Shown here one piece after another: positions 1-43,010 of a DNA stretch of 43,010 nt (position 1 is the first letter of the stretch; every line of letters starts with the position of its first letter). The position numbers were made by a program, and so were the translations under genes. The notes under the pieces are model-generated. The model saw nothing but the letters and a program-made list of their open reading frames with translations. It searched no databases and was not told where the DNA came from. Source of the DNA: Asaia bogorensis. GTDB lineage: Bacteria; Pseudomonadota; Alphaproteobacteria; Acetobacterales; Acetobacteraceae. The DNA lies in NCBI GenBank assembly GCA_945869965.1, contig CAMBRC010000033.1, positions 1-43,010 of the forward strand. Direction: 5' to 3'.

Positions 1-93
1 CCACCGATGGTGGCATCAGAAAGCCGGTATCGCGGTCAATCAGGCGGAAATTGCCCATCCAGCAGATATCCAAACAGCAAAAACGGCGAAGCG

Positions 94-807
94 ATGCAAC
101 AATTCTACCGACTGCTTCCGCGTCGCGTTAAGTCCGACAGGCTGCTAGTACGACGGGAGCTGTTCGGACGGGTTGGCCACTTCGTGGCGGAAGAGACGCC
201 ACTGCCGCGCAGCGATGTTTACTGGCAGATGTATATCGACGGGGCGCGCGGGCGCGATGCGCTGCTGAGCTACCAGGGCAGCCAGCATATCGTGAATTTC
301 CTGTTCAGCCAGCCGCCGGGCTTCGATTTCCTGGAGCCGCTGGTGCCGGGGCCGCTGCAGCCCGGGGCGACGATCGTGCCGCGGCGGATGGTGGTGGCGC
401 AAATTGCGCCGTCGCTGAACGGGCTGCGCAGCCTCATGAAGCGGCTGGACGCGGGTGGAGCGCTCCGGCGGTTGGTGATCGCGACGCCGCCGCCGAGCGA
501 CAACCTGGCGCGTCATGAGAAGGAGGTGCGCGAAAGCCGGTTCTGGCAGGGGGTGTTTGCCCAGCAGGGCCTGGATATCGCCACGGCGCGGTTCATTCCG
601 GCGCGGCTGATGCTGAAATTGTGGACGGTGCTGCAGGAGCTGAGCGCCGCGATCACGCGCGAGGAAGGGGCGACCTATGTTGCCGTGCCCGCCCATCTGC
701 GCGACGCGGCCGGTTTTCTGGCCTCGGAGTACCGGCTTGCTAATGACTTCACCCATGCGAGCGACAGCTTCGGCCAGGAGATGCTGAAGGCCGCGCTCGA
801 GACCTGA
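94..807 (+). CDS. SGNH-like protein of unknown function, possibly 5' incomplete
   Basis: I do not recognise a named family for the whole protein (237 residues from the ATG at 94). The reading frame is open to the left edge, so the gene could begin earlier, at the ATG at 7 or outside the window. The DNA from 7 to 93 has a less GC-rich, non-coding look, and that is why I prefer 94. The C-terminus has the pattern NDFTHASDSFG (Asp about 218, His about 221), which resembles the terminal D-x-x-H block of SGNH/GDSL hydrolases. I see no N-terminal GDS block. The next gene starts 12 bases later and carries a GSCFA domain, another SGNH-related fold, so the two are probably one transcription unit acting on the same polysaccharide or acyl substrate (inference). 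Confidence 0.6.
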   Translation: MQQFYRLLPRRVKSDRLLVRRELFGRVGHFVAEETPLPRSDVYWQMYIDGARGRDALLSYQGSQHIVNFLFSQPPGFDFLEPLVPGPLQPGATIVPRRMVVAQIAPSLNGLRSLMKRLDAGGALRRLVIATPPPSDNLARHEKEVRESRFWQGVFAQQGLDIATARFIPARLMLKLWTVLQELSAAITREEGATYVAVPAHLRDAAGFLASEYRLANDFTHASDSFGQEMLKAALET

Positions 808-818
808 CGGAGGCTGCC

Positions 819-1907
819 ATGGCGACGCATCCCTATCGCAACATGCCGCCGCAGGCGTTCTGGCGGCGTGGCGTGGCGAATGGCTTCGACGCCGTGGATC
901 TGATGCCGCGGGCGCAGTTGATGTATGCCGGGGAGAAGGTTTCCTCGGCGGGGAGCTGTTTTGCGGCGAATATCGTGCCGTATCTGGAATCGGCCGGGTT
1001 TGCCTATGTCCGCACCGAGGTGGTGCCTGGGATTTTCGGGGCGATCGGCGACGACAATTTCAGCTATGGGCGGTTTTCCGCCTCGTACGGCAATATCTAT
1101 ACAGTGCGTCAGGCGGTGCAGCTGATCGAGCGGGCGATGGGGCGGTTCCGGCCGGTTGAGTCCCGCTGGGTGGTGGGCGAGGATTTGGTGCTGGATCCGT
1201 TCCGGCCGGGGCTGCGCTATCCCGCGTCATCGGAGGCGGAGTTTGACGTCATCACCGCGCGGCACCTGGAATGCGTGCTGGAGGCGTTGCGCGCGGCGGA
1301 TGTCTTTGTGTTCACGCTGGGACTGACGGAAGCCTGGATCTCGCGGCCTGATGGGGCGGTGTTTCCGGCTTGTCCGGGGACCGTCGCCGGCACGTACGAC
1401 CCGGCGATGCATGCTTTCCACAACTTCACGGTGGCCGAGGTTTCGGCCGATCTGGATCGGCTGATCGGGCTGGCGCGCGAGGTCAATCCGCGACTGCGCT
1501 TTGTGTTGACGGTCTCGCCGGTGCCGCTGGTGGCCACCGCGACGCGCGACCATGTGCTGATGGCAACGACCTACAGCAAGTCGGTCCTGCGGGTGGCGGC
1601 CGGCGAGGCGGCGATGCGGCATCGCGAGGTCAGCTATTTCCCGGCCTATGAGATCGTCACCGGGCCGCAGGCGCCCTGGGAATACTACGAAGCCGACCGG
1701 CGCGACCCGAGCCGGCTGGCGATCGACAATGTGATGCGGGCGTTCCTGTCGCGGTGCGAGGCCGGCGGGCAGGTGGCCCCGGCGCCGCTGCCGGAACCGG
1801 TGGCGGCCAAGCCGGCTGCGGCGGAGGCCGCGCAGCATGCGGCGCTGGAAACGCTGTCGCGGGCGGTGGCCGAGGCGCTTTGCGAAGAGGCGGCAGCGGA
1901 GTTGTAA
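819..1907 (+). CDS. GSCFA domain-containing protein
   Basis: A 362-residue GSCFA-family protein. The signature is near the N-terminus (SSAGSCFAANIVPYLE, about residues 41-56). The later family blocks are FTLGLTEAW (about 167-175) and TVSPVPLVAT (about 229-238). GSCFA is an SGNH-related fold with no settled reaction; members often sit in polysaccharide or surface-glycan loci. The C-terminal 60 residues are Ala/Pro/Glu-rich and look like a disordered tail. The start is supported by GGAGG at 811-815, just after the stop of the upstream gene, so the two genes form an operon. Codons end mostly in G, as expected for + strand genes in this G-rich part of the window. Confidence 0.85.
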   Translation: MATHPYRNMPPQAFWRRGVANGFDAVDLMPRAQLMYAGEKVSSAGSCFAANIVPYLESAGFAYVRTEVVPGIFGAIGDDNFSYGRFSASYGNIYTVRQAVQLIERAMGRFRPVESRWVVGEDLVLDPFRPGLRYPASSEAEFDVITARHLECVLEALRAADVFVFTLGLTEAWISRPDGAVFPACPGTVAGTYDPAMHAFHNFTVAEVSADLDRLIGLAREVNPRLRFVLTVSPVPLVATATRDHVLMATTYSKSVLRVAAGEAAMRHREVSYFPAYEIVTGPQAPWEYYEADRRDPSRLAIDNVMRAFLSRCEAGGQVAPAPLPEPVAAKPAAAEAAQHAALETLSRAVAEALCEEAAAEL

Positions 1908-1916
1908 GGCAAGCGC

Positions 1917-2042
1917 GTTCTTTTTTGAAAAAAAGAACCAAAAAACTTTTTTTCGTTTGACTCCCGGCTTCCCTGGGGAGGACGGGTGCAAATGGATGAA
2001 AGTCTTTTTGCTTCTTTTTCTTCAGAAAAAGAAGGTTCTTTC
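1917..2042. repeat. Inverted pair of AT-rich hairpin repeats (copies 1 and 2)
   Basis: Two copies of a dispersed hairpin repeat face each other in the gap between two convergent genes. Copy 1 has a stem at 1917-1938 (arms GTTCTTTTTT and AAAAAAGAAC) followed by CCAAAAAACTTT. Copy 2, in the other orientation, has a stem at 2011-2034 (CTTCTTTTTC / GAAAAAGAAG) preceded by AAAGTCTTTTTG. Thirteen such hairpins lie in this window, all outside genes. Here the position between converging genes suits a bidirectional terminator. Pairs in divergent promoter gaps elsewhere argue that this is not their only role. Confidence 0.85.
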
Positions 2043-2124
2043 TGCCTGGCTTCGGGCCAGGTGGACAAACAAAACCGGGGCACCCCTGCGGATGCCCCGG
2101 TCCAGTCAGTTCAGGCGAGCGACG

Positions 2125-2508
2125 TCAGGCGGGTTCGAAGCAGGGAACCTTGTTGGCGTCGGTCTGGACGAAGACGACCTTCACCTTGCCGCCGATCTTG
2201 AGCTGTTCGGGGTCGGCCTTGACGATGTTGGTCATCATGGTCGGGCCCTCCTTCAGCGTGACATAGGCCATGGTGAAGTTGGAGCGCAGCATCGTCGAGA
2301 AGCTGTAGATGGTGCCCTCGCCGGAAGCCTGTTCCCACTCGGTGCTGCCGAAGCAGAACGGGCAGACGGCGCGGGGATACCAATGCGCCTTCTTGCACGA
2401 GGTGCAGCGGCGGATCATGAACTTACCTTCCTCGGCGGCGGCGTAGAACGCGTCGCTCTCGGGGTTGGTGCAGTTCGGCGGCATCTTGCGGTCTTCCATG
2501 ATACCCAT
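2125..2508 (-). CDS. DUF35 zinc-ribbon / OB-fold acyl-CoA-associated protein
   Basis: A 127-residue protein with the DUF35 architecture: a rubredoxin-like zinc ribbon (CTSC at about residues 35-38 and CPFC at about 49-52) followed by an OB-fold. Family members such as ChsH2 bind acyl-CoA substrates and pair with a thiolase-fold partner. The partner lies immediately upstream: its TAA ends 6 bases before this ATG, so the two are co-transcribed and probably form a complex. Start choice is uncertain, because ATG codons at 2508, 2499 and 2484 are in frame and no strong ribosome binding site separates them. The inferred role is an accessory or substrate-binding subunit in acyl-CoA side-chain or fatty/aromatic acid degradation. 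Confidence 0.85.
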   Translation of the reverse strand: MGIMEDRKMPPNCTNPESDAFYAAAEEGKFMIRRCTSCKKAHWYPRAVCPFCFGSTEWEQASGEGTIYSFSTMLRSNFTMAYVTLKEGPTMMTNIVKADPEQLKIGGKVKVVFVQTDANKVPCFEPA

Positions 2509-2514
2509 GGTTGA

Positions 2515-3684
2515 TTACTCCCGCTCGAGGATAAGGGTCGAGGAACCATGGCGGCTGCCGAGCAGGCCACCGGTTCCATGGGCGAGGGCCACGTCGCAGT
2601 TGGCGACCTGGACCTTGGGGTGGGCTTCGCCACGCAGCTGACGCACGGCTTCGATCACCTTGGTGATGCCGCCGCGGTTGGCCGGGTGGTTGTTGCACAG
2701 GCCGCCGCCATCGGTGTTGAACGGCAGCTTGCCGACGCCTGAGATCAGGTTGCCATCGGAGACGAACTTGCCGCCCATGCCCTTTTCGCAGAAGCCGAGA
2801 TCCTCAAGCTGCATCAGCACCGTGATGGTGAAGCTGTCGTAGATCGAGGCGTATTTGATGTCGGAATGCTTCACGCCGGATTCGGCGAAAGCGGCCGCAC
2901 CGGACCAGCGCGCGCCGGAATAGGTCAGGTCGACGTCGCCGCCCATCTGGCCTTTCCAGCTTTCGCCATGGCCCATGACCTTGACCAGCGGACGCTTGAG
3001 CGAACGCGCGATCTCGGGCTTGACCACCAGGAGCGCGCCGCCACCGTCGGAGATGACGCAGCAATCCAGGCGATGCAGCGGGGTGGAAACCAGCGGGGAG
3101 TTCACGACCTCCTCCACGGTGACCACATTGCGCAGCATGGCGTGCTCGTTCCACTGGGCATGATGGCTCGCGGCCACCTTGATCCAGGCCAGCTGTTCGC
3201 TGGTGGTGCCGTATTCGTGCATGTGGCGGGCAGCCACCATGCCGTAGACGTTGGTGGTGGCTGGGGAGAAATGGGTCTCCCACGGGCTGTCACCGACCTG
3301 CGGATTGCCGGGGCGCTGGCCGGTGCCGGTCTGCACGCCCTCGGAGCGCGGACGGCCCGAGAGGGTGATCAGCGCCACGTTGCACTTGCCGGCGTGGATC
3401 GCGGCAGCAGCGTGACCGACGGCGCCGATATACGACGTGCCGCCGACATCAGTGCTGTCGAGATAGCGCAGGCGCAGGTTCATGTAGTCGGCGATGTTGA
3501 TCGGGCCCATGCCGGCGGCGTCGCCAGCACAGAAATAGCCGTCGACATCGTCCTTGGTCAGGCCGGCATCAGCCAGGGCGCCCGCGGCGCACTCGGCATG
3601 AAGCTGGAAGACCGATTTGTCAGGTGCCTTGCGCGTCGGGTGCTCGAAAGCCCCCGCGATATAGGCCTTTCCCTTGATGCTCAT
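2515..3684 (-). CDS. Thiolase-fold protein lacking the thiolase cysteines (Ltp2-like acyl-CoA aldolase or lipid-transfer protein)
   Basis: 389 residues, the SCP-x/lipid-transfer type of thiolase superfamily protein. The region that holds the nucleophilic Cys of true thiolases reads DVGGTSYIGAVGHA (about residues 79-92) and has no Cys. The C-terminal block, normally with the second Cys, reads ALAHGTGGLLGSRHGS. The His-containing block CNNHPANRGG is kept. Loss of both cysteines together with a DUF35 partner is the arrangement of the Ltp2-ChsH2 retro-aldolase of steroid side-chain degradation. I therefore infer C-C cleavage or CoA-ester handling rather than acetyl transfer. The substrate is unknown. 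Automatic annotation would probably call it acetyl-CoA acetyltransferase. Confidence 0.85.
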   Translation of the reverse strand: MSIKGKAYIAGAFEHPTRKAPDKSVFQLHAECAAGALADAGLTKDDVDGYFCAGDAAGMGPINIADYMNLRLRYLDSTDVGGTSYIGAVGHAAAAIHAGKCNVALITLSGRPRSEGVQTGTGQRPGNPQVGDSPWETHFSPATTNVYGMVAARHMHEYGTTSEQLAWIKVAASHHAQWNEHAMLRNVVTVEEVVNSPLVSTPLHRLDCCVISDGGGALLVVKPEIARSLKRPLVKVMGHGESWKGQMGGDVDLTYSGARWSGAAAFAESGVKHSDIKYASIYDSFTITVLMQLEDLGFCEKGMGGKFVSDGNLISGVGKLPFNTDGGGLCNNHPANRGGITKVIEAVRQLRGEAHPKVQVANCDVALAHGTGGLLGSRHGSSTLILERE

Positions 3685-3834
3685 CCTGTTTCCATACCCA
3701 TGTTTCGTGTTGCGTTGTCGTCGGCACCTTCAGGCACCACCGCGCTGAGGCAGTCTGCGCGTTCGGGCGGTTGTAGACAACCCTCTGGCGCGGGAAAGCC
3801 GGGCGGAAAGAAGAACGAGGCAAGGGAAGGAAGG

Positions 3835-3881
3835 CCGGGCGCTGCCCGGACCCGCCAGGGGCCAAGCCCCTGGACCTTAGT
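3835..3881. repeat. GC-rich double-hairpin repeat, single copy
   Basis: Contains two short stems in a row: CCGGGCGCTGCCCGG, then CCAGGGGCCAAGCCCCTGG, ending in ACCTTA. The same unit occurs twice, as an inverted pair, at 8326-8425. It lies upstream of the thiolase-like gene in a gap of about 240 bases (3685-3924) that otherwise shows nothing recognisable apart from an AT-rich stretch near 3895-3935. Confidence 0.75.
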
Positions 3882-3924
3882 ACTTTGAAAGGTATTCAAT
3901 TTTCGTTTTGAGGTATTTTTATTA

Positions 3925-4398
3925 CTATATCGTAACGAATGGAACGCAGTGCTTCGAAGGCGTGAAGGTGCGTTTTTGACGTTTTGATGCTGTGAAGCGC
4001 GGCGAGAAACCCGACGGGAAGGAGTCTCCGCGGGCATCGTCGTTTGATCGCTCGCAGACGGATGGAGCGCGGGGGAGATGGGCAGCCGAGGCCGACGGCG
4101 CGGTCATGCATGCAGCGGCCCGGGTTGCGGGGGACAATCTGACCGACGCAGACCGACGTGGCGCGCCTGTGGCGTCCGGGTTCACCGGGCGGATTGCCGG
4201 CGTGACGGGGAGCGGAAGGATGAGTTGGCCGGATTGCCATTGCTGGACGAGGTGCTCCAGCCGGCCGAAAATGCGCACCAGGCAGGCGATGATCAGGGCG
4301 TGCAACGCCGCCGGCATCCAGACATGCCTCCCCTGTGCGGCGCAAGCGGCACGCAGGCCGGCGAGCTCCTCGCTCAGGGGGGATGATGTGTGTTTCAT
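3925..4398 (-). CDS. Small hypothetical protein with a hydrophobic helix near the N-terminus
   Basis: 157 residues, no function assigned. Residues about 26-48 (WMPAALHALIIACLVRIFGR and on) form a strongly hydrophobic helix. They are followed by a Pro/Ala/Arg-rich, low-complexity tail ending PFVTI. From memory, short proteins of this type (LHALIIA..RIFGRLE..WQSGQL) recur in Acetobacteraceae genomes, but I cannot verify that here. A competing frame on the + strand (3992-4411) is also open. I prefer the minus strand because its N-terminus has a protein-like pattern, not just high-GC random composition. No convincing ribosome binding site precedes the ATG. The gene stands alone, with repeats on both sides. 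Confidence 0.45.
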   Translation of the reverse strand: MKHTSSPLSEELAGLRAACAAQGRHVWMPAALHALIIACLVRIFGRLEHLVQQWQSGQLILPLPVTPAIRPVNPDATGAPRRSASVRLSPATRAAACMTAPSASAAHLPRAPSVCERSNDDARGDSFPSGFSPRFTASKRQKRTFTPSKHCVPFVTI

Positions 4399-4495
4399 GC
4401 AAGGATATTAACTAACGGTTTTTCGGAGAACAAGGGGTTTTTGCAGATTTTTGAAAAAAACTTTGGGCCGTTGGGGCGGGGGGAAGGCAAGGGGA

Positions 4496-4678
4496 AGAAT
4501 CTTCTTTTTGTGAACAAAAAGAAGCAAAAAAAATTTATCAATTGGAGTGGGCCAATGCATGGGGTGGGGTTGGTGGGGTTAGAGCCCCCCTCCGGCTCCC
4601 CCCGACCGCGGGGGGAGAGCAGGCAGAAAATGGATGAAGTTTTTTTGCTTCTTTTTGTTCACAATAAGAAGATTCTTG
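4496..4678. repeat. Inverted pair of AT-rich hairpin repeats (copies 3 and 4) around a GC-rich hairpin
   Basis: Copy 3 has its stem at 4501-4524 (CTTCTTTTTGTG / AACAAAAAGAAG) and then CAAAAAAAA. Copy 4 is inverted, with its stem at 4648-4671 and one mismatch in the right arm (AATAAGAAG). Between them, 4584-4617 is a GC-rich hairpin unit that recurs in reverse orientation at 42136-42169. The 290-base gap 4399-4688 therefore consists largely of repeats, and I see no gene in it. It lies downstream of the Rieske gene, so the pair could end that operon's transcript. Confidence 0.8.
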
Positions 4679-4688
4679 CCTTCGACTT

Positions 4689-5102
4689 CTAGACGTCGAC
4701 GACGATGTACTCTTCCTCGACCGCCACGGTGAAGGTTTCCGCCACGAACGGCCCGCGCACCAGGGTTTCGCCGGGTTCGACGGTGACGGGGTAGGCGCGG
4801 ACTTTGGTGTCATTGGGGTCGCACCAGGATTGGCCGGTGCGGATGTCGTATTCCCAGCCGTGCCAGGGGCATTTCAGCATTTCGCCGGCGCGGGTTAGTT
4901 CGAAGACACCGGGTTCGGAGGAGAGGGCGAGGCCGATCAGGGTGCCTTTGCAGAGTTCGCCGCCCTGGTGCGGGCAGCGGTTCAGCAGGGCGTAGAACTC
5001 GCCGTGGACGTTGAAGATGCCGATTTGGCGGCCGCGGATGGTGACGATTTTTCGGCTGCCGGGGGGGATTTCGGCGACGGCGGCTACGACATGGCGCGCC
5101 AT
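4689..5102 (-). CDS. Stand-alone Rieske [2Fe-2S] protein
   Basis: 137 residues, one Rieske domain. Cluster ligands are visible as C43-P-H45 (NRCPHQGG) and C78-P-W-H81 (KCPWHGWEYD), the standard C-x-H...C-x2-H pattern. There is no signal peptide or catalytic non-haem iron domain, so it is a soluble ferredoxin-type protein and not an oxygenase alpha subunit. It is the last gene of an operon with two amidohydrolases and starts 3 bases after the upstream stop. No reductase or oxygenase partner lies next to it. Its job could be electron transfer to a partner encoded elsewhere (inference). Confidence 0.92.
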   Translation of the reverse strand: MARHVVAAVAEIPPGSRKIVTIRGRQIGIFNVHGEFYALLNRCPHQGGELCKGTLIGLALSSEPGVFELTRAGEMLKCPWHGWEYDIRTGQSWCDPNDTKVRAYPVTVEPGETLVRGPFVAETFTVAVEEEYIVVDV

Positions 5103-5105
5103 GGG

Positions 5106-6224
5106 TCAGGCGAACCCGTACACCGCGCGGGCATTTTCGTTGTAGATCATTTTCTGTTCCTGCTCGGAGAGACGGAGTTTGAACACGGTTTCCGGGTTGT
5201 CCATGTCCCAGTGCGGGTAGTCGGTGGAGAACAGGAGGCGGTCCCAGCCGATCCAGTCCAGCACGGTGCGCAGGTCTTCGGGGCGCTCTGGTTCGTCGGC
5301 GGGCTGGCTGGAGTACCAGATATGGGTGCGGAAGTATTCCGAGGGTTTCTTGGTGAGGTGGGGGACTTCGTCCTTCATGCGGGCCCAGTGCTGGTCCAGG
5401 CGCCAGGCGACGGAGGGGACCCAGACGTAGCCGGCTTCGATGATGACGGCCTTCAGCGCAGGGAAGCGTTCGAAGACGCCTTCGCAGACCAGGGAGATGG
5501 CGAGTTGCTGTTGGCTGAGGGCGACGTTGTGCTGTTCCTCGACGTAGAAGCTGCACCAGCCGGAACCGGTGACGGCGTGGCCGTTGGTGCCGGAGGAGTG
5601 CAGGCCGACGGGGAGGTTGTGCGCTTGGGCTGCTTCGTAGATCGGCCAGTAACGGCGGCGGCCGAGGGGTTCGATGGCGTGGGTGACCATGGAGATCTGG
5701 GCGAAGTCGGAGTTGCCGGCCCAGCGTTCGATTTCCTTTACGGCGGCGGCGGGGTCTTCGCCCGGCACGACGATGGCGGCTTTGAGGCGCTTGTCCTTTT
5801 GCGTCCAGTGCTCGTACTGCCAGTCATTGATCGCCGAGCAGATGGCGTTGCCGAGATCCTGGTTGCGTTCGTCCATGCCGGACATCAGCAGGTGCAGCAT
5901 GCCGTATTCGATGTTGTAGGCATCGAGGAGCTGTTCCTGGAGGAAGGCGAGGTCCGAGCCCGGGGGGCCGCCATTGGGGGGCCAGCTATCGGTGCGCGAC
6001 AGGGCCGGGGCGGTTTTCGGATAGGGCGAGGAGGCTTGGAAGGGGGCGGGGCGGCGACGGGCGAATTTCTCGGCGTGACTGTGCCAGCGGGTGGCCATGT
6101 AGGGCAGCAGGTCCTTGTACGAGCGCAGGGCGTGGTGCACGTCGCAGTCGATGACCTTGAGCTTGGTGCGCGAGGTGTTGGCGGAGGACTCGGACGGGAT
6201 GGTGCGGCCGTCTTCGGGGGTCAT
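5106..6224 (-). CDS. Amidohydrolase family protein (amidohydrolase-2 / ACMSD-like TIM barrel)
   Basis: 372 residues from the ATG at 6224. That start overlaps the stop of the upstream paralogue by 4 bases (ATGA) and is preceded by AAGGAGG, so it is preferred over the longer open frame. The metal-binding strand-1 motif is IDCDVHHAL (about residues 26-34) and the strand-8 Asp is in FSTDYPHWD near the C-terminus. This is the PF04909 family, which includes decarboxylases (ACMSD, gamma-resorcylate) and lactone or amide hydrolases, so the exact reaction cannot be read from the sequence. It sits between a paralogous amidohydrolase and a Rieske protein. The pairing suggests two sequential or heteromeric steps in breaking down one carboxylate-bearing compound. 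Confidence 0.88.
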   Translation of the reverse strand: MTPEDGRTIPSESSANTSRTKLKVIDCDVHHALRSYKDLLPYMATRWHSHAEKFARRRPAPFQASSPYPKTAPALSRTDSWPPNGGPPGSDLAFLQEQLLDAYNIEYGMLHLLMSGMDERNQDLGNAICSAINDWQYEHWTQKDKRLKAAIVVPGEDPAAAVKEIERWAGNSDFAQISMVTHAIEPLGRRRYWPIYEAAQAHNLPVGLHSSGTNGHAVTGSGWCSFYVEEQHNVALSQQQLAISLVCEGVFERFPALKAVIIEAGYVWVPSVAWRLDQHWARMKDEVPHLTKKPSEYFRTHIWYSSQPADEPERPEDLRTVLDWIGWDRLLFSTDYPHWDMDNPETVFKLRLSEQEQKMIYNENARAVYGFA

Positions 6225-7315
6225 TTGAGCGCCTCCTTCAATCTCGGATAGGCATTTCTCGGGTTGTCCAGCAGGATCCGGCGCTTGAGCGCGGGGGAGA
6301 AGCCTGCGGGCCAGACGTTGTGGCCGTCGAACTGCCAGTGCGGGTAGTCGGTGGAGAAGAGCAGCATGTCGTCGCTGCCGATCATGTTGAGCAGGCGTTC
6401 CATGTCGGCACCGGTGGGCGGGGCGTCGGTGGGCTGGAGGGTGAAGCGGACGTGGTCGCGGATGACGTCGCTGGGGGCGCGGTCGACCCATGGGACTTCC
6501 GCCCGGACGCCGCGCCAGGTCTTGTTGGCGCGCCACATGAAGGTGGGCAGCCAGGTGAAGCCGCTTTCGATCATGACGAAGGTGAGGCCGGGGTGTTTGT
6601 TGAAGACGCCTTCGTGGACCAGGCTGAGCAGGTTGGATTGGAAGGCCTGGGCGTGGGCGGCGTAATCCTCGAGGTGGTACGAGGGCCAGCCGTTGGAGGT
6701 GATGGCGTGGCGGAAGGTGCTGCCGGCGTGGACGCCGATGGACAGGCCGTGGCGTTCGGCGGCGGCGTAAATCGGCCAGAGGCGGCGGTTGCCGAGGGGC
6801 ACGTCGTCCTGGGCGAGGAGGAGGATTTGGACGAAGCGGGGGTCAGGGGCGCGGCGGTTGATTTCTTCGACCGCGAGCTCGGGGTTCTGGGCGGCGACGG
6901 TGATGGAGGCGCGCAGGCGGGGTTCGCGGTCTAGCCACTCGGCGGTGAGCCAGTCATTCACGGCGCGGGCGACGGCGGCGGCGAAGTGTTCGTTATAAAT
7001 GGCGAGCACGCCGTAAAGCGGGTTGCAGATGGCGAGTTGGGAGCCGAAGCCGTCCAGCGCATCGGCCTGGAGGCGGGCGAGGGAGGCGCCGGGCTTGGTG
7101 CCGGGTTGGCACCAGTCGGGGCGGCCGTGGGCGTCCATTTCGATGGGGAAGCTGGAGAGGTCCAGGCCGTCGATGCCGCGGACGGTGACTTGTTCCTGCC
7201 AGTAGGGGTCGAGATAGGGGATAAGGGTGGCCATGCCGGGGATGGCGGGGTGGACGTCGCAGTCAATGCCACCGAGGGCAGTGTTTTGGGCGTCGGCGGC
7301 GGCCGTTTGGCTCAT
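6221..7315 (-). CDS. Amidohydrolase family protein, paralogue of the next gene
   Basis: 364 residues and the first gene of the amidohydrolase-amidohydrolase-Rieske operon. It has the same fold and landmarks as its neighbour: IDCDVHPAIPG near residue 18 and LFSTDYPHWQFDG near the C-terminus. Shared blocks (SEYRL-like helices, FVMIESGFTWLP against the neighbour's AVIIEAGYVWVP) show that the pair arose by duplication. The start at 7315 is preceded by GGGGAA. A 142-base divergent gap separates it from the deacetylase gene. Substrate unknown; a decarboxylase or hydrolase of an aromatic or lactone intermediate is typical for the family. Confidence 0.88.
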   Translation of the reverse strand: MSQTAAADAQNTALGGIDCDVHPAIPGMATLIPYLDPYWQEQVTVRGIDGLDLSSFPIEMDAHGRPDWCQPGTKPGASLARLQADALDGFGSQLAICNPLYGVLAIYNEHFAAAVARAVNDWLTAEWLDREPRLRASITVAAQNPELAVEEINRRAPDPRFVQILLLAQDDVPLGNRRLWPIYAAAERHGLSIGVHAGSTFRHAITSNGWPSYHLEDYAAHAQAFQSNLLSLVHEGVFNKHPGLTFVMIESGFTWLPTFMWRANKTWRGVRAEVPWVDRAPSDVIRDHVRFTLQPTDAPPTGADMERLLNMIGSDDMLLFSTDYPHWQFDGHNVWPAGFSPALKRRILLDNPRNAYPRLKEALK

Positions 7316-7457
7316 GCTGGGATTCCCCGCGTCATGGATTTGTCAACAATACACCTCGCTGGCCGGACGTGGAAGCTGACATTTTGACAGCTTGCGGTGG
7401 AGGCACGATCCTGGCCGGGACGATTCTTTCCGCCACGCAGCTATCAGGAGTAACGCA
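7316..7457. promoter_or_regulatory. Divergent promoter region with small palindromes
   Basis: Gap between the amidohydrolase operon (minus) and the deacetylase gene (plus). Two things are visible: TTGTCAACAA at 7340-7349, with symmetric TTGT/ACAA arms, and a TTGACA hexamer at 7384-7389 pointing toward the deacetylase. No good -10 hexamer follows at 17 bases, so I can only say that promoters for both directions must lie here. Confidence 0.3.
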
Positions 7458-8312
7458 ATGGCTGATCTGTTTGTTTGCCTGACCTTTGACCATGACAATA
7501 CCTCGTCCGCGATCTCGCGCGGGCAGACCTCGCCGACGCTGATCAGCCGGGGGGATTTCGGCATTCCGGCGGCGCAGAGGATTCTGCGGCTGTTGAACGA
7601 GCGGTCGATCCCGACGACCTGGTTCATTCCGGGGCATACGATCGATTCGTATCCTTCATGCGTGGCGGCGGTGCATGCGGCGGGGCATGAGATTGGCAAT
7701 CATGGCTGGACGCATCGGGTGCCGTCGACGTTGGGGCCGGAGGGGGAGGAGCAGGAGCTGATCCGCGGCAATGAGTCGATCATGCGGCTGACCGGGCGGG
7801 CGCCGCGGGGGTATCGGTCGCCGGCTTGGGATTTGTCGGATGTTTCGGTGGATTTGTTGATGAAGCACGGGTTTGTCTATGACAGCTCGATGATGGGGCA
7901 TGACTACATCCCGTATCAGGCGCGCAAGGGGGACCGGGTCGAGCTGTTGGAGCCGATGGAGTTCGGGCCGGATACGGCACTGGTGGAGATGCCGATTTCG
8001 TGGGCGCTGGATGACCATCCGCATTTCGAGTATTCGCGCTCGCCGCAGGGAATTTTGCCTGGGGGGATGAATGCGCGGTTGGTGATTGAGAACTTCATCA
8101 ACGAGTTCAAGTATATGAAGAAGTATTATGACTGGGGGATTCTGACTTATACGTTCCATCCGCATGTGATCGGGCGCGGGCACCGGATGTTCATGCTTGA
8201 GCACATGCTTGATGTGCTGAAGGCGGAGGGGGCGAAGTTTGTGACGATGGAGACGGGGGTGGCGGAGTATAAGGCGCGGTATCCGCATGGGGTTAGCTTG
8301 CGGGGGCGGTGA
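7458..8312 (+). CDS. Polysaccharide deacetylase (NodB) family protein, PuuE/HP0310-like
   Basis: 284 residues from the ATG at 7458, which has AGGAG at 7446-7450; the frame is open further upstream but without support. NodB motifs: LTFDHD (motif 1, about residues 8-13; the usual DDG is changed to DHD), HEIGNHGWTH (motif 2, metal-binding His pair) and RGYRSPAWD (motif 3). The layout without signal peptide resembles cytoplasmic members such as the cofactor-independent allantoinase PuuE and H. pylori HP0310, not secreted chitin deacetylases. With a carbamoylase and other amidases nearby, an amide or ureide substrate is as likely as a sugar (inference). It is transcribed divergently from the amidohydrolase operon. 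Confidence 0.85.
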   Translation: MADLFVCLTFDHDNTSSAISRGQTSPTLISRGDFGIPAAQRILRLLNERSIPTTWFIPGHTIDSYPSCVAAVHAAGHEIGNHGWTHRVPSTLGPEGEEQELIRGNESIMRLTGRAPRGYRSPAWDLSDVSVDLLMKHGFVYDSSMMGHDYIPYQARKGDRVELLEPMEFGPDTALVEMPISWALDDHPHFEYSRSPQGILPGGMNARLVIENFINEFKYMKKYYDWGILTYTFHPHVIGRGHRMFMLEHMLDVLKAEGAKFVTMETGVAEYKARYPHGVSLRGR

Positions 8313-8325
8313 GGAGCGGGGAAGG

Positions 8326-8425
8326 CCAGGGCTTTGCCCTGGACCCACCAGGGGGCCAAGCCCCCTGGACCCTTATGAGTTAAGGTCCAGGGGCTTGGCC
8401 CCTGGCGGGTTTGGGCAGAGCCCAG
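8326..8425. repeat. Inverted pair of GC-rich double-hairpin repeats
   Basis: Two copies of the unit at 3835-3881 lie head to head. The left arm (8326-8375) contains CCAGGGCTTTGCCCTGG and CCAGGGGGCCAAGCCCCCTG. The right arm (8380-8425) is its near reverse complement, running from TTAAGGTCCAGG to GGGCAGAGCCC. The centre is the few bases around TGAGT. It fills the gap between the convergent deacetylase and CnbZ-like genes, so it could fold into a large cruciform or end transcription from both sides. Confidence 0.85.
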
Positions 8426-8445
8426 CCTTCGCTTGGGTTCTGGCA

Positions 8446-9201
8446 TTACGCCGGGAGCATGATTTCCGTCATGACGCCCCGGCAATCGACCTCAAATTCA
8501 AGGTCCACGACCGGCGGGCGGCAGAATTGCCAGGTGGCGCCGTGCTGGGCGGCGCCGCGGGTGACGATTTCCTCGGCGAAGTGGAGGAAGAGGTCGTGGA
8601 CGGTGTAGACCTGGGTGGCGGTGGTGTCGGACCAGGTGAAGCCGAGGGCGGTCATGCGGCGTTCCATTTCGGCCATGACGTGGCGGATTTTGGCGCGCAT
8701 TCCGGCGGTTGAGAGGTCGCGGTAGGCGACGGTGTTGTCGCGGTAGTCGCCTTTGCCTTCTGCACTTTCGCCGCTGCCGGCGATGACGAAGCTGGCGGGG
8801 GCGCCGGCCGCCGGGACGGCGTAGCTGAAGGCGTGGAAGCTGGGGCAGTCGGGTTTGTGGAGTTCGGGGCAGACGTTTGAGCGGGCGATGGGGTTGAGGC
8901 CGCCGATGATGACGCCCCATTTTTCCAGGACGCCGAAATAGGCGCGGTTGAAGGTGACGAAGCCTTCTTCGGTGAAGGGCTCGGGGGAGCGCAGTTCGCA
9001 GGCGGCGAAGGCGGTGGGGGGGAGGCCGAGGGAGGCCAGGTGGGCCTGGATCCGGGTGAAGCCTTCGTGCAGGGGGATGGGGTTGGCGAAGCGGGCGCGT
9101 TCGATGCGGTGGCCGGCGATGGCGGCGACGCCGGCGGAGTATTGGAAGACGCCTTCGACGAAGCGGAAGCCGCGTTCGGGGAGGTCGAGGACATTGGCCA
9201 T
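8446..9201 (-). CDS. CnbZ-like protein (2-amino-5-chloromuconate deaminase family)
   Basis: 251 residues from an ATG with CAGGAG upstream, 2 bases after the stop of the gamma-glutamyltransferase gene, so co-transcribed. I recognise the blocks GVFQYSAGVAAIAGHRIER, CELRSPEPFTEEGF, NPIARSNVCPE and SFHAFSYAVP from proteins annotated as 2-amino-5-chloromuconate deaminase CnbZ, characterised in chloronitrobenzene degradation. Most relatives in other genomes have no chloroaromatic context, so the native reaction is probably a more general enamine/imine or amide hydrolysis. The family assignment is from memory and only moderately sure. No aminophenol-cleavage genes lie in the window. Confidence 0.6.
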   Translation of the reverse strand: MANVLDLPERGFRFVEGVFQYSAGVAAIAGHRIERARFANPIPLHEGFTRIQAHLASLGLPPTAFAACELRSPEPFTEEGFVTFNRAYFGVLEKWGVIIGGLNPIARSNVCPELHKPDCPSFHAFSYAVPAAGAPASFVIAGSGESAEGKGDYRDNTVAYRDLSTAGMRAKIRHVMAEMERRMTALGFTWSDTTATQVYTVHDLFLHFAEEIVTRGAAQHGATWQFCRPPVVDLEFEVDCRGVMTEIMLPA

Positions 9202-9203
9202 CG

Positions 9204-10838
9204 CTATTGGACTCCTGCGGGGTAGCCGTCGCGTTGCGGGTCGGCGCCGCCTTCGAGCTGGTTGTCCCACATGGTGATGCCGTGGACGCCGGCGAAGGCG
9301 AAGGTGAGGGGGGAGCGGACGACGTCGTAGCCCATGGCTTCCAGCGCGCGCTGGGTGGCCCGGGGGATGCGGTTGGAGATGTCGATCTTGTCCGAGGTGG
9401 CGGAGAAGCGGGGGGCCTGGACGGCTTCCTGCATGGTCATGCCGAAATCGAGTACGTTGACGATGCCCTGGAGGATGGCGATGCCGATCCAGGCGCCGCC
9501 GGGGGCGCCGATGGTCATCACAGGGGTGTCGTTCTCGAAGACGATGGTGGGGGCCATGGTGGAGAAGCGGCGCTTGCCAGGGGCGATGGAGCTGGGGCGG
9601 CCGGGGCGGGGGTCGTACCAGTTCATCGCACCATTCAGCATGAAGCCGGTGCCTTCGGGGATGACGCCCGAGGGGGTGGCCAGGGTGTGGGTGACCGAGA
9701 CGACCATGCCGTTCGCGTCGACGGCGGAGAGGGTGGTGGTGTGCGGGGCGTCGGCGAGGATGCGGGTGAGGGAGGCTTTTTCGCCGCGTTGGATGCGGGC
9801 GGCTTGCTGGTCGGCCCAGTCGTCGGAGAGCATGCGGGCGAGCGGGGGGGTGAAGAAATCGGGGTCGCCGATGTTTTCGTCCTTGTCCCGCCCGGCGATC
9901 TTCATCGCCTCGGCGACGACGCGGATGTATTCGGGGGAGTTGTGGCCGAGGGCCGCGAGGTCGAAGCGTTCGAGGATGCGCAGGATCTGGGCCACCGTGA
10001 TGCCGCCGGCGGGTGGGGGCGGGACGGCGACGCGGCGGCCGCGATAGGGGATGGTGATGGGGGAATTGACGCGCGGGGCGAAGCCGGCGAGGTCGGCGGC
10101 GGAGAGCAGGCCGCCGTGCTGTTGCTGGTCGGCGACGATGCGGGCGGCGATCTCGCCGGTGTAGAAGGCCTCGGCGCCGTCGCGGGCGAGGATGGACAGG
10201 GTGTCGGCCAGGTCGGGGTTGGTGATGATGTCGCCGATTTTCTTCACGCTGCCGTCCGGGCGCAGGTAGAGGCGGGCGCCGTCGGGGGTCAGGCGGAGTT
10301 TGTCGATGTAAGGCAGGCGGCCGTAGGGGGCTTCGTTGGTGGCGAAGACGCCGGCGACGTGGGGGCGGACGGGCCAGCCTTCGCGGGCGACGCGGATGGC
10401 CGGGGCGAAGAGGTCGGACCAGGGGAGTTTGCCGAACTGGCGGTGGGCTAGGGCGAAGGCGGCGACGATGCCCGGGGTGGTGACGGCGCGGCGGCCGAGT
10501 TCGTTGACGTTGCCTTTGACGATGAAGCCGAAGCCGTCTGGGCATTCGCCGAGGAAGTCCTTTTCCCAGAGCGTCGGCGTCGCGGCGGCGGGACAGGTGC
10601 CCATGCCGTCGATGATCTGGTGGCGGCCGGTGATGGGGTCGTAGACCTGGATGGTGCCGAGGCCGCCGATGCCGCACATCAGGGGGTCGACCACGCCCTG
10701 GGTGAAGGCGCAGGCGAGCATAGCGTCCACTGCCAAGCCGCCGGCGCGCAGGATGTCAGCGCCGGCCTCCACCGCCTCGGGTTGGGGGGCGGTGATCATC
10801 GAGCGTGCGGCGGGCATGCGGCGGGTCGGACGGGGCAT
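9204..10838 (-). CDS. Gamma-glutamyltransferase family Ntn-hydrolase
   Basis: 544 residues from the ATG at 10838, which has AAGGAG upstream. The longer open frame to 11222 would run over the divergent carbamoylase gene and is rejected. The autoprocessing site is visible as APHTTTLSAVDANG (about residues 360-373), matching the family's TTHLSVVD pattern; the processed Thr becomes the nucleophile. Other family blocks are GIGGLGTIQVYD, NTLP-type YFNGAMNWYDPRPG and GAPGGAW. There is no obvious signal peptide, so it may be cytoplasmic. GGTs transfer or hydrolyse gamma-glutamyl amides; paralogues include cephalosporin acylases and PgsD/CapD. It is followed in the operon by the CnbZ-like gene and is divergent from an M20 amidase. 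Confidence 0.9.
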   Translation of the reverse strand: MPRPTRRMPAARSMITAPQPEAVEAGADILRAGGLAVDAMLACAFTQGVVDPLMCGIGGLGTIQVYDPITGRHQIIDGMGTCPAAATPTLWEKDFLGECPDGFGFIVKGNVNELGRRAVTTPGIVAAFALAHRQFGKLPWSDLFAPAIRVAREGWPVRPHVAGVFATNEAPYGRLPYIDKLRLTPDGARLYLRPDGSVKKIGDIITNPDLADTLSILARDGAEAFYTGEIAARIVADQQQHGGLLSAADLAGFAPRVNSPITIPYRGRRVAVPPPPAGGITVAQILRILERFDLAALGHNSPEYIRVVAEAMKIAGRDKDENIGDPDFFTPPLARMLSDDWADQQAARIQRGEKASLTRILADAPHTTTLSAVDANGMVVSVTHTLATPSGVIPEGTGFMLNGAMNWYDPRPGRPSSIAPGKRRFSTMAPTIVFENDTPVMTIGAPGGAWIGIAILQGIVNVLDFGMTMQEAVQAPRFSATSDKIDISNRIPRATQRALEAMGYDVVRSPLTFAFAGVHGITMWDNQLEGGADPQRDGYPAGVQ

Positions 10839-10986
10839 GGCGGGTCTCCTTGGCTGGGCGATTGTGCCGGCCAGCATCGGCAGGTCGTCAACCCCTGGCG
10901 AGCAGATGCGCGGAATCCGGTTGAGCTTTGCCGCGGGAACGGCGCAAACTTCGCTGCGCCGCAACATAACGGAAGGTTCGCACGAC
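10839..10986. promoter_or_regulatory. Divergent promoter region with inverted repeat
   Basis: A 148-base gap between the minus-strand gamma-glutamyltransferase operon and the plus-strand amidase. It contains an inverted repeat with arms GGCGCA (10941-10946) and TGCGCC (10955-10960), about 27 bases before the amidase start, in a position suited to an operator. I see no clear sigma-70 hexamers. Confidence 0.3.
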
Positions 10987-12222
10987 ATGGCCCCGCTTCG
11001 CGTCAATGGCAAACGGCTCTGGTCCGACCTGATGGCTTCCGGCGCGATCGCAGCACTCCCGCATGGTGGGGTCGACCGCATGAGCCTGACCGACGGCGAC
11101 CGTGATGTGCGCGGGCTGTTCGGCCATTGGTGCCAAGAGGCGGGCTTGTCGCTCAGCGTCGATGCCATGGGCAACATGTTCGCGCGGCGCGAGGGCAGCG
11201 ATCCCAGCCTGGCGCCGGTCATGCTGGGCAGTCATCTGGACAGCCAGTCGCCGGGGGGAAAATTCGACGGGCCGCTGGGGGTGCTGGGGGCGCTGGAGGC
11301 GGTGCGGAGCATTGCCGAGGCGGGGATTATGACGAAGCGGGCGCTGGAGGTGGTGAACTGGACCAACGAGGAAGGCGCGCGGTTTTCGCCGGGGCTGATG
11401 GGCTCGGCGGTTTTCGCCGGGGCGCTGCCGCTGGAAGACGCGCATGCCGCGACCGACCGGCAGGGGGTGCGGTTTGGCGATGAGCTGCGGCGCATCCGGT
11501 ATGACGGCGCGGCACCGGTGGGCGGGCGTGATGTCGATGCCTATTTCGAGTTGCACATCGAGCAGGGGCCGCTTTTGGAGGAGGCCGGGATCACGATTGG
11601 TACGGTGACGCACAGCCACTATTCGGTGTTTGCCGACATGGAAGTGTTGGGCGAGAACGCGCATATCCAATCGATGCCGATGATGCGGCGGCGCAATGCG
11701 CTGGTCGGCGCGGCCAAGCTGATCGACGCGATCGACCGGGTGGGGATTGCCTATGCGCCGGCGGGGTCGGCGAGTGCGGTGGTGATGGATTGCTGGCCGA
11801 ACAACCGCATCAACATTCCGCATCGGGCAGCGTTCAGCTACGGCATCATGCATCCGGACGCCGACGGTGCCGCCGCAATGGCCGGCGAGATCGAGGCGGC
11901 CGAGGCGCGGATTGCGGCGGAGACCGGGCTGGTCTTCAACACGCTGGTCAAGCGGCAGCGCGCGCCGGTGCACTTCGACGAGGGGATGATCCAGCTGGCC
12001 GAGAAGGCCGCGGCCGATCTCGGCTATTCCTGCACGCGCATGCGCACGCGGCCGGGGCACGATGCGTTCAACATGATCCGGCTGTGCCCGACCGAGCTGA
12101 TCTTCGTGCCGTGCCGCGATGGCTGGTCACACAGCGAGAAGGAATGGTCCGAACCCGAGCACTGCACCGCCGGGGTGGAGGTGTTGGCGAATGCGGTGCT
12201 GGCGCGGGCCAATCGGGGGTGA
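10987..12222 (+). CDS. M20-family hydantoinase/carbamoylase-type amidase
   Basis: 411 residues from the ATG at 10987, after a GGAAGG motif; the open frame further upstream overlaps the divergent gene and is rejected. This is the zinc-dependent N-carbamoyl-L-amino acid hydrolase / allantoate amidohydrolase / beta-ureidopropionase family. Metal and substrate motifs are in order: GSHLDSQSPGGKFDGPLGVL (His and Asp ligands), NWTNEEGARF (Glu pair), FELHIEQGP (His ligand) and SGAGHDA-type RPGHDAFNM with the C-terminal HSEKEW. Length is normal for the family. The likely reaction is hydrolysis of an N-carbamoyl or related amide. It is transcribed away from gamma-glutamyltransferase, with a shared control region. 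Confidence 0.92.
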   Translation: MAPLRVNGKRLWSDLMASGAIAALPHGGVDRMSLTDGDRDVRGLFGHWCQEAGLSLSVDAMGNMFARREGSDPSLAPVMLGSHLDSQSPGGKFDGPLGVLGALEAVRSIAEAGIMTKRALEVVNWTNEEGARFSPGLMGSAVFAGALPLEDAHAATDRQGVRFGDELRRIRYDGAAPVGGRDVDAYFELHIEQGPLLEEAGITIGTVTHSHYSVFADMEVLGENAHIQSMPMMRRRNALVGAAKLIDAIDRVGIAYAPAGSASAVVMDCWPNNRINIPHRAAFSYGIMHPDADGAAAMAGEIEAAEARIAAETGLVFNTLVKRQRAPVHFDEGMIQLAEKAAADLGYSCTRMRTRPGHDAFNMIRLCPTELIFVPCRDGWSHSEKEWSEPEHCTAGVEVLANAVLARANRG

Positions 12223-12310
12223 GCTTCACAGGGCTTGACACGAGTCGGAGCGTTGCACCTTCAGTTCGATGTTAAGGGATTGTTCATATCCCCTTGACTC
12301 CATGCGGGCT

Positions 12311-12337
12311 TGCCGAGTCGTTGCGCACGACTCGGCA
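12311..12337. terminator. Perfect 11-bp hairpin between convergent genes
   Basis: Arms TGCCGAGTCGT (12311-12321) and ACGACTCGGCA (12327-12337) pair perfectly around a 5-base loop. The hairpin lies between the amidase (plus) and the methyltransferase (minus), which converge here. The flank on the + side is ATATTGTTCC and not a clean T-run, so it is a terminator-like structure and not a textbook intrinsic terminator. The rest of the 12223-12360 gap has a weaker AAGGGA...TCCCCTT repeat near 12274-12295. Confidence 0.55.
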
Positions 12338-12360
12338 ATATTGTTCCACGTGAAGCACGA

Positions 12361-13092
12361 TCACCCGCGCCGGGCGGCCACCAGCAGGAAAGGCGGGCGC
12401 TGGCGCTCATCAGCCCAGTTGGGGTGCTCGGCGATCTGCGCGTCGCTCGGCCCCCATTCCTGTAGCGCCGTCAGGGTGAAGCCGGCGGACAGCAGGGCGG
12501 TCACGTAGCTGGCGACGGTGCGGTGGTGCTTGACCACGCCGGGCGCGAACCAGTTGGTCAGCCGGCGGCCTTCGATCAGGTAAGAGTCCAGCGGCCAGAT
12601 CCGGTTTCCGTCCGCGGCGGTGACGAAGCCTGGCTGAGACGGTGCGGTGTAGATCGGGTGTTCGACCGAAAAGACGACATGCCCGCCGGGTACCAGGGCG
12701 GCATGTACGGCGGCCATCACGCCGGTGAGAGATTCCAGATACTGCAGGGCCAGCGACGAATAGGCGAGGTCGAAGGCGCCGGCCGGGAGGTCAAGCTTGT
12801 CCAGGTCGGCGCGGGCGTAGGCGATCGCGGGATCGCTGGTATCAGCCGCGGCCTTGGCCAGCATCTTTTCGGAGAGGTCGAGGCCCAAGACCGATGCGGC
12901 ACCGGCGGCGCGCGCCCAGCGGCAGAACCAGCCGAAGCCGCAGCCGAGGTCGACCACCCGCAGCCCGGTCATCGGCGGCAGCAGGGCGCGGATCGCGGGC
13001 CACTCCCCTGCCCCGTCCAGGCCCTTCACCGAGCGGGACAGCGTGCTGTAGCCAGAGAAGAAACTATCGTCGTCGTAGATGTTTTGGGCCAT
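12361..13092 (-). CDS. Class I SAM-dependent methyltransferase
   Basis: 243 residues. Motif I is VVDLGCGFGW (about residues 46-55), followed by the acidic end of strand 2 (VLGLDLSEKML) and FDLAYSSLALQYL as motif IV; the C-terminal part carries the substrate region. This is a methyltransferase-11/25 type fold, with no way to name the substrate from sequence. The start ATG overlaps the stop of trmO by one base (TAATG), so translation is coupled and the two genes form one unit. Relatives of this length are common next to unrelated genes, so a functional link to TrmO is not established. Confidence 0.88.
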   Translation of the reverse strand: MAQNIYDDDSFFSGYSTLSRSVKGLDGAGEWPAIRALLPPMTGLRVVDLGCGFGWFCRWARAAGAASVLGLDLSEKMLAKAAADTSDPAIAYARADLDKLDLPAGAFDLAYSSLALQYLESLTGVMAAVHAALVPGGHVVFSVEHPIYTAPSQPGFVTAADGNRIWPLDSYLIEGRRLTNWFAPGVVKHHRTVASYVTALLSAGFTLTALQEWGPSDAQIAEHPNWADERQRPPFLLVAARRG

Positions 13093-13547
13093 TACCGGCT
13101 CCGCTTTTGGAACCCCATGCTCGCCTCGGGCTCAGCATCCGTGCTGGGCAGGTATGGCTTGATGTCCAGCAGGGGCGTGCCGTCCACGCAATCGAGATAG
13201 CGGACGTTCAAGACGCCTGGCGCGGCGAAGCCCTCCAACTTCACCACGGACAGGCCGATCGGATTGGGCCGGCGCGGGGTGCGGGTGGCGAACATGCCGC
13301 GCGGCTCGGTGTCGTTCGGCGGGGTGAACTGCATCTCGGGCGTGCCGGATTGGTTCAGCCAGTAAAGCAGGATCAGGTGGGTGTAGCCGTCGAGGTCCTT
13401 CAGGCCGGGCACATAGGCTGCGTCAACCTCCACCGTGCACAGCGGCGTGTCACCACGCCGGCCGTTGCGCGGGCATTCGGAGGTGGTGCGCCACGGCGTG
13501 CGCAGCCGGCCGATCGGGGTGGCGACCAGCTGGCGCGCATCGCTCAT
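13092..13547 (-). CDS. trmO: tRNA (N6-threonylcarbamoyladenosine(37)-N6)-methyltransferase TrmO
   Basis: 151 residues of the TrmO/TsaA (YaeB) family, which methylates t6A37 to m6t6A37 in tRNAs reading ACY codons, using SAM in an unusual beta-barrel fold. Visible family blocks are TPIGRLRTPW, SECPRNGR, GMFATRTPRRPNPIGLS (about residues 84-100) and LDCVDGTPLLDIKPYLP, close to the consensus. Length is in the usual range of about 150-240 residues, at the short end: the C-terminal extension of E. coli TrmO is absent. It shares one base with the following methyltransferase gene and follows the amidase gene after 4 bases, so a three-gene transcript is likely. Confidence 0.93.
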   Translation of the reverse strand: MSDARQLVATPIGRLRTPWRTTSECPRNGRRGDTPLCTVEVDAAYVPGLKDLDGYTHLILLYWLNQSGTPEMQFTPPNDTEPRGMFATRTPRRPNPIGLSVVKLEGFAAPGVLNVRYLDCVDGTPLLDIKPYLPSTDAEPEASMGFQKRSR

Positions 13548-13551
13548 CGTC

Positions 13552-14967
13552 TTACCAATCGATCTTCGGCCGCTTGTCGGCCCACGGCATGACGCGCTCG
13601 AAGGCGCGGGACGCCTGCATCACACCGAGGTCATCGAAGCGCCGGCCGGTGATCTGCAGACCGACCGGCAGGCCGTCCTTCGTAAAGCCGCACGGCACGG
13701 TGGCGGAGGGGTTCCAGCTCATGTTGAAGGGGTAGGAGAACTCCGCCCACTGGATCCAGTCCCACGGGTGCTGCGGCCAGTGATCGGGCATCAGCTTCTC
13801 GGCGGGGAAGGCGGCGACCGAGACGGTGGGCGTGATCAGGAAGTCCCAGTCCTCGAAGAACATGTGGATGTCGGCGATGTACTGCATCTTCTTGATGCGC
13901 ATGTCCTGGTACTGCGCCATCGTGACCTGGGCGCCATCCTTGATGCAGGCGACCAGGCCGGGGTCCATCTGGTGCTCGAACTTGGGCAACAGCGCGGCGC
14001 TGCGGGTCATGTGGGCGGCCCAGAAGTCGCGGATAAGGCGGGGACCCACCGGACCCCAGGCGGGCTTCACGTCGGTCAGGATGAAGCCGGCGCCGGCGGC
14101 CAGGGCTTCGGCGCCCTTCCGGACGAGATCGGCCACCTCGGGGTCGACGCGGGCATGGCCGAGGTCCATCGAGAAGGCCACGCGACGGCCTTTGATACCG
14201 TCATCCAGGCGGCCCATGTAGTCGGCGGGCCCGGCTTCCTGGCTGGTGTGGTCCAGCGGGTGCGGGCCGGACATGACCGACATCATCAGCGCGCCATCGG
14301 CGACGGTGCGGGTCATCGGGCCGATATGCGAGGTGTAATCGCCGGCGCCGACGGGGTGGTTGGGCACCCGGCCATGCGTCGGCTTGAGGCCGAACAGGCC
14401 GCAGAAATGCGCCGGCATGCGGATCGAGCCCGCGCCGTCGCTGCCCTGGTGCAGCGCGCCATAGCCGGCGGCCGAGGCGGCGCCGGCACCGGCGGAGGAG
14501 GCGCCGGCGTTGTAGCCCTGTTTCCATGGGTTGTGGGTGATGCCGGTCAACGGCGAGCGGGAGACCCCGGTCCAGCCGAACTCGCTGGTGGTGGTCTTGC
14601 CGATGACGATCGCGCCGGCCTCGCGCAGGCGGCCAACGAAGGGATTGTCGATCTTGGACTGGAAGCCCTTGGCCGAATGGCTGCCGGACTCGGTCGGGAA
14701 GTCATAGGTCCAGGCGAGGTCCTTGATAGTGACGGGCAGGCCGTGCAGGGGGCCGATCGCGCCGCCCTTCATCAGCGCGTCCTCGGCGGCGCGGGCATGC
14801 TTCATCGCCAATTCCGGCCCGAAGGCGGCCATGGCGTTAATCTTCGGCTCCAGTCGCTCGATGCGCTTGATGATGGTGGCCATCACCTCGACCGGCGAGA
14901 TCTTCTTCTGCCGGATCATCGGCGCCAGCTCGGTGGCGGGCATGAAGCCCAGGTCTTCTTCGTTCAT
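13552..14967 (-). CDS. Amidase (amidase signature family)
   Basis: 471 residues from the ATG at 14967; a GTG at 14976 is also in frame. The Ser-cisSer-Lys triad of amidase-signature enzymes can be placed: Lys82 in PVTIKDLAW, the cis-Ser in NAGASSAGAG (157/158) and nucleophile Ser181 in QGSDGAGSIRMPA. The glycine-rich loop is slightly atypical (GASSAG, DGAGS in place of GGSSGG, DTGGS). Members hydrolyse a wide range of linear amides, and GatA is excluded by the lack of its partners. It heads a minus-strand unit with trmO and the methyltransferase, and a terminator at 14991-15014 separates it from the upstream aminotransferase. Confidence 0.92.
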   Translation of the reverse strand: MNEEDLGFMPATELAPMIRQKKISPVEVMATIIKRIERLEPKINAMAAFGPELAMKHARAAEDALMKGGAIGPLHGLPVTIKDLAWTYDFPTESGSHSAKGFQSKIDNPFVGRLREAGAIVIGKTTTSEFGWTGVSRSPLTGITHNPWKQGYNAGASSAGAGAASAAGYGALHQGSDGAGSIRMPAHFCGLFGLKPTHGRVPNHPVGAGDYTSHIGPMTRTVADGALMMSVMSGPHPLDHTSQEAGPADYMGRLDDGIKGRRVAFSMDLGHARVDPEVADLVRKGAEALAAGAGFILTDVKPAWGPVGPRLIRDFWAAHMTRSAALLPKFEHQMDPGLVACIKDGAQVTMAQYQDMRIKKMQYIADIHMFFEDWDFLITPTVSVAAFPAEKLMPDHWPQHPWDWIQWAEFSYPFNMSWNPSATVPCGFTKDGLPVGLQITGRRFDDLGVMQASRAFERVMPWADKRPKIDW

Positions 14968-14990
14968 CGCAAACACCCCAGAAGCAGAAA

Positions 14991-15014
14991 GGGCCGGACG
15001 TTTCCGCCCGGCCC
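14991..15014 (-). terminator. Intrinsic terminator after the class III aminotransferase gene
   Basis: On the minus strand, GGGCCGG and CCGGCCC form a 7-bp all-GC stem with a 10-base loop, followed by TTTCTGCTTCT. It lies 12 bases past the aminotransferase stop and about 24 bases before the amidase start, so it fits a Rho-independent terminator, with the U-tract interrupted. Confidence 0.6.
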
Positions 15015-15025
15015 CATGAAAAAAC

Positions 15026-16420
15026 TCAGACCGGAAGCTCGCCTTCCGCTTTCAGCATCTTCAGCGCCTCGCGGTATGCCGCCACCGTTTCGGCCACGTC
15101 CTGGGCCGTGTGGGTGCAGGACAGCAGCCCGCCGATGCGCGGATTGGTGTCCACGCCATTGACCAGCAGGGCGATGCGCATGCGGTTGTTCAGCTTCTGC
15201 GGCTGTGCCTTCAGCTCTTCCATTTCGCAAGCGAACGGGTCGAAGCCGTGCGGCGTGATGTCGCGGTTCTTCGGGTTGACGAACAAATGGAAGCCCGAGG
15301 ACGTCCCATAGACCGACCATTTCAGGCCGAACTCGGCCAGCACGTCGTTCAACCCGGCCCGCAGCGATGTCGCGGTGTCCGCCGCCTTCTTCACCGCGTC
15401 GGTCTCGGCCAGGATGGTCAGGCAGGCGATGCCGGCCGCGGCGGAGACCGGGTTGGCATTGAAGGTGCCGGGATGGCCGATTTTCTCACGGCCCGCCTTG
15501 GCCGAGGCGGCGAAGTCCAGCAGATCCATGATGTCCTGACGCCCGGTGACGCACCCGCCCGGCATGCCGCCCGCCAGGATCTTGGCCCAGGACGACAGGT
15601 CCGGCGTGATGCCCCACAGCCCCTGGGCCCCGCCCGGCGAGGCGCGGAAGCCGGTGACCACCTCGTCCATGATCAGCAGCGCGCCGTATCTGGCGGTCAG
15701 CCGGCGCAGCTCCTGGACGAACTCAGCCTTCAAAGGCACCTGGCCGAACGACGAGCCGGTCGGCTCCAGGATCGCGGCACAGATATCCGGATTGTTCTTC
15801 AGCACTTCTTCGACGGCCGCGATGTCGCCGGGATTCACCAGGATCGATTTCTGCGCCACGCCCGGCAGCACGCCCGGTGTCGGCGTGCCGTCATAGTGAT
15901 TCGAATAGCCACTGGTCATCTGATCATGCCAGCCGTGGAAATGACCCTTGAAGCGCAACAGCGTCTCGCGCCCGGTGAAGGCGCGCGCCAGGCGGACGGC
16001 CATCAACGTCGCCTCGGTGCCCGACGAGGTGAAGCGCAGCCGCTCGGCCGACGGCACCAGGCGCTTCACCGCATTGGCCCAGCCGATCTCACGCGGGTGG
16101 CTGGCACCGAACTGCGAGCCGTCCTGCATCGCCTCGGTGATCGCGGCCAGCACCGTCGGGTGATTGTGCCCCAGGATCAGCGCGCCGTGGCCGCCGAAAT
16201 AGTCGATGTACTTGTTGCCATCGACATCCCATTTATGCGGCCCGGCGGCGCGGGCGACATAGATGCCGTACGGGTCGACATTGCGCGCGTCATGGGTGAT
16301 GCCGCTGGGGAACAGCTCCTGCGCCTGGCGCGCCATCTCGGCCGAGCCGGCGGTGCGTTGGCGATAGGAGGTGACGATCCGCGAATTGGTCCGGGAATCG
16401 TCGGCGACTGTACTGCTCAT
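15026..16420 (-). CDS. Class III aminotransferase (glutamate-1-semialdehyde 2,1-aminomutase-like)
   Basis: 464 residues from the ATG at 16420, which has AGGAGC upstream; a longer frame is open but unsupported. This is the PLP fold-type I class III family. Phosphate-binding block FTSSGTEATLMAVRLAR, cofactor Asp in LLIMDEVVTGFR, and Schiff-base Lys in SWAKILAGGMPGG. It resembles HemL but has extra N-terminal residues and lies in a catabolic context, so I read it as an amino-acid or beta-amino-acid aminotransferase/aminomutase, not the haem-pathway enzyme. It is transcribed divergently from a deacetylase-type metallohydrolase, with a palindrome between them. Confidence 0.9.
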   Translation of the reverse strand: MSSTVADDSRTNSRIVTSYRQRTAGSAEMARQAQELFPSGITHDARNVDPYGIYVARAAGPHKWDVDGNKYIDYFGGHGALILGHNHPTVLAAITEAMQDGSQFGASHPREIGWANAVKRLVPSAERLRFTSSGTEATLMAVRLARAFTGRETLLRFKGHFHGWHDQMTSGYSNHYDGTPTPGVLPGVAQKSILVNPGDIAAVEEVLKNNPDICAAILEPTGSSFGQVPLKAEFVQELRRLTARYGALLIMDEVVTGFRASPGGAQGLWGITPDLSSWAKILAGGMPGGCVTGRQDIMDLLDFAASAKAGREKIGHPGTFNANPVSAAAGIACLTILAETDAVKKAADTATSLRAGLNDVLAEFGLKWSVYGTSSGFHLFVNPKNRDITPHGFDPFACEMEELKAQPQKLNNRMRIALLVNGVDTNPRIGGLLSCTHTAQDVAETVAAYREALKMLKAEGELPV

Positions 16421-16435
16421 CGGGAGCTCCTGCGG

Positions 16436-16449
16436 GTTGCGCGCGCAAC
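16436..16449. promoter_or_regulatory. Perfect 14-bp palindrome, candidate operator
   Basis: GTTGCGCGCGCAAC is fully symmetric. It lies 15 bases upstream of the aminotransferase start, in the 157-base divergent gap 16421-16577. A second half-site, GTTGCGCG, lies at 16512-16519, closer to the metallohydrolase. Two related sites in one divergent gap suggest a regulator acting on both genes; no regulator gene is adjacent. Confidence 0.4.
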
Positions 16450-16577
16450 GTGCGGCGGGAAGATGGAAGCGTCGGCTGGCATTCTGCACCAGTTTTCCCG
16501 CTTGGGGAGGGGTTGCGCGAAATTTCCCTACCGCCGAGCATGTACGGCTCAGCACTTTCCCCCTCGGAGGAACGGAC

Positions 16578-17711
16578 ATGTTCGACTTGCTGCTCACTGG
16601 CGGGCGCGTGATCGACCCCGCCCAGAACGTGGATGATGTCGTCGATATCGCCTTTGCCGATGGCCGCGTGGCCGCGATCGGCCGCGACCTGGGCGAGGCC
16701 AGCTATGTCCGCGACGTCTCCGGCAAGATCGTGGTGCCCGGGCTGATTGACTTGCACACCCACGTCTATTGGGGCGGCACCTCGCTGGGCGTCGATCCCG
16801 ACCAGTATGCCAAATGGAGCGGCTGCACTACGCTGGTCGATGCCGGGTCGGCCGGGCCGGGAAACATCCACGGCTTCCGCAAGCATGTGATCGAGCCCGC
16901 GCATGTCCGGGTGGTGCCGTTCCTCAACCTGTCCTTTGCCGGCATCTTCGCGCTGCATTGGGATGTCAGCTTCGGCGAGTCGTCCGACCTGCGGCTGCTC
17001 AATTCGCGCGTCTGCCTCGCCGTGGCGAAGGAACAGGCCGACCTGATCTGCGGCATCAAGGTGCGCATCGGCGGCGGCACCTCCGGCCCGCTCGGCATCG
17101 CGCCGATGCAGATGGCGCTAGAGGTCGCCGACCAGCTCGGCCTGCCACTGATGGGCCATCTCGATGCCCCACCCCCGCCGCGCGCCGAGGTCATGAAGCT
17201 GCTGCGCCGCGGTGATATCCTGACCCATTGCTTCCGTCCCTGGCCAAACTCGCCGGCCGCCCCCGATGGCGGCGTGCAGCCGGATGTGCTGGAGGCGCGC
17301 GAGCGCGGGGTGATCTTTGATATCGGCCACGGCCGCGGCAGCTTCGGCTTCGAGACGGCGATGCAGATGCTGAAAAACGGCTTTGCGCCCGATGTCATCA
17401 GCAGCGATGTGCATCTGACGTCAATCGGCGGGCCGGCCTACAACATGCTCATCACCATGTCGAAATTCCTGGAGATGGGCGTGTCGCTCAAGGAAGTGAT
17501 CCGCATGAGCACGATCAACCCAGCCCGCGCCGCCCGGCTGGACGACCGCGGCACCCTCGGCCAGGGCTTGCTGGGCGATGCGACGGTCCTGGAGATCGAG
17601 GACGGCGACTTCACCTTTGAGGATGTGATGGGCCTGAAGATGAAGTCCAAGCAGCAACTCGCCTGCCGCGGCATCGTGCTGGGTGGCAAGTGGTGGCATG
17701 ATGGGGGCTGA
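16578..17711 (+). CDS. Amidohydrolase/deacetylase-family metallohydrolase (dihydroorotase-like)
   Basis: 377 residues from the ATG at 16578, which has CGGAGG at 16565-16570. Dinuclear-metal TIM-barrel amidohydrolase: VPGLIDLHTHVYWGGTS (HxH on strand 1, about residues 58-60), a probable carboxylated Lys in LICGIKVRIGG, metal His in LMGHLDAP and ILTHCF, and catalytic Asp in VISSDVHL. The ending RAARLDDRGTLGQGLLGDATVL is the usual beta-sandwich return. The pattern matches the EF_0837/AHA_3915 type annotated as amidohydrolase/deacetylase, with possible action on N-acetyl amino acids or selenocysteine-like adducts of unknown kind. It faces the class III aminotransferase across a shared control region, so the two may act on one compound. 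Confidence 0.9.
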   Translation: MFDLLLTGGRVIDPAQNVDDVVDIAFADGRVAAIGRDLGEASYVRDVSGKIVVPGLIDLHTHVYWGGTSLGVDPDQYAKWSGCTTLVDAGSAGPGNIHGFRKHVIEPAHVRVVPFLNLSFAGIFALHWDVSFGESSDLRLLNSRVCLAVAKEQADLICGIKVRIGGGTSGPLGIAPMQMALEVADQLGLPLMGHLDAPPPPRAEVMKLLRRGDILTHCFRPWPNSPAAPDGGVQPDVLEARERGVIFDIGHGRGSFGFETAMQMLKNGFAPDVISSDVHLTSIGGPAYNMLITMSKFLEMGVSLKEVIRMSTINPARAARLDDRGTLGQGLLGDATVLEIEDGDFTFEDVMGLKMKSKQQLACRGIVLGGKWWHDGG

Positions 17712-17739
17712 GTGATGTGCCCGGGGTAGAAGGAAGAGC

Positions 17740-17862
17740 GTTCTTTTTTGAAAAAAAGAACCAAAAAACTTTTCCGACATGGGCCCAGCCTTCGTCGCTG
17801 ACGCCGTGAGCCATGTCGAAAAGTCTTTTTGCTTCTTTTTCTTCAGAACAAGAAGACTCTTG
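17740..17862. repeat. Inverted pair of AT-rich hairpin repeats (copies 5 and 6) forming one long imperfect palindrome
   Basis: Copy 5 has its stem at 17740-17761; copy 6, inverted, has its stem at 17832-17855. The inner flanks also match: CTTTTCCGACATGG on the left against CCATGTCGAAAAG on the right. The whole 120-base block is thus an imperfect inverted repeat, more like a small palindromic mobile unit than two separate terminators. It lies between two convergent genes. Confidence 0.85.
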
Positions 17863-17891
17863 CTGAAGACTTCACCGAGCCAGCATCCGCA

Positions 17892-18812
17892 TCAATTCAG
17901 CTCCGCCAGACGCCGTTCCAACCGCGCCAGCAGGAACTCGACTTCGGCGACCTCCCGGGCGTTCAGCGCCGAGGTTGGCCGCCGTTGCGCTGGCGAGGCG
18001 ATGGCGCCGCGCTTGTGGAGAATATATTTGCGCACCGCCAGGCCCGGCCCGGGCTGCAACTCGTAGCGCGCCAGCGGCAGGTAGGCGTCGAACAGATCGC
18101 TCGCACGCTGCTCATCGCCGGCCAGGTGGGCGGCATAGACCCCGCTCATCATTTCGGGGAAGGCGAAGCCGGTCATCGCGCCATCGGCACCTCGGCGCAG
18201 TTCCTCCGGCAGGAACAAGCCGCCATTGCCGACAAGGATGGAGATGCTGCGCATTCCGACGGCTTCGCGCAAGGTGGAAATCTTGTTCAGCCCTGGCCAG
18301 TCCTCGTGCTTCAGCATCACACAGGATGGGTCGGTGTCCACTACGCGCCGGATGACGGCAGGTGCTATAAAGACATTGGTCGTCTGCGGAAAATCCTGCA
18401 GCACCCAGGGGATGCCGCCCAGCGTCTCGGCCACCTGGCCGAAATAGCGGAAGATGGCATCATCGGTGCGCAACGCCCCACCGGGCGCCACCATCACGCC
18501 CGAGGCACCGTCGTCCATCACCGCACGGGCGAGTTCGCGCATCGCCGCAAAACCCGGGCTGGAGACACCCACCACCACCGGCACCCGCCCGGCCACCCGC
18601 CTGACCACGTGCTTCGAAAACGCCACGGACTCGGCCACCGACAGTTTCGGCGCCTCGCCCATCATGCCGAGGATGGTAAGCCCAGTGGCGCCGCGCGACA
18701 GGTAGAACTCCACCATCCCGTCCGCGCTGGCAAAGTCGATCTCACCCGCGTCGGTGAACGGCGTCACCGAGATGATATAGACGCCGGCAGCGGTTTCATT
18801 GAGCAGAGCCAT
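17892..18812 (-). CDS. DHDPS/NAL-family aldolase (not DapA)
   Basis: 306 residues from the ATG at 18812 with CAGGAG upstream. A TIM-barrel class I aldolase of the dihydrodipicolinate synthase / N-acetylneuraminate lyase superfamily. The Schiff-base Lys is K168 in CVMLKHED. Two features rule out lysine-pathway DapA: the GTTGE loop reads GMMGE (residues 49-53), and the catalytic Tyr region reads VLQDFPQ (Gln139 in place of Tyr). The likely role is retro-aldol cleavage or dehydration of a 2-oxo acid from sugar or amino-acid catabolism. It follows the CDGSH gene on the same strand after 87 bases, with a strong hairpin between, so it may have its own promoter. Confidence 0.9.
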   Translation of the reverse strand: MALLNETAAGVYIISVTPFTDAGEIDFASADGMVEFYLSRGATGLTILGMMGEAPKLSVAESVAFSKHVVRRVAGRVPVVVGVSSPGFAAMRELARAVMDDGASGVMVAPGGALRTDDAIFRYFGQVAETLGGIPWVLQDFPQTTNVFIAPAVIRRVVDTDPSCVMLKHEDWPGLNKISTLREAVGMRSISILVGNGGLFLPEELRRGADGAMTGFAFPEMMSGVYAAHLAGDEQRASDLFDAYLPLARYELQPGPGLAVRKYILHKRGAIASPAQRRPTSALNAREVAEVEFLLARLERRLAELN

Positions 18813-18853
18813 CACGCACTCCTGGGGGGAATCGCAAGCCAAGGCCGGCCGGT

Positions 18854-18891
18854 TGCCCCCGCCGAACCGATCGCGATCTCCGGCGGGGGCA
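18854..18891 (-). terminator. Long perfect stem-loop after the CDGSH gene
   Basis: Arms TGCCCCCGCCG (18854-18864) and CGGCGGGGGCA (18881-18891) pair over 11 bases, and the loop itself contains the palindrome GATCGCGATC. It lies 8 bases past the CDGSH stop. No T-run follows, so it could be a transcript-end stabiliser or a Rho-assisted terminator. Confidence 0.45.
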
Positions 18892-18899
18892 GCACGATG

Positions 18900-19142
18900 T
18901 CAGAGCGCCTTGTGCGATCCGTCGCAAAGCGGCGCCTTGCCGGTGCCCTTGCAAGCGCAGAACCAAGCATCACCGGTCTTCTCGGCGGTGTATTTCATCG
19001 GCATGAGGCTGCCACCCTTGTGCGAACCGTCGCAGAACGGCTGCTTGGCGGACTTGCCGCACGAGCACCACCAGTAATCCTTGCCGGCTTCGACAGCGAT
19101 CTTGATCGGCGCCTTGGCGGCAACCACGGGTTGGTCGGACAT
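18900..19142 (-). CDS. Double CDGSH iron-sulfur protein
   Basis: 80 residues holding two complete CDGSH [2Fe-2S] motifs, each with the 3-Cys-1-His ligand set: C26, C28, C37, H41 (CSCGKSAKQPFCDGSHK) and C62, C64, C73, H77 (CACKGTGKAPLCDGSHK). This tandem monomeric form is the bacterial counterpart of the mitochondrial MiNT/CISD3 type. Its clusters are redox-active and acid-labile, and roles in electron or cluster transfer are proposed. AGGAG precedes the ATG. No membrane anchor. It is divergent from the DUF3574 lipoprotein gene. Confidence 0.95.
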   Translation of the reverse strand: MSDQPVVAAKAPIKIAVEAGKDYWWCSCGKSAKQPFCDGSHKGGSLMPMKYTAEKTGDAWFCACKGTGKAPLCDGSHKAL

Positions 19143-19238
19143 GCTGGCTCTCCTGCTTGCAAGCCCCGAGGGGCGAAGCGCAGGATGCTACCCGCCCCGG
19201 CCACGCGCCGCCAGACAGCCACTTTGCGGAGCCCTGTG

Positions 19239-19670
19239 ATGCGCCTGATCGCGATTGCCGTTGTCCTGGCCAGCCTGTCCGCCTGCGGGCCGCAGCTTTC
19301 GGTGGTCGTGCCGCCGGCCGACAATGTCTGCGCGACGATGCGCGGCGATCCCGGCATTACCGCACGGCTGTATTTCGGCCGCACCATCAAGGGCGGCGGC
19401 ACGGTGGACGACGCCGTGTGGCAGAAATTCCTGGCGGAGAACGTCACCCCGCGCTTCCCGTCGGGCTTTTCGGTGTTCGACGGCTACGGCCAGTGGCGCC
19501 AGCGCGGCACCGGGCGGATCATCCAGGAAAAATCGACCGTCATCGAGATCGCGGCGGGGAAAGACGCCGACACGATCTGGAACTTCGAGGCGATCCGCGC
19601 TGAATACCGCGGCAAGTTCAATCAGGAGAGTGTGGGGCTGGTGATCAGCGATAGCTGCGTGTCGTTCTGA
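19239..19670 (+). CDS. DUF3574 domain-containing lipoprotein
   Basis: 143 residues from the ATG at 19239 with GCGGAG at 19226-19231. The N-terminus is a lipoprotein signal (MRLIAIAVVLASLSAC; lipobox LSAC, lipidated Cys16), so the mature protein is membrane-anchored in the periplasm. The rest matches DUF3574: ARLYFGRTIKGGGTVDDAVW, VTPRFPSGFSVFDGYGQW and IIQEKSTVIEI. No function is known for this domain. The gene stands alone: it diverges from CDGSH and converges on the GNAT gene with only 7 bases between. Confidence 0.85.
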   Translation: MRLIAIAVVLASLSACGPQLSVVVPPADNVCATMRGDPGITARLYFGRTIKGGGTVDDAVWQKFLAENVTPRFPSGFSVFDGYGQWRQRGTGRIIQEKSTVIEIAAGKDADTIWNFEAIRAEYRGKFNQESVGLVISDSCVSF

Positions 19671-19677
19671 AGCGGCC

Positions 19678-20682
19678 TCACAATCGCTTCCAGAAGAAGG
19701 CCGCTGCCTCACTGGTCCCGTCCGCGCGGCGTGCGTAGTCCGAGATGATGCCAAGCTGCCCCCAACCCTCGGCGCGAAACAGCGGCTCGGCCTCACCCTC
19801 GGCCCCACCCTGGGCCAGCGTGTCCAGCACCAGCATTTCGCGGCCGGCATCGCGCGCCGCCGCCTCAACCGCGCCCAGCAATATGCGGGCAATGCCGCGC
19901 CGACGGGCGCCCGGTGCCACCAGCAGCATCCGCACCTCCGCCCGATGCATCTGGTTCTCCGCCATGTCGAGCCCCAGCGTCACCGTGCCAACCAGCACCC
20001 CGTCGCACCAGGCGGCGAACAGCATCGTCTCGCCCATCGCCGCCTGGGACGCGATGCGCTTCCAGTACGTCCGTGCCCGCTCGATCGCCAGCGGTGCCAG
20101 GAACGACACCGATGCACCGGCATCGACGCAGTCCTTCAGCACCACCGCCAGGCGCGGGATGGCCGATACCGCGGCGGCGGCATCCAGCCGCGCCACCGAA
20201 ACCTCCGTCAGCGCCTTGGCGTAGCCAAACTCCATCGAGTTCGACAAATCGTTCAGCGCACGGATTGCGCCGGCACGAATGTAGGAGCGGTTCTCGTAGA
20301 ACCGATGCGCACGGTCGAACCGCGTATCGGTCCACAGCCGCATCTCGGCCCCGCCATGCGCCCGCGCGAAATCCTCCGCCGCGTCGATCAGCCGACGTGC
20401 AAGGCCGGACCCGCGCTGCGCGGGATAGGCGTACATCTTGCAGATTTCCCAGGCGCCCTCGCCCAGCGGCTTGGTGGCAACCATGCCAACCACGCGCCCG
20501 CCATCTTCGGCCGCCCACAGCGCCCCGCCCTGCCCGGCGTAGTAGCTGGCCAGCGCCCGCAACTCCGGCACCTCGCCATCCACATCCATCACGCATCCGG
20601 GATACTCGGCCCAGCACGCACCGATCAGCGCGATGAAATCGGCCGCGTCGCTATCTAGCCCCGCCCGCAGCCCCAGGCTCAT
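19678..20682 (-). CDS. Tandem-domain GNAT family acetyltransferase
   Basis: 334 residues with two GNAT folds. The first has the acetyl-CoA loop in KMYAYPAQRGSGLARRLIDAA (split here as about residues 82-102) and the helix RAHRFYENRSYI. The second has its own loop in MLLVAPGARRRGIARILLGA (about 254-273), preceded by TVTLGLDMAENQMHRAEVR. Both keep the R/Q-x-x-G-x-G/A signature, so both could bind acetyl-CoA. The substrate is unknown. Its ATG overlaps the stop of the upstream aminotransferase (ATGA), and it is the last gene of a three-gene operon with two aminotransferases, so an amino acid or amine acceptor is a fair guess. Confidence 0.88.
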   Translation of the reverse strand: MSLGLRAGLDSDAADFIALIGACWAEYPGCVMDVDGEVPELRALASYYAGQGGALWAAEDGGRVVGMVATKPLGEGAWEICKMYAYPAQRGSGLARRLIDAAEDFARAHGGAEMRLWTDTRFDRAHRFYENRSYIRAGAIRALNDLSNSMEFGYAKALTEVSVARLDAAAAVSAIPRLAVVLKDCVDAGASVSFLAPLAIERARTYWKRIASQAAMGETMLFAAWCDGVLVGTVTLGLDMAENQMHRAEVRMLLVAPGARRRGIARILLGAVEAAARDAGREMLVLDTLAQGGAEGEAEPLFRAEGWGQLGIISDYARRADGTSEAAAFFWKRL

Positions 20683-21881
20683 GTCAGGCTGGCGACAAAC
20701 GCCCCCATGCGCTTCATCGCCTCTTCCAGGCTGGCATCATCGGTGGCGTAGCTGATGCGCAGATACGGCGACATGCCGAACCCCGCCCCGGAAACCAGCG
20801 CGACATGCGCCTCCTCCAGGCAGGCCATGGCGAAATCGGCGTCGGTCTCGATCATCTTGCCCGCCGGCGTGGTGCGGCCGAGGCAACCGGCGATGTTGGG
20901 AAACACGTAGAACGCGCCTTCGGGCTTGTGGCAAGAGATGCCGGGCATCTTGTTCAGCGCGTCCACCACCATGTCGCGCCGGACATTGTACTGCGCCTTC
21001 ATCTCGGCCACGCATTCCTGCGGCCCATCGAGCGCCGCCGCCGCCGCCGCCTGCCCCACGGTGGACACGCCGGCCGTCGCCTGGCCCTGCATGTTGACCA
21101 TCGCGCGGATCAGCTCCTTCGGCCCGCCGGCAAAGCCGACACGCCAGCCGGTCATGGCATAGGTCTTCGACACGCCGGAGACCGTGACAACGCAGTCGCG
21201 CAGGTCGGGTGCCACCTGCGCCAGAGTGGTGTGCTTGAAGTCGCCGTAGACAAGATGCTCGTACATGTCGTCGCAGATCACCCAGACATGCGGATGCTTG
21301 CGCAACACCTCGGCCAACGCCAGCAGCTCGGCCTCGGTCGGCGCCGCCCCGGTCGGATTGTTCGGGTAGTTCAGCATCACCAGTTTGGTCTTCGGCGTGA
21401 TCGCGGCGTCAAGATCCTCTGGCCGCAGCTTGAAACCGTTATTCTGCGAACAGTTGATGATAACGGGCTCGCCGCCGACCAGGCGCGACATCAGCACATA
21501 GGCCGACCAGTACGGCGCCGGCACGATAACCTCGTCACCCTCGTCCACCGTCGCCATGATGGCGTTGTACAGCACCTGCTTGCCGCCATTGCCGACCATG
21601 ATCTCGTCGAGCGCGTAGTCCAGCCCGTGATCGCGCTTGAACTTCCGCTGGATCGCCTGCTTCAGCGCCGGCGCGCCATCCTGCGGCGGATACTTGGTGT
21701 CGCCCTTCATCGCTGCCGCAAAACCTGCCTCGATGGCATGTTTCGGCGAGGCGAAGTTCGGCTCACCAATCGTCAGCGCGATGACATGATGCCCCTGGGC
21801 CCGCAACTCGCGGGCCCGGATGGTCATCTGGACGGTGGCGGCGACCTTGACCCGGCTAAGCCGCTGCGCGAGCGCGGGCAT
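20679..21881 (-). CDS. Class I pyridoxal-phosphate aminotransferase (aspartate aminotransferase-like), copy B
   Basis: 400 residues from the ATG at 21881, one base after the upstream stop, so translation is probably coupled. Fold-type I aminotransferase: phosphate-loop GNGGKQVLYNAIM, PLP Asp/Tyr in VICDDMYEHLVY (D204, Y207), Schiff-base K239 in VSGVSKTYAMTGWRVGF, and the C-terminal Arg in SPYLRISYA that binds the substrate carboxylate. Subgroup I-beta/gamma of aspartate/aromatic transaminases. It is a clear paralogue of the gene just upstream (shared [20 protein letters not shown] blocks), the product of a tandem duplication that has diverged well. Confidence 0.9.
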   Translation of the reverse strand: MPALAQRLSRVKVAATVQMTIRARELRAQGHHVIALTIGEPNFASPKHAIEAGFAAAMKGDTKYPPQDGAPALKQAIQRKFKRDHGLDYALDEIMVGNGGKQVLYNAIMATVDEGDEVIVPAPYWSAYVLMSRLVGGEPVIINCSQNNGFKLRPEDLDAAITPKTKLVMLNYPNNPTGAAPTEAELLALAEVLRKHPHVWVICDDMYEHLVYGDFKHTTLAQVAPDLRDCVVTVSGVSKTYAMTGWRVGFAGGPKELIRAMVNMQGQATAGVSTVGQAAAAAALDGPQECVAEMKAQYNVRRDMVVDALNKMPGISCHKPEGAFYVFPNIAGCLGRTTPAGKMIETDADFAMACLEEAHVALVSGAGFGMSPYLRISYATDDASLEEAMKRMGAFVASLT

Positions 21882-21882
21882 C

Positions 21883-25323
<3,441 letters not shown>

Positions 25324-25364
25324 GATGGGGAAAACTCCAATTGCTCTCGCAGCACCGATCAGCC

Positions 25365-26267
25365 CTACACGACAACGCGGATGGCATCAAGCTTGGCATG
25401 GTGGCGGGTCAAGTCCAGCGAGTCGACCGTCAACTCGGCCAGTGCCGTCACCCCATCCACCGCCGGGCCGTGGCGCACCGCGTGCTCAATGATGGCGCGG
25501 TCCCGGACCGGGTCCAGCGCCGCCAGCATCGCCTCGCGCCAGTCGGCCCGCAGCACCGCAAGGGCAGCGATCAAGCCCCAGGCACCCCAGTTCGACACGC
25601 CGGCCACCACCAGATGGTCGGCCGCGGTGGCACAGGCGATGGCCGCGCCATGGGCGACGCCTTGGGCGATCAAGCCGCGCGGGAGGGCACCCATGCCGAT
25701 CTCGTTGCCGCCATCGCCAATGGCCAACTTGGTCCAGGGGCCGCCGAGGAACAGGTGGTCCAGCGGCGCGGTGAAGTCGCCGATATCGACGCCGCGCAGG
25801 TTGCGCGGGCGGCCATCCGCGGCCAACCCGCAGCGCTCGATCGAAAGCCCATGGGTGACACCGGCCGCCGTCCAGGCCGCCACAAGCGGATCAAGCGGGG
25901 CGCCAAGGGCGACCACATCCATCGGCAGCGCGCCGATCCCCGCCCCGACGAGTGCCGCGGCACAGGTGGCGCGACAGGGTTCGTCGGTGGCCAGGCGGCA
26001 GGCAATGCCGGCAACGGACAAGGCGCGCAGCAGCAAGGCCGCGCCGATCGGCCCGTCGGTCTCCGCGGCCGGCGGGGACGCCCGGGGAACGAAGAAGCCG
26101 GTAATGACGCCGACCACCGGCGCCGGCACGGCGGCGATGGACGATGCCATCGCCCACAGCCCGCCCGCCGCCGCCGCGCAGAGGTGCGATATGTTGCGAC
26201 CGACTTCTTCCTGGACCAGCGCTTCGATGCGATCAACCAGGGCGCGCTGGGCCGCCTCTGCCGCCAT
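25365..26267 (-). CDS. DUF4392 protein: C-terminal half of D-glutamate cyclase
   Basis: 300 residues from the ATG at 26267, which overlaps the upstream TGA by one base (TGATG). It matches the glutamate cyclase-like C-terminal domain (DUF4392): VITGFFVPRASPPAAETDGP near residues 50-70, GIGDGGNEIGMG-type AIGDGGNEIGMGALP (about 181-195) and VSNWGAWGL. In vertebrate DGLUCY this domain is fused behind a DUF1445 domain, and the protein converts D-glutamate to 5-oxo-D-proline in mitochondria. Here the DUF1445 gene lies directly upstream, so the two products probably form one enzyme. The longer open frame to 26789 lies inside the upstream gene and is rejected. Confidence 0.9.
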   Translation of the reverse strand: MAAEAAQRALVDRIEALVQEEVGRNISHLCAAAAGGLWAMASSIAAVPAPVVGVITGFFVPRASPPAAETDGPIGAALLLRALSVAGIACRLATDEPCRATCAAALVGAGIGALPMDVVALGAPLDPLVAAWTAAGVTHGLSIERCGLAADGRPRNLRGVDIGDFTAPLDHLFLGGPWTKLAIGDGGNEIGMGALPRGLIAQGVAHGAAIACATAADHLVVAGVSNWGAWGLIAALAVLRADWREAMLAALDPVRDRAIIEHAVRHGPAVDGVTALAELTVDSLDLTRHHAKLDAIRVVV

Positions 26268-27067
26268 CAGAGCGAGGCGAGGTTGCTGTTGCGCAAATCG
26301 GTGATCAGCATGCAGCCCGGCGCGTGGGTGATGCAGAATTCCGGCTTCACCTGCGCGATTACCGCCTGGGGTGTCACGCCACAGGCCCAGAACACCGGCA
26401 GCTCGCCCGGCCCCATCGGCACCGCGTCGCCGTAATCCGGCTTGCTGATGTCGGCGATGCCAATCGCGTCGGGCATGCCGATATGCACCGGGGCGCCGTG
26501 CACCGAGGGAAAGCGCGAGGTGATCTGGATGGCGCGGATGGCGTCGGCCGGATTGAGCGGACGCATCGACACCACCAGCGGCCCGTGGAACACCCCGGCC
26601 GGCGTGGTGGCGATGTTGGTGCGGTACATCGGCACATTGCTGCCGCAGGAGATGTGGCGCACATCGATGCCGTCCTCGACCAGCGCCTCCTCGAAACTGA
26701 ACGAACAGCCGATGGCAAACGTCACCAGGTCGTCGCGCCAGATGGACGAGATATCGGTCGGTTCGTCCACCAGCTCGCCATGGCGCCAAACCCGGTAGCG
26801 CGGCACATCGGTCCGGATGTCGAGATCGCGCGCCAGCGACAGCAGCGTGGGATCACCCGGCTCGGACACCGCCAGCACCGGACAGGGTTTCGGATTGGCC
26901 TGGGCGAAGCGCAAAAAATCATGCGCCAGCGCCTTGGGCAGGATCGCCAGATTGGCCTGGACATTGCCGCGCGCCAGCCCCGCAGTCTGGCCCGTATAGG
27001 CGCCAGCGCGAAAACGCAGCCGCTCCTTCAAGCCGGCATTGGCGCCAAGGTCCGAGATCGCGTTCAT
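26267..27067 (-). CDS. DUF1445 putative hydro-lyase: N-terminal half of D-glutamate cyclase
   Basis: 266 residues from the ATG at 27067 with GCGGAG upstream. DUF1445 (YcsI-type) blocks: [73 protein letters not shown] and [14 protein letters not shown]. Length is the family norm of about 260-270. Many genomes hold DUF1445 alone under the label putative hydro-lyase. The adjacent DUF4392 gene with a one-base overlap reproduces the domain order of eukaryotic D-glutamate cyclase. First gene of the two-gene operon, divergent from a ketopantoate-reductase-like gene. Confidence 0.92.
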
Positions 27068-27198
27068 GGCCGGCTCCGCAAAGTGGTTGCTGGGCCAACA
27101 CCCTAAAGGCGGCGACCGCCGGGCGTCAAAACCCCCAGGTTGCCGCGCGCGCCGATTCTCGGCAGCATTGCGCTGCACAATAATCGGGAATGCAGCGC

Positions 27199-28182
27199 GT
27201 GAAGATTTGCGTCTATGGGCCTGGGGCGATCGGTGGCTGGCTAGCGGCGGCAATGGCCAAGGGAGGCGTCGAGGTCTCCGTGGTGGCGCGCGGCGCCCAC
27301 CTCAAGGCAATCCGCGAGAATGGCCTGACCCTCGAACTCCCGGATGACCGTTACACGGTGAAGGTCGCCGCCAGCGACAACCCGGCGGATCTCGGACCGC
27401 AAGACGGCGTGATCGTCACCGTCAAGGCGCCCTCCCTGCCCTCCGTCGCCGGCCAGATCGCCCCGCTGCTGCGCGAAGACACCCCGGTCGCCTTCCTGAC
27501 CAACGGCATCCCCTGGTGGTATTTCATGGGCCATGGCGAGGCACTCGACGGCCGTTCCCTCCCCCGCCTCGACCCCAACGACGCCCTGCGCCACGCCATC
27601 GGCCTCAAGCGCCTGATCGGCGGCATCGCCTGGCCGGCGAGCTCCGTGCCCGAACCCGGCGTGATCAAGATGAGCGCCGGCGCGGCCCGCGGCTGTGTCA
27701 TCGGCGCTCCCGACGCCAAGCCCCACCCCGGCCTCGACCTGCTCGACCGCGCCTTCGCCGCCGGCAACCTCAAGCTCACCATCGCGCCGCAAATCCGCGA
27801 CGTGATCTGGGAAAAGCTCTCCTTCAACCTCTCCGCCGGCCCGATGTGCGTACTCACCACCTCGCCGGTCAAGGACACCCATGTCGAGGAAGCCCTGGTC
27901 GCCACCTCGCGCCAGGTGATGACCGAAGTGGCCAGCCTGATCGCCGCCATGGGCCGCAATGTCCCCATCGACCAGGACAAGGTGGTCGCCGGCAACCGCG
28001 CCCTCGGCCACCGCCCGAGCATCCTGCAAGACCTGCTCGCCGGCCGCCCGATGGAAGTCGACGCGCTCTACTCCACCCCGCTGGAATTGGCCGAGATGAT
28101 CGGCGTGAAACTGCCCACACTGGAACTGCTGGTCGCCCTGATCAAGGTCCGAGCCCGGCAAGCCGGGTTATACCAGGGCTGA
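27199..28182 (+). CDS. Ketopantoate reductase (2-dehydropantoate 2-reductase) family oxidoreductase
   Basis: 327 residues if the GTG at 27199 is used; it has GGGAA at 27186-27190 with ideal spacing and gives the family-typical start (V/M)[12 protein letters not shown]. The ATG at 27190 has its GGGA directly abutting and would add three residues. The NADP-binding GxGxxG is at residues 7-12, followed by [18 protein letters not shown], and the catalytic-Lys block [13 protein letters not shown]; the C-terminal ApbA helix bundle is complete. True PanE makes pantoate for CoA; paralogues reduce other 2-oxo acids. With no pan genes nearby and a catabolic context, the substrate is open. The last 41 bases overlap the convergent gene. 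Confidence 0.88.
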
Positions 28183-28843
28183 TCCCCGCCACAGGCGGCC
28201 GGCAATCCTCGCCGCCGGCCACCCCCGCGGCTTCCAGCACCGCCCGATCCCGCGCGCAAAAATCCGCATGCATCGCGTCGAGTTCCCCAAGGTTGTTTGG
28301 AAACGACAGCACACAGGCATTGCCCGCGGCATAGCCGGACAGCCGCGCGGTGTTCTTGGCAATCAGCTTGCCCATCCGCGCCGCAGTCGCCTCCGGGTCC
28401 GTGTCGTGCCCGACCTTGTCCTGCAGCCGGGCCAGGGACACCACCAGAATGCGCAGCTTCGGCTCTGGCCCGCCGCCGCTCGCCGAAAAGACATAGCGAT
28501 ACGGCGTCAGGCGCATGTCCTGGGTGATCACCAGGACGTGCATCACGTCCCCTTGCGCGCCCAACGACCCGGCAAAGCCGGGAAACAGTTTCTCTGCATC
28601 CACCTGCCCCTGCGCCGGCACAAACGGCCGCACGTCGAACGCAGCCGGCACAAACCGCGCCGGCGGACGCAGCAGACACGCCAGACGCTGGGCAAGCGGC
28701 TTAACGAAGCGGCGGTCACCGACCTCGCGCGACAAATGGATCACGATCTCCTCGGGCGCGATCACGCCCTGGGCCTTGACCGGCCAGGACACCGCAAGCA
28801 ACTGCAGCGCAATGACCGCCAATCGCCACTCGCGTCGCAACAT
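28142..28843 (-). CDS. Secreted archaemetzincin-like protein with degenerate zinc site
   Basis: 233 residues with a signal peptide (MLRREWRLAVIALQLLAVSW, probable cleavage after VKA at about residue 24). The body resembles archaemetzincin (peptidase M54) in block order: DVMHVLVITQDMRL, YVFSASGG, ILVVSLARL, then the C-terminal CVLSFPNNLGELDAMHADFC, which parallels the family's CVM-x-FSN-S-L...FC segment. Where M54 enzymes have HExxHxxGxxH, this reads KNTARLSGYAA: the Gly is kept but all three His and the Glu are lost. It should therefore not be an active zinc peptidase. Last gene of a five-gene minus-strand operon, 13 bases after the LLM oxidoreductase stop. The family link is my pattern reading and not a search result. 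Confidence 0.7.
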   Translation of the reverse strand: MLRREWRLAVIALQLLAVSWPVKAQGVIAPEEIVIHLSREVGDRRFVKPLAQRLACLLRPPARFVPAAFDVRPFVPAQGQVDAEKLFPGFAGSLGAQGDVMHVLVITQDMRLTPYRYVFSASGGGPEPKLRILVVSLARLQDKVGHDTDPEATAARMGKLIAKNTARLSGYAAGNACVLSFPNNLGELDAMHADFCARDRAVLEAAGVAGGEDCRPPVAGISPGITRLAGLGP

Positions 28844-28856
28844 GCCCAGCGCCCCC

Positions 28857-30014
28857 TTAGGCCGGCGCGAAAATCCCCGCCGGCTTCGGCGTCACCAACA
28901 GATTCTCCGGCACCGGCGCCTGCGGCTCGCCCCCGCCGCGAAACGCGGGATCGTGCTGCAGCACCGGCATCACCCGGTCAGCGAACAGGCGCATATTCAC
29001 CTCCGCATCCTCCGCCGGCATCCCCCCGAACGAGAACTCGGCGGTCAGGTGATCCAGCCCGGTCAGCCGCGTCAGCTCGGCAATCTGCTCCAGGCAATCT
29101 TCCGCCGTGCCGGACACCTGGATGCTGACATAGAACTCCGTTGCCTTTGCCCGATGGCTGTCTTCCTTCAGCTTCGCATAGGTCTTACCGACCGCCGCAT
29201 AGCTCTCATAGCCCTTCACCCCGGCCAGGTGCCCGTCAGAGAACTTGTAGTGGGCATCGATCGAATCCCATTTCTTGCTCAGGAATTCGGCCGCCCGGTC
29301 GCGCGCCTCGGACCGCGTCGGCGCAATTGAGATGTTGGTCGAAACCACCGGCGGCCGCGGCGCATGCCCCATCTCCACCGCCAGCGCCCGGTGGCGATGA
29401 ATATCAGCCGCCGCCTTGCTCCACTCGTTCTGCATGATCACCAGCATCCCGAACCCCAGCCGTGCCATCACCTCCGCCGATTCCGGGCTGACCGACGAGG
29501 CAAAGAACCGCCGCTCGGGATGCGAGATCGGCCGCGGCCGGATCGACATGCGCGGAATGTCGAAGAATTCGCCCTTGTACTCGAACTCCTCCTGCGCCAG
29601 CGCCAGCGTCACGATCTTCGCCGCCTCGACAAAACGCGCCCGCGCCTCGTCCATCGGCACCCGGAACCCGGCATACTCAACGCTCGCCGCCCCGCGCCCG
29701 AACCCGAACAGGCACCGCCCGCCGCACAGAATGTCGAGCAGCGCGATCTGCTCCGCCACCCGCACCGGATCATGCCACGGCAGCACGATCACCGACGTCC
29801 CCAGCTGAATCCGCTTCGTCCGCCCGGCAAAATAGCTCAGCAGCTGCACCGGATCCGGCGACATCGCGTAGCCGGTGAAATGGTGCTCCAGCGCGAACAG
29901 CGAATCGAACCCCAACGGTTCCGCCAGGTCGCCCAGCCGCAAATGATCCGCCAGCACCGAGGCATCGCTGCGGCCCGGCTTGGTGAGCATGTTCATCGAC
30001 ATTCCGACCTTCAT
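28857..30014 (-). CDS. LLM-class flavin-dependent oxidoreductase (luciferase-like)
   Basis: 385 residues from the ATG at 30014, which has a strong TAGGAGGA upstream; the longer open frame is rejected for this reason. Bacterial luciferase-like TIM barrel: SLFALEHHFTGYAMSPDP near residues 39-56, LGTSVIVLPWHDPVRVAEQI, GGRCLFGFGRGA, RFVEAAKIVTLA and a C-terminal SFGGMPAEDAEVNMRLF helix. Such enzymes use FMNH2 (or F420) from a separate reductase to oxygenate or desulfonate a substrate. None of these features names the substrate. It lies between the GFA gene (22-base gap) and the archaemetzincin-like gene, in the operon that begins with the LysE exporter. Confidence 0.92.
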   Translation of the reverse strand: MKVGMSMNMLTKPGRSDASVLADHLRLGDLAEPLGFDSLFALEHHFTGYAMSPDPVQLLSYFAGRTKRIQLGTSVIVLPWHDPVRVAEQIALLDILCGGRCLFGFGRGAASVEYAGFRVPMDEARARFVEAAKIVTLALAQEEFEYKGEFFDIPRMSIRPRPISHPERRFFASSVSPESAEVMARLGFGMLVIMQNEWSKAAADIHRHRALAVEMGHAPRPPVVSTNISIAPTRSEARDRAAEFLSKKWDSIDAHYKFSDGHLAGVKGYESYAAVGKTYAKLKEDSHRAKATEFYVSIQVSGTAEDCLEQIAELTRLTGLDHLTAEFSFGGMPAEDAEVNMRLFADRVMPVLQHDPAFRGGGEPQAPVPENLLVTPKPAGIFAPA

Positions 30015-30036
30015 GGCCGTGTTCCTCCTATTGCAG

Positions 30037-30438
30037 TCACCCCGCCGTGGGAAATTCCACATACTGCGGCAGGTCGTCGGTGATGGTAAACCACGGCGCC
30101 TTGGACGCCACGAAGATATGCGCCCGCGGCCGAATCCCGGGATAGCCCCGCAGCGTCCCCAACGTCACATGCGCAAAGGCGCCATCCCGCACCACCGAAA
30201 ACAACAACGACCCACAACGCCCACAGCCGGTGTTGTTGTTCCCCGCCGTGCCCATCACCAGCAAAGCATCGCCCCCTTGCGTCACCGCAAGACACTCGCG
30301 CGCAACACCGGCAAACGGCTTGAACGCCGCCCCGGTCACCCGCCGGCACTGCGAACAATGGCAGTTCAACGCATAGGCAAAGCCGCCCTCCACCGCATAC
30401 CGGACAGCGCCGCAATAGCACCGCCCGATATGCCTCAC
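30037..30438 (-). CDS. GFA family protein (glutathione-dependent formaldehyde-activating type)
   Basis: 133 residues of the GFA/CENP-V fold. Zinc ligands: GRCYCGAVRY (Cys7, Cys9), NCHCSQCRR (about 25-33) and TGCGRCGSLLF (about 90-100). The family is named for an enzyme proposed to join formaldehyde and glutathione, a role not confirmed for most members. The ATG overlaps the stop of the upstream thioredoxin-fold gene by 4 bases (ATGA), so the two are translationally coupled. A small-molecule thiol or aldehyde role would fit that neighbour and the flavin oxidoreductase downstream (inference). Confidence 0.9.
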   Translation of the reverse strand: MRHIGRCYCGAVRYAVEGGFAYALNCHCSQCRRVTGAAFKPFAGVARECLAVTQGGDALLVMGTAGNNNTGCGRCGSLLFSVVRDGAFAHVTLGTLRGYPGIRPRAHIFVASKAPWFTITDDLPQYVEFPTAG

Positions 30439-31493
30439 AGCTCCGGCTGCTTGTAGTACGGCTTATCCCCCAGCGCGTTCACCCGCTCCCAGAACCCTGG
30501 CCCGCCAGCAAACCCCGACGGCTCCAGCACCTGCGCGTCGCGAAAAATGCACCAGGACTCCGGATGCAACCGGCTCGCCTCGGCGAAACACTCCGCCGCC
30601 TCGCCCTCCTGCCCCAGCCGCCGCAAATGCAACCCCAGCCGGAACAGCGCATCCGCCTGTGCCATATCACCGGTGATCACCGGCAGCCGCGCCCGCGCCG
30701 CGTCCGCCGGCAGCGCATGCTTGCCCGTCCGCACCCAGTCCCGCACCGCCTGGAAATACGCCGTGCGCGCCGCCAGCCGCGCCGCCACATCCTCCGGCGC
30801 CATCGTCCGCGTGGCCAAATCCATCTTGCGGAAATGATCCGTCGACCCCGCCGTCTCCGGCGGCCGCACGATCACACCCTGCTCATCGATCCAAACACAT
30901 TGCGGCACATTGACCATGCCATACAGCGCGGAAACCCGATGATCCCCGTCGATCAGACAGGGATACCCCGGCCGCGCCTGCTCGATCCACGGCCGCGCCT
31001 GCTCGGCCCCCCGCCCCTCTTCGGCAACAGCAATAACGGTGAAAGGCGCGTCGAAAAGGCAATCCTGCAAATCCTGCCACACGGACAGGTCAAGCCGGCA
31101 GCCTCACCAGGACGCCCAGGTCGTCAAGAACACCTTCTGCCCGCGATAATCCGACAGCCGATGCACCTTCCCGGCCAAATCTGGCAGCGCAAAATCTGGC
31201 GCCACCAGCCCCGCCAGCGCCGATTGCCGCGCATCCGGCCCGGTCCCCAGCACCCAGGTCGCACCAGCCCGGTCACTGGCCACCGGATTGCCCATGTGAC
31301 GCCAGAAAGCCGCAACGTCGATCCGCTCCCCCTGCCGCATCTCAGCGGTCAGCGGCACACAGAGTTCCGCGCGACACATCCCCTCGGGCTTCAGCGCCCA
31401 GCCGGTCACCCGCTCGGTATCGGCCGACGAGAGCACAAGCCCCGCGCCAGAAGGCACGTCATGCGTGCCAGTATCGCTCAAGACGGTCGTCAT
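30435..31493 (-). CDS. Probable selenoprotein: TlpA/redoxin-fold protein with in-frame TGA at the active site
   Basis: Read through one TGA (31104-31106), the frame gives 352 residues from the ATG at 31493 (GAGGGG upstream). The TGA is codon 130 in TTWASW-(TGA)-GCRLDLSVW, where TlpA/ResA-type domains have their first redox Cys; relatives I remember read TWASWCGCR. After the TGA the protein runs on without a break as a normal thioredoxin fold: FTVIAVAEE, PCLIDGDHRVSALYGMVNVP (cis-Pro), QCVWIDEQG, then a TPR-like C-terminal helix pair (FRLGLHLRRLGQEGEAAECF). A hairpin like a bacterial SECIS starts 14 bases after the TGA. Residue 130 is therefore probably selenocysteine, with Cys132 as resolving partner. 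Otherwise it is a nonsense mutation. No Sec machinery lies in the window. The gene is coupled to GFA downstream and follows a LysE gene. Confidence 0.8.
31073..31089 (-). promoter_or_regulatory. Candidate bacterial SECIS element
   Basis: In the mRNA, CCUG pairs with CAGG and CC with GG, with a single bulged U (31085) on the 5' side two pairs below a four-base loop GUGU (31082-31079). The first loop G is 22 bases after the UGA. A stem with a bulged U and a loop holding G-U near that distance is the SelB-binding layout known from E. coli fdhF. The hairpin lies inside the coding sequence, as bacterial SECIS elements do. The stem is short (6 pairs), so chance is not excluded. Confidence 0.6.
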
Positions 31494-31537
31494 CGGCTCT
31501 GCCCCTCGGTTGCAGCGCCATTCTGCCACCGGCCGCC

Positions 31538-32134
31538 TCAGCCTTCCAGCACCATCGGCAACATCGACACCACCAACACGATCGCCATGGCGATATTGAA
31601 CACCCGCATCCGCCGCCCCGGGCCCAACAACCGCGCAGCACCCTCGCCCAGCAGCGCCCACGGAATGCACGACGGTGGCGTGACCAGGAAAAACACCGCC
31701 CCGATCACCAACAATTGCGGCAGCGCGGCCTCATCCGGCCGCACCCAGGCCGCCGCGATCGACAGCGCCAACAGCCAGGCTTTCGGGTTCACCCACTGGA
31801 ACAGCACCGCCTTGACGAACCCGAACCGCATCCCGCCGCCCGCGGCCGCATCAACCGGCCCGGTAGCGATCTTGAACGCCAGCCACACCAGCCAAGCCAT
31901 CGCACCCCAGCGCATCGCCGCCGCCAACAACGGCTGGGCCGCCAGCACCCCGGCCAGCCCCGCCCCCACCAGCACGATCATCAGCGAAAACCCGGCGCCG
32001 TTGCCCAGTATGTGCGGCCAGGTCGCGCGCCAGCCATTCGCCGCCGCATTCGCAGTGACCAGCGCGTTGTTCGGCCCCGGCGTGACCGAGGCGGCAAACG
32101 CAAAGGCGATCAGCGGCAACAGGGAAAATTCCAT
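31538..32134 (-). CDS. LysE/RhtB family amino-acid exporter
   Basis: 198 residues, six predicted membrane segments. The N-terminal family motif is FAFAASVTPGPNNALV (about residues 11-26), followed by NGAGFSLMIVLVGAGL, WLVWLAFKI, GFVKAVLFQWVNPKAWLLAL and a last segment VFNIAMAIVLVVSMLPMVLE. Members export amino acids or homoserine lactone and are placed in the inner membrane. First gene of the minus-strand group LysE, redoxin-fold selenoprotein, GFA, LLM oxidoreductase, archaemetzincin-like; 44 bases separate it from the next gene. No strong ribosome binding site is visible before the ATG. Confidence 0.93.
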   Translation of the reverse strand: MEFSLLPLIAFAFAASVTPGPNNALVTANAAANGWRATWPHILGNGAGFSLMIVLVGAGLAGVLAAQPLLAAAMRWGAMAWLVWLAFKIATGPVDAAAGGGMRFGFVKAVLFQWVNPKAWLLALSIAAAWVRPDEAALPQLLVIGAVFFLVTPPSCIPWALLGEGAARLLGPGRRMRVFNIAMAIVLVVSMLPMVLEG

Positions 32135-32225
32135 GCAGATAGGTCAGCATTATTGACCTGTGACGGTCCAGAGAGCTGACCGCATGGCAGCGTCCCTGCC
32201 TCGACGCAGTCCTCAACCCCAACCG

Positions 32226-32615
32226 TCAGTCCGCACCCTGTTCCACCCGGCGTTCAGACCGCCCGCCCTGCGGCCCAACGCGCCCCACCGGCCCCTGAGC
32301 AGCCGCCGGCCGGCCAGACGGCTGCTGGCCAAAAAACGCCGGGCGCGGATCGCGGCTGGGTGCCGCGCCGCGGTTGTGGTCACCGCCGCGCCCCTGATCA
32401 CCACCACGGAATCGTCCGCCATCATCGCCGCGATAGCCATAATTCCGCTGCGGAGCATACCCCCCGCCCCAGTACGGCTGCGGTGTCGGCCGGTAGCCAT
32501 AGCTGCCGCCATGCCCCCGCCCACCGCCATAATCCGAATACCCATCCAGGTCGGCACAGCCCGACAGCGCCCCCAGGGCGACGGTCAGCGCGGCGATGGC
32601 GGCAATGCGTCTCAT
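32226..32615 (-). CDS. Gly/Arg-rich lipoprotein, unknown function
   Basis: 129 residues. Lipoprotein signal MRRIAAIAALTVALGALSGC with lipobox LSGC (Cys20). The mature part is low-complexity, rich in Gly, Tyr and Arg (YGGGRGHGGSYGY, GGRFRGGDQGRGG), then a Pro/Gln/Arg tail. No domain is recognised. The + strand frame across it is also open, but only this reading has a signal sequence, so I prefer it. The gaps on either side (32135-32225 and 32616-32713) show nothing else. Confidence 0.65.
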   Translation of the reverse strand: MRRIAAIAALTVALGALSGCADLDGYSDYGGGRGHGGSYGYRPTPQPYWGGGYAPQRNYGYRGDDGGRFRGGDQGRGGDHNRGAAPSRDPRPAFFGQQPSGRPAAAQGPVGRVGPQGGRSERRVEQGAD

Positions 32616-32713
32616 GGTGCTCTCCGGTCATGCCAGACACCTGGCAGGCATTGAAAATCACATATGGGTACGGCGGCCGTGCGCGCGCAGTGTGTCCGCT
32701 TCGTGGCAGCCCA

Positions 32714-33241
32714 TCACCCTAGCGTGAGCCCCGCCAGCAACCCCGGCGCCAGGATCCCGGTCGCCCAAACCAGCGCCGAGCCGATATTGGCCAGCTGAAA
32801 CGGCACCTGCGGCATCGCGCAACTCCCCGCCGCCAACGGCACCGCCGCCCGCAACGGCCCGAAGAACCGCCCGAAAAACACCCCGGCAATCCCCCACTTG
32901 GCAAAAAACCGCTGCCCCCGCGGCAACAGATCCGGCGTGCGCGTCAGCGGCCAGATATGCGCGAGCCGTTCCTTGAAATGAAACCCCACCCAGTACGACA
33001 CCGCATCGCCCAGCGTCGCCCCCGCAACCGCGGCAAACCAGCACGGCCAGAACGCCACCCCGCTGGCCCCCAGCAACCCCGACAACCCAAACAGAATCGC
33101 CGTTGCCGGCAGCAAAAGCGAGATCACCGCCAGCGACTCTCCAAACGCCAGCACAAACACCACCGGCACCGCCCATGCCTGGTTGGCCCGAACAAACTCC
33201 AACGTATCGTGAACCACCGCCTCGATGACCAACGCTCCCAT
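32714..33241 (-). CDS. DedA family membrane protein
   Basis: 175 residues from the ATG at 33241; a TTG at 33256 is in frame but less likely. DedA/SNARE-associated features: FVLAFGESLAVISLLLPATA (the family's E...P re-entrant region), ATLGDAVSYWVGFHF (GD...Y/F-x-x-G) and FFGRFFGPLRAAVPLAAG (the F/G-R-F motif). DedA proteins are inner-membrane transporters or flippases linked to undecaprenyl-phosphate or phospholipid recycling and to pH homeostasis. Somewhat shorter than the usual 200-220 residues, mainly at the C-terminus. The gene stands alone and is divergent from a membrane protein gene with a double hairpin repeat between them. Confidence 0.88.
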   Translation of the reverse strand: MGALVIEAVVHDTLEFVRANQAWAVPVVFVLAFGESLAVISLLLPATAILFGLSGLLGASGVAFWPCWFAAVAGATLGDAVSYWVGFHFKERLAHIWPLTRTPDLLPRGQRFFAKWGIAGVFFGRFFGPLRAAVPLAAGSCAMPQVPFQLANIGSALVWATGILAPGLLAGLTLG

Positions 33242-33293
33242 CAACCCAAAGCCCAAAATGCCATCGCCCTGGTCACAGCACCAATGGATAAAA

Positions 33294-33359
33294 AGTTTTT
33301 GCTTCTTTTTTCAAAAAGAAGCGCTTGTTCTTTTTTGAAAAAAAGAACCAAAAAACTTT
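33294..33359. repeat. Abutting inverted pair of AT-rich hairpin repeats (copies 7a and 7b)
   Basis: Stem 7a is at 33301-33322 (GCTTCTTTTT / AAAAAGAAGC), with its AAGTTTTT flank on the left. Stem 7b is at 33327-33348 (GTTCTTTTTT / AAAAAAGAAC), with CCAAAAAACTTT on the right. Only four bases separate the stems. They lie in the divergent gap between the DedA gene and a membrane protein gene, where a terminator is not expected. Confidence 0.85.
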
Positions 33360-33426
33360 CATTCGCTTGGCTGCCGTTCTCCCTGGGGATTTTCAGCGCG
33401 CGCGGCGATGGGTTAGGACAGCCGCC

Positions 33427-34662
33427 ATGAGCATCCTCGCCCGCGCCGCCCTGTTCCCCCTGCTCGCCGCCGCCATCGTCTGGCGCCTGCCGGAGGTGTT
33501 CACCGAGGGCCGGTTCTGGGCCGAGGAAGGCGTCGTCTACTATAGCAAGGCGTGGCACCTCCCCGCCTGGCAGGCCCTGACCGCCCTGCATTCCGGCTAC
33601 CTCAACATCATCGCCAACACCGCCACCCTGCTCGCCAGCCGCCTGGTGGCGCTGGAACACGCACCCTTCATCACCGCCGGGATCGCGCTCCTGGTCCAGC
33701 TCCTGCCGGCCCTCCTGCTGGCCACCGCCGCCGAGACCTGGCTGCGCCGCCCCGCCCCCCTGGCGGCCGCCGTGCTGCTGACCATCCTGCCGGTCCGCGC
33801 CGGCGAACCCTGGCTCAACTCAATCACCAGCCACTTCCACATGATGGCCTGCCTCGGCCTGATCCTCGCCCTCGCGCCCCGCCGCGACGGCATCGGCCGC
33901 CTGCGCCTCGCCATCCTGCTCATCGCCCCGATGAGCGGCCCCGGCAACGCCTTCCTCTGGCCCCTCTTCGTCCTCCGCGCCTGGCGCGAACGCTCAACCG
34001 AACGCTGGCTCCAGGTCGCAGTGATGGCCCTGGGCATCGCCATCCAGGCCGCCCTGGTCCTGTCCGCCCCGATCGAGAACCGCCCCTTCGGCGCCCCCCT
34101 GCACGTCGTACTGGCCGTCTTCGGCATCGAGCACGTCGTGCTGCCGCTGCTCGGCGGACCCGCCACCCAGCCTTTGGCAATCGCGCTCTACCTCGCCTTC
34201 GAGGCCGGACACCCGCCCTTCTGGATCATCGCCCTGCCCGTCCCAGTGCTCGGCGTCCTCGGTCTGGCCGCCTGGCGCCGGGCCGACTCCACCACGCTAT
34301 GGCTGTTCCTCGCCGCAATCTGGCTGGCCGCCATTTCGTATTACACTGCGCTGACGCCGAACAAACCGAACCAGCTCCTGCTCGGCCTGGGCATGCGATA
34401 CGCCTTCGCCCCCACCCTGCTGCTCGGCATCTGCCTCGTCGGCCTCGCCGCCACCACCCCGGCCCCGCTGCTGCGCCACATCGCCACCGGCGCCGTCTGG
34501 TGGCTCCTGGCCGTCGGCACCTCCAGCTACCACGACAATCCCGCCTTCGACACCGGCCCGAACTGGTCCAAGGAAGTCGCCGCCTGGCGCGCCAACCCCG
34601 CCCACCCGATCCAGCTCTGGCCCCCGGGCTGGGCGATGCCGTTGCAGCCTCGGATGAAGTGA
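33427..34662 (+). CDS. Polytopic membrane protein, possible GT-C-type glycosyltransferase
   Basis: 411 residues from the ATG at 33427. About ten hydrophobic segments, including ALFPLLAAAIVW, ITAGIALLVQLLPALLLATA, AAVLLTILPV, LRLAILLIAP, LPVPVLGVLGLAAW, TLWLFLAAIWLAAI and LLGICLVGLAA. An acidic motif RFWAEEGVVYY lies in the first external loop after segment 1. Acidic residues in that place and a large hydrophobic body are typical of GT-C polyprenyl-phosphate-sugar transferases, but I cannot confirm a family. The C-terminal 40 residues are soluble. Codons end mainly in C. It stands alone between two hairpin repeats. Confidence 0.8.
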   Translation: MSILARAALFPLLAAAIVWRLPEVFTEGRFWAEEGVVYYSKAWHLPAWQALTALHSGYLNIIANTATLLASRLVALEHAPFITAGIALLVQLLPALLLATAAETWLRRPAPLAAAVLLTILPVRAGEPWLNSITSHFHMMACLGLILALAPRRDGIGRLRLAILLIAPMSGPGNAFLWPLFVLRAWRERSTERWLQVAVMALGIAIQAALVLSAPIENRPFGAPLHVVLAVFGIEHVVLPLLGGPATQPLAIALYLAFEAGHPPFWIIALPVPVLGVLGLAAWRRADSTTLWLFLAAIWLAAISYYTALTPNKPNQLLLGLGMRYAFAPTLLLGICLVGLAATTPAPLLRHIATGAVWWLLAVGTSSYHDNPAFDTGPNWSKEVAAWRANPAHPIQLWPPGWAMPLQPRMK

Positions 34663-34680
34663 CGGCCCAAGAAAGAAAGC

Positions 34681-34713
34681 GCTTCTTTTTGGAAAAAGAA
34701 GCAAAAACTTTTA
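34681..34713. repeat. AT-rich hairpin repeat (copy 8) reaching into a stop codon
   Basis: Stem at 34681-34702 (GCTTCTTTTT / AAAAAGAAGC, two-base loop), then AAAAACTTTTATCC. It lies between the convergent membrane protein and D-aminoacylase genes. The TAA of the D-aminoacylase gene (34711-34713) falls in the conserved 3' flank of the repeat, so the element may supply that stop codon. Confidence 0.8.
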
Positions 34714-36165
34714 TCCGTTGCCGCGCGTGACCAGCCGGCCAGCGCGCGCTTCGGTGGCGCCCTGGCCGTGAACGTAGGCGCTCTGACCGTTCACCCAGGT
34801 TTCCAGAATTCCGATCGACGGGCGCGTCGGGTGGTCGAAATCCGCCGCATCCCGAACCGTCGCGGGGTCGAACAGCACCAGATCGGCAAACGCACCCGGC
34901 CGGATCACGCCGCGGTCCACGATCCCAAAAACCTCGGCCACCCGCCCGGTCATCTTGTGCACCGCGGTCTCCATGCTGAACAGCTTCAGCTCGCGCGCGT
35001 AATACCCCAGCACCCGCGGAAAACACCCCCACAGCCGCGGATGCGGAAACGTGTCATGCGGCAACCCGTCCGAGCCGATCATCGACAACGGATGCTGCAT
35101 GATCCGCCGCACGTCGCCCTCGTCCATCTGGAACAGGATCGCCCCGGCCGGCAACAGCCTCTCGCCGGCCTCCTTCAGCGACATGTTCCACTGCTTGGCG
35201 ATATCGGCCAGAAACCGCCCCTCCATCTCCGGATGCGGGTTTGACCAGGCAATCTTCACCGGCACATCCGGACGCACCCGATCCGGCATCAGCACAGTCG
35301 AGCCGGCATAGTACGGATACACGTCGAAATCCACGCGGTGCCGCTCGCGCAACCGCTCGATCAGCGCCAGCGTCTCCACCGACCTTCCGAAATTCTCCGG
35401 CATCGAACATTTGTGATGCGAAATCACCACCGGCACGCCGCTTTCCTCGCCAATCCGCACCGTCTCGTTGATGCTGTCCAGCACGAAATCCGCCTCGTCG
35501 CGCATATGCGAGACATAAATGCCCCCCGTCTCCCGCAACGCCTGCGCCACCGCAATCACCTCATCCGTCGGCGCCTCCATATTCGGCGGATAGTACAGCC
35601 CGGTCGAAAACCCGCTCGCCCCCTCGCGCAAGCTCGCCGCCAACCGCCCCCGCATATGCTCGGCCTCGCGGTCGGTGGCAGCGCGCTTCACGTCGCCATT
35701 CATCGCCTCCACCCGCAACGCCATATGCCCGATCATCGCATAGGTATTCACCGGCGCCGGCGCATCCGCCAACCGCCGCGCGTAATCCCCAAAACTATCA
35801 AAAACCCACCACGACTCATCGCCCAACAAATCCAACGGCGGAATCGGCCGAGACTTCATCCGCACCGGCGACAAGCTGATCCCGCAATTGCCAACAACAA
35901 CCGTCGAAACCCCCTGGCTCATCTTGCACAGCATGCAAGCCGGCCCGCACAGCACCGCCCGGTCATCATGCGTATGCGCATCAATGAACCCCGGCGCCAC
36001 CGCCTTCCCGGTCGCGATCACCTCGCGATCCCCCGAATACCCCCCGAGATCGCCCACCGCCACGATCCGGTCCCCCGACACCCCCACATCCCCCTTCGTC
36101 CGGGCCGTGCCCGTCCCATCGAAAATCGTCGCATCGCGCAAAATGAGATCACACCGCAAAGACAT
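34711..36165 (-). CDS. N-acyl-D-amino-acid deacylase (D-aminoacylase) family amidohydrolase
   Basis: 484 residues from an ATG with GAGGAG upstream. Metal and substrate motifs in order: VAPGFIDAHTHDDRAVL (HxH with D-D, about residues 57-73), VVGNCGIS (Cys ligand of the family), YVSHMRDEAD, VVISHHKCSMPENFG (His ligands) and MIGSDGLPHD (catalytic Asp). The small beta-barrel is closed by the C-terminal ETWVNGQ segment. D-aminoacylases release D-amino acids from N-acyl forms; close relatives act on N-acyl-D-glutamate or D-aspartate. Third gene of the HyuA-HyuB-deacylase operon, 4 bases after HyuB, which fits a route for D-configured or cyclic amino-acid derivatives. Confidence 0.93.
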   Translation of the reverse strand: MSLRCDLILRDATIFDGTGTARTKGDVGVSGDRIVAVGDLGGYSGDREVIATGKAVAPGFIDAHTHDDRAVLCGPACMLCKMSQGVSTVVVGNCGISLSPVRMKSRPIPPLDLLGDESWWVFDSFGDYARRLADAPAPVNTYAMIGHMALRVEAMNGDVKRAATDREAEHMRGRLAASLREGASGFSTGLYYPPNMEAPTDEVIAVAQALRETGGIYVSHMRDEADFVLDSINETVRIGEESGVPVVISHHKCSMPENFGRSVETLALIERLRERHRVDFDVYPYYAGSTVLMPDRVRPDVPVKIAWSNPHPEMEGRFLADIAKQWNMSLKEAGERLLPAGAILFQMDEGDVRRIMQHPLSMIGSDGLPHDTFPHPRLWGCFPRVLGYYARELKLFSMETAVHKMTGRVAEVFGIVDRGVIRPGAFADLVLFDPATVRDAADFDHPTRPSIGILETWVNGQSAYVHGQGATEARAGRLVTRGNG

Positions 36166-36169
36166 CGAA

Positions 36170-37891
36170 TCAGCTCCTCAACCCAACCGTCGCCGCCAAA
36201 TCCAAAACCCCCAGCGCGTCCACCACAACCCCATACAACCCCCGCGCCTCCTCAACCGAAACCAACCCATCCCGAACATCCCGCGCTACCAGCGAGGGAT
36301 CGCGCAACATCGGGTCCCCCATCCCCCCGCCCCCCGGCAACTCCAAAATCAGCCGGTCGTTATCCGGAATCACCTGAAACCCCTTCGGCCGCAAAACCTT
36401 CCCCGACTTCAACCGCACCGCCCCCGCCGCCCCATCGCCCCCGCCATCCCGCCCCTTCGGCGCATTGGCAATCCGGTCAAACGTCGCATTCACCGCATAT
36501 TCCAGCTCCCCCTTCGTCCCCACCTCCATCACCTGCCCAAACCCGCCCCGCGTCAGCCCCGCCCCCCCCGACCCCTCGCGCAACTCCTTGCGCCAGAACA
36601 CCAGCGGCGAAACATTCTCCGTCGCTTCCACCGGCATCGTCCGAACCCCCGACGGAAACGCCGTGGCATCCAACCCATCCAACGTCCGCCGCGCCCCCGT
36701 CCCCCCCGAATTGAACGTAATAATCTCAAAATCACTCACCACCGGCCGATTCCCCCGCGCCTGCCCAGACACGCTCGCCCCCCCACGCATCGGCGGATTC
36801 CACAAACACGAAGCCCCCTCCGCAGCCACCCTGTCCGGCACCACCTGGTGCAAACACCCCATCACCAGATCCGGAATCAAATGCCCAATCACATGCCGCA
36901 CACTCACCGGATAAGGCCGCGGCGCGTTCAAAATACACCCCTCAGGAATCACCATCCGAAACGGCGCCAAACTCGCCCAGTTATTGGGAATCTCCGGCGC
37001 CACCACCACCTTGATGCCAAAACACGCATACGCCCGCGTATACGCCGGCGGCACATTGATCCCCCGCTGCGACAACCCCGACGTCCCCGCGAAATCCACC
37101 TCGATCGCATCATCGAGAATGGTCATCGACCCCTTCAGCGTCACCGGCTCGTCATACCCATCCGAACTGATCTCCGCCGAGAAAACCCCGCGCCCCAGCT
37201 TGCCAATCTCCGCCACCGTCGCCCGCAACGAAGCCTCAAAAATGAACGAAGCCAACGGATCCAAACTATCCATGGCAAACTCGTCCATCATCTCCACCAG
37301 CCGCTTCGCCCCCGCGTCATTGCACGCACACAGCGAATAAACATCCCCCTCCAACTCCACCGGCAACCGCGACCCCCACCGGATGAAATCAAAGAACGTC
37401 TCATTCGCCACCCCCTGGTCAAAGCATTTCACAATCGGAATATACAGCCCCTCCTCGAAAACACTCCGCCCCTCCGGCCCCATCCCCAGGCCCCCGATAT
37501 CGATCACATGCGCCGTATTGGCGAACAGCCCGACAATCGCCCCATTGCGAAAAGCCGGCGTAACCACCGTCAGATCATGCAAATGCCCCGTCCCCAACCA
37601 GGGATCATTGGTGATGTAGTGATCCCCCGCCTTCATCCCCGCCGCCGGAAACTTCGCCAGAAAATGCCCGACGCTCTCCATCATCGAGTTCACATGCCCC
37701 GGCGTCCCCGTCACCGCCTGGGCCATCATCCGCCCCTGCAGATCAAATATCCCCGCCGACAAATCCCCCGCCTCCCGCACCGTCGTCGAAAACGCCGTGC
37801 GGATCATGATCTGTGCCTGCTCCTCCACCACCGAGATCAGCCGGTTCCACATGATCTGCCGCTGGATCGCCGCCATCTGCCCGCCCGACAT
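36170..37891 (-). CDS. Hydantoinase B / 5-oxoprolinase beta-type subunit
   Basis: 573 residues. HyuB signature segments: MWNRLISVVEEQAQIMIRTA, SAGIFDLQGRMMAQAVTGTPGH (split about residues 46-67), GDHYITNDPWLGTGHLHDL, VDFAGTSGLSQRGINVPPAYT, and the C-terminal Gly-rich closing segment LELPGGGGMGDP. HyuA and HyuB together make an ATP-dependent lactam or ketone-activating enzyme: 5-oxoprolinase, N-methylhydantoinase or acetone carboxylase type. Carboxylase systems have a third subunit that is absent here, so a hydrolase is likelier. Its ATG overlaps the HyuA stop by one base (TGATG). Confidence 0.93.
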   Translation of the reverse strand: MSGGQMAAIQRQIMWNRLISVVEEQAQIMIRTAFSTTVREAGDLSAGIFDLQGRMMAQAVTGTPGHVNSMMESVGHFLAKFPAAGMKAGDHYITNDPWLGTGHLHDLTVVTPAFRNGAIVGLFANTAHVIDIGGLGMGPEGRSVFEEGLYIPIVKCFDQGVANETFFDFIRWGSRLPVELEGDVYSLCACNDAGAKRLVEMMDEFAMDSLDPLASFIFEASLRATVAEIGKLGRGVFSAEISSDGYDEPVTLKGSMTILDDAIEVDFAGTSGLSQRGINVPPAYTRAYACFGIKVVVAPEIPNNWASLAPFRMVIPEGCILNAPRPYPVSVRHVIGHLIPDLVMGCLHQVVPDRVAAEGASCLWNPPMRGGASVSGQARGNRPVVSDFEIITFNSGGTGARRTLDGLDATAFPSGVRTMPVEATENVSPLVFWRKELREGSGGAGLTRGGFGQVMEVGTKGELEYAVNATFDRIANAPKGRDGGGDGAAGAVRLKSGKVLRPKGFQVIPDNDRLILELPGGGGMGDPMLRDPSLVARDVRDGLVSVEEARGLYGVVVDALGVLDLAATVGLRS

Positions 37892-39966
37892 CAGCGTGCT
37901 CCCCGCACCAGCTCAAGATACCCAAACCCATTCACCGAAGCCGACCACCCCGGCCCCACCAACGTCGACGTCTCATCCTCGGCAATAATCGCCGGCCCAG
38001 AAATCGCCGCCCCCGCCACCAACGCCGCGCGATCAAACACCGCCCACTCCGCCACCTCCCCCGTCACACTATCCCGCACCGCCTGCCACCGCCCCGCCAC
38101 CGGCCGAGAAACCGGCGGCGCCATCACCCCCGCCCCCACTTCCTCGCGCAAAGTCGCCACCACAACCGCGTAGCTCATGATCTCAACATCCGACCCCGGC
38201 ACCGGCCGATCATAAAACCTGCTGTATTCCACATCATAAGCCGCCCGAAGCCCCGCCACATCCGCCTCAACCAGCCTGCGCGCCGGCAGCGGAACCGGGA
38301 TCTCATGCCCCTGCCCCACATACCGCATGAACGCGATCCGGCTCTGCGTCACCGCCGCCCCAAAACTCCCCGCCGCCACAACCCCTTCCGCCTCCCGCAC
38401 CATATCGTCCAACAACCCATTCACCGCCCGAACATCGAACGACCGAAACCGCTGATACAAACTCCGCACCACCTCATACCCCACCGGCGCCCGCAAGAAC
38501 CCGATCGCACTCCCAACCCCCGCCCCGCTCGGCACCAGCACCCGGTCAATCCCGATCTTCTCCGCCACCCGATACCCATGCACCGGCCCCCCACCCCCAA
38601 ACGCAATCATCGTGCGCCCATCATAACTCTTGCCCGATTCAATCGCATGCACCCGCGCCGCGTTGGCCATGTTCTCATCCACCATCTCCACAACCGCCAA
38701 CCCCGCCATCTCCGCCGAAAGCCCCAGCTTCCCGCCAACATGCTCGGCCAAAGCTCCCAGCGCCGCCCTCCCATCCAACACCATCGTCCCCCCCGCAAAC
38801 CGCGCAGCCTCGTACCGCCCCAGCGCCAAATTCGCATCCGTCACCGCCGGCCGAACCCCACCGCGCCCATAACAAGCCGGCCCCGGCATCGCCCCCGCAC
38901 TCTCCGGCCCAACCCCAATCCGCCCCAACCCATCCACCTGCGCCAGGCTCCCGCCCCCCGCCCCGATCTCCACCATCTCAATCACCGGAATCCGCAGCGG
39001 CAGCCCCGACCCCCGCCGAAACCGCCCCACCCGTGCCACCTCGAAACTCCGCGAAGTCTGCGGCCGCCCATCATCGATCAGACAGATCTTCGCCGTCGTC
39101 CCCCCCATATCAAACGACAGCACGCTCGAAAGCCCGCACTCCCGCGCCACATGCGCCGAGAAGATCGCCCCCCCCGCCGGCCCGCTCTCCACCAGCCGGA
39201 TCGGAAACCGGCACGCCGTCTCAATCGTCGTCAGCCCCCCGCCCGACAACATCAAGAACACCGGCGCCCCAACCCCAACCCCCTTCAACTCCCCCGCCAG
39301 CCGCCCCAAATAGCTGGCCATCAACGGCTGCACATACGCATTCGCCGCCGTCGTCGAAAACCGCTCCCACTCCCGCATCTCCGGCGAAACCTCGCTGGAA
39401 ATCGAAACCGCCACCCCCGGCAACCCCGCCTCCAAAATCTCCCGCGCCCGCCGCTCATGCGCCCCATTCACGAAGCTATGCAGAAACCCCACCGCCACAC
39501 TCTGCACCGCCTCGCGCTGCAAAACCGGCACCAGCGCCCGCACCCCCGCCTCATCCAGCTTCAGCAAAACCCGCCCGGTATTATCCAGCCGCTCCGCCAC
39601 CACCAGCCGCAAATGCCGCGGCACCAGCGGTTCCGGCAGCGTAATATTCAAATCATACTGGTCGTACCGGCTCTCATTGCCCATCGCCAAAACATCGCGA
39701 AACCCCTGCGTCGTCACCAGCGCCGTCACCGCCCCCTTGCGCTCAATAATCGCGTTGGTCGCCAGCGTCGTGCCATGGATCACAATCGCCACATCCCCCG
39801 GCCCCAACCCCGCCGCCGCCAAAATCGCCCGCACCCCCGCCATCACCCCCTGCTCGGGCGCGGCCGGCGTGGTCAAAACCTTGATCGTCGTCCGCCGCCC
39901 CCCATCCTCCAGGGCCAAATCGGTGAAAGTCCCGCCGATATCGACGGCAAGGCGTGCAGTGGCCAT
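37891..39966 (-). CDS. Hydantoinase A / 5-oxoprolinase alpha-type subunit
   Basis: 691 residues from the ATG at 39966, with CGGAG upstream; a TTG nine bases earlier is in frame. The actin-fold ATPase is visible as RLAVDIGGTFTDLALED (phosphate 1), HGTTLATNAIIERKGA, ESGPAGGAIFSAHVA and SFDMGGTTAKICLIDDG (phosphate 2), followed by the MGPESAGAMPGPACYGRGG-type loop as GVGPESAGAMPGPACYG. Length matches stand-alone HyuA. It activates the lactam carbonyl by phosphorylation, and HyuB completes ring opening. First gene of the operon; the gap upstream contains only repeats and the promoter. Confidence 0.94.
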   Translation of the reverse strand: MATARLAVDIGGTFTDLALEDGGRRTTIKVLTTPAAPEQGVMAGVRAILAAAGLGPGDVAIVIHGTTLATNAIIERKGAVTALVTTQGFRDVLAMGNESRYDQYDLNITLPEPLVPRHLRLVVAERLDNTGRVLLKLDEAGVRALVPVLQREAVQSVAVGFLHSFVNGAHERRAREILEAGLPGVAVSISSEVSPEMREWERFSTTAANAYVQPLMASYLGRLAGELKGVGVGAPVFLMLSGGGLTTIETACRFPIRLVESGPAGGAIFSAHVARECGLSSVLSFDMGGTTAKICLIDDGRPQTSRSFEVARVGRFRRGSGLPLRIPVIEMVEIGAGGGSLAQVDGLGRIGVGPESAGAMPGPACYGRGGVRPAVTDANLALGRYEAARFAGGTMVLDGRAALGALAEHVGGKLGLSAEMAGLAVVEMVDENMANAARVHAIESGKSYDGRTMIAFGGGGPVHGYRVAEKIGIDRVLVPSGAGVGSAIGFLRAPVGYEVVRSLYQRFRSFDVRAVNGLLDDMVREAEGVVAAGSFGAAVTQSRIAFMRYVGQGHEIPVPLPARRLVEADVAGLRAAYDVEYSRFYDRPVPGSDVEIMSYAVVVATLREEVGAGVMAPPVSRPVAGRWQAVRDSVTGEVAEWAVFDRAALVAGAAISGPAIIAEDETSTLVGPGWSASVNGFGYLELVRGAR

Positions 39967-40358
39967 AGACGGCAAGCTCCGTTGTCAGGGATCACACCCA
40001 CTCAACCGGCCCGCCGCCGCTCTGGCAAGAGCACGCCCGCCATGGGCAAACAGGCAAGGCAAGCGGCAGGAAGGCAAGAATCTTCTTTTTGTGAACAAAA
40101 AGAAGCAAAAAAACTTCATCCATCAGGCAGAACCGTCATCCCGGGCGGAGCGAAGGACCCGCGCTGCCCACCCGGCATTCATCATCTCGTCCCGCCCCAT
40201 CGAATAAAGTTTTTTTGCTTCTTTTTGTTCACAAAAAGAAGACTCCCTCTGCCACTTGCCGTCCTCCCCACCCCCCTCCCTCCCGGTAACCCGCCCTTAA
40301 TGCCATTCCGGCAACATCCCGCCACGACGATCGGATTAACCACTAGTAGGATTGCCAC
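39967..40358. repeat. Divergent 392-base gap with an inverted hairpin pair (copies 9 and 10) and a dispersed repeat
   Basis: No gene seen. Copy 9 has its stem at 40082-40105 and copy 10, inverted, at 40218-40241; their stems and A-tract flanks are nearly identical (CAAAAAAACTT). Between them, 40133-40164 is one copy of the CCGTCATCCCGGGCGGAGCG type repeat (other copies at 42190-42222 and 42811-42842). The gap must hold the promoters of HyuA (minus) and the chemotaxis receptor (plus). I could not place either with confidence. Confidence 0.8.
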
Positions 40359-42053
40359 ATGGACCGCCTCCTGGAATCCCTGCGCCTCTGGCAGAAAGCC
40401 CTCATCCCCATCGTCCTCTGCGCCCTCGTCGCGGTCGGCCTCTCGGCAAAACTGCTATCGGTGCTGGACACCACCAGCCGTGAATACGACCACCTGCTGA
40501 ATCAAGAGGCCGAAGCATCGGTCTGGGCCACCCGCATGGGCGCCACCGTCATCGATCTCGCCCGCGTCACCTGGCGCGCCATGGCCGACGACTCCGCCGA
40601 CGCCGCCACCGAGCGCCGCGATATCGAAGCCCTGCTGCCGGTCTTCACCGAACGCGCCGCCAAAACGCGCGCCCTGCTCGGACCAAACCCGCTCGCCGCC
40701 AAGGTGGCCGAGTTCGAACGCTCCTTCGCCACCATGCACGCCGCGGCACTCGAAGCGACGAAACTGTCCCAGGCCAGCAACCCCGCCGCCGCCCTCACGC
40801 AAATGCGGACCAAATTCACCCCGGTCCTGACCACCACCCGCCAGCAACTGCTCGATTTCGCTGACACCGTCGTGCGCGAAACCGAACAGCGCGCAACCGC
40901 CCTCGCCGATGCCGCGGCAACCACCCGCACCCAGGCCATCGCCGTCGTCATCGGCTCCATCATCGCCGTCCTTGCCCTCGGCCTGTGGATCGCGCTCCGC
41001 GGGATCGTCAATCCGCTGAACGCGCTGACCGCCAGCATGGCGCAACTGGCCGACGGCAAGCTGGACACCAAGGTGCCGGGTGCCAAGCGCGGCGATGAGA
41101 TCGGCGTCATGTCGCGCACGGTCGAAACCTTCCGCCAGAGCCTGCAGGAAGTCGAGAAGCTGAAGGCCGACCAGGAAGCCGCCAAGGCCCAGGCGGAATT
41201 GGACAAGCGCGCCGCCATGAACGCCCTCGCCGACCAGTTCCAATCCAGCGTCGGCACCGTCGTCAACACCCTGTCGGCCGCCTCCACCGAACTCACCGCC
41301 GCCGCCGGCTCCATGGCCGCCATCGCCGACGAAACCTCGCGCCAGTCCACCACCGTGGCCTCCGCCTCCGAACAGGCCAGCGTCAACGTCCAGACCGTCG
41401 CCAGCGCCGCCGAGGAACTCTCCGCCTCGGTCGCCGAAATCAGCCGCCAGGTCGCCCAGTCCACCCAGATCGCCGGCCGCGCCATGGCCGAGGTCGAACA
41501 GACCAACCTGTCCGTCCAGAGCCTGACCACCTCGGTCACCCGCATCAGCGAAGTCGTCCGCCTGATCAGCGAAATCGCCAGCCAGACCAACCTCCTCGCC
41601 CTGAACGCCACCATCGAGGCCGCCCGCGCCGGTGACGCCGGCAAAGGCTTCGCCGTCGTCGCCTCCGAGGTCAAGCACCTCGCCACCCAGACCGCCCGCG
41701 CCACCGAAGACATCTCCGGCCGCATCGACGAAATCCAGGGCGCCACCGCCCAGAGCGTCGACGCCATCGGCCGCATCAACGACGTCATCAAGCAGATGAA
41801 CGAAATCTCCCTGGCCATCGCCTCGGCCGTCGAGGAGCAAGGCGCGGCCACCCAGGAAATCGCCCGCAACGTCGCCCAGGCCGCCGACGGCACCCAGCTC
41901 GTCTCGTCGAACATCCTCGCCGTCACCCAGGCCTCCGCCGAAACCGGCACCGCCGCCAGTCAGGTCCAAGCCTCCTCCGCCGAAGTCGCCCAACAAGCCG
42001 AAGGCCTGCGCAGCCAGGTCGCCACCTTCCTCACCCAAGTCCGCGCCGCCTGA
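40359..42053 (+). CDS. Methyl-accepting chemotaxis protein
   Basis: 564 residues. First membrane segment at about residues 13-34 (KALIPIVLCALVAVGLSAKL), a helical periplasmic sensor of about 155 residues with four-helix-bundle character, second segment at about 190-212 (AIAVVIGSIIAVLALGLWIA), HAMP domain (about 213-268), then the cytoplasmic signalling coiled coil. The hairpin tip is standard: RLISEIASQTNLLALNATIE followed by AARAGDAGKGFAVVASEV (about residues 407-440). The last residues lack the NWETF pentapeptide for CheR/CheB docking. No chemotaxis operon is adjacent, so it is an orphan receptor. TAGGA precedes the start at a short distance. Confidence 0.95.
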   Translation: MDRLLESLRLWQKALIPIVLCALVAVGLSAKLLSVLDTTSREYDHLLNQEAEASVWATRMGATVIDLARVTWRAMADDSADAATERRDIEALLPVFTERAAKTRALLGPNPLAAKVAEFERSFATMHAAALEATKLSQASNPAAALTQMRTKFTPVLTTTRQQLLDFADTVVRETEQRATALADAAATTRTQAIAVVIGSIIAVLALGLWIALRGIVNPLNALTASMAQLADGKLDTKVPGAKRGDEIGVMSRTVETFRQSLQEVEKLKADQEAAKAQAELDKRAAMNALADQFQSSVGTVVNTLSAASTELTAAAGSMAAIADETSRQSTTVASASEQASVNVQTVASAAEELSASVAEISRQVAQSTQIAGRAMAEVEQTNLSVQSLTTSVTRISEVVRLISEIASQTNLLALNATIEAARAGDAGKGFAVVASEVKHLATQTARATEDISGRIDEIQGATAQSVDAIGRINDVIKQMNEISLAIASAVEEQGAATQEIARNVAQAADGTQLVSSNILAVTQASAETGTAASQVQASSAEVAQQAEGLRSQVATFLTQVRAA

Positions 42054-42078
42054 TTCCCGAAAAGTCGAAGACAAGACT

Positions 42079-42116
42079 CTTCTTTTTGTGAACAAAAAGA
42101 AGCAAAAAAACTTCAT
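42079..42116. repeat. AT-rich hairpin repeat (copy 11)
   Basis: Stem at 42079-42102 (CTTCTTTTTGTG / AACAAAAAGAAG), then CAAAAAAACTTCATTC, 25 bases after the chemotaxis receptor stop. It is identical in stem to copies 9 and 12. In this place it could end the receptor transcript. Confidence 0.8.
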
Positions 42117-42135
42117 TCACTTGCTTCTTGCTTCC

Positions 42136-42169
42136 CTCCCCCCGCTTGCGGGGGGAGCCGGAGGGGGGC
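42136..42169. repeat. GC-rich hairpin repeat
   Basis: CTCCCCCCGC and GCGGGGGGAG form a perfect 10-bp stem with a TT loop (42136-42157), followed by CCGGAGGGGGGC. A near-identical copy in reverse orientation lies at 4584-4617, also beside an AT-rich hairpin repeat, so the two families travel together. Confidence 0.75.
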
Positions 42170-42189
42170 GCTTCCAACCACTGTATCTC

Positions 42190-42222
42190 CCGTCACCCTG
42201 AACAAAGTGAAGGACCCACGCT
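42190..42222. repeat. Dispersed repeat of the CGTCATCC..GAGCGAAGCGAAGGATCC type
   Basis: One of three related copies (40133-40164, 42190-42222, 42811-42842). The shared core is CGTCA-C-C...G-GAAGGA-CCACGC. All lie within 100 bases of an AT-rich hairpin repeat. Short elements of this kind are widespread in intergenic DNA of proteobacteria; no function is shown. Confidence 0.6.
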
Positions 42223-42284
42223 TTTCTTGCTTTGCAACCCAACCTCCAGTCGCGCTGCGTCGGGCGTTGTGCCATTGCTAAGCA

Positions 42285-42737
42285 ATGGAATCCCCCTCTC
42301 CCCCCTGGCGCCGCGCCCTGCGCCACGCCACCACCCTGCTGCTGATCGGCCTTTACTGCGCCGTCACCGCCCCCGTCATCGCCACCATCCTGATGGCCGT
42401 GCGGGCAAACGGACTCACCTACGAACTCCCCGCCGCCCTCATCCTCGTCCCCATGACCATCCTGTACGCCGGCCCCGCCGCCTTCGTGCTCGGCCTCATC
42501 CTCGGCTGGATGCTGCTGGTCCTGGCCGTCAACGGCATCAACAACCTCGCCGCCCGAACCGCCACCGCCGCCCTGATCGCCACCACCGTCTGGTGGCTGG
42601 CCGACCCCCTGGCCAACACAACATCCGGCGAAAACACCGGCACCCCGCTCGGCGACTGGCTCATCTGGAGCGCCACCGCAACCCTCACCGCGCTGATGTT
42701 CACCCGCCGCTGGATCGCACGAAGAATCGAATATTAG
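42285..42737 (+). CDS. Small four-helix membrane protein, unknown function
   Basis: 150 residues with four hydrophobic segments: about 14-37 (ATTLLLIGLYCAVTAPVIAT), 46-66 (LPAALILVPMTILYAGPAAF), 67-85 (VLGLILGWMLLVLAV) and a later pair around 92-105 and 125-140. No family recognised. The start is uncertain: no ribosome binding site is present, and the ATG lies in the right arm of a perfect 7-bp hairpin (CCATTGC-TAA-GCAATGG, 42272-42288), which would hide the start codon in the mRNA. Codons end mainly in C, as in other + strand genes of this half. Confidence 0.7.
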   Translation: MESPSPPWRRALRHATTLLLIGLYCAVTAPVIATILMAVRANGLTYELPAALILVPMTILYAGPAAFVLGLILGWMLLVLAVNGINNLAARTATAALIATTVWWLADPLANTTSGENTGTPLGDWLIWSATATLTALMFTRRWIARRIEY

Positions 42738-42748
42738 GAAAGATAAGA

Positions 42749-42786
42749 CTTCTTTTTGTGAACAAAAAGAAGCAAAAAAACTTCAT
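42749..42786. repeat. AT-rich hairpin repeat (copy 12)
   Basis: Stem at 42749-42772, then CAAAAAAACTTCATTCG, 11 bases after the stop of the small membrane protein. Same orientation and same stem as copy 11, so both follow a + strand gene in the same way. Confidence 0.8.
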
Positions 42787-42884
42787 TCGCAAGATATTAT
42801 CCCCCAAACTCCGTCATCGTGAGCGAAGCGAAGGATCCACGCTTCTTCTTCCCGTATTACCACCCCAGGGTTGTTCAACGCTGA

Positions 42885-43010
42885 TTAGATTTCCTTGTAT
42901 GCCAAGATGTGATCGAGGCTGAGCGCGCCGTTCCAGAGTGCCTTCGCGACATTCGTTACGTGATTTTTCCGCAAGATGTTGAGGGCGAAACTGCGTGCCC
43001 TTGCCATGAT
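42885..43010 (-). mobile_element. 3' end of a transposase gene (insertion sequence entering from the right edge)
   Basis: The minus strand is open from the window edge to a TAA at 42885-42887 and reads ARSFALNILRKNHVTNVAKA then LWNGALSLDHILAYKEI. This resembles the C-terminus of IS transposases with an ALNILR helix (ISAs1-like, from memory). Only 41 codons are in view, so completeness cannot be judged. No terminal inverted repeat is identifiable between the stop and the hairpin repeat at 42749-42786. Confidence 0.55.

What the first reader, a model, noticed from the sequence alone, without database searches (positions are those of the whole stretch)
30435..31493. Probable new selenoprotein: in-frame TGA replaces the redox Cys of a TlpA-like domain
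Two adjacent open frames in the same reading frame are separated by a single TGA. Together they make one complete protein: N-terminal domain, thioredoxin fold with cis-Pro, TPR-like tail. The TGA falls exactly where the first active-site Cys is expected (TTWASW-TGA-GC), and homologues I recall have Cys there. A Cys-to-TGA exchange at a redox site, with intact coding sequence after it, is the classical selenocysteine signature. Standard annotation would report two fragments or a pseudogene. The alternative is a recent nonsense mutation or a base-calling error.
Basis: partly seen in the sequence, partly recalled or inferred. Interest (0 to 1): 0.88.

Follow-up and report, generated by a model that had tools for sequence, protein, structure and literature searches.

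The report
Selenium-containing thioredoxin-like enzyme, family already catalogued
A gene that looks broken by a stop codon very probably encodes an intact redox enzyme in which the stop is read as selenocysteine; it belongs to a kind of predicted selenium protein that databases and papers already list.

Summary
In detail: minus strand, 31493 to 30435, TGA at codon 130 (31106-31104), open frame on both sides. The selenocysteine reading is strongly supported. The genome has tRNA-Sec, selA, selB and selD. The 25 distinct TGA-bearing coding sequences (this one included; the others 58-94% identical to it) all have the TGA at this codon. One diverged homologue has TGC there, in an incomplete genome (66%) where neither selA nor selB was found. 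Codons just downstream are unusually conserved at synonymous positions and can form a SECIS-like hairpin, but folding energies do not support it by themselves. It is not a new kind of selenoprotein. NCBIfam NF041054 describes this family, though the protein scores 289.6 against a cut-off of 300, and UGC-containing Prx/TlpA-like selenoproteins have been in print since 2008. Likely function: a cytoplasmic thiol-disulfide or peroxide oxidoreductase using Sec130 and Cys132. Two further invariant cysteines, C40 and C45, lie in an unnamed N-terminal domain. The substrate is unknown.

The parts
30435..31493 (-). Selenoprotein coding sequence, 352 residues with TGA130 read as Sec; terminal TGA at 30437-30435
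   Evidence: NF041054 289.6 bits; 25 of 25 distinct TGA-bearing sequences share the codon
31104..31106 (-). In-frame TGA, codon 130 (Sec130 of the W-U-G-C motif)
31073..31089 (-). Candidate SECIS apical hairpin: 6-bp stem CCUGUC/GGCAGG, loop CGUGU starting 20 nt after UGA
   Evidence: fits loop, stem and spacing rules of the published bSECIS model; stem alone -6.6 kcal/mol, 45-nt fold -12.4, not better than shuffles
31098..31100 (-). Cys132 codon, partner of Sec130 (U-G-C)
   Evidence: Cys in 43 of 43 aligned family rows
31224..31493 (-). N-terminal domain (about residues 1-90) with invariant C40 and C45; no Pfam match
   Evidence: Block pLDDT 89-95; no Pfam family at E<=5; C40 and C45 in 43 of 43 rows
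30864..31208 (-). TlpA/ResA-like thioredoxin-fold domain (about residues 96-210), conserved Pro197
   Evidence: PF00578 residues 96-209; PDB matches 3kcm, 3gl3, 1st9, 1jfu; Pro197 in 43 of 43 rows; that it is cis is family knowledge
30438..30782 (-). Helical, TPR-like C-terminal region (about residues 238-352)
   Evidence: TPR_2 at residues 280-312, below cut-off; helices in the model
30037..30438 (-). Downstream neighbour, GFA-family gene whose GTG start overlaps the selenoprotein stop; no functional link claimed
   Evidence: PF04828 3.7e-21; found in 8 of the 36 loci compared, all close relatives or this genome itself

Best explanation
The gene encodes a selenoprotein of the WAxxUGC (NF041054) kind. 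SelB with tRNA-Sec decodes UGA130 as selenocysteine, guided by a hairpin just downstream of the codon. The product is a soluble thioredoxin-fold oxidoreductase in which Sec130 attacks a disulfide (or peroxide) substrate and Cys132 resolves it through a U-G-C selenenylsulfide. Shown here: conservation of the TGA, the machinery genes in this genome, purifying selection on both sides, one Cys form, invariant C132, C40 and C45. Inferred: actual Sec insertion, SECIS function, the catalytic cycle, location, and any role of C40/C45.
For: tRNA-Sec 75 bits against a cut-off of 47, found again by ARAGORN with anticodon TCA; selB 355.8, selA 557.8 and selD 295.4 bits, all over cut-off. Of 299 genomes of the family, 20 had a match: 19 (this genome included) with exactly one TGA, one with none. 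All 19 have selA, against 85 of 299 overall; hypergeometric 8.5e-12, ignoring relatedness. Of 385 genomes of the class, 22 hold 25 places of 200 bits or more; all 25 contain a TGA (24 one TGA only, one a TGA and a TAG); in the 17 further stretches of class genomes that I read, the TGA lies in the U-G-C motif in 17. TGA at the same codon in 25 of 25 distinct coding sequences. The Cys form L040 (36% identical) has TGC there, in G145, where neither selA nor selB was found. The 8-codon window from residue 134 has the highest synonymous conservation of 346 windows, and windows of 10 and 12 codons peak at residue 135; Asp135 is always GAC and Val138 always GTG in 25 of 25. One compensatory pair change, G-C to C-G, in the stem.
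Against: SECIS evidence is moderate. The region folds no better than shuffles at four lengths (z -1.40 to 0.27). The published rules are met in the MFE fold by 14 of 25 sequences, 9 of them this gene and close relatives, against 688 of 5793 control codons. A scan that required the stem alone to reach -7.5 kcal/mol passed one distinct sequence only (L021, same as L049) and not the window's. The outermost pair fails in 10 of 16 distinct rows, 32 of 500 shuffles reach the covariation score, and sliding the partners by +3 also gives one both-side change. Part of the stem is fixed by the protein motif, and by eye the Cys form keeps much of it (letters). selB was not found at E<=1e-60 in 2 of 21 TGA-bearing genomes searched, G212 and G165, although both have selA. 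G145 is 66% complete, so its missing selA and selB are weak evidence. The Rfam tRNA-Sec model also gives matches at E<=0.001 in all 14 control genomes (over cut-off in 5), so the cut-off and ARAGORN carry that point. No protein or read data.
Confidence: 0.95

Rival explanations
1. Recent nonsense mutation or sequencing error in an ordinary Cys-type TlpA gene.
For: A single TGA in a draft assembly of 209 contigs; no reads available.
Against: 24 other distinct coding sequences carry TGA at the same codon and no other in-frame stop; low dN/dS downstream.
Confidence: 0.01
2. The UGA is a true stop: two separate proteins, or a regulated truncation with re-initiation at the downstream GTG (31082).
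For: Table 11 gives two ORFs; a short product under selenium shortage is likely in any selenoprotein gene (general knowledge).
Against: The break lies inside the thioredoxin fold between Trp129 and Gly131-Cys132; in the 25 distinct TGA-bearing sequences the codon is never TAA or TAG, though this set was chosen as those with TGA, and the one other near-full-length relative fetched, L040, has TGC and is continuous; selA is present in all 19 TGA genomes.
Confidence: 0.03
3. UGA is decoded here as another amino acid, such as Trp or Cys, by suppression or a changed code.
For: Not excluded by protein data.
Against: The genome has tRNA-Sec and SelA/B/D, those long genes are open under the standard code, and this gene itself ends with TGA.
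Confidence: 0.01

Closest known systems
NCBIfam NF041054, ResA-like WAxxUGC motif-containing protein (WAxxUGC_long)
   Same: Same length and layout (residues 21-347 match 8-349 of 354), same motif; the only family matched at 1e-30, and by all 22 members scanned.
   Different: Scores 289.6 against a cut-off of 300. The two best scorers of the class search (494 and 486 bits, motif WAPYUGC, about 37% identical to the window protein) sit on another branch, so this is a subfamily at the edge of the model.
'Prx-like (UGC-containing)', pfam00578, of the 2008 GOS survey (PMC2398784, passages); 'UGC-containing Prx-like protein' in PMC9312934 (passages); 'UGC-containing TlpA disulfide reductase family protein' in PMC13188914 (table passages)
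   Same: Same fold family (PF00578 in two of them, cd02966 in the third) and same U-G-C motif; predicted selenoprotein without known function. The 2008 table gives 46 selenoprotein sequences in 15 samples and 855 Cys homologues.
   Different: Their sequences could not be fetched, so identity of the family is inferred from domain and motif, not from alignment; whether they share the N- and C-terminal domains is unknown. The review also cites PMC5029168, whose main text holds no mention of UGC or TlpA.
ResA / TlpA / DsbE thiol-disulfide oxidoreductases
   Same: Thioredoxin-fold domain, WASW/WATW active-site stretch and conserved Pro.
   Different: Those aligned have C-x-x-C; here U-G-C, one residue shorter (two alignments printed). 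Extra N- and C-terminal domains; no hydrophobic N-terminal stretch.

Membership tests
NF041054 WAxxUGC_long | Score over the curated cut-off of 300 bits | tested here: not met
   289.6 bits (282.9 in the genome search); of the genomes drawn only 1 of 299 and 6 of 385 pass
NF041054 WAxxUGC_long | Full-length match to the model | tested here: met
   Residues 21-347 match positions 8-349 of 354, E 3.8e-86
NF041054 WAxxUGC_long | WAxxUGC motif with in-frame TGA | tested here: met
   WASW-TGA-GGC-TGC
Bacterial selenoproteins | In-frame UGA conserved across species at a Cys position | tested here: met
   25 of 25 distinct TGA-bearing sequences at one codon; Cys in L040
Bacterial selenoproteins | selA, selB, selD and tRNA-Sec in the genome | tested here: met
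Bacterial selenoproteins | bSECIS hairpin (loop 3-9 nt, stem 4-16 bp, G in first two loop positions, 16-37 nt from UGA, MFE <= -7.5) | tested here: inconclusive
   Window: loop CGUGU, 6 bp, 20 nt, -12.4 for the 45-nt fold and -6.6 for the stem alone; 14 of 25 family members meet the rules in the MFE fold against 688 of 5793 control codons; rules as quoted
Bacterial selenoproteins | Selenocysteine present in the protein | not testable with these tools
   Needs mass spectrometry or 75Se labelling
Published UGC-containing Prx/TlpA-like selenoproteins | PF00578-type domain with U-G-C at the active site | tested here: met
   definition from passages
Published UGC-containing Prx/TlpA-like selenoproteins | Homology to their reference sequences over the full length | not tested
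   I did not obtain MDE0950781.1 or MBL6689828.1, the accessions printed
TlpA/ResA thiol-disulfide oxidoreductases | Thioredoxin fold | tested here: met
   PF00578; profile to ResA/TlpA chains; Foldseek best E 6.3e-07, model weak around the active site
TlpA/ResA thiol-disulfide oxidoreductases | C-x-x-C active site | tested here: not met
   U-G-C in place of C-x-x-C

The most novel reading that the evidence does not exclude
A self-contained selenium redox relay: the N-terminal domain's invariant C40-x4-C45 pair exchanges electrons with the Sec130-Gly-Cys132 site of the same chain, so the protein carries its own reductant or substrate module, and the C-terminal helical region docks a partner. 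The short U-G-C site would tune it to isomerisation or rapid peroxide/disulfide turnover rather than classical TlpA chemistry.
Probability: 0.25. Interest if true: 0.55.

Novelty: new member of a known kind. Interest (0 to 1): 0.33.

Why it matters
It corrects a gene that standard calling would split in two, and it shows that a branch of a catalogued selenoprotein family lies around and mostly just under the cut-off of the NCBI model, so such genes may be annotated as fragments. The four invariant thiol/selenol positions give a concrete, testable mechanism for a selenoprotein family without known function. It does not add a new kind of selenoprotein.

Tried and rejected
The + strand translation of the given range was meaningless. 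Rfam over 29000-33000 gave one chance-level miRNA match. Shuffle-based folding did not support the hairpin, and a strict scan, with thresholds of my own reading, passed one distinct family member only; I then ran a second test on the MFE fold. I keep the SECIS claim on codon conservation, spacing and the published rules, marked as moderate. Gene context was tried as a clue to function and dropped: the LysE-type neighbour was found in 16 and the GFA neighbour in 8 of 36 loci, all close relatives or this genome itself, and in the three other loci examined (L050, L051, L052) the neighbours scanned that matched Pfam were CoxE-like, TPP-enzyme, MFS, peptidase M19 and molybdopterin-binding proteins. 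Plasmids held no relative at E<=1e-20. FdhA was checked as another selenoprotein of this genome: the full match has no in-frame stop. The pattern TGGTGAGGNTG is too common in the genome to be useful (38 matches, control 9). Literature: 'WAxxUGC' and 'NF041054' occur in no paper held; two searches found nothing; one search found no mention; the papers listed were not used. Rows dropped: eight exact duplicates, L040 (Cys), L054 (47-residue match at a contig edge) and L056 (140-residue distant TlpA) are outside the 25; 19 of the 25 were kept for the synonymous test; alignment A2 held 21 of the 25 plus L040; the structure alignment A3 held 14 rows. No second structure job was run.

Full report
What is there. 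The range 30435-31493 holds one coding sequence on the minus strand: ATG at 31493, an in-frame TGA at codon 130 (31106-31104), terminal TGA at 30437-30435, 352 residues. The + strand gives no sensible protein. Under the standard code it splits into a piece ending at 31104 and a GTG-started piece from 31082. The middle is a TlpA/ResA-like thioredoxin-fold domain (PF00578, residues 96-209; PDB relatives 3kcm, ResA, TlpA, DsbE). The tail is TPR-like but below Pfam's cut-off. The first 90 residues match no Pfam family but form a confidently predicted domain (block pLDDT 89-95).

Is the TGA selenocysteine? The genome (4.7 Mb in 209 contigs) has a tRNA-Sec (75 bits; again by ARAGORN with anticodon TCA), selB (355.8 bits), selA (557.8) and selD (295.4), all over their cut-offs. 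The control for the tRNA-Sec model gives matches in all 14 control genomes at E<=0.001 and is over cut-off in 5, so only the cut-off and ARAGORN count there. The family model NF041054 matched 20 of 299 genomes of the family: 19 (this one included) with exactly one TGA, one with none. selA was found in 85 of 299, including all 19 TGA carriers and not G145, the genome with the Cys form; hypergeometric 8.5e-12, which ignores relatedness. In one search selB was found in 19 of 22 genomes searched (21 TGA carriers and G145): it was missing in G145 (66% complete) and, against expectation, in two TGA carriers, G212 and G165. In the class, 40 of 385 genomes matched at 1e-15. The 25 places of 200 bits or more, in 22 genomes, all contain TGA (24 one TGA only, one TGA and TAG). 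The 26 weaker places (58-72 bits) are partial matches, 24 of them without stops. I read 17 further stretches from these class genomes; in 17 the TGA lies in the U-G-C motif. L062 has a second TGA at the edge of its match, upstream of a likely ATG. Some of the 25 strong places were not read, those for which no locus was fetched. In the phylum 3 of 398 matched: this genome, one other TGA carrier, and one weak match without a stop.

Conservation. together gave 33 TGA-bearing rows, 25 distinct, including this gene; the others are 58-94% identical to it, and in each the only in-frame TGA is at the same codon. L040, 36% identical, has TGC: W-C-G-C. dN/dS against six relatives is 0.079-0.225 downstream of the TGA and 0.105-0.343 upstream. 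This rules out a recent nonsense mutation or base-calling error. In 43 aligned family rows (42 TGA-bearing and L040) C40, C45, residue 130, G131, C132 and Pro197 are invariant, counting Sec as Cys.

SECIS. Downstream of the UGA an invariant loop CGUGU closes a five- to six-pair stem, 20 nt from the codon. This fits the loop, stem, spacing and G-position rules quoted in the 2026 review (section 5 read whole). The stem shows one compensatory G-C to C-G change, and C-G/U-G changes. Among 19 thinned sequences, the 8-codon window from residue 134 has the highest synonymous conservation of 346 windows; windows of 10 and 12 codons peak at residue 135, and a second, lower peak lies near residue 300. 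Among positions with an invariant degenerate amino acid, only Asp135, Val138 and Phe151 use a single codon in 25 of 25, besides the TGA itself. Against: energies are not better than shuffles; the stem alone is -6.6 kcal/mol and a strict scan passed one distinct sequence, not this one; 14 of 25 meet the rules in the MFE fold, 9 of these being this gene and close relatives (controls 688 of 5793); the covariation score is reached by 32 of 500 shuffles, and sliding the partners by +3 also gives one both-side change. So the hairpin is likely but not proven.

What it does. Best reading: UGA130 is decoded as Sec by SelB; Sec130 is the attacking residue and Cys132 the resolving one. The U-G-C spacing is one residue shorter than the C-x-x-C of the relatives aligned. 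From memory, C-G-C thioredoxin variants favour disulfide isomerisation; I did not verify this here. There is no hydrophobic stretch in the first 45 residues (best 15-residue Kyte-Doolittle mean 0.49), so a cytoplasmic location is likely (inference). The invariant C40/C45 pair may be a second redox centre; the AlphaFold model (14-row alignment, mean pLDDT 73.9) is below 50 at residues 127-138 and cannot place the pair against Sec130. Neighbours do not help: the LysE-type and GFA-family genes are local to close relatives.

What is known. NCBIfam NF041054 'ResA-like WAxxUGC motif-containing protein' matches all 22 members scanned; this protein scores 289.6 against 300, and few relatives pass (1 of 299; 6 of 385). 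The best scorers (494 and 486 bits) carry WAPYUGC and group with L040 and L075 apart from the other 39 rows, in a midpoint-rooted tree in which L040 has a long branch. In print: 'Prx-like (UGC-containing)', 46 selenoprotein sequences in 15 samples, 855 Cys homologues, more abundant in non-marine samples, in the 2008 ocean survey (PMC2398784, passages); 'UGC-containing Prx-like protein' (PMC9312934, passages); 'UGC-containing TlpA disulfide reductase family protein' (PMC13188914, passages and section 5). That these are the same family is inferred from the domain and motif. The finding is therefore a sound selenoprotein call on a known kind; its modest interest lies in the branch around the cut-off and the untested arrangement of four redox residues.

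Noticed in passing
window 30037-30438 (-): GFA-family gene (PF04828) whose GTG start overlaps the selenoprotein's stop, suggesting translational coupling in this genome; found in 8 of 36 loci compared, all close relatives or this genome itself.
   Followed up: partly
L061/L074 (G770) and L062/L075 (G797): Some alphaproteobacterial genomes carry two TGA-containing family members of different branches (motifs WAPYUGC with WSSWUGC or YASWUGC).
   Followed up: partly
L077 (G971:C22): A relative with an additional in-frame TAG in the N-terminal part; a decaying copy or an assembly error.
   Followed up: no
L057 (G000:C19:35692-37719): The genome's full-length formate dehydrogenase alpha match has no in-frame stop, so FdhA, which the 2026 review calls the most widespread bacterial selenoprotein, does not appear to sustain the Sec machinery here.
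   Followed up: no
L054 (Conexibacter MAG contig edge): A 47-residue match to the N-terminal domain only, at a contig end, in an actinobacterial genome; hints that this domain or family extends beyond Proteobacteria.
   Followed up: no
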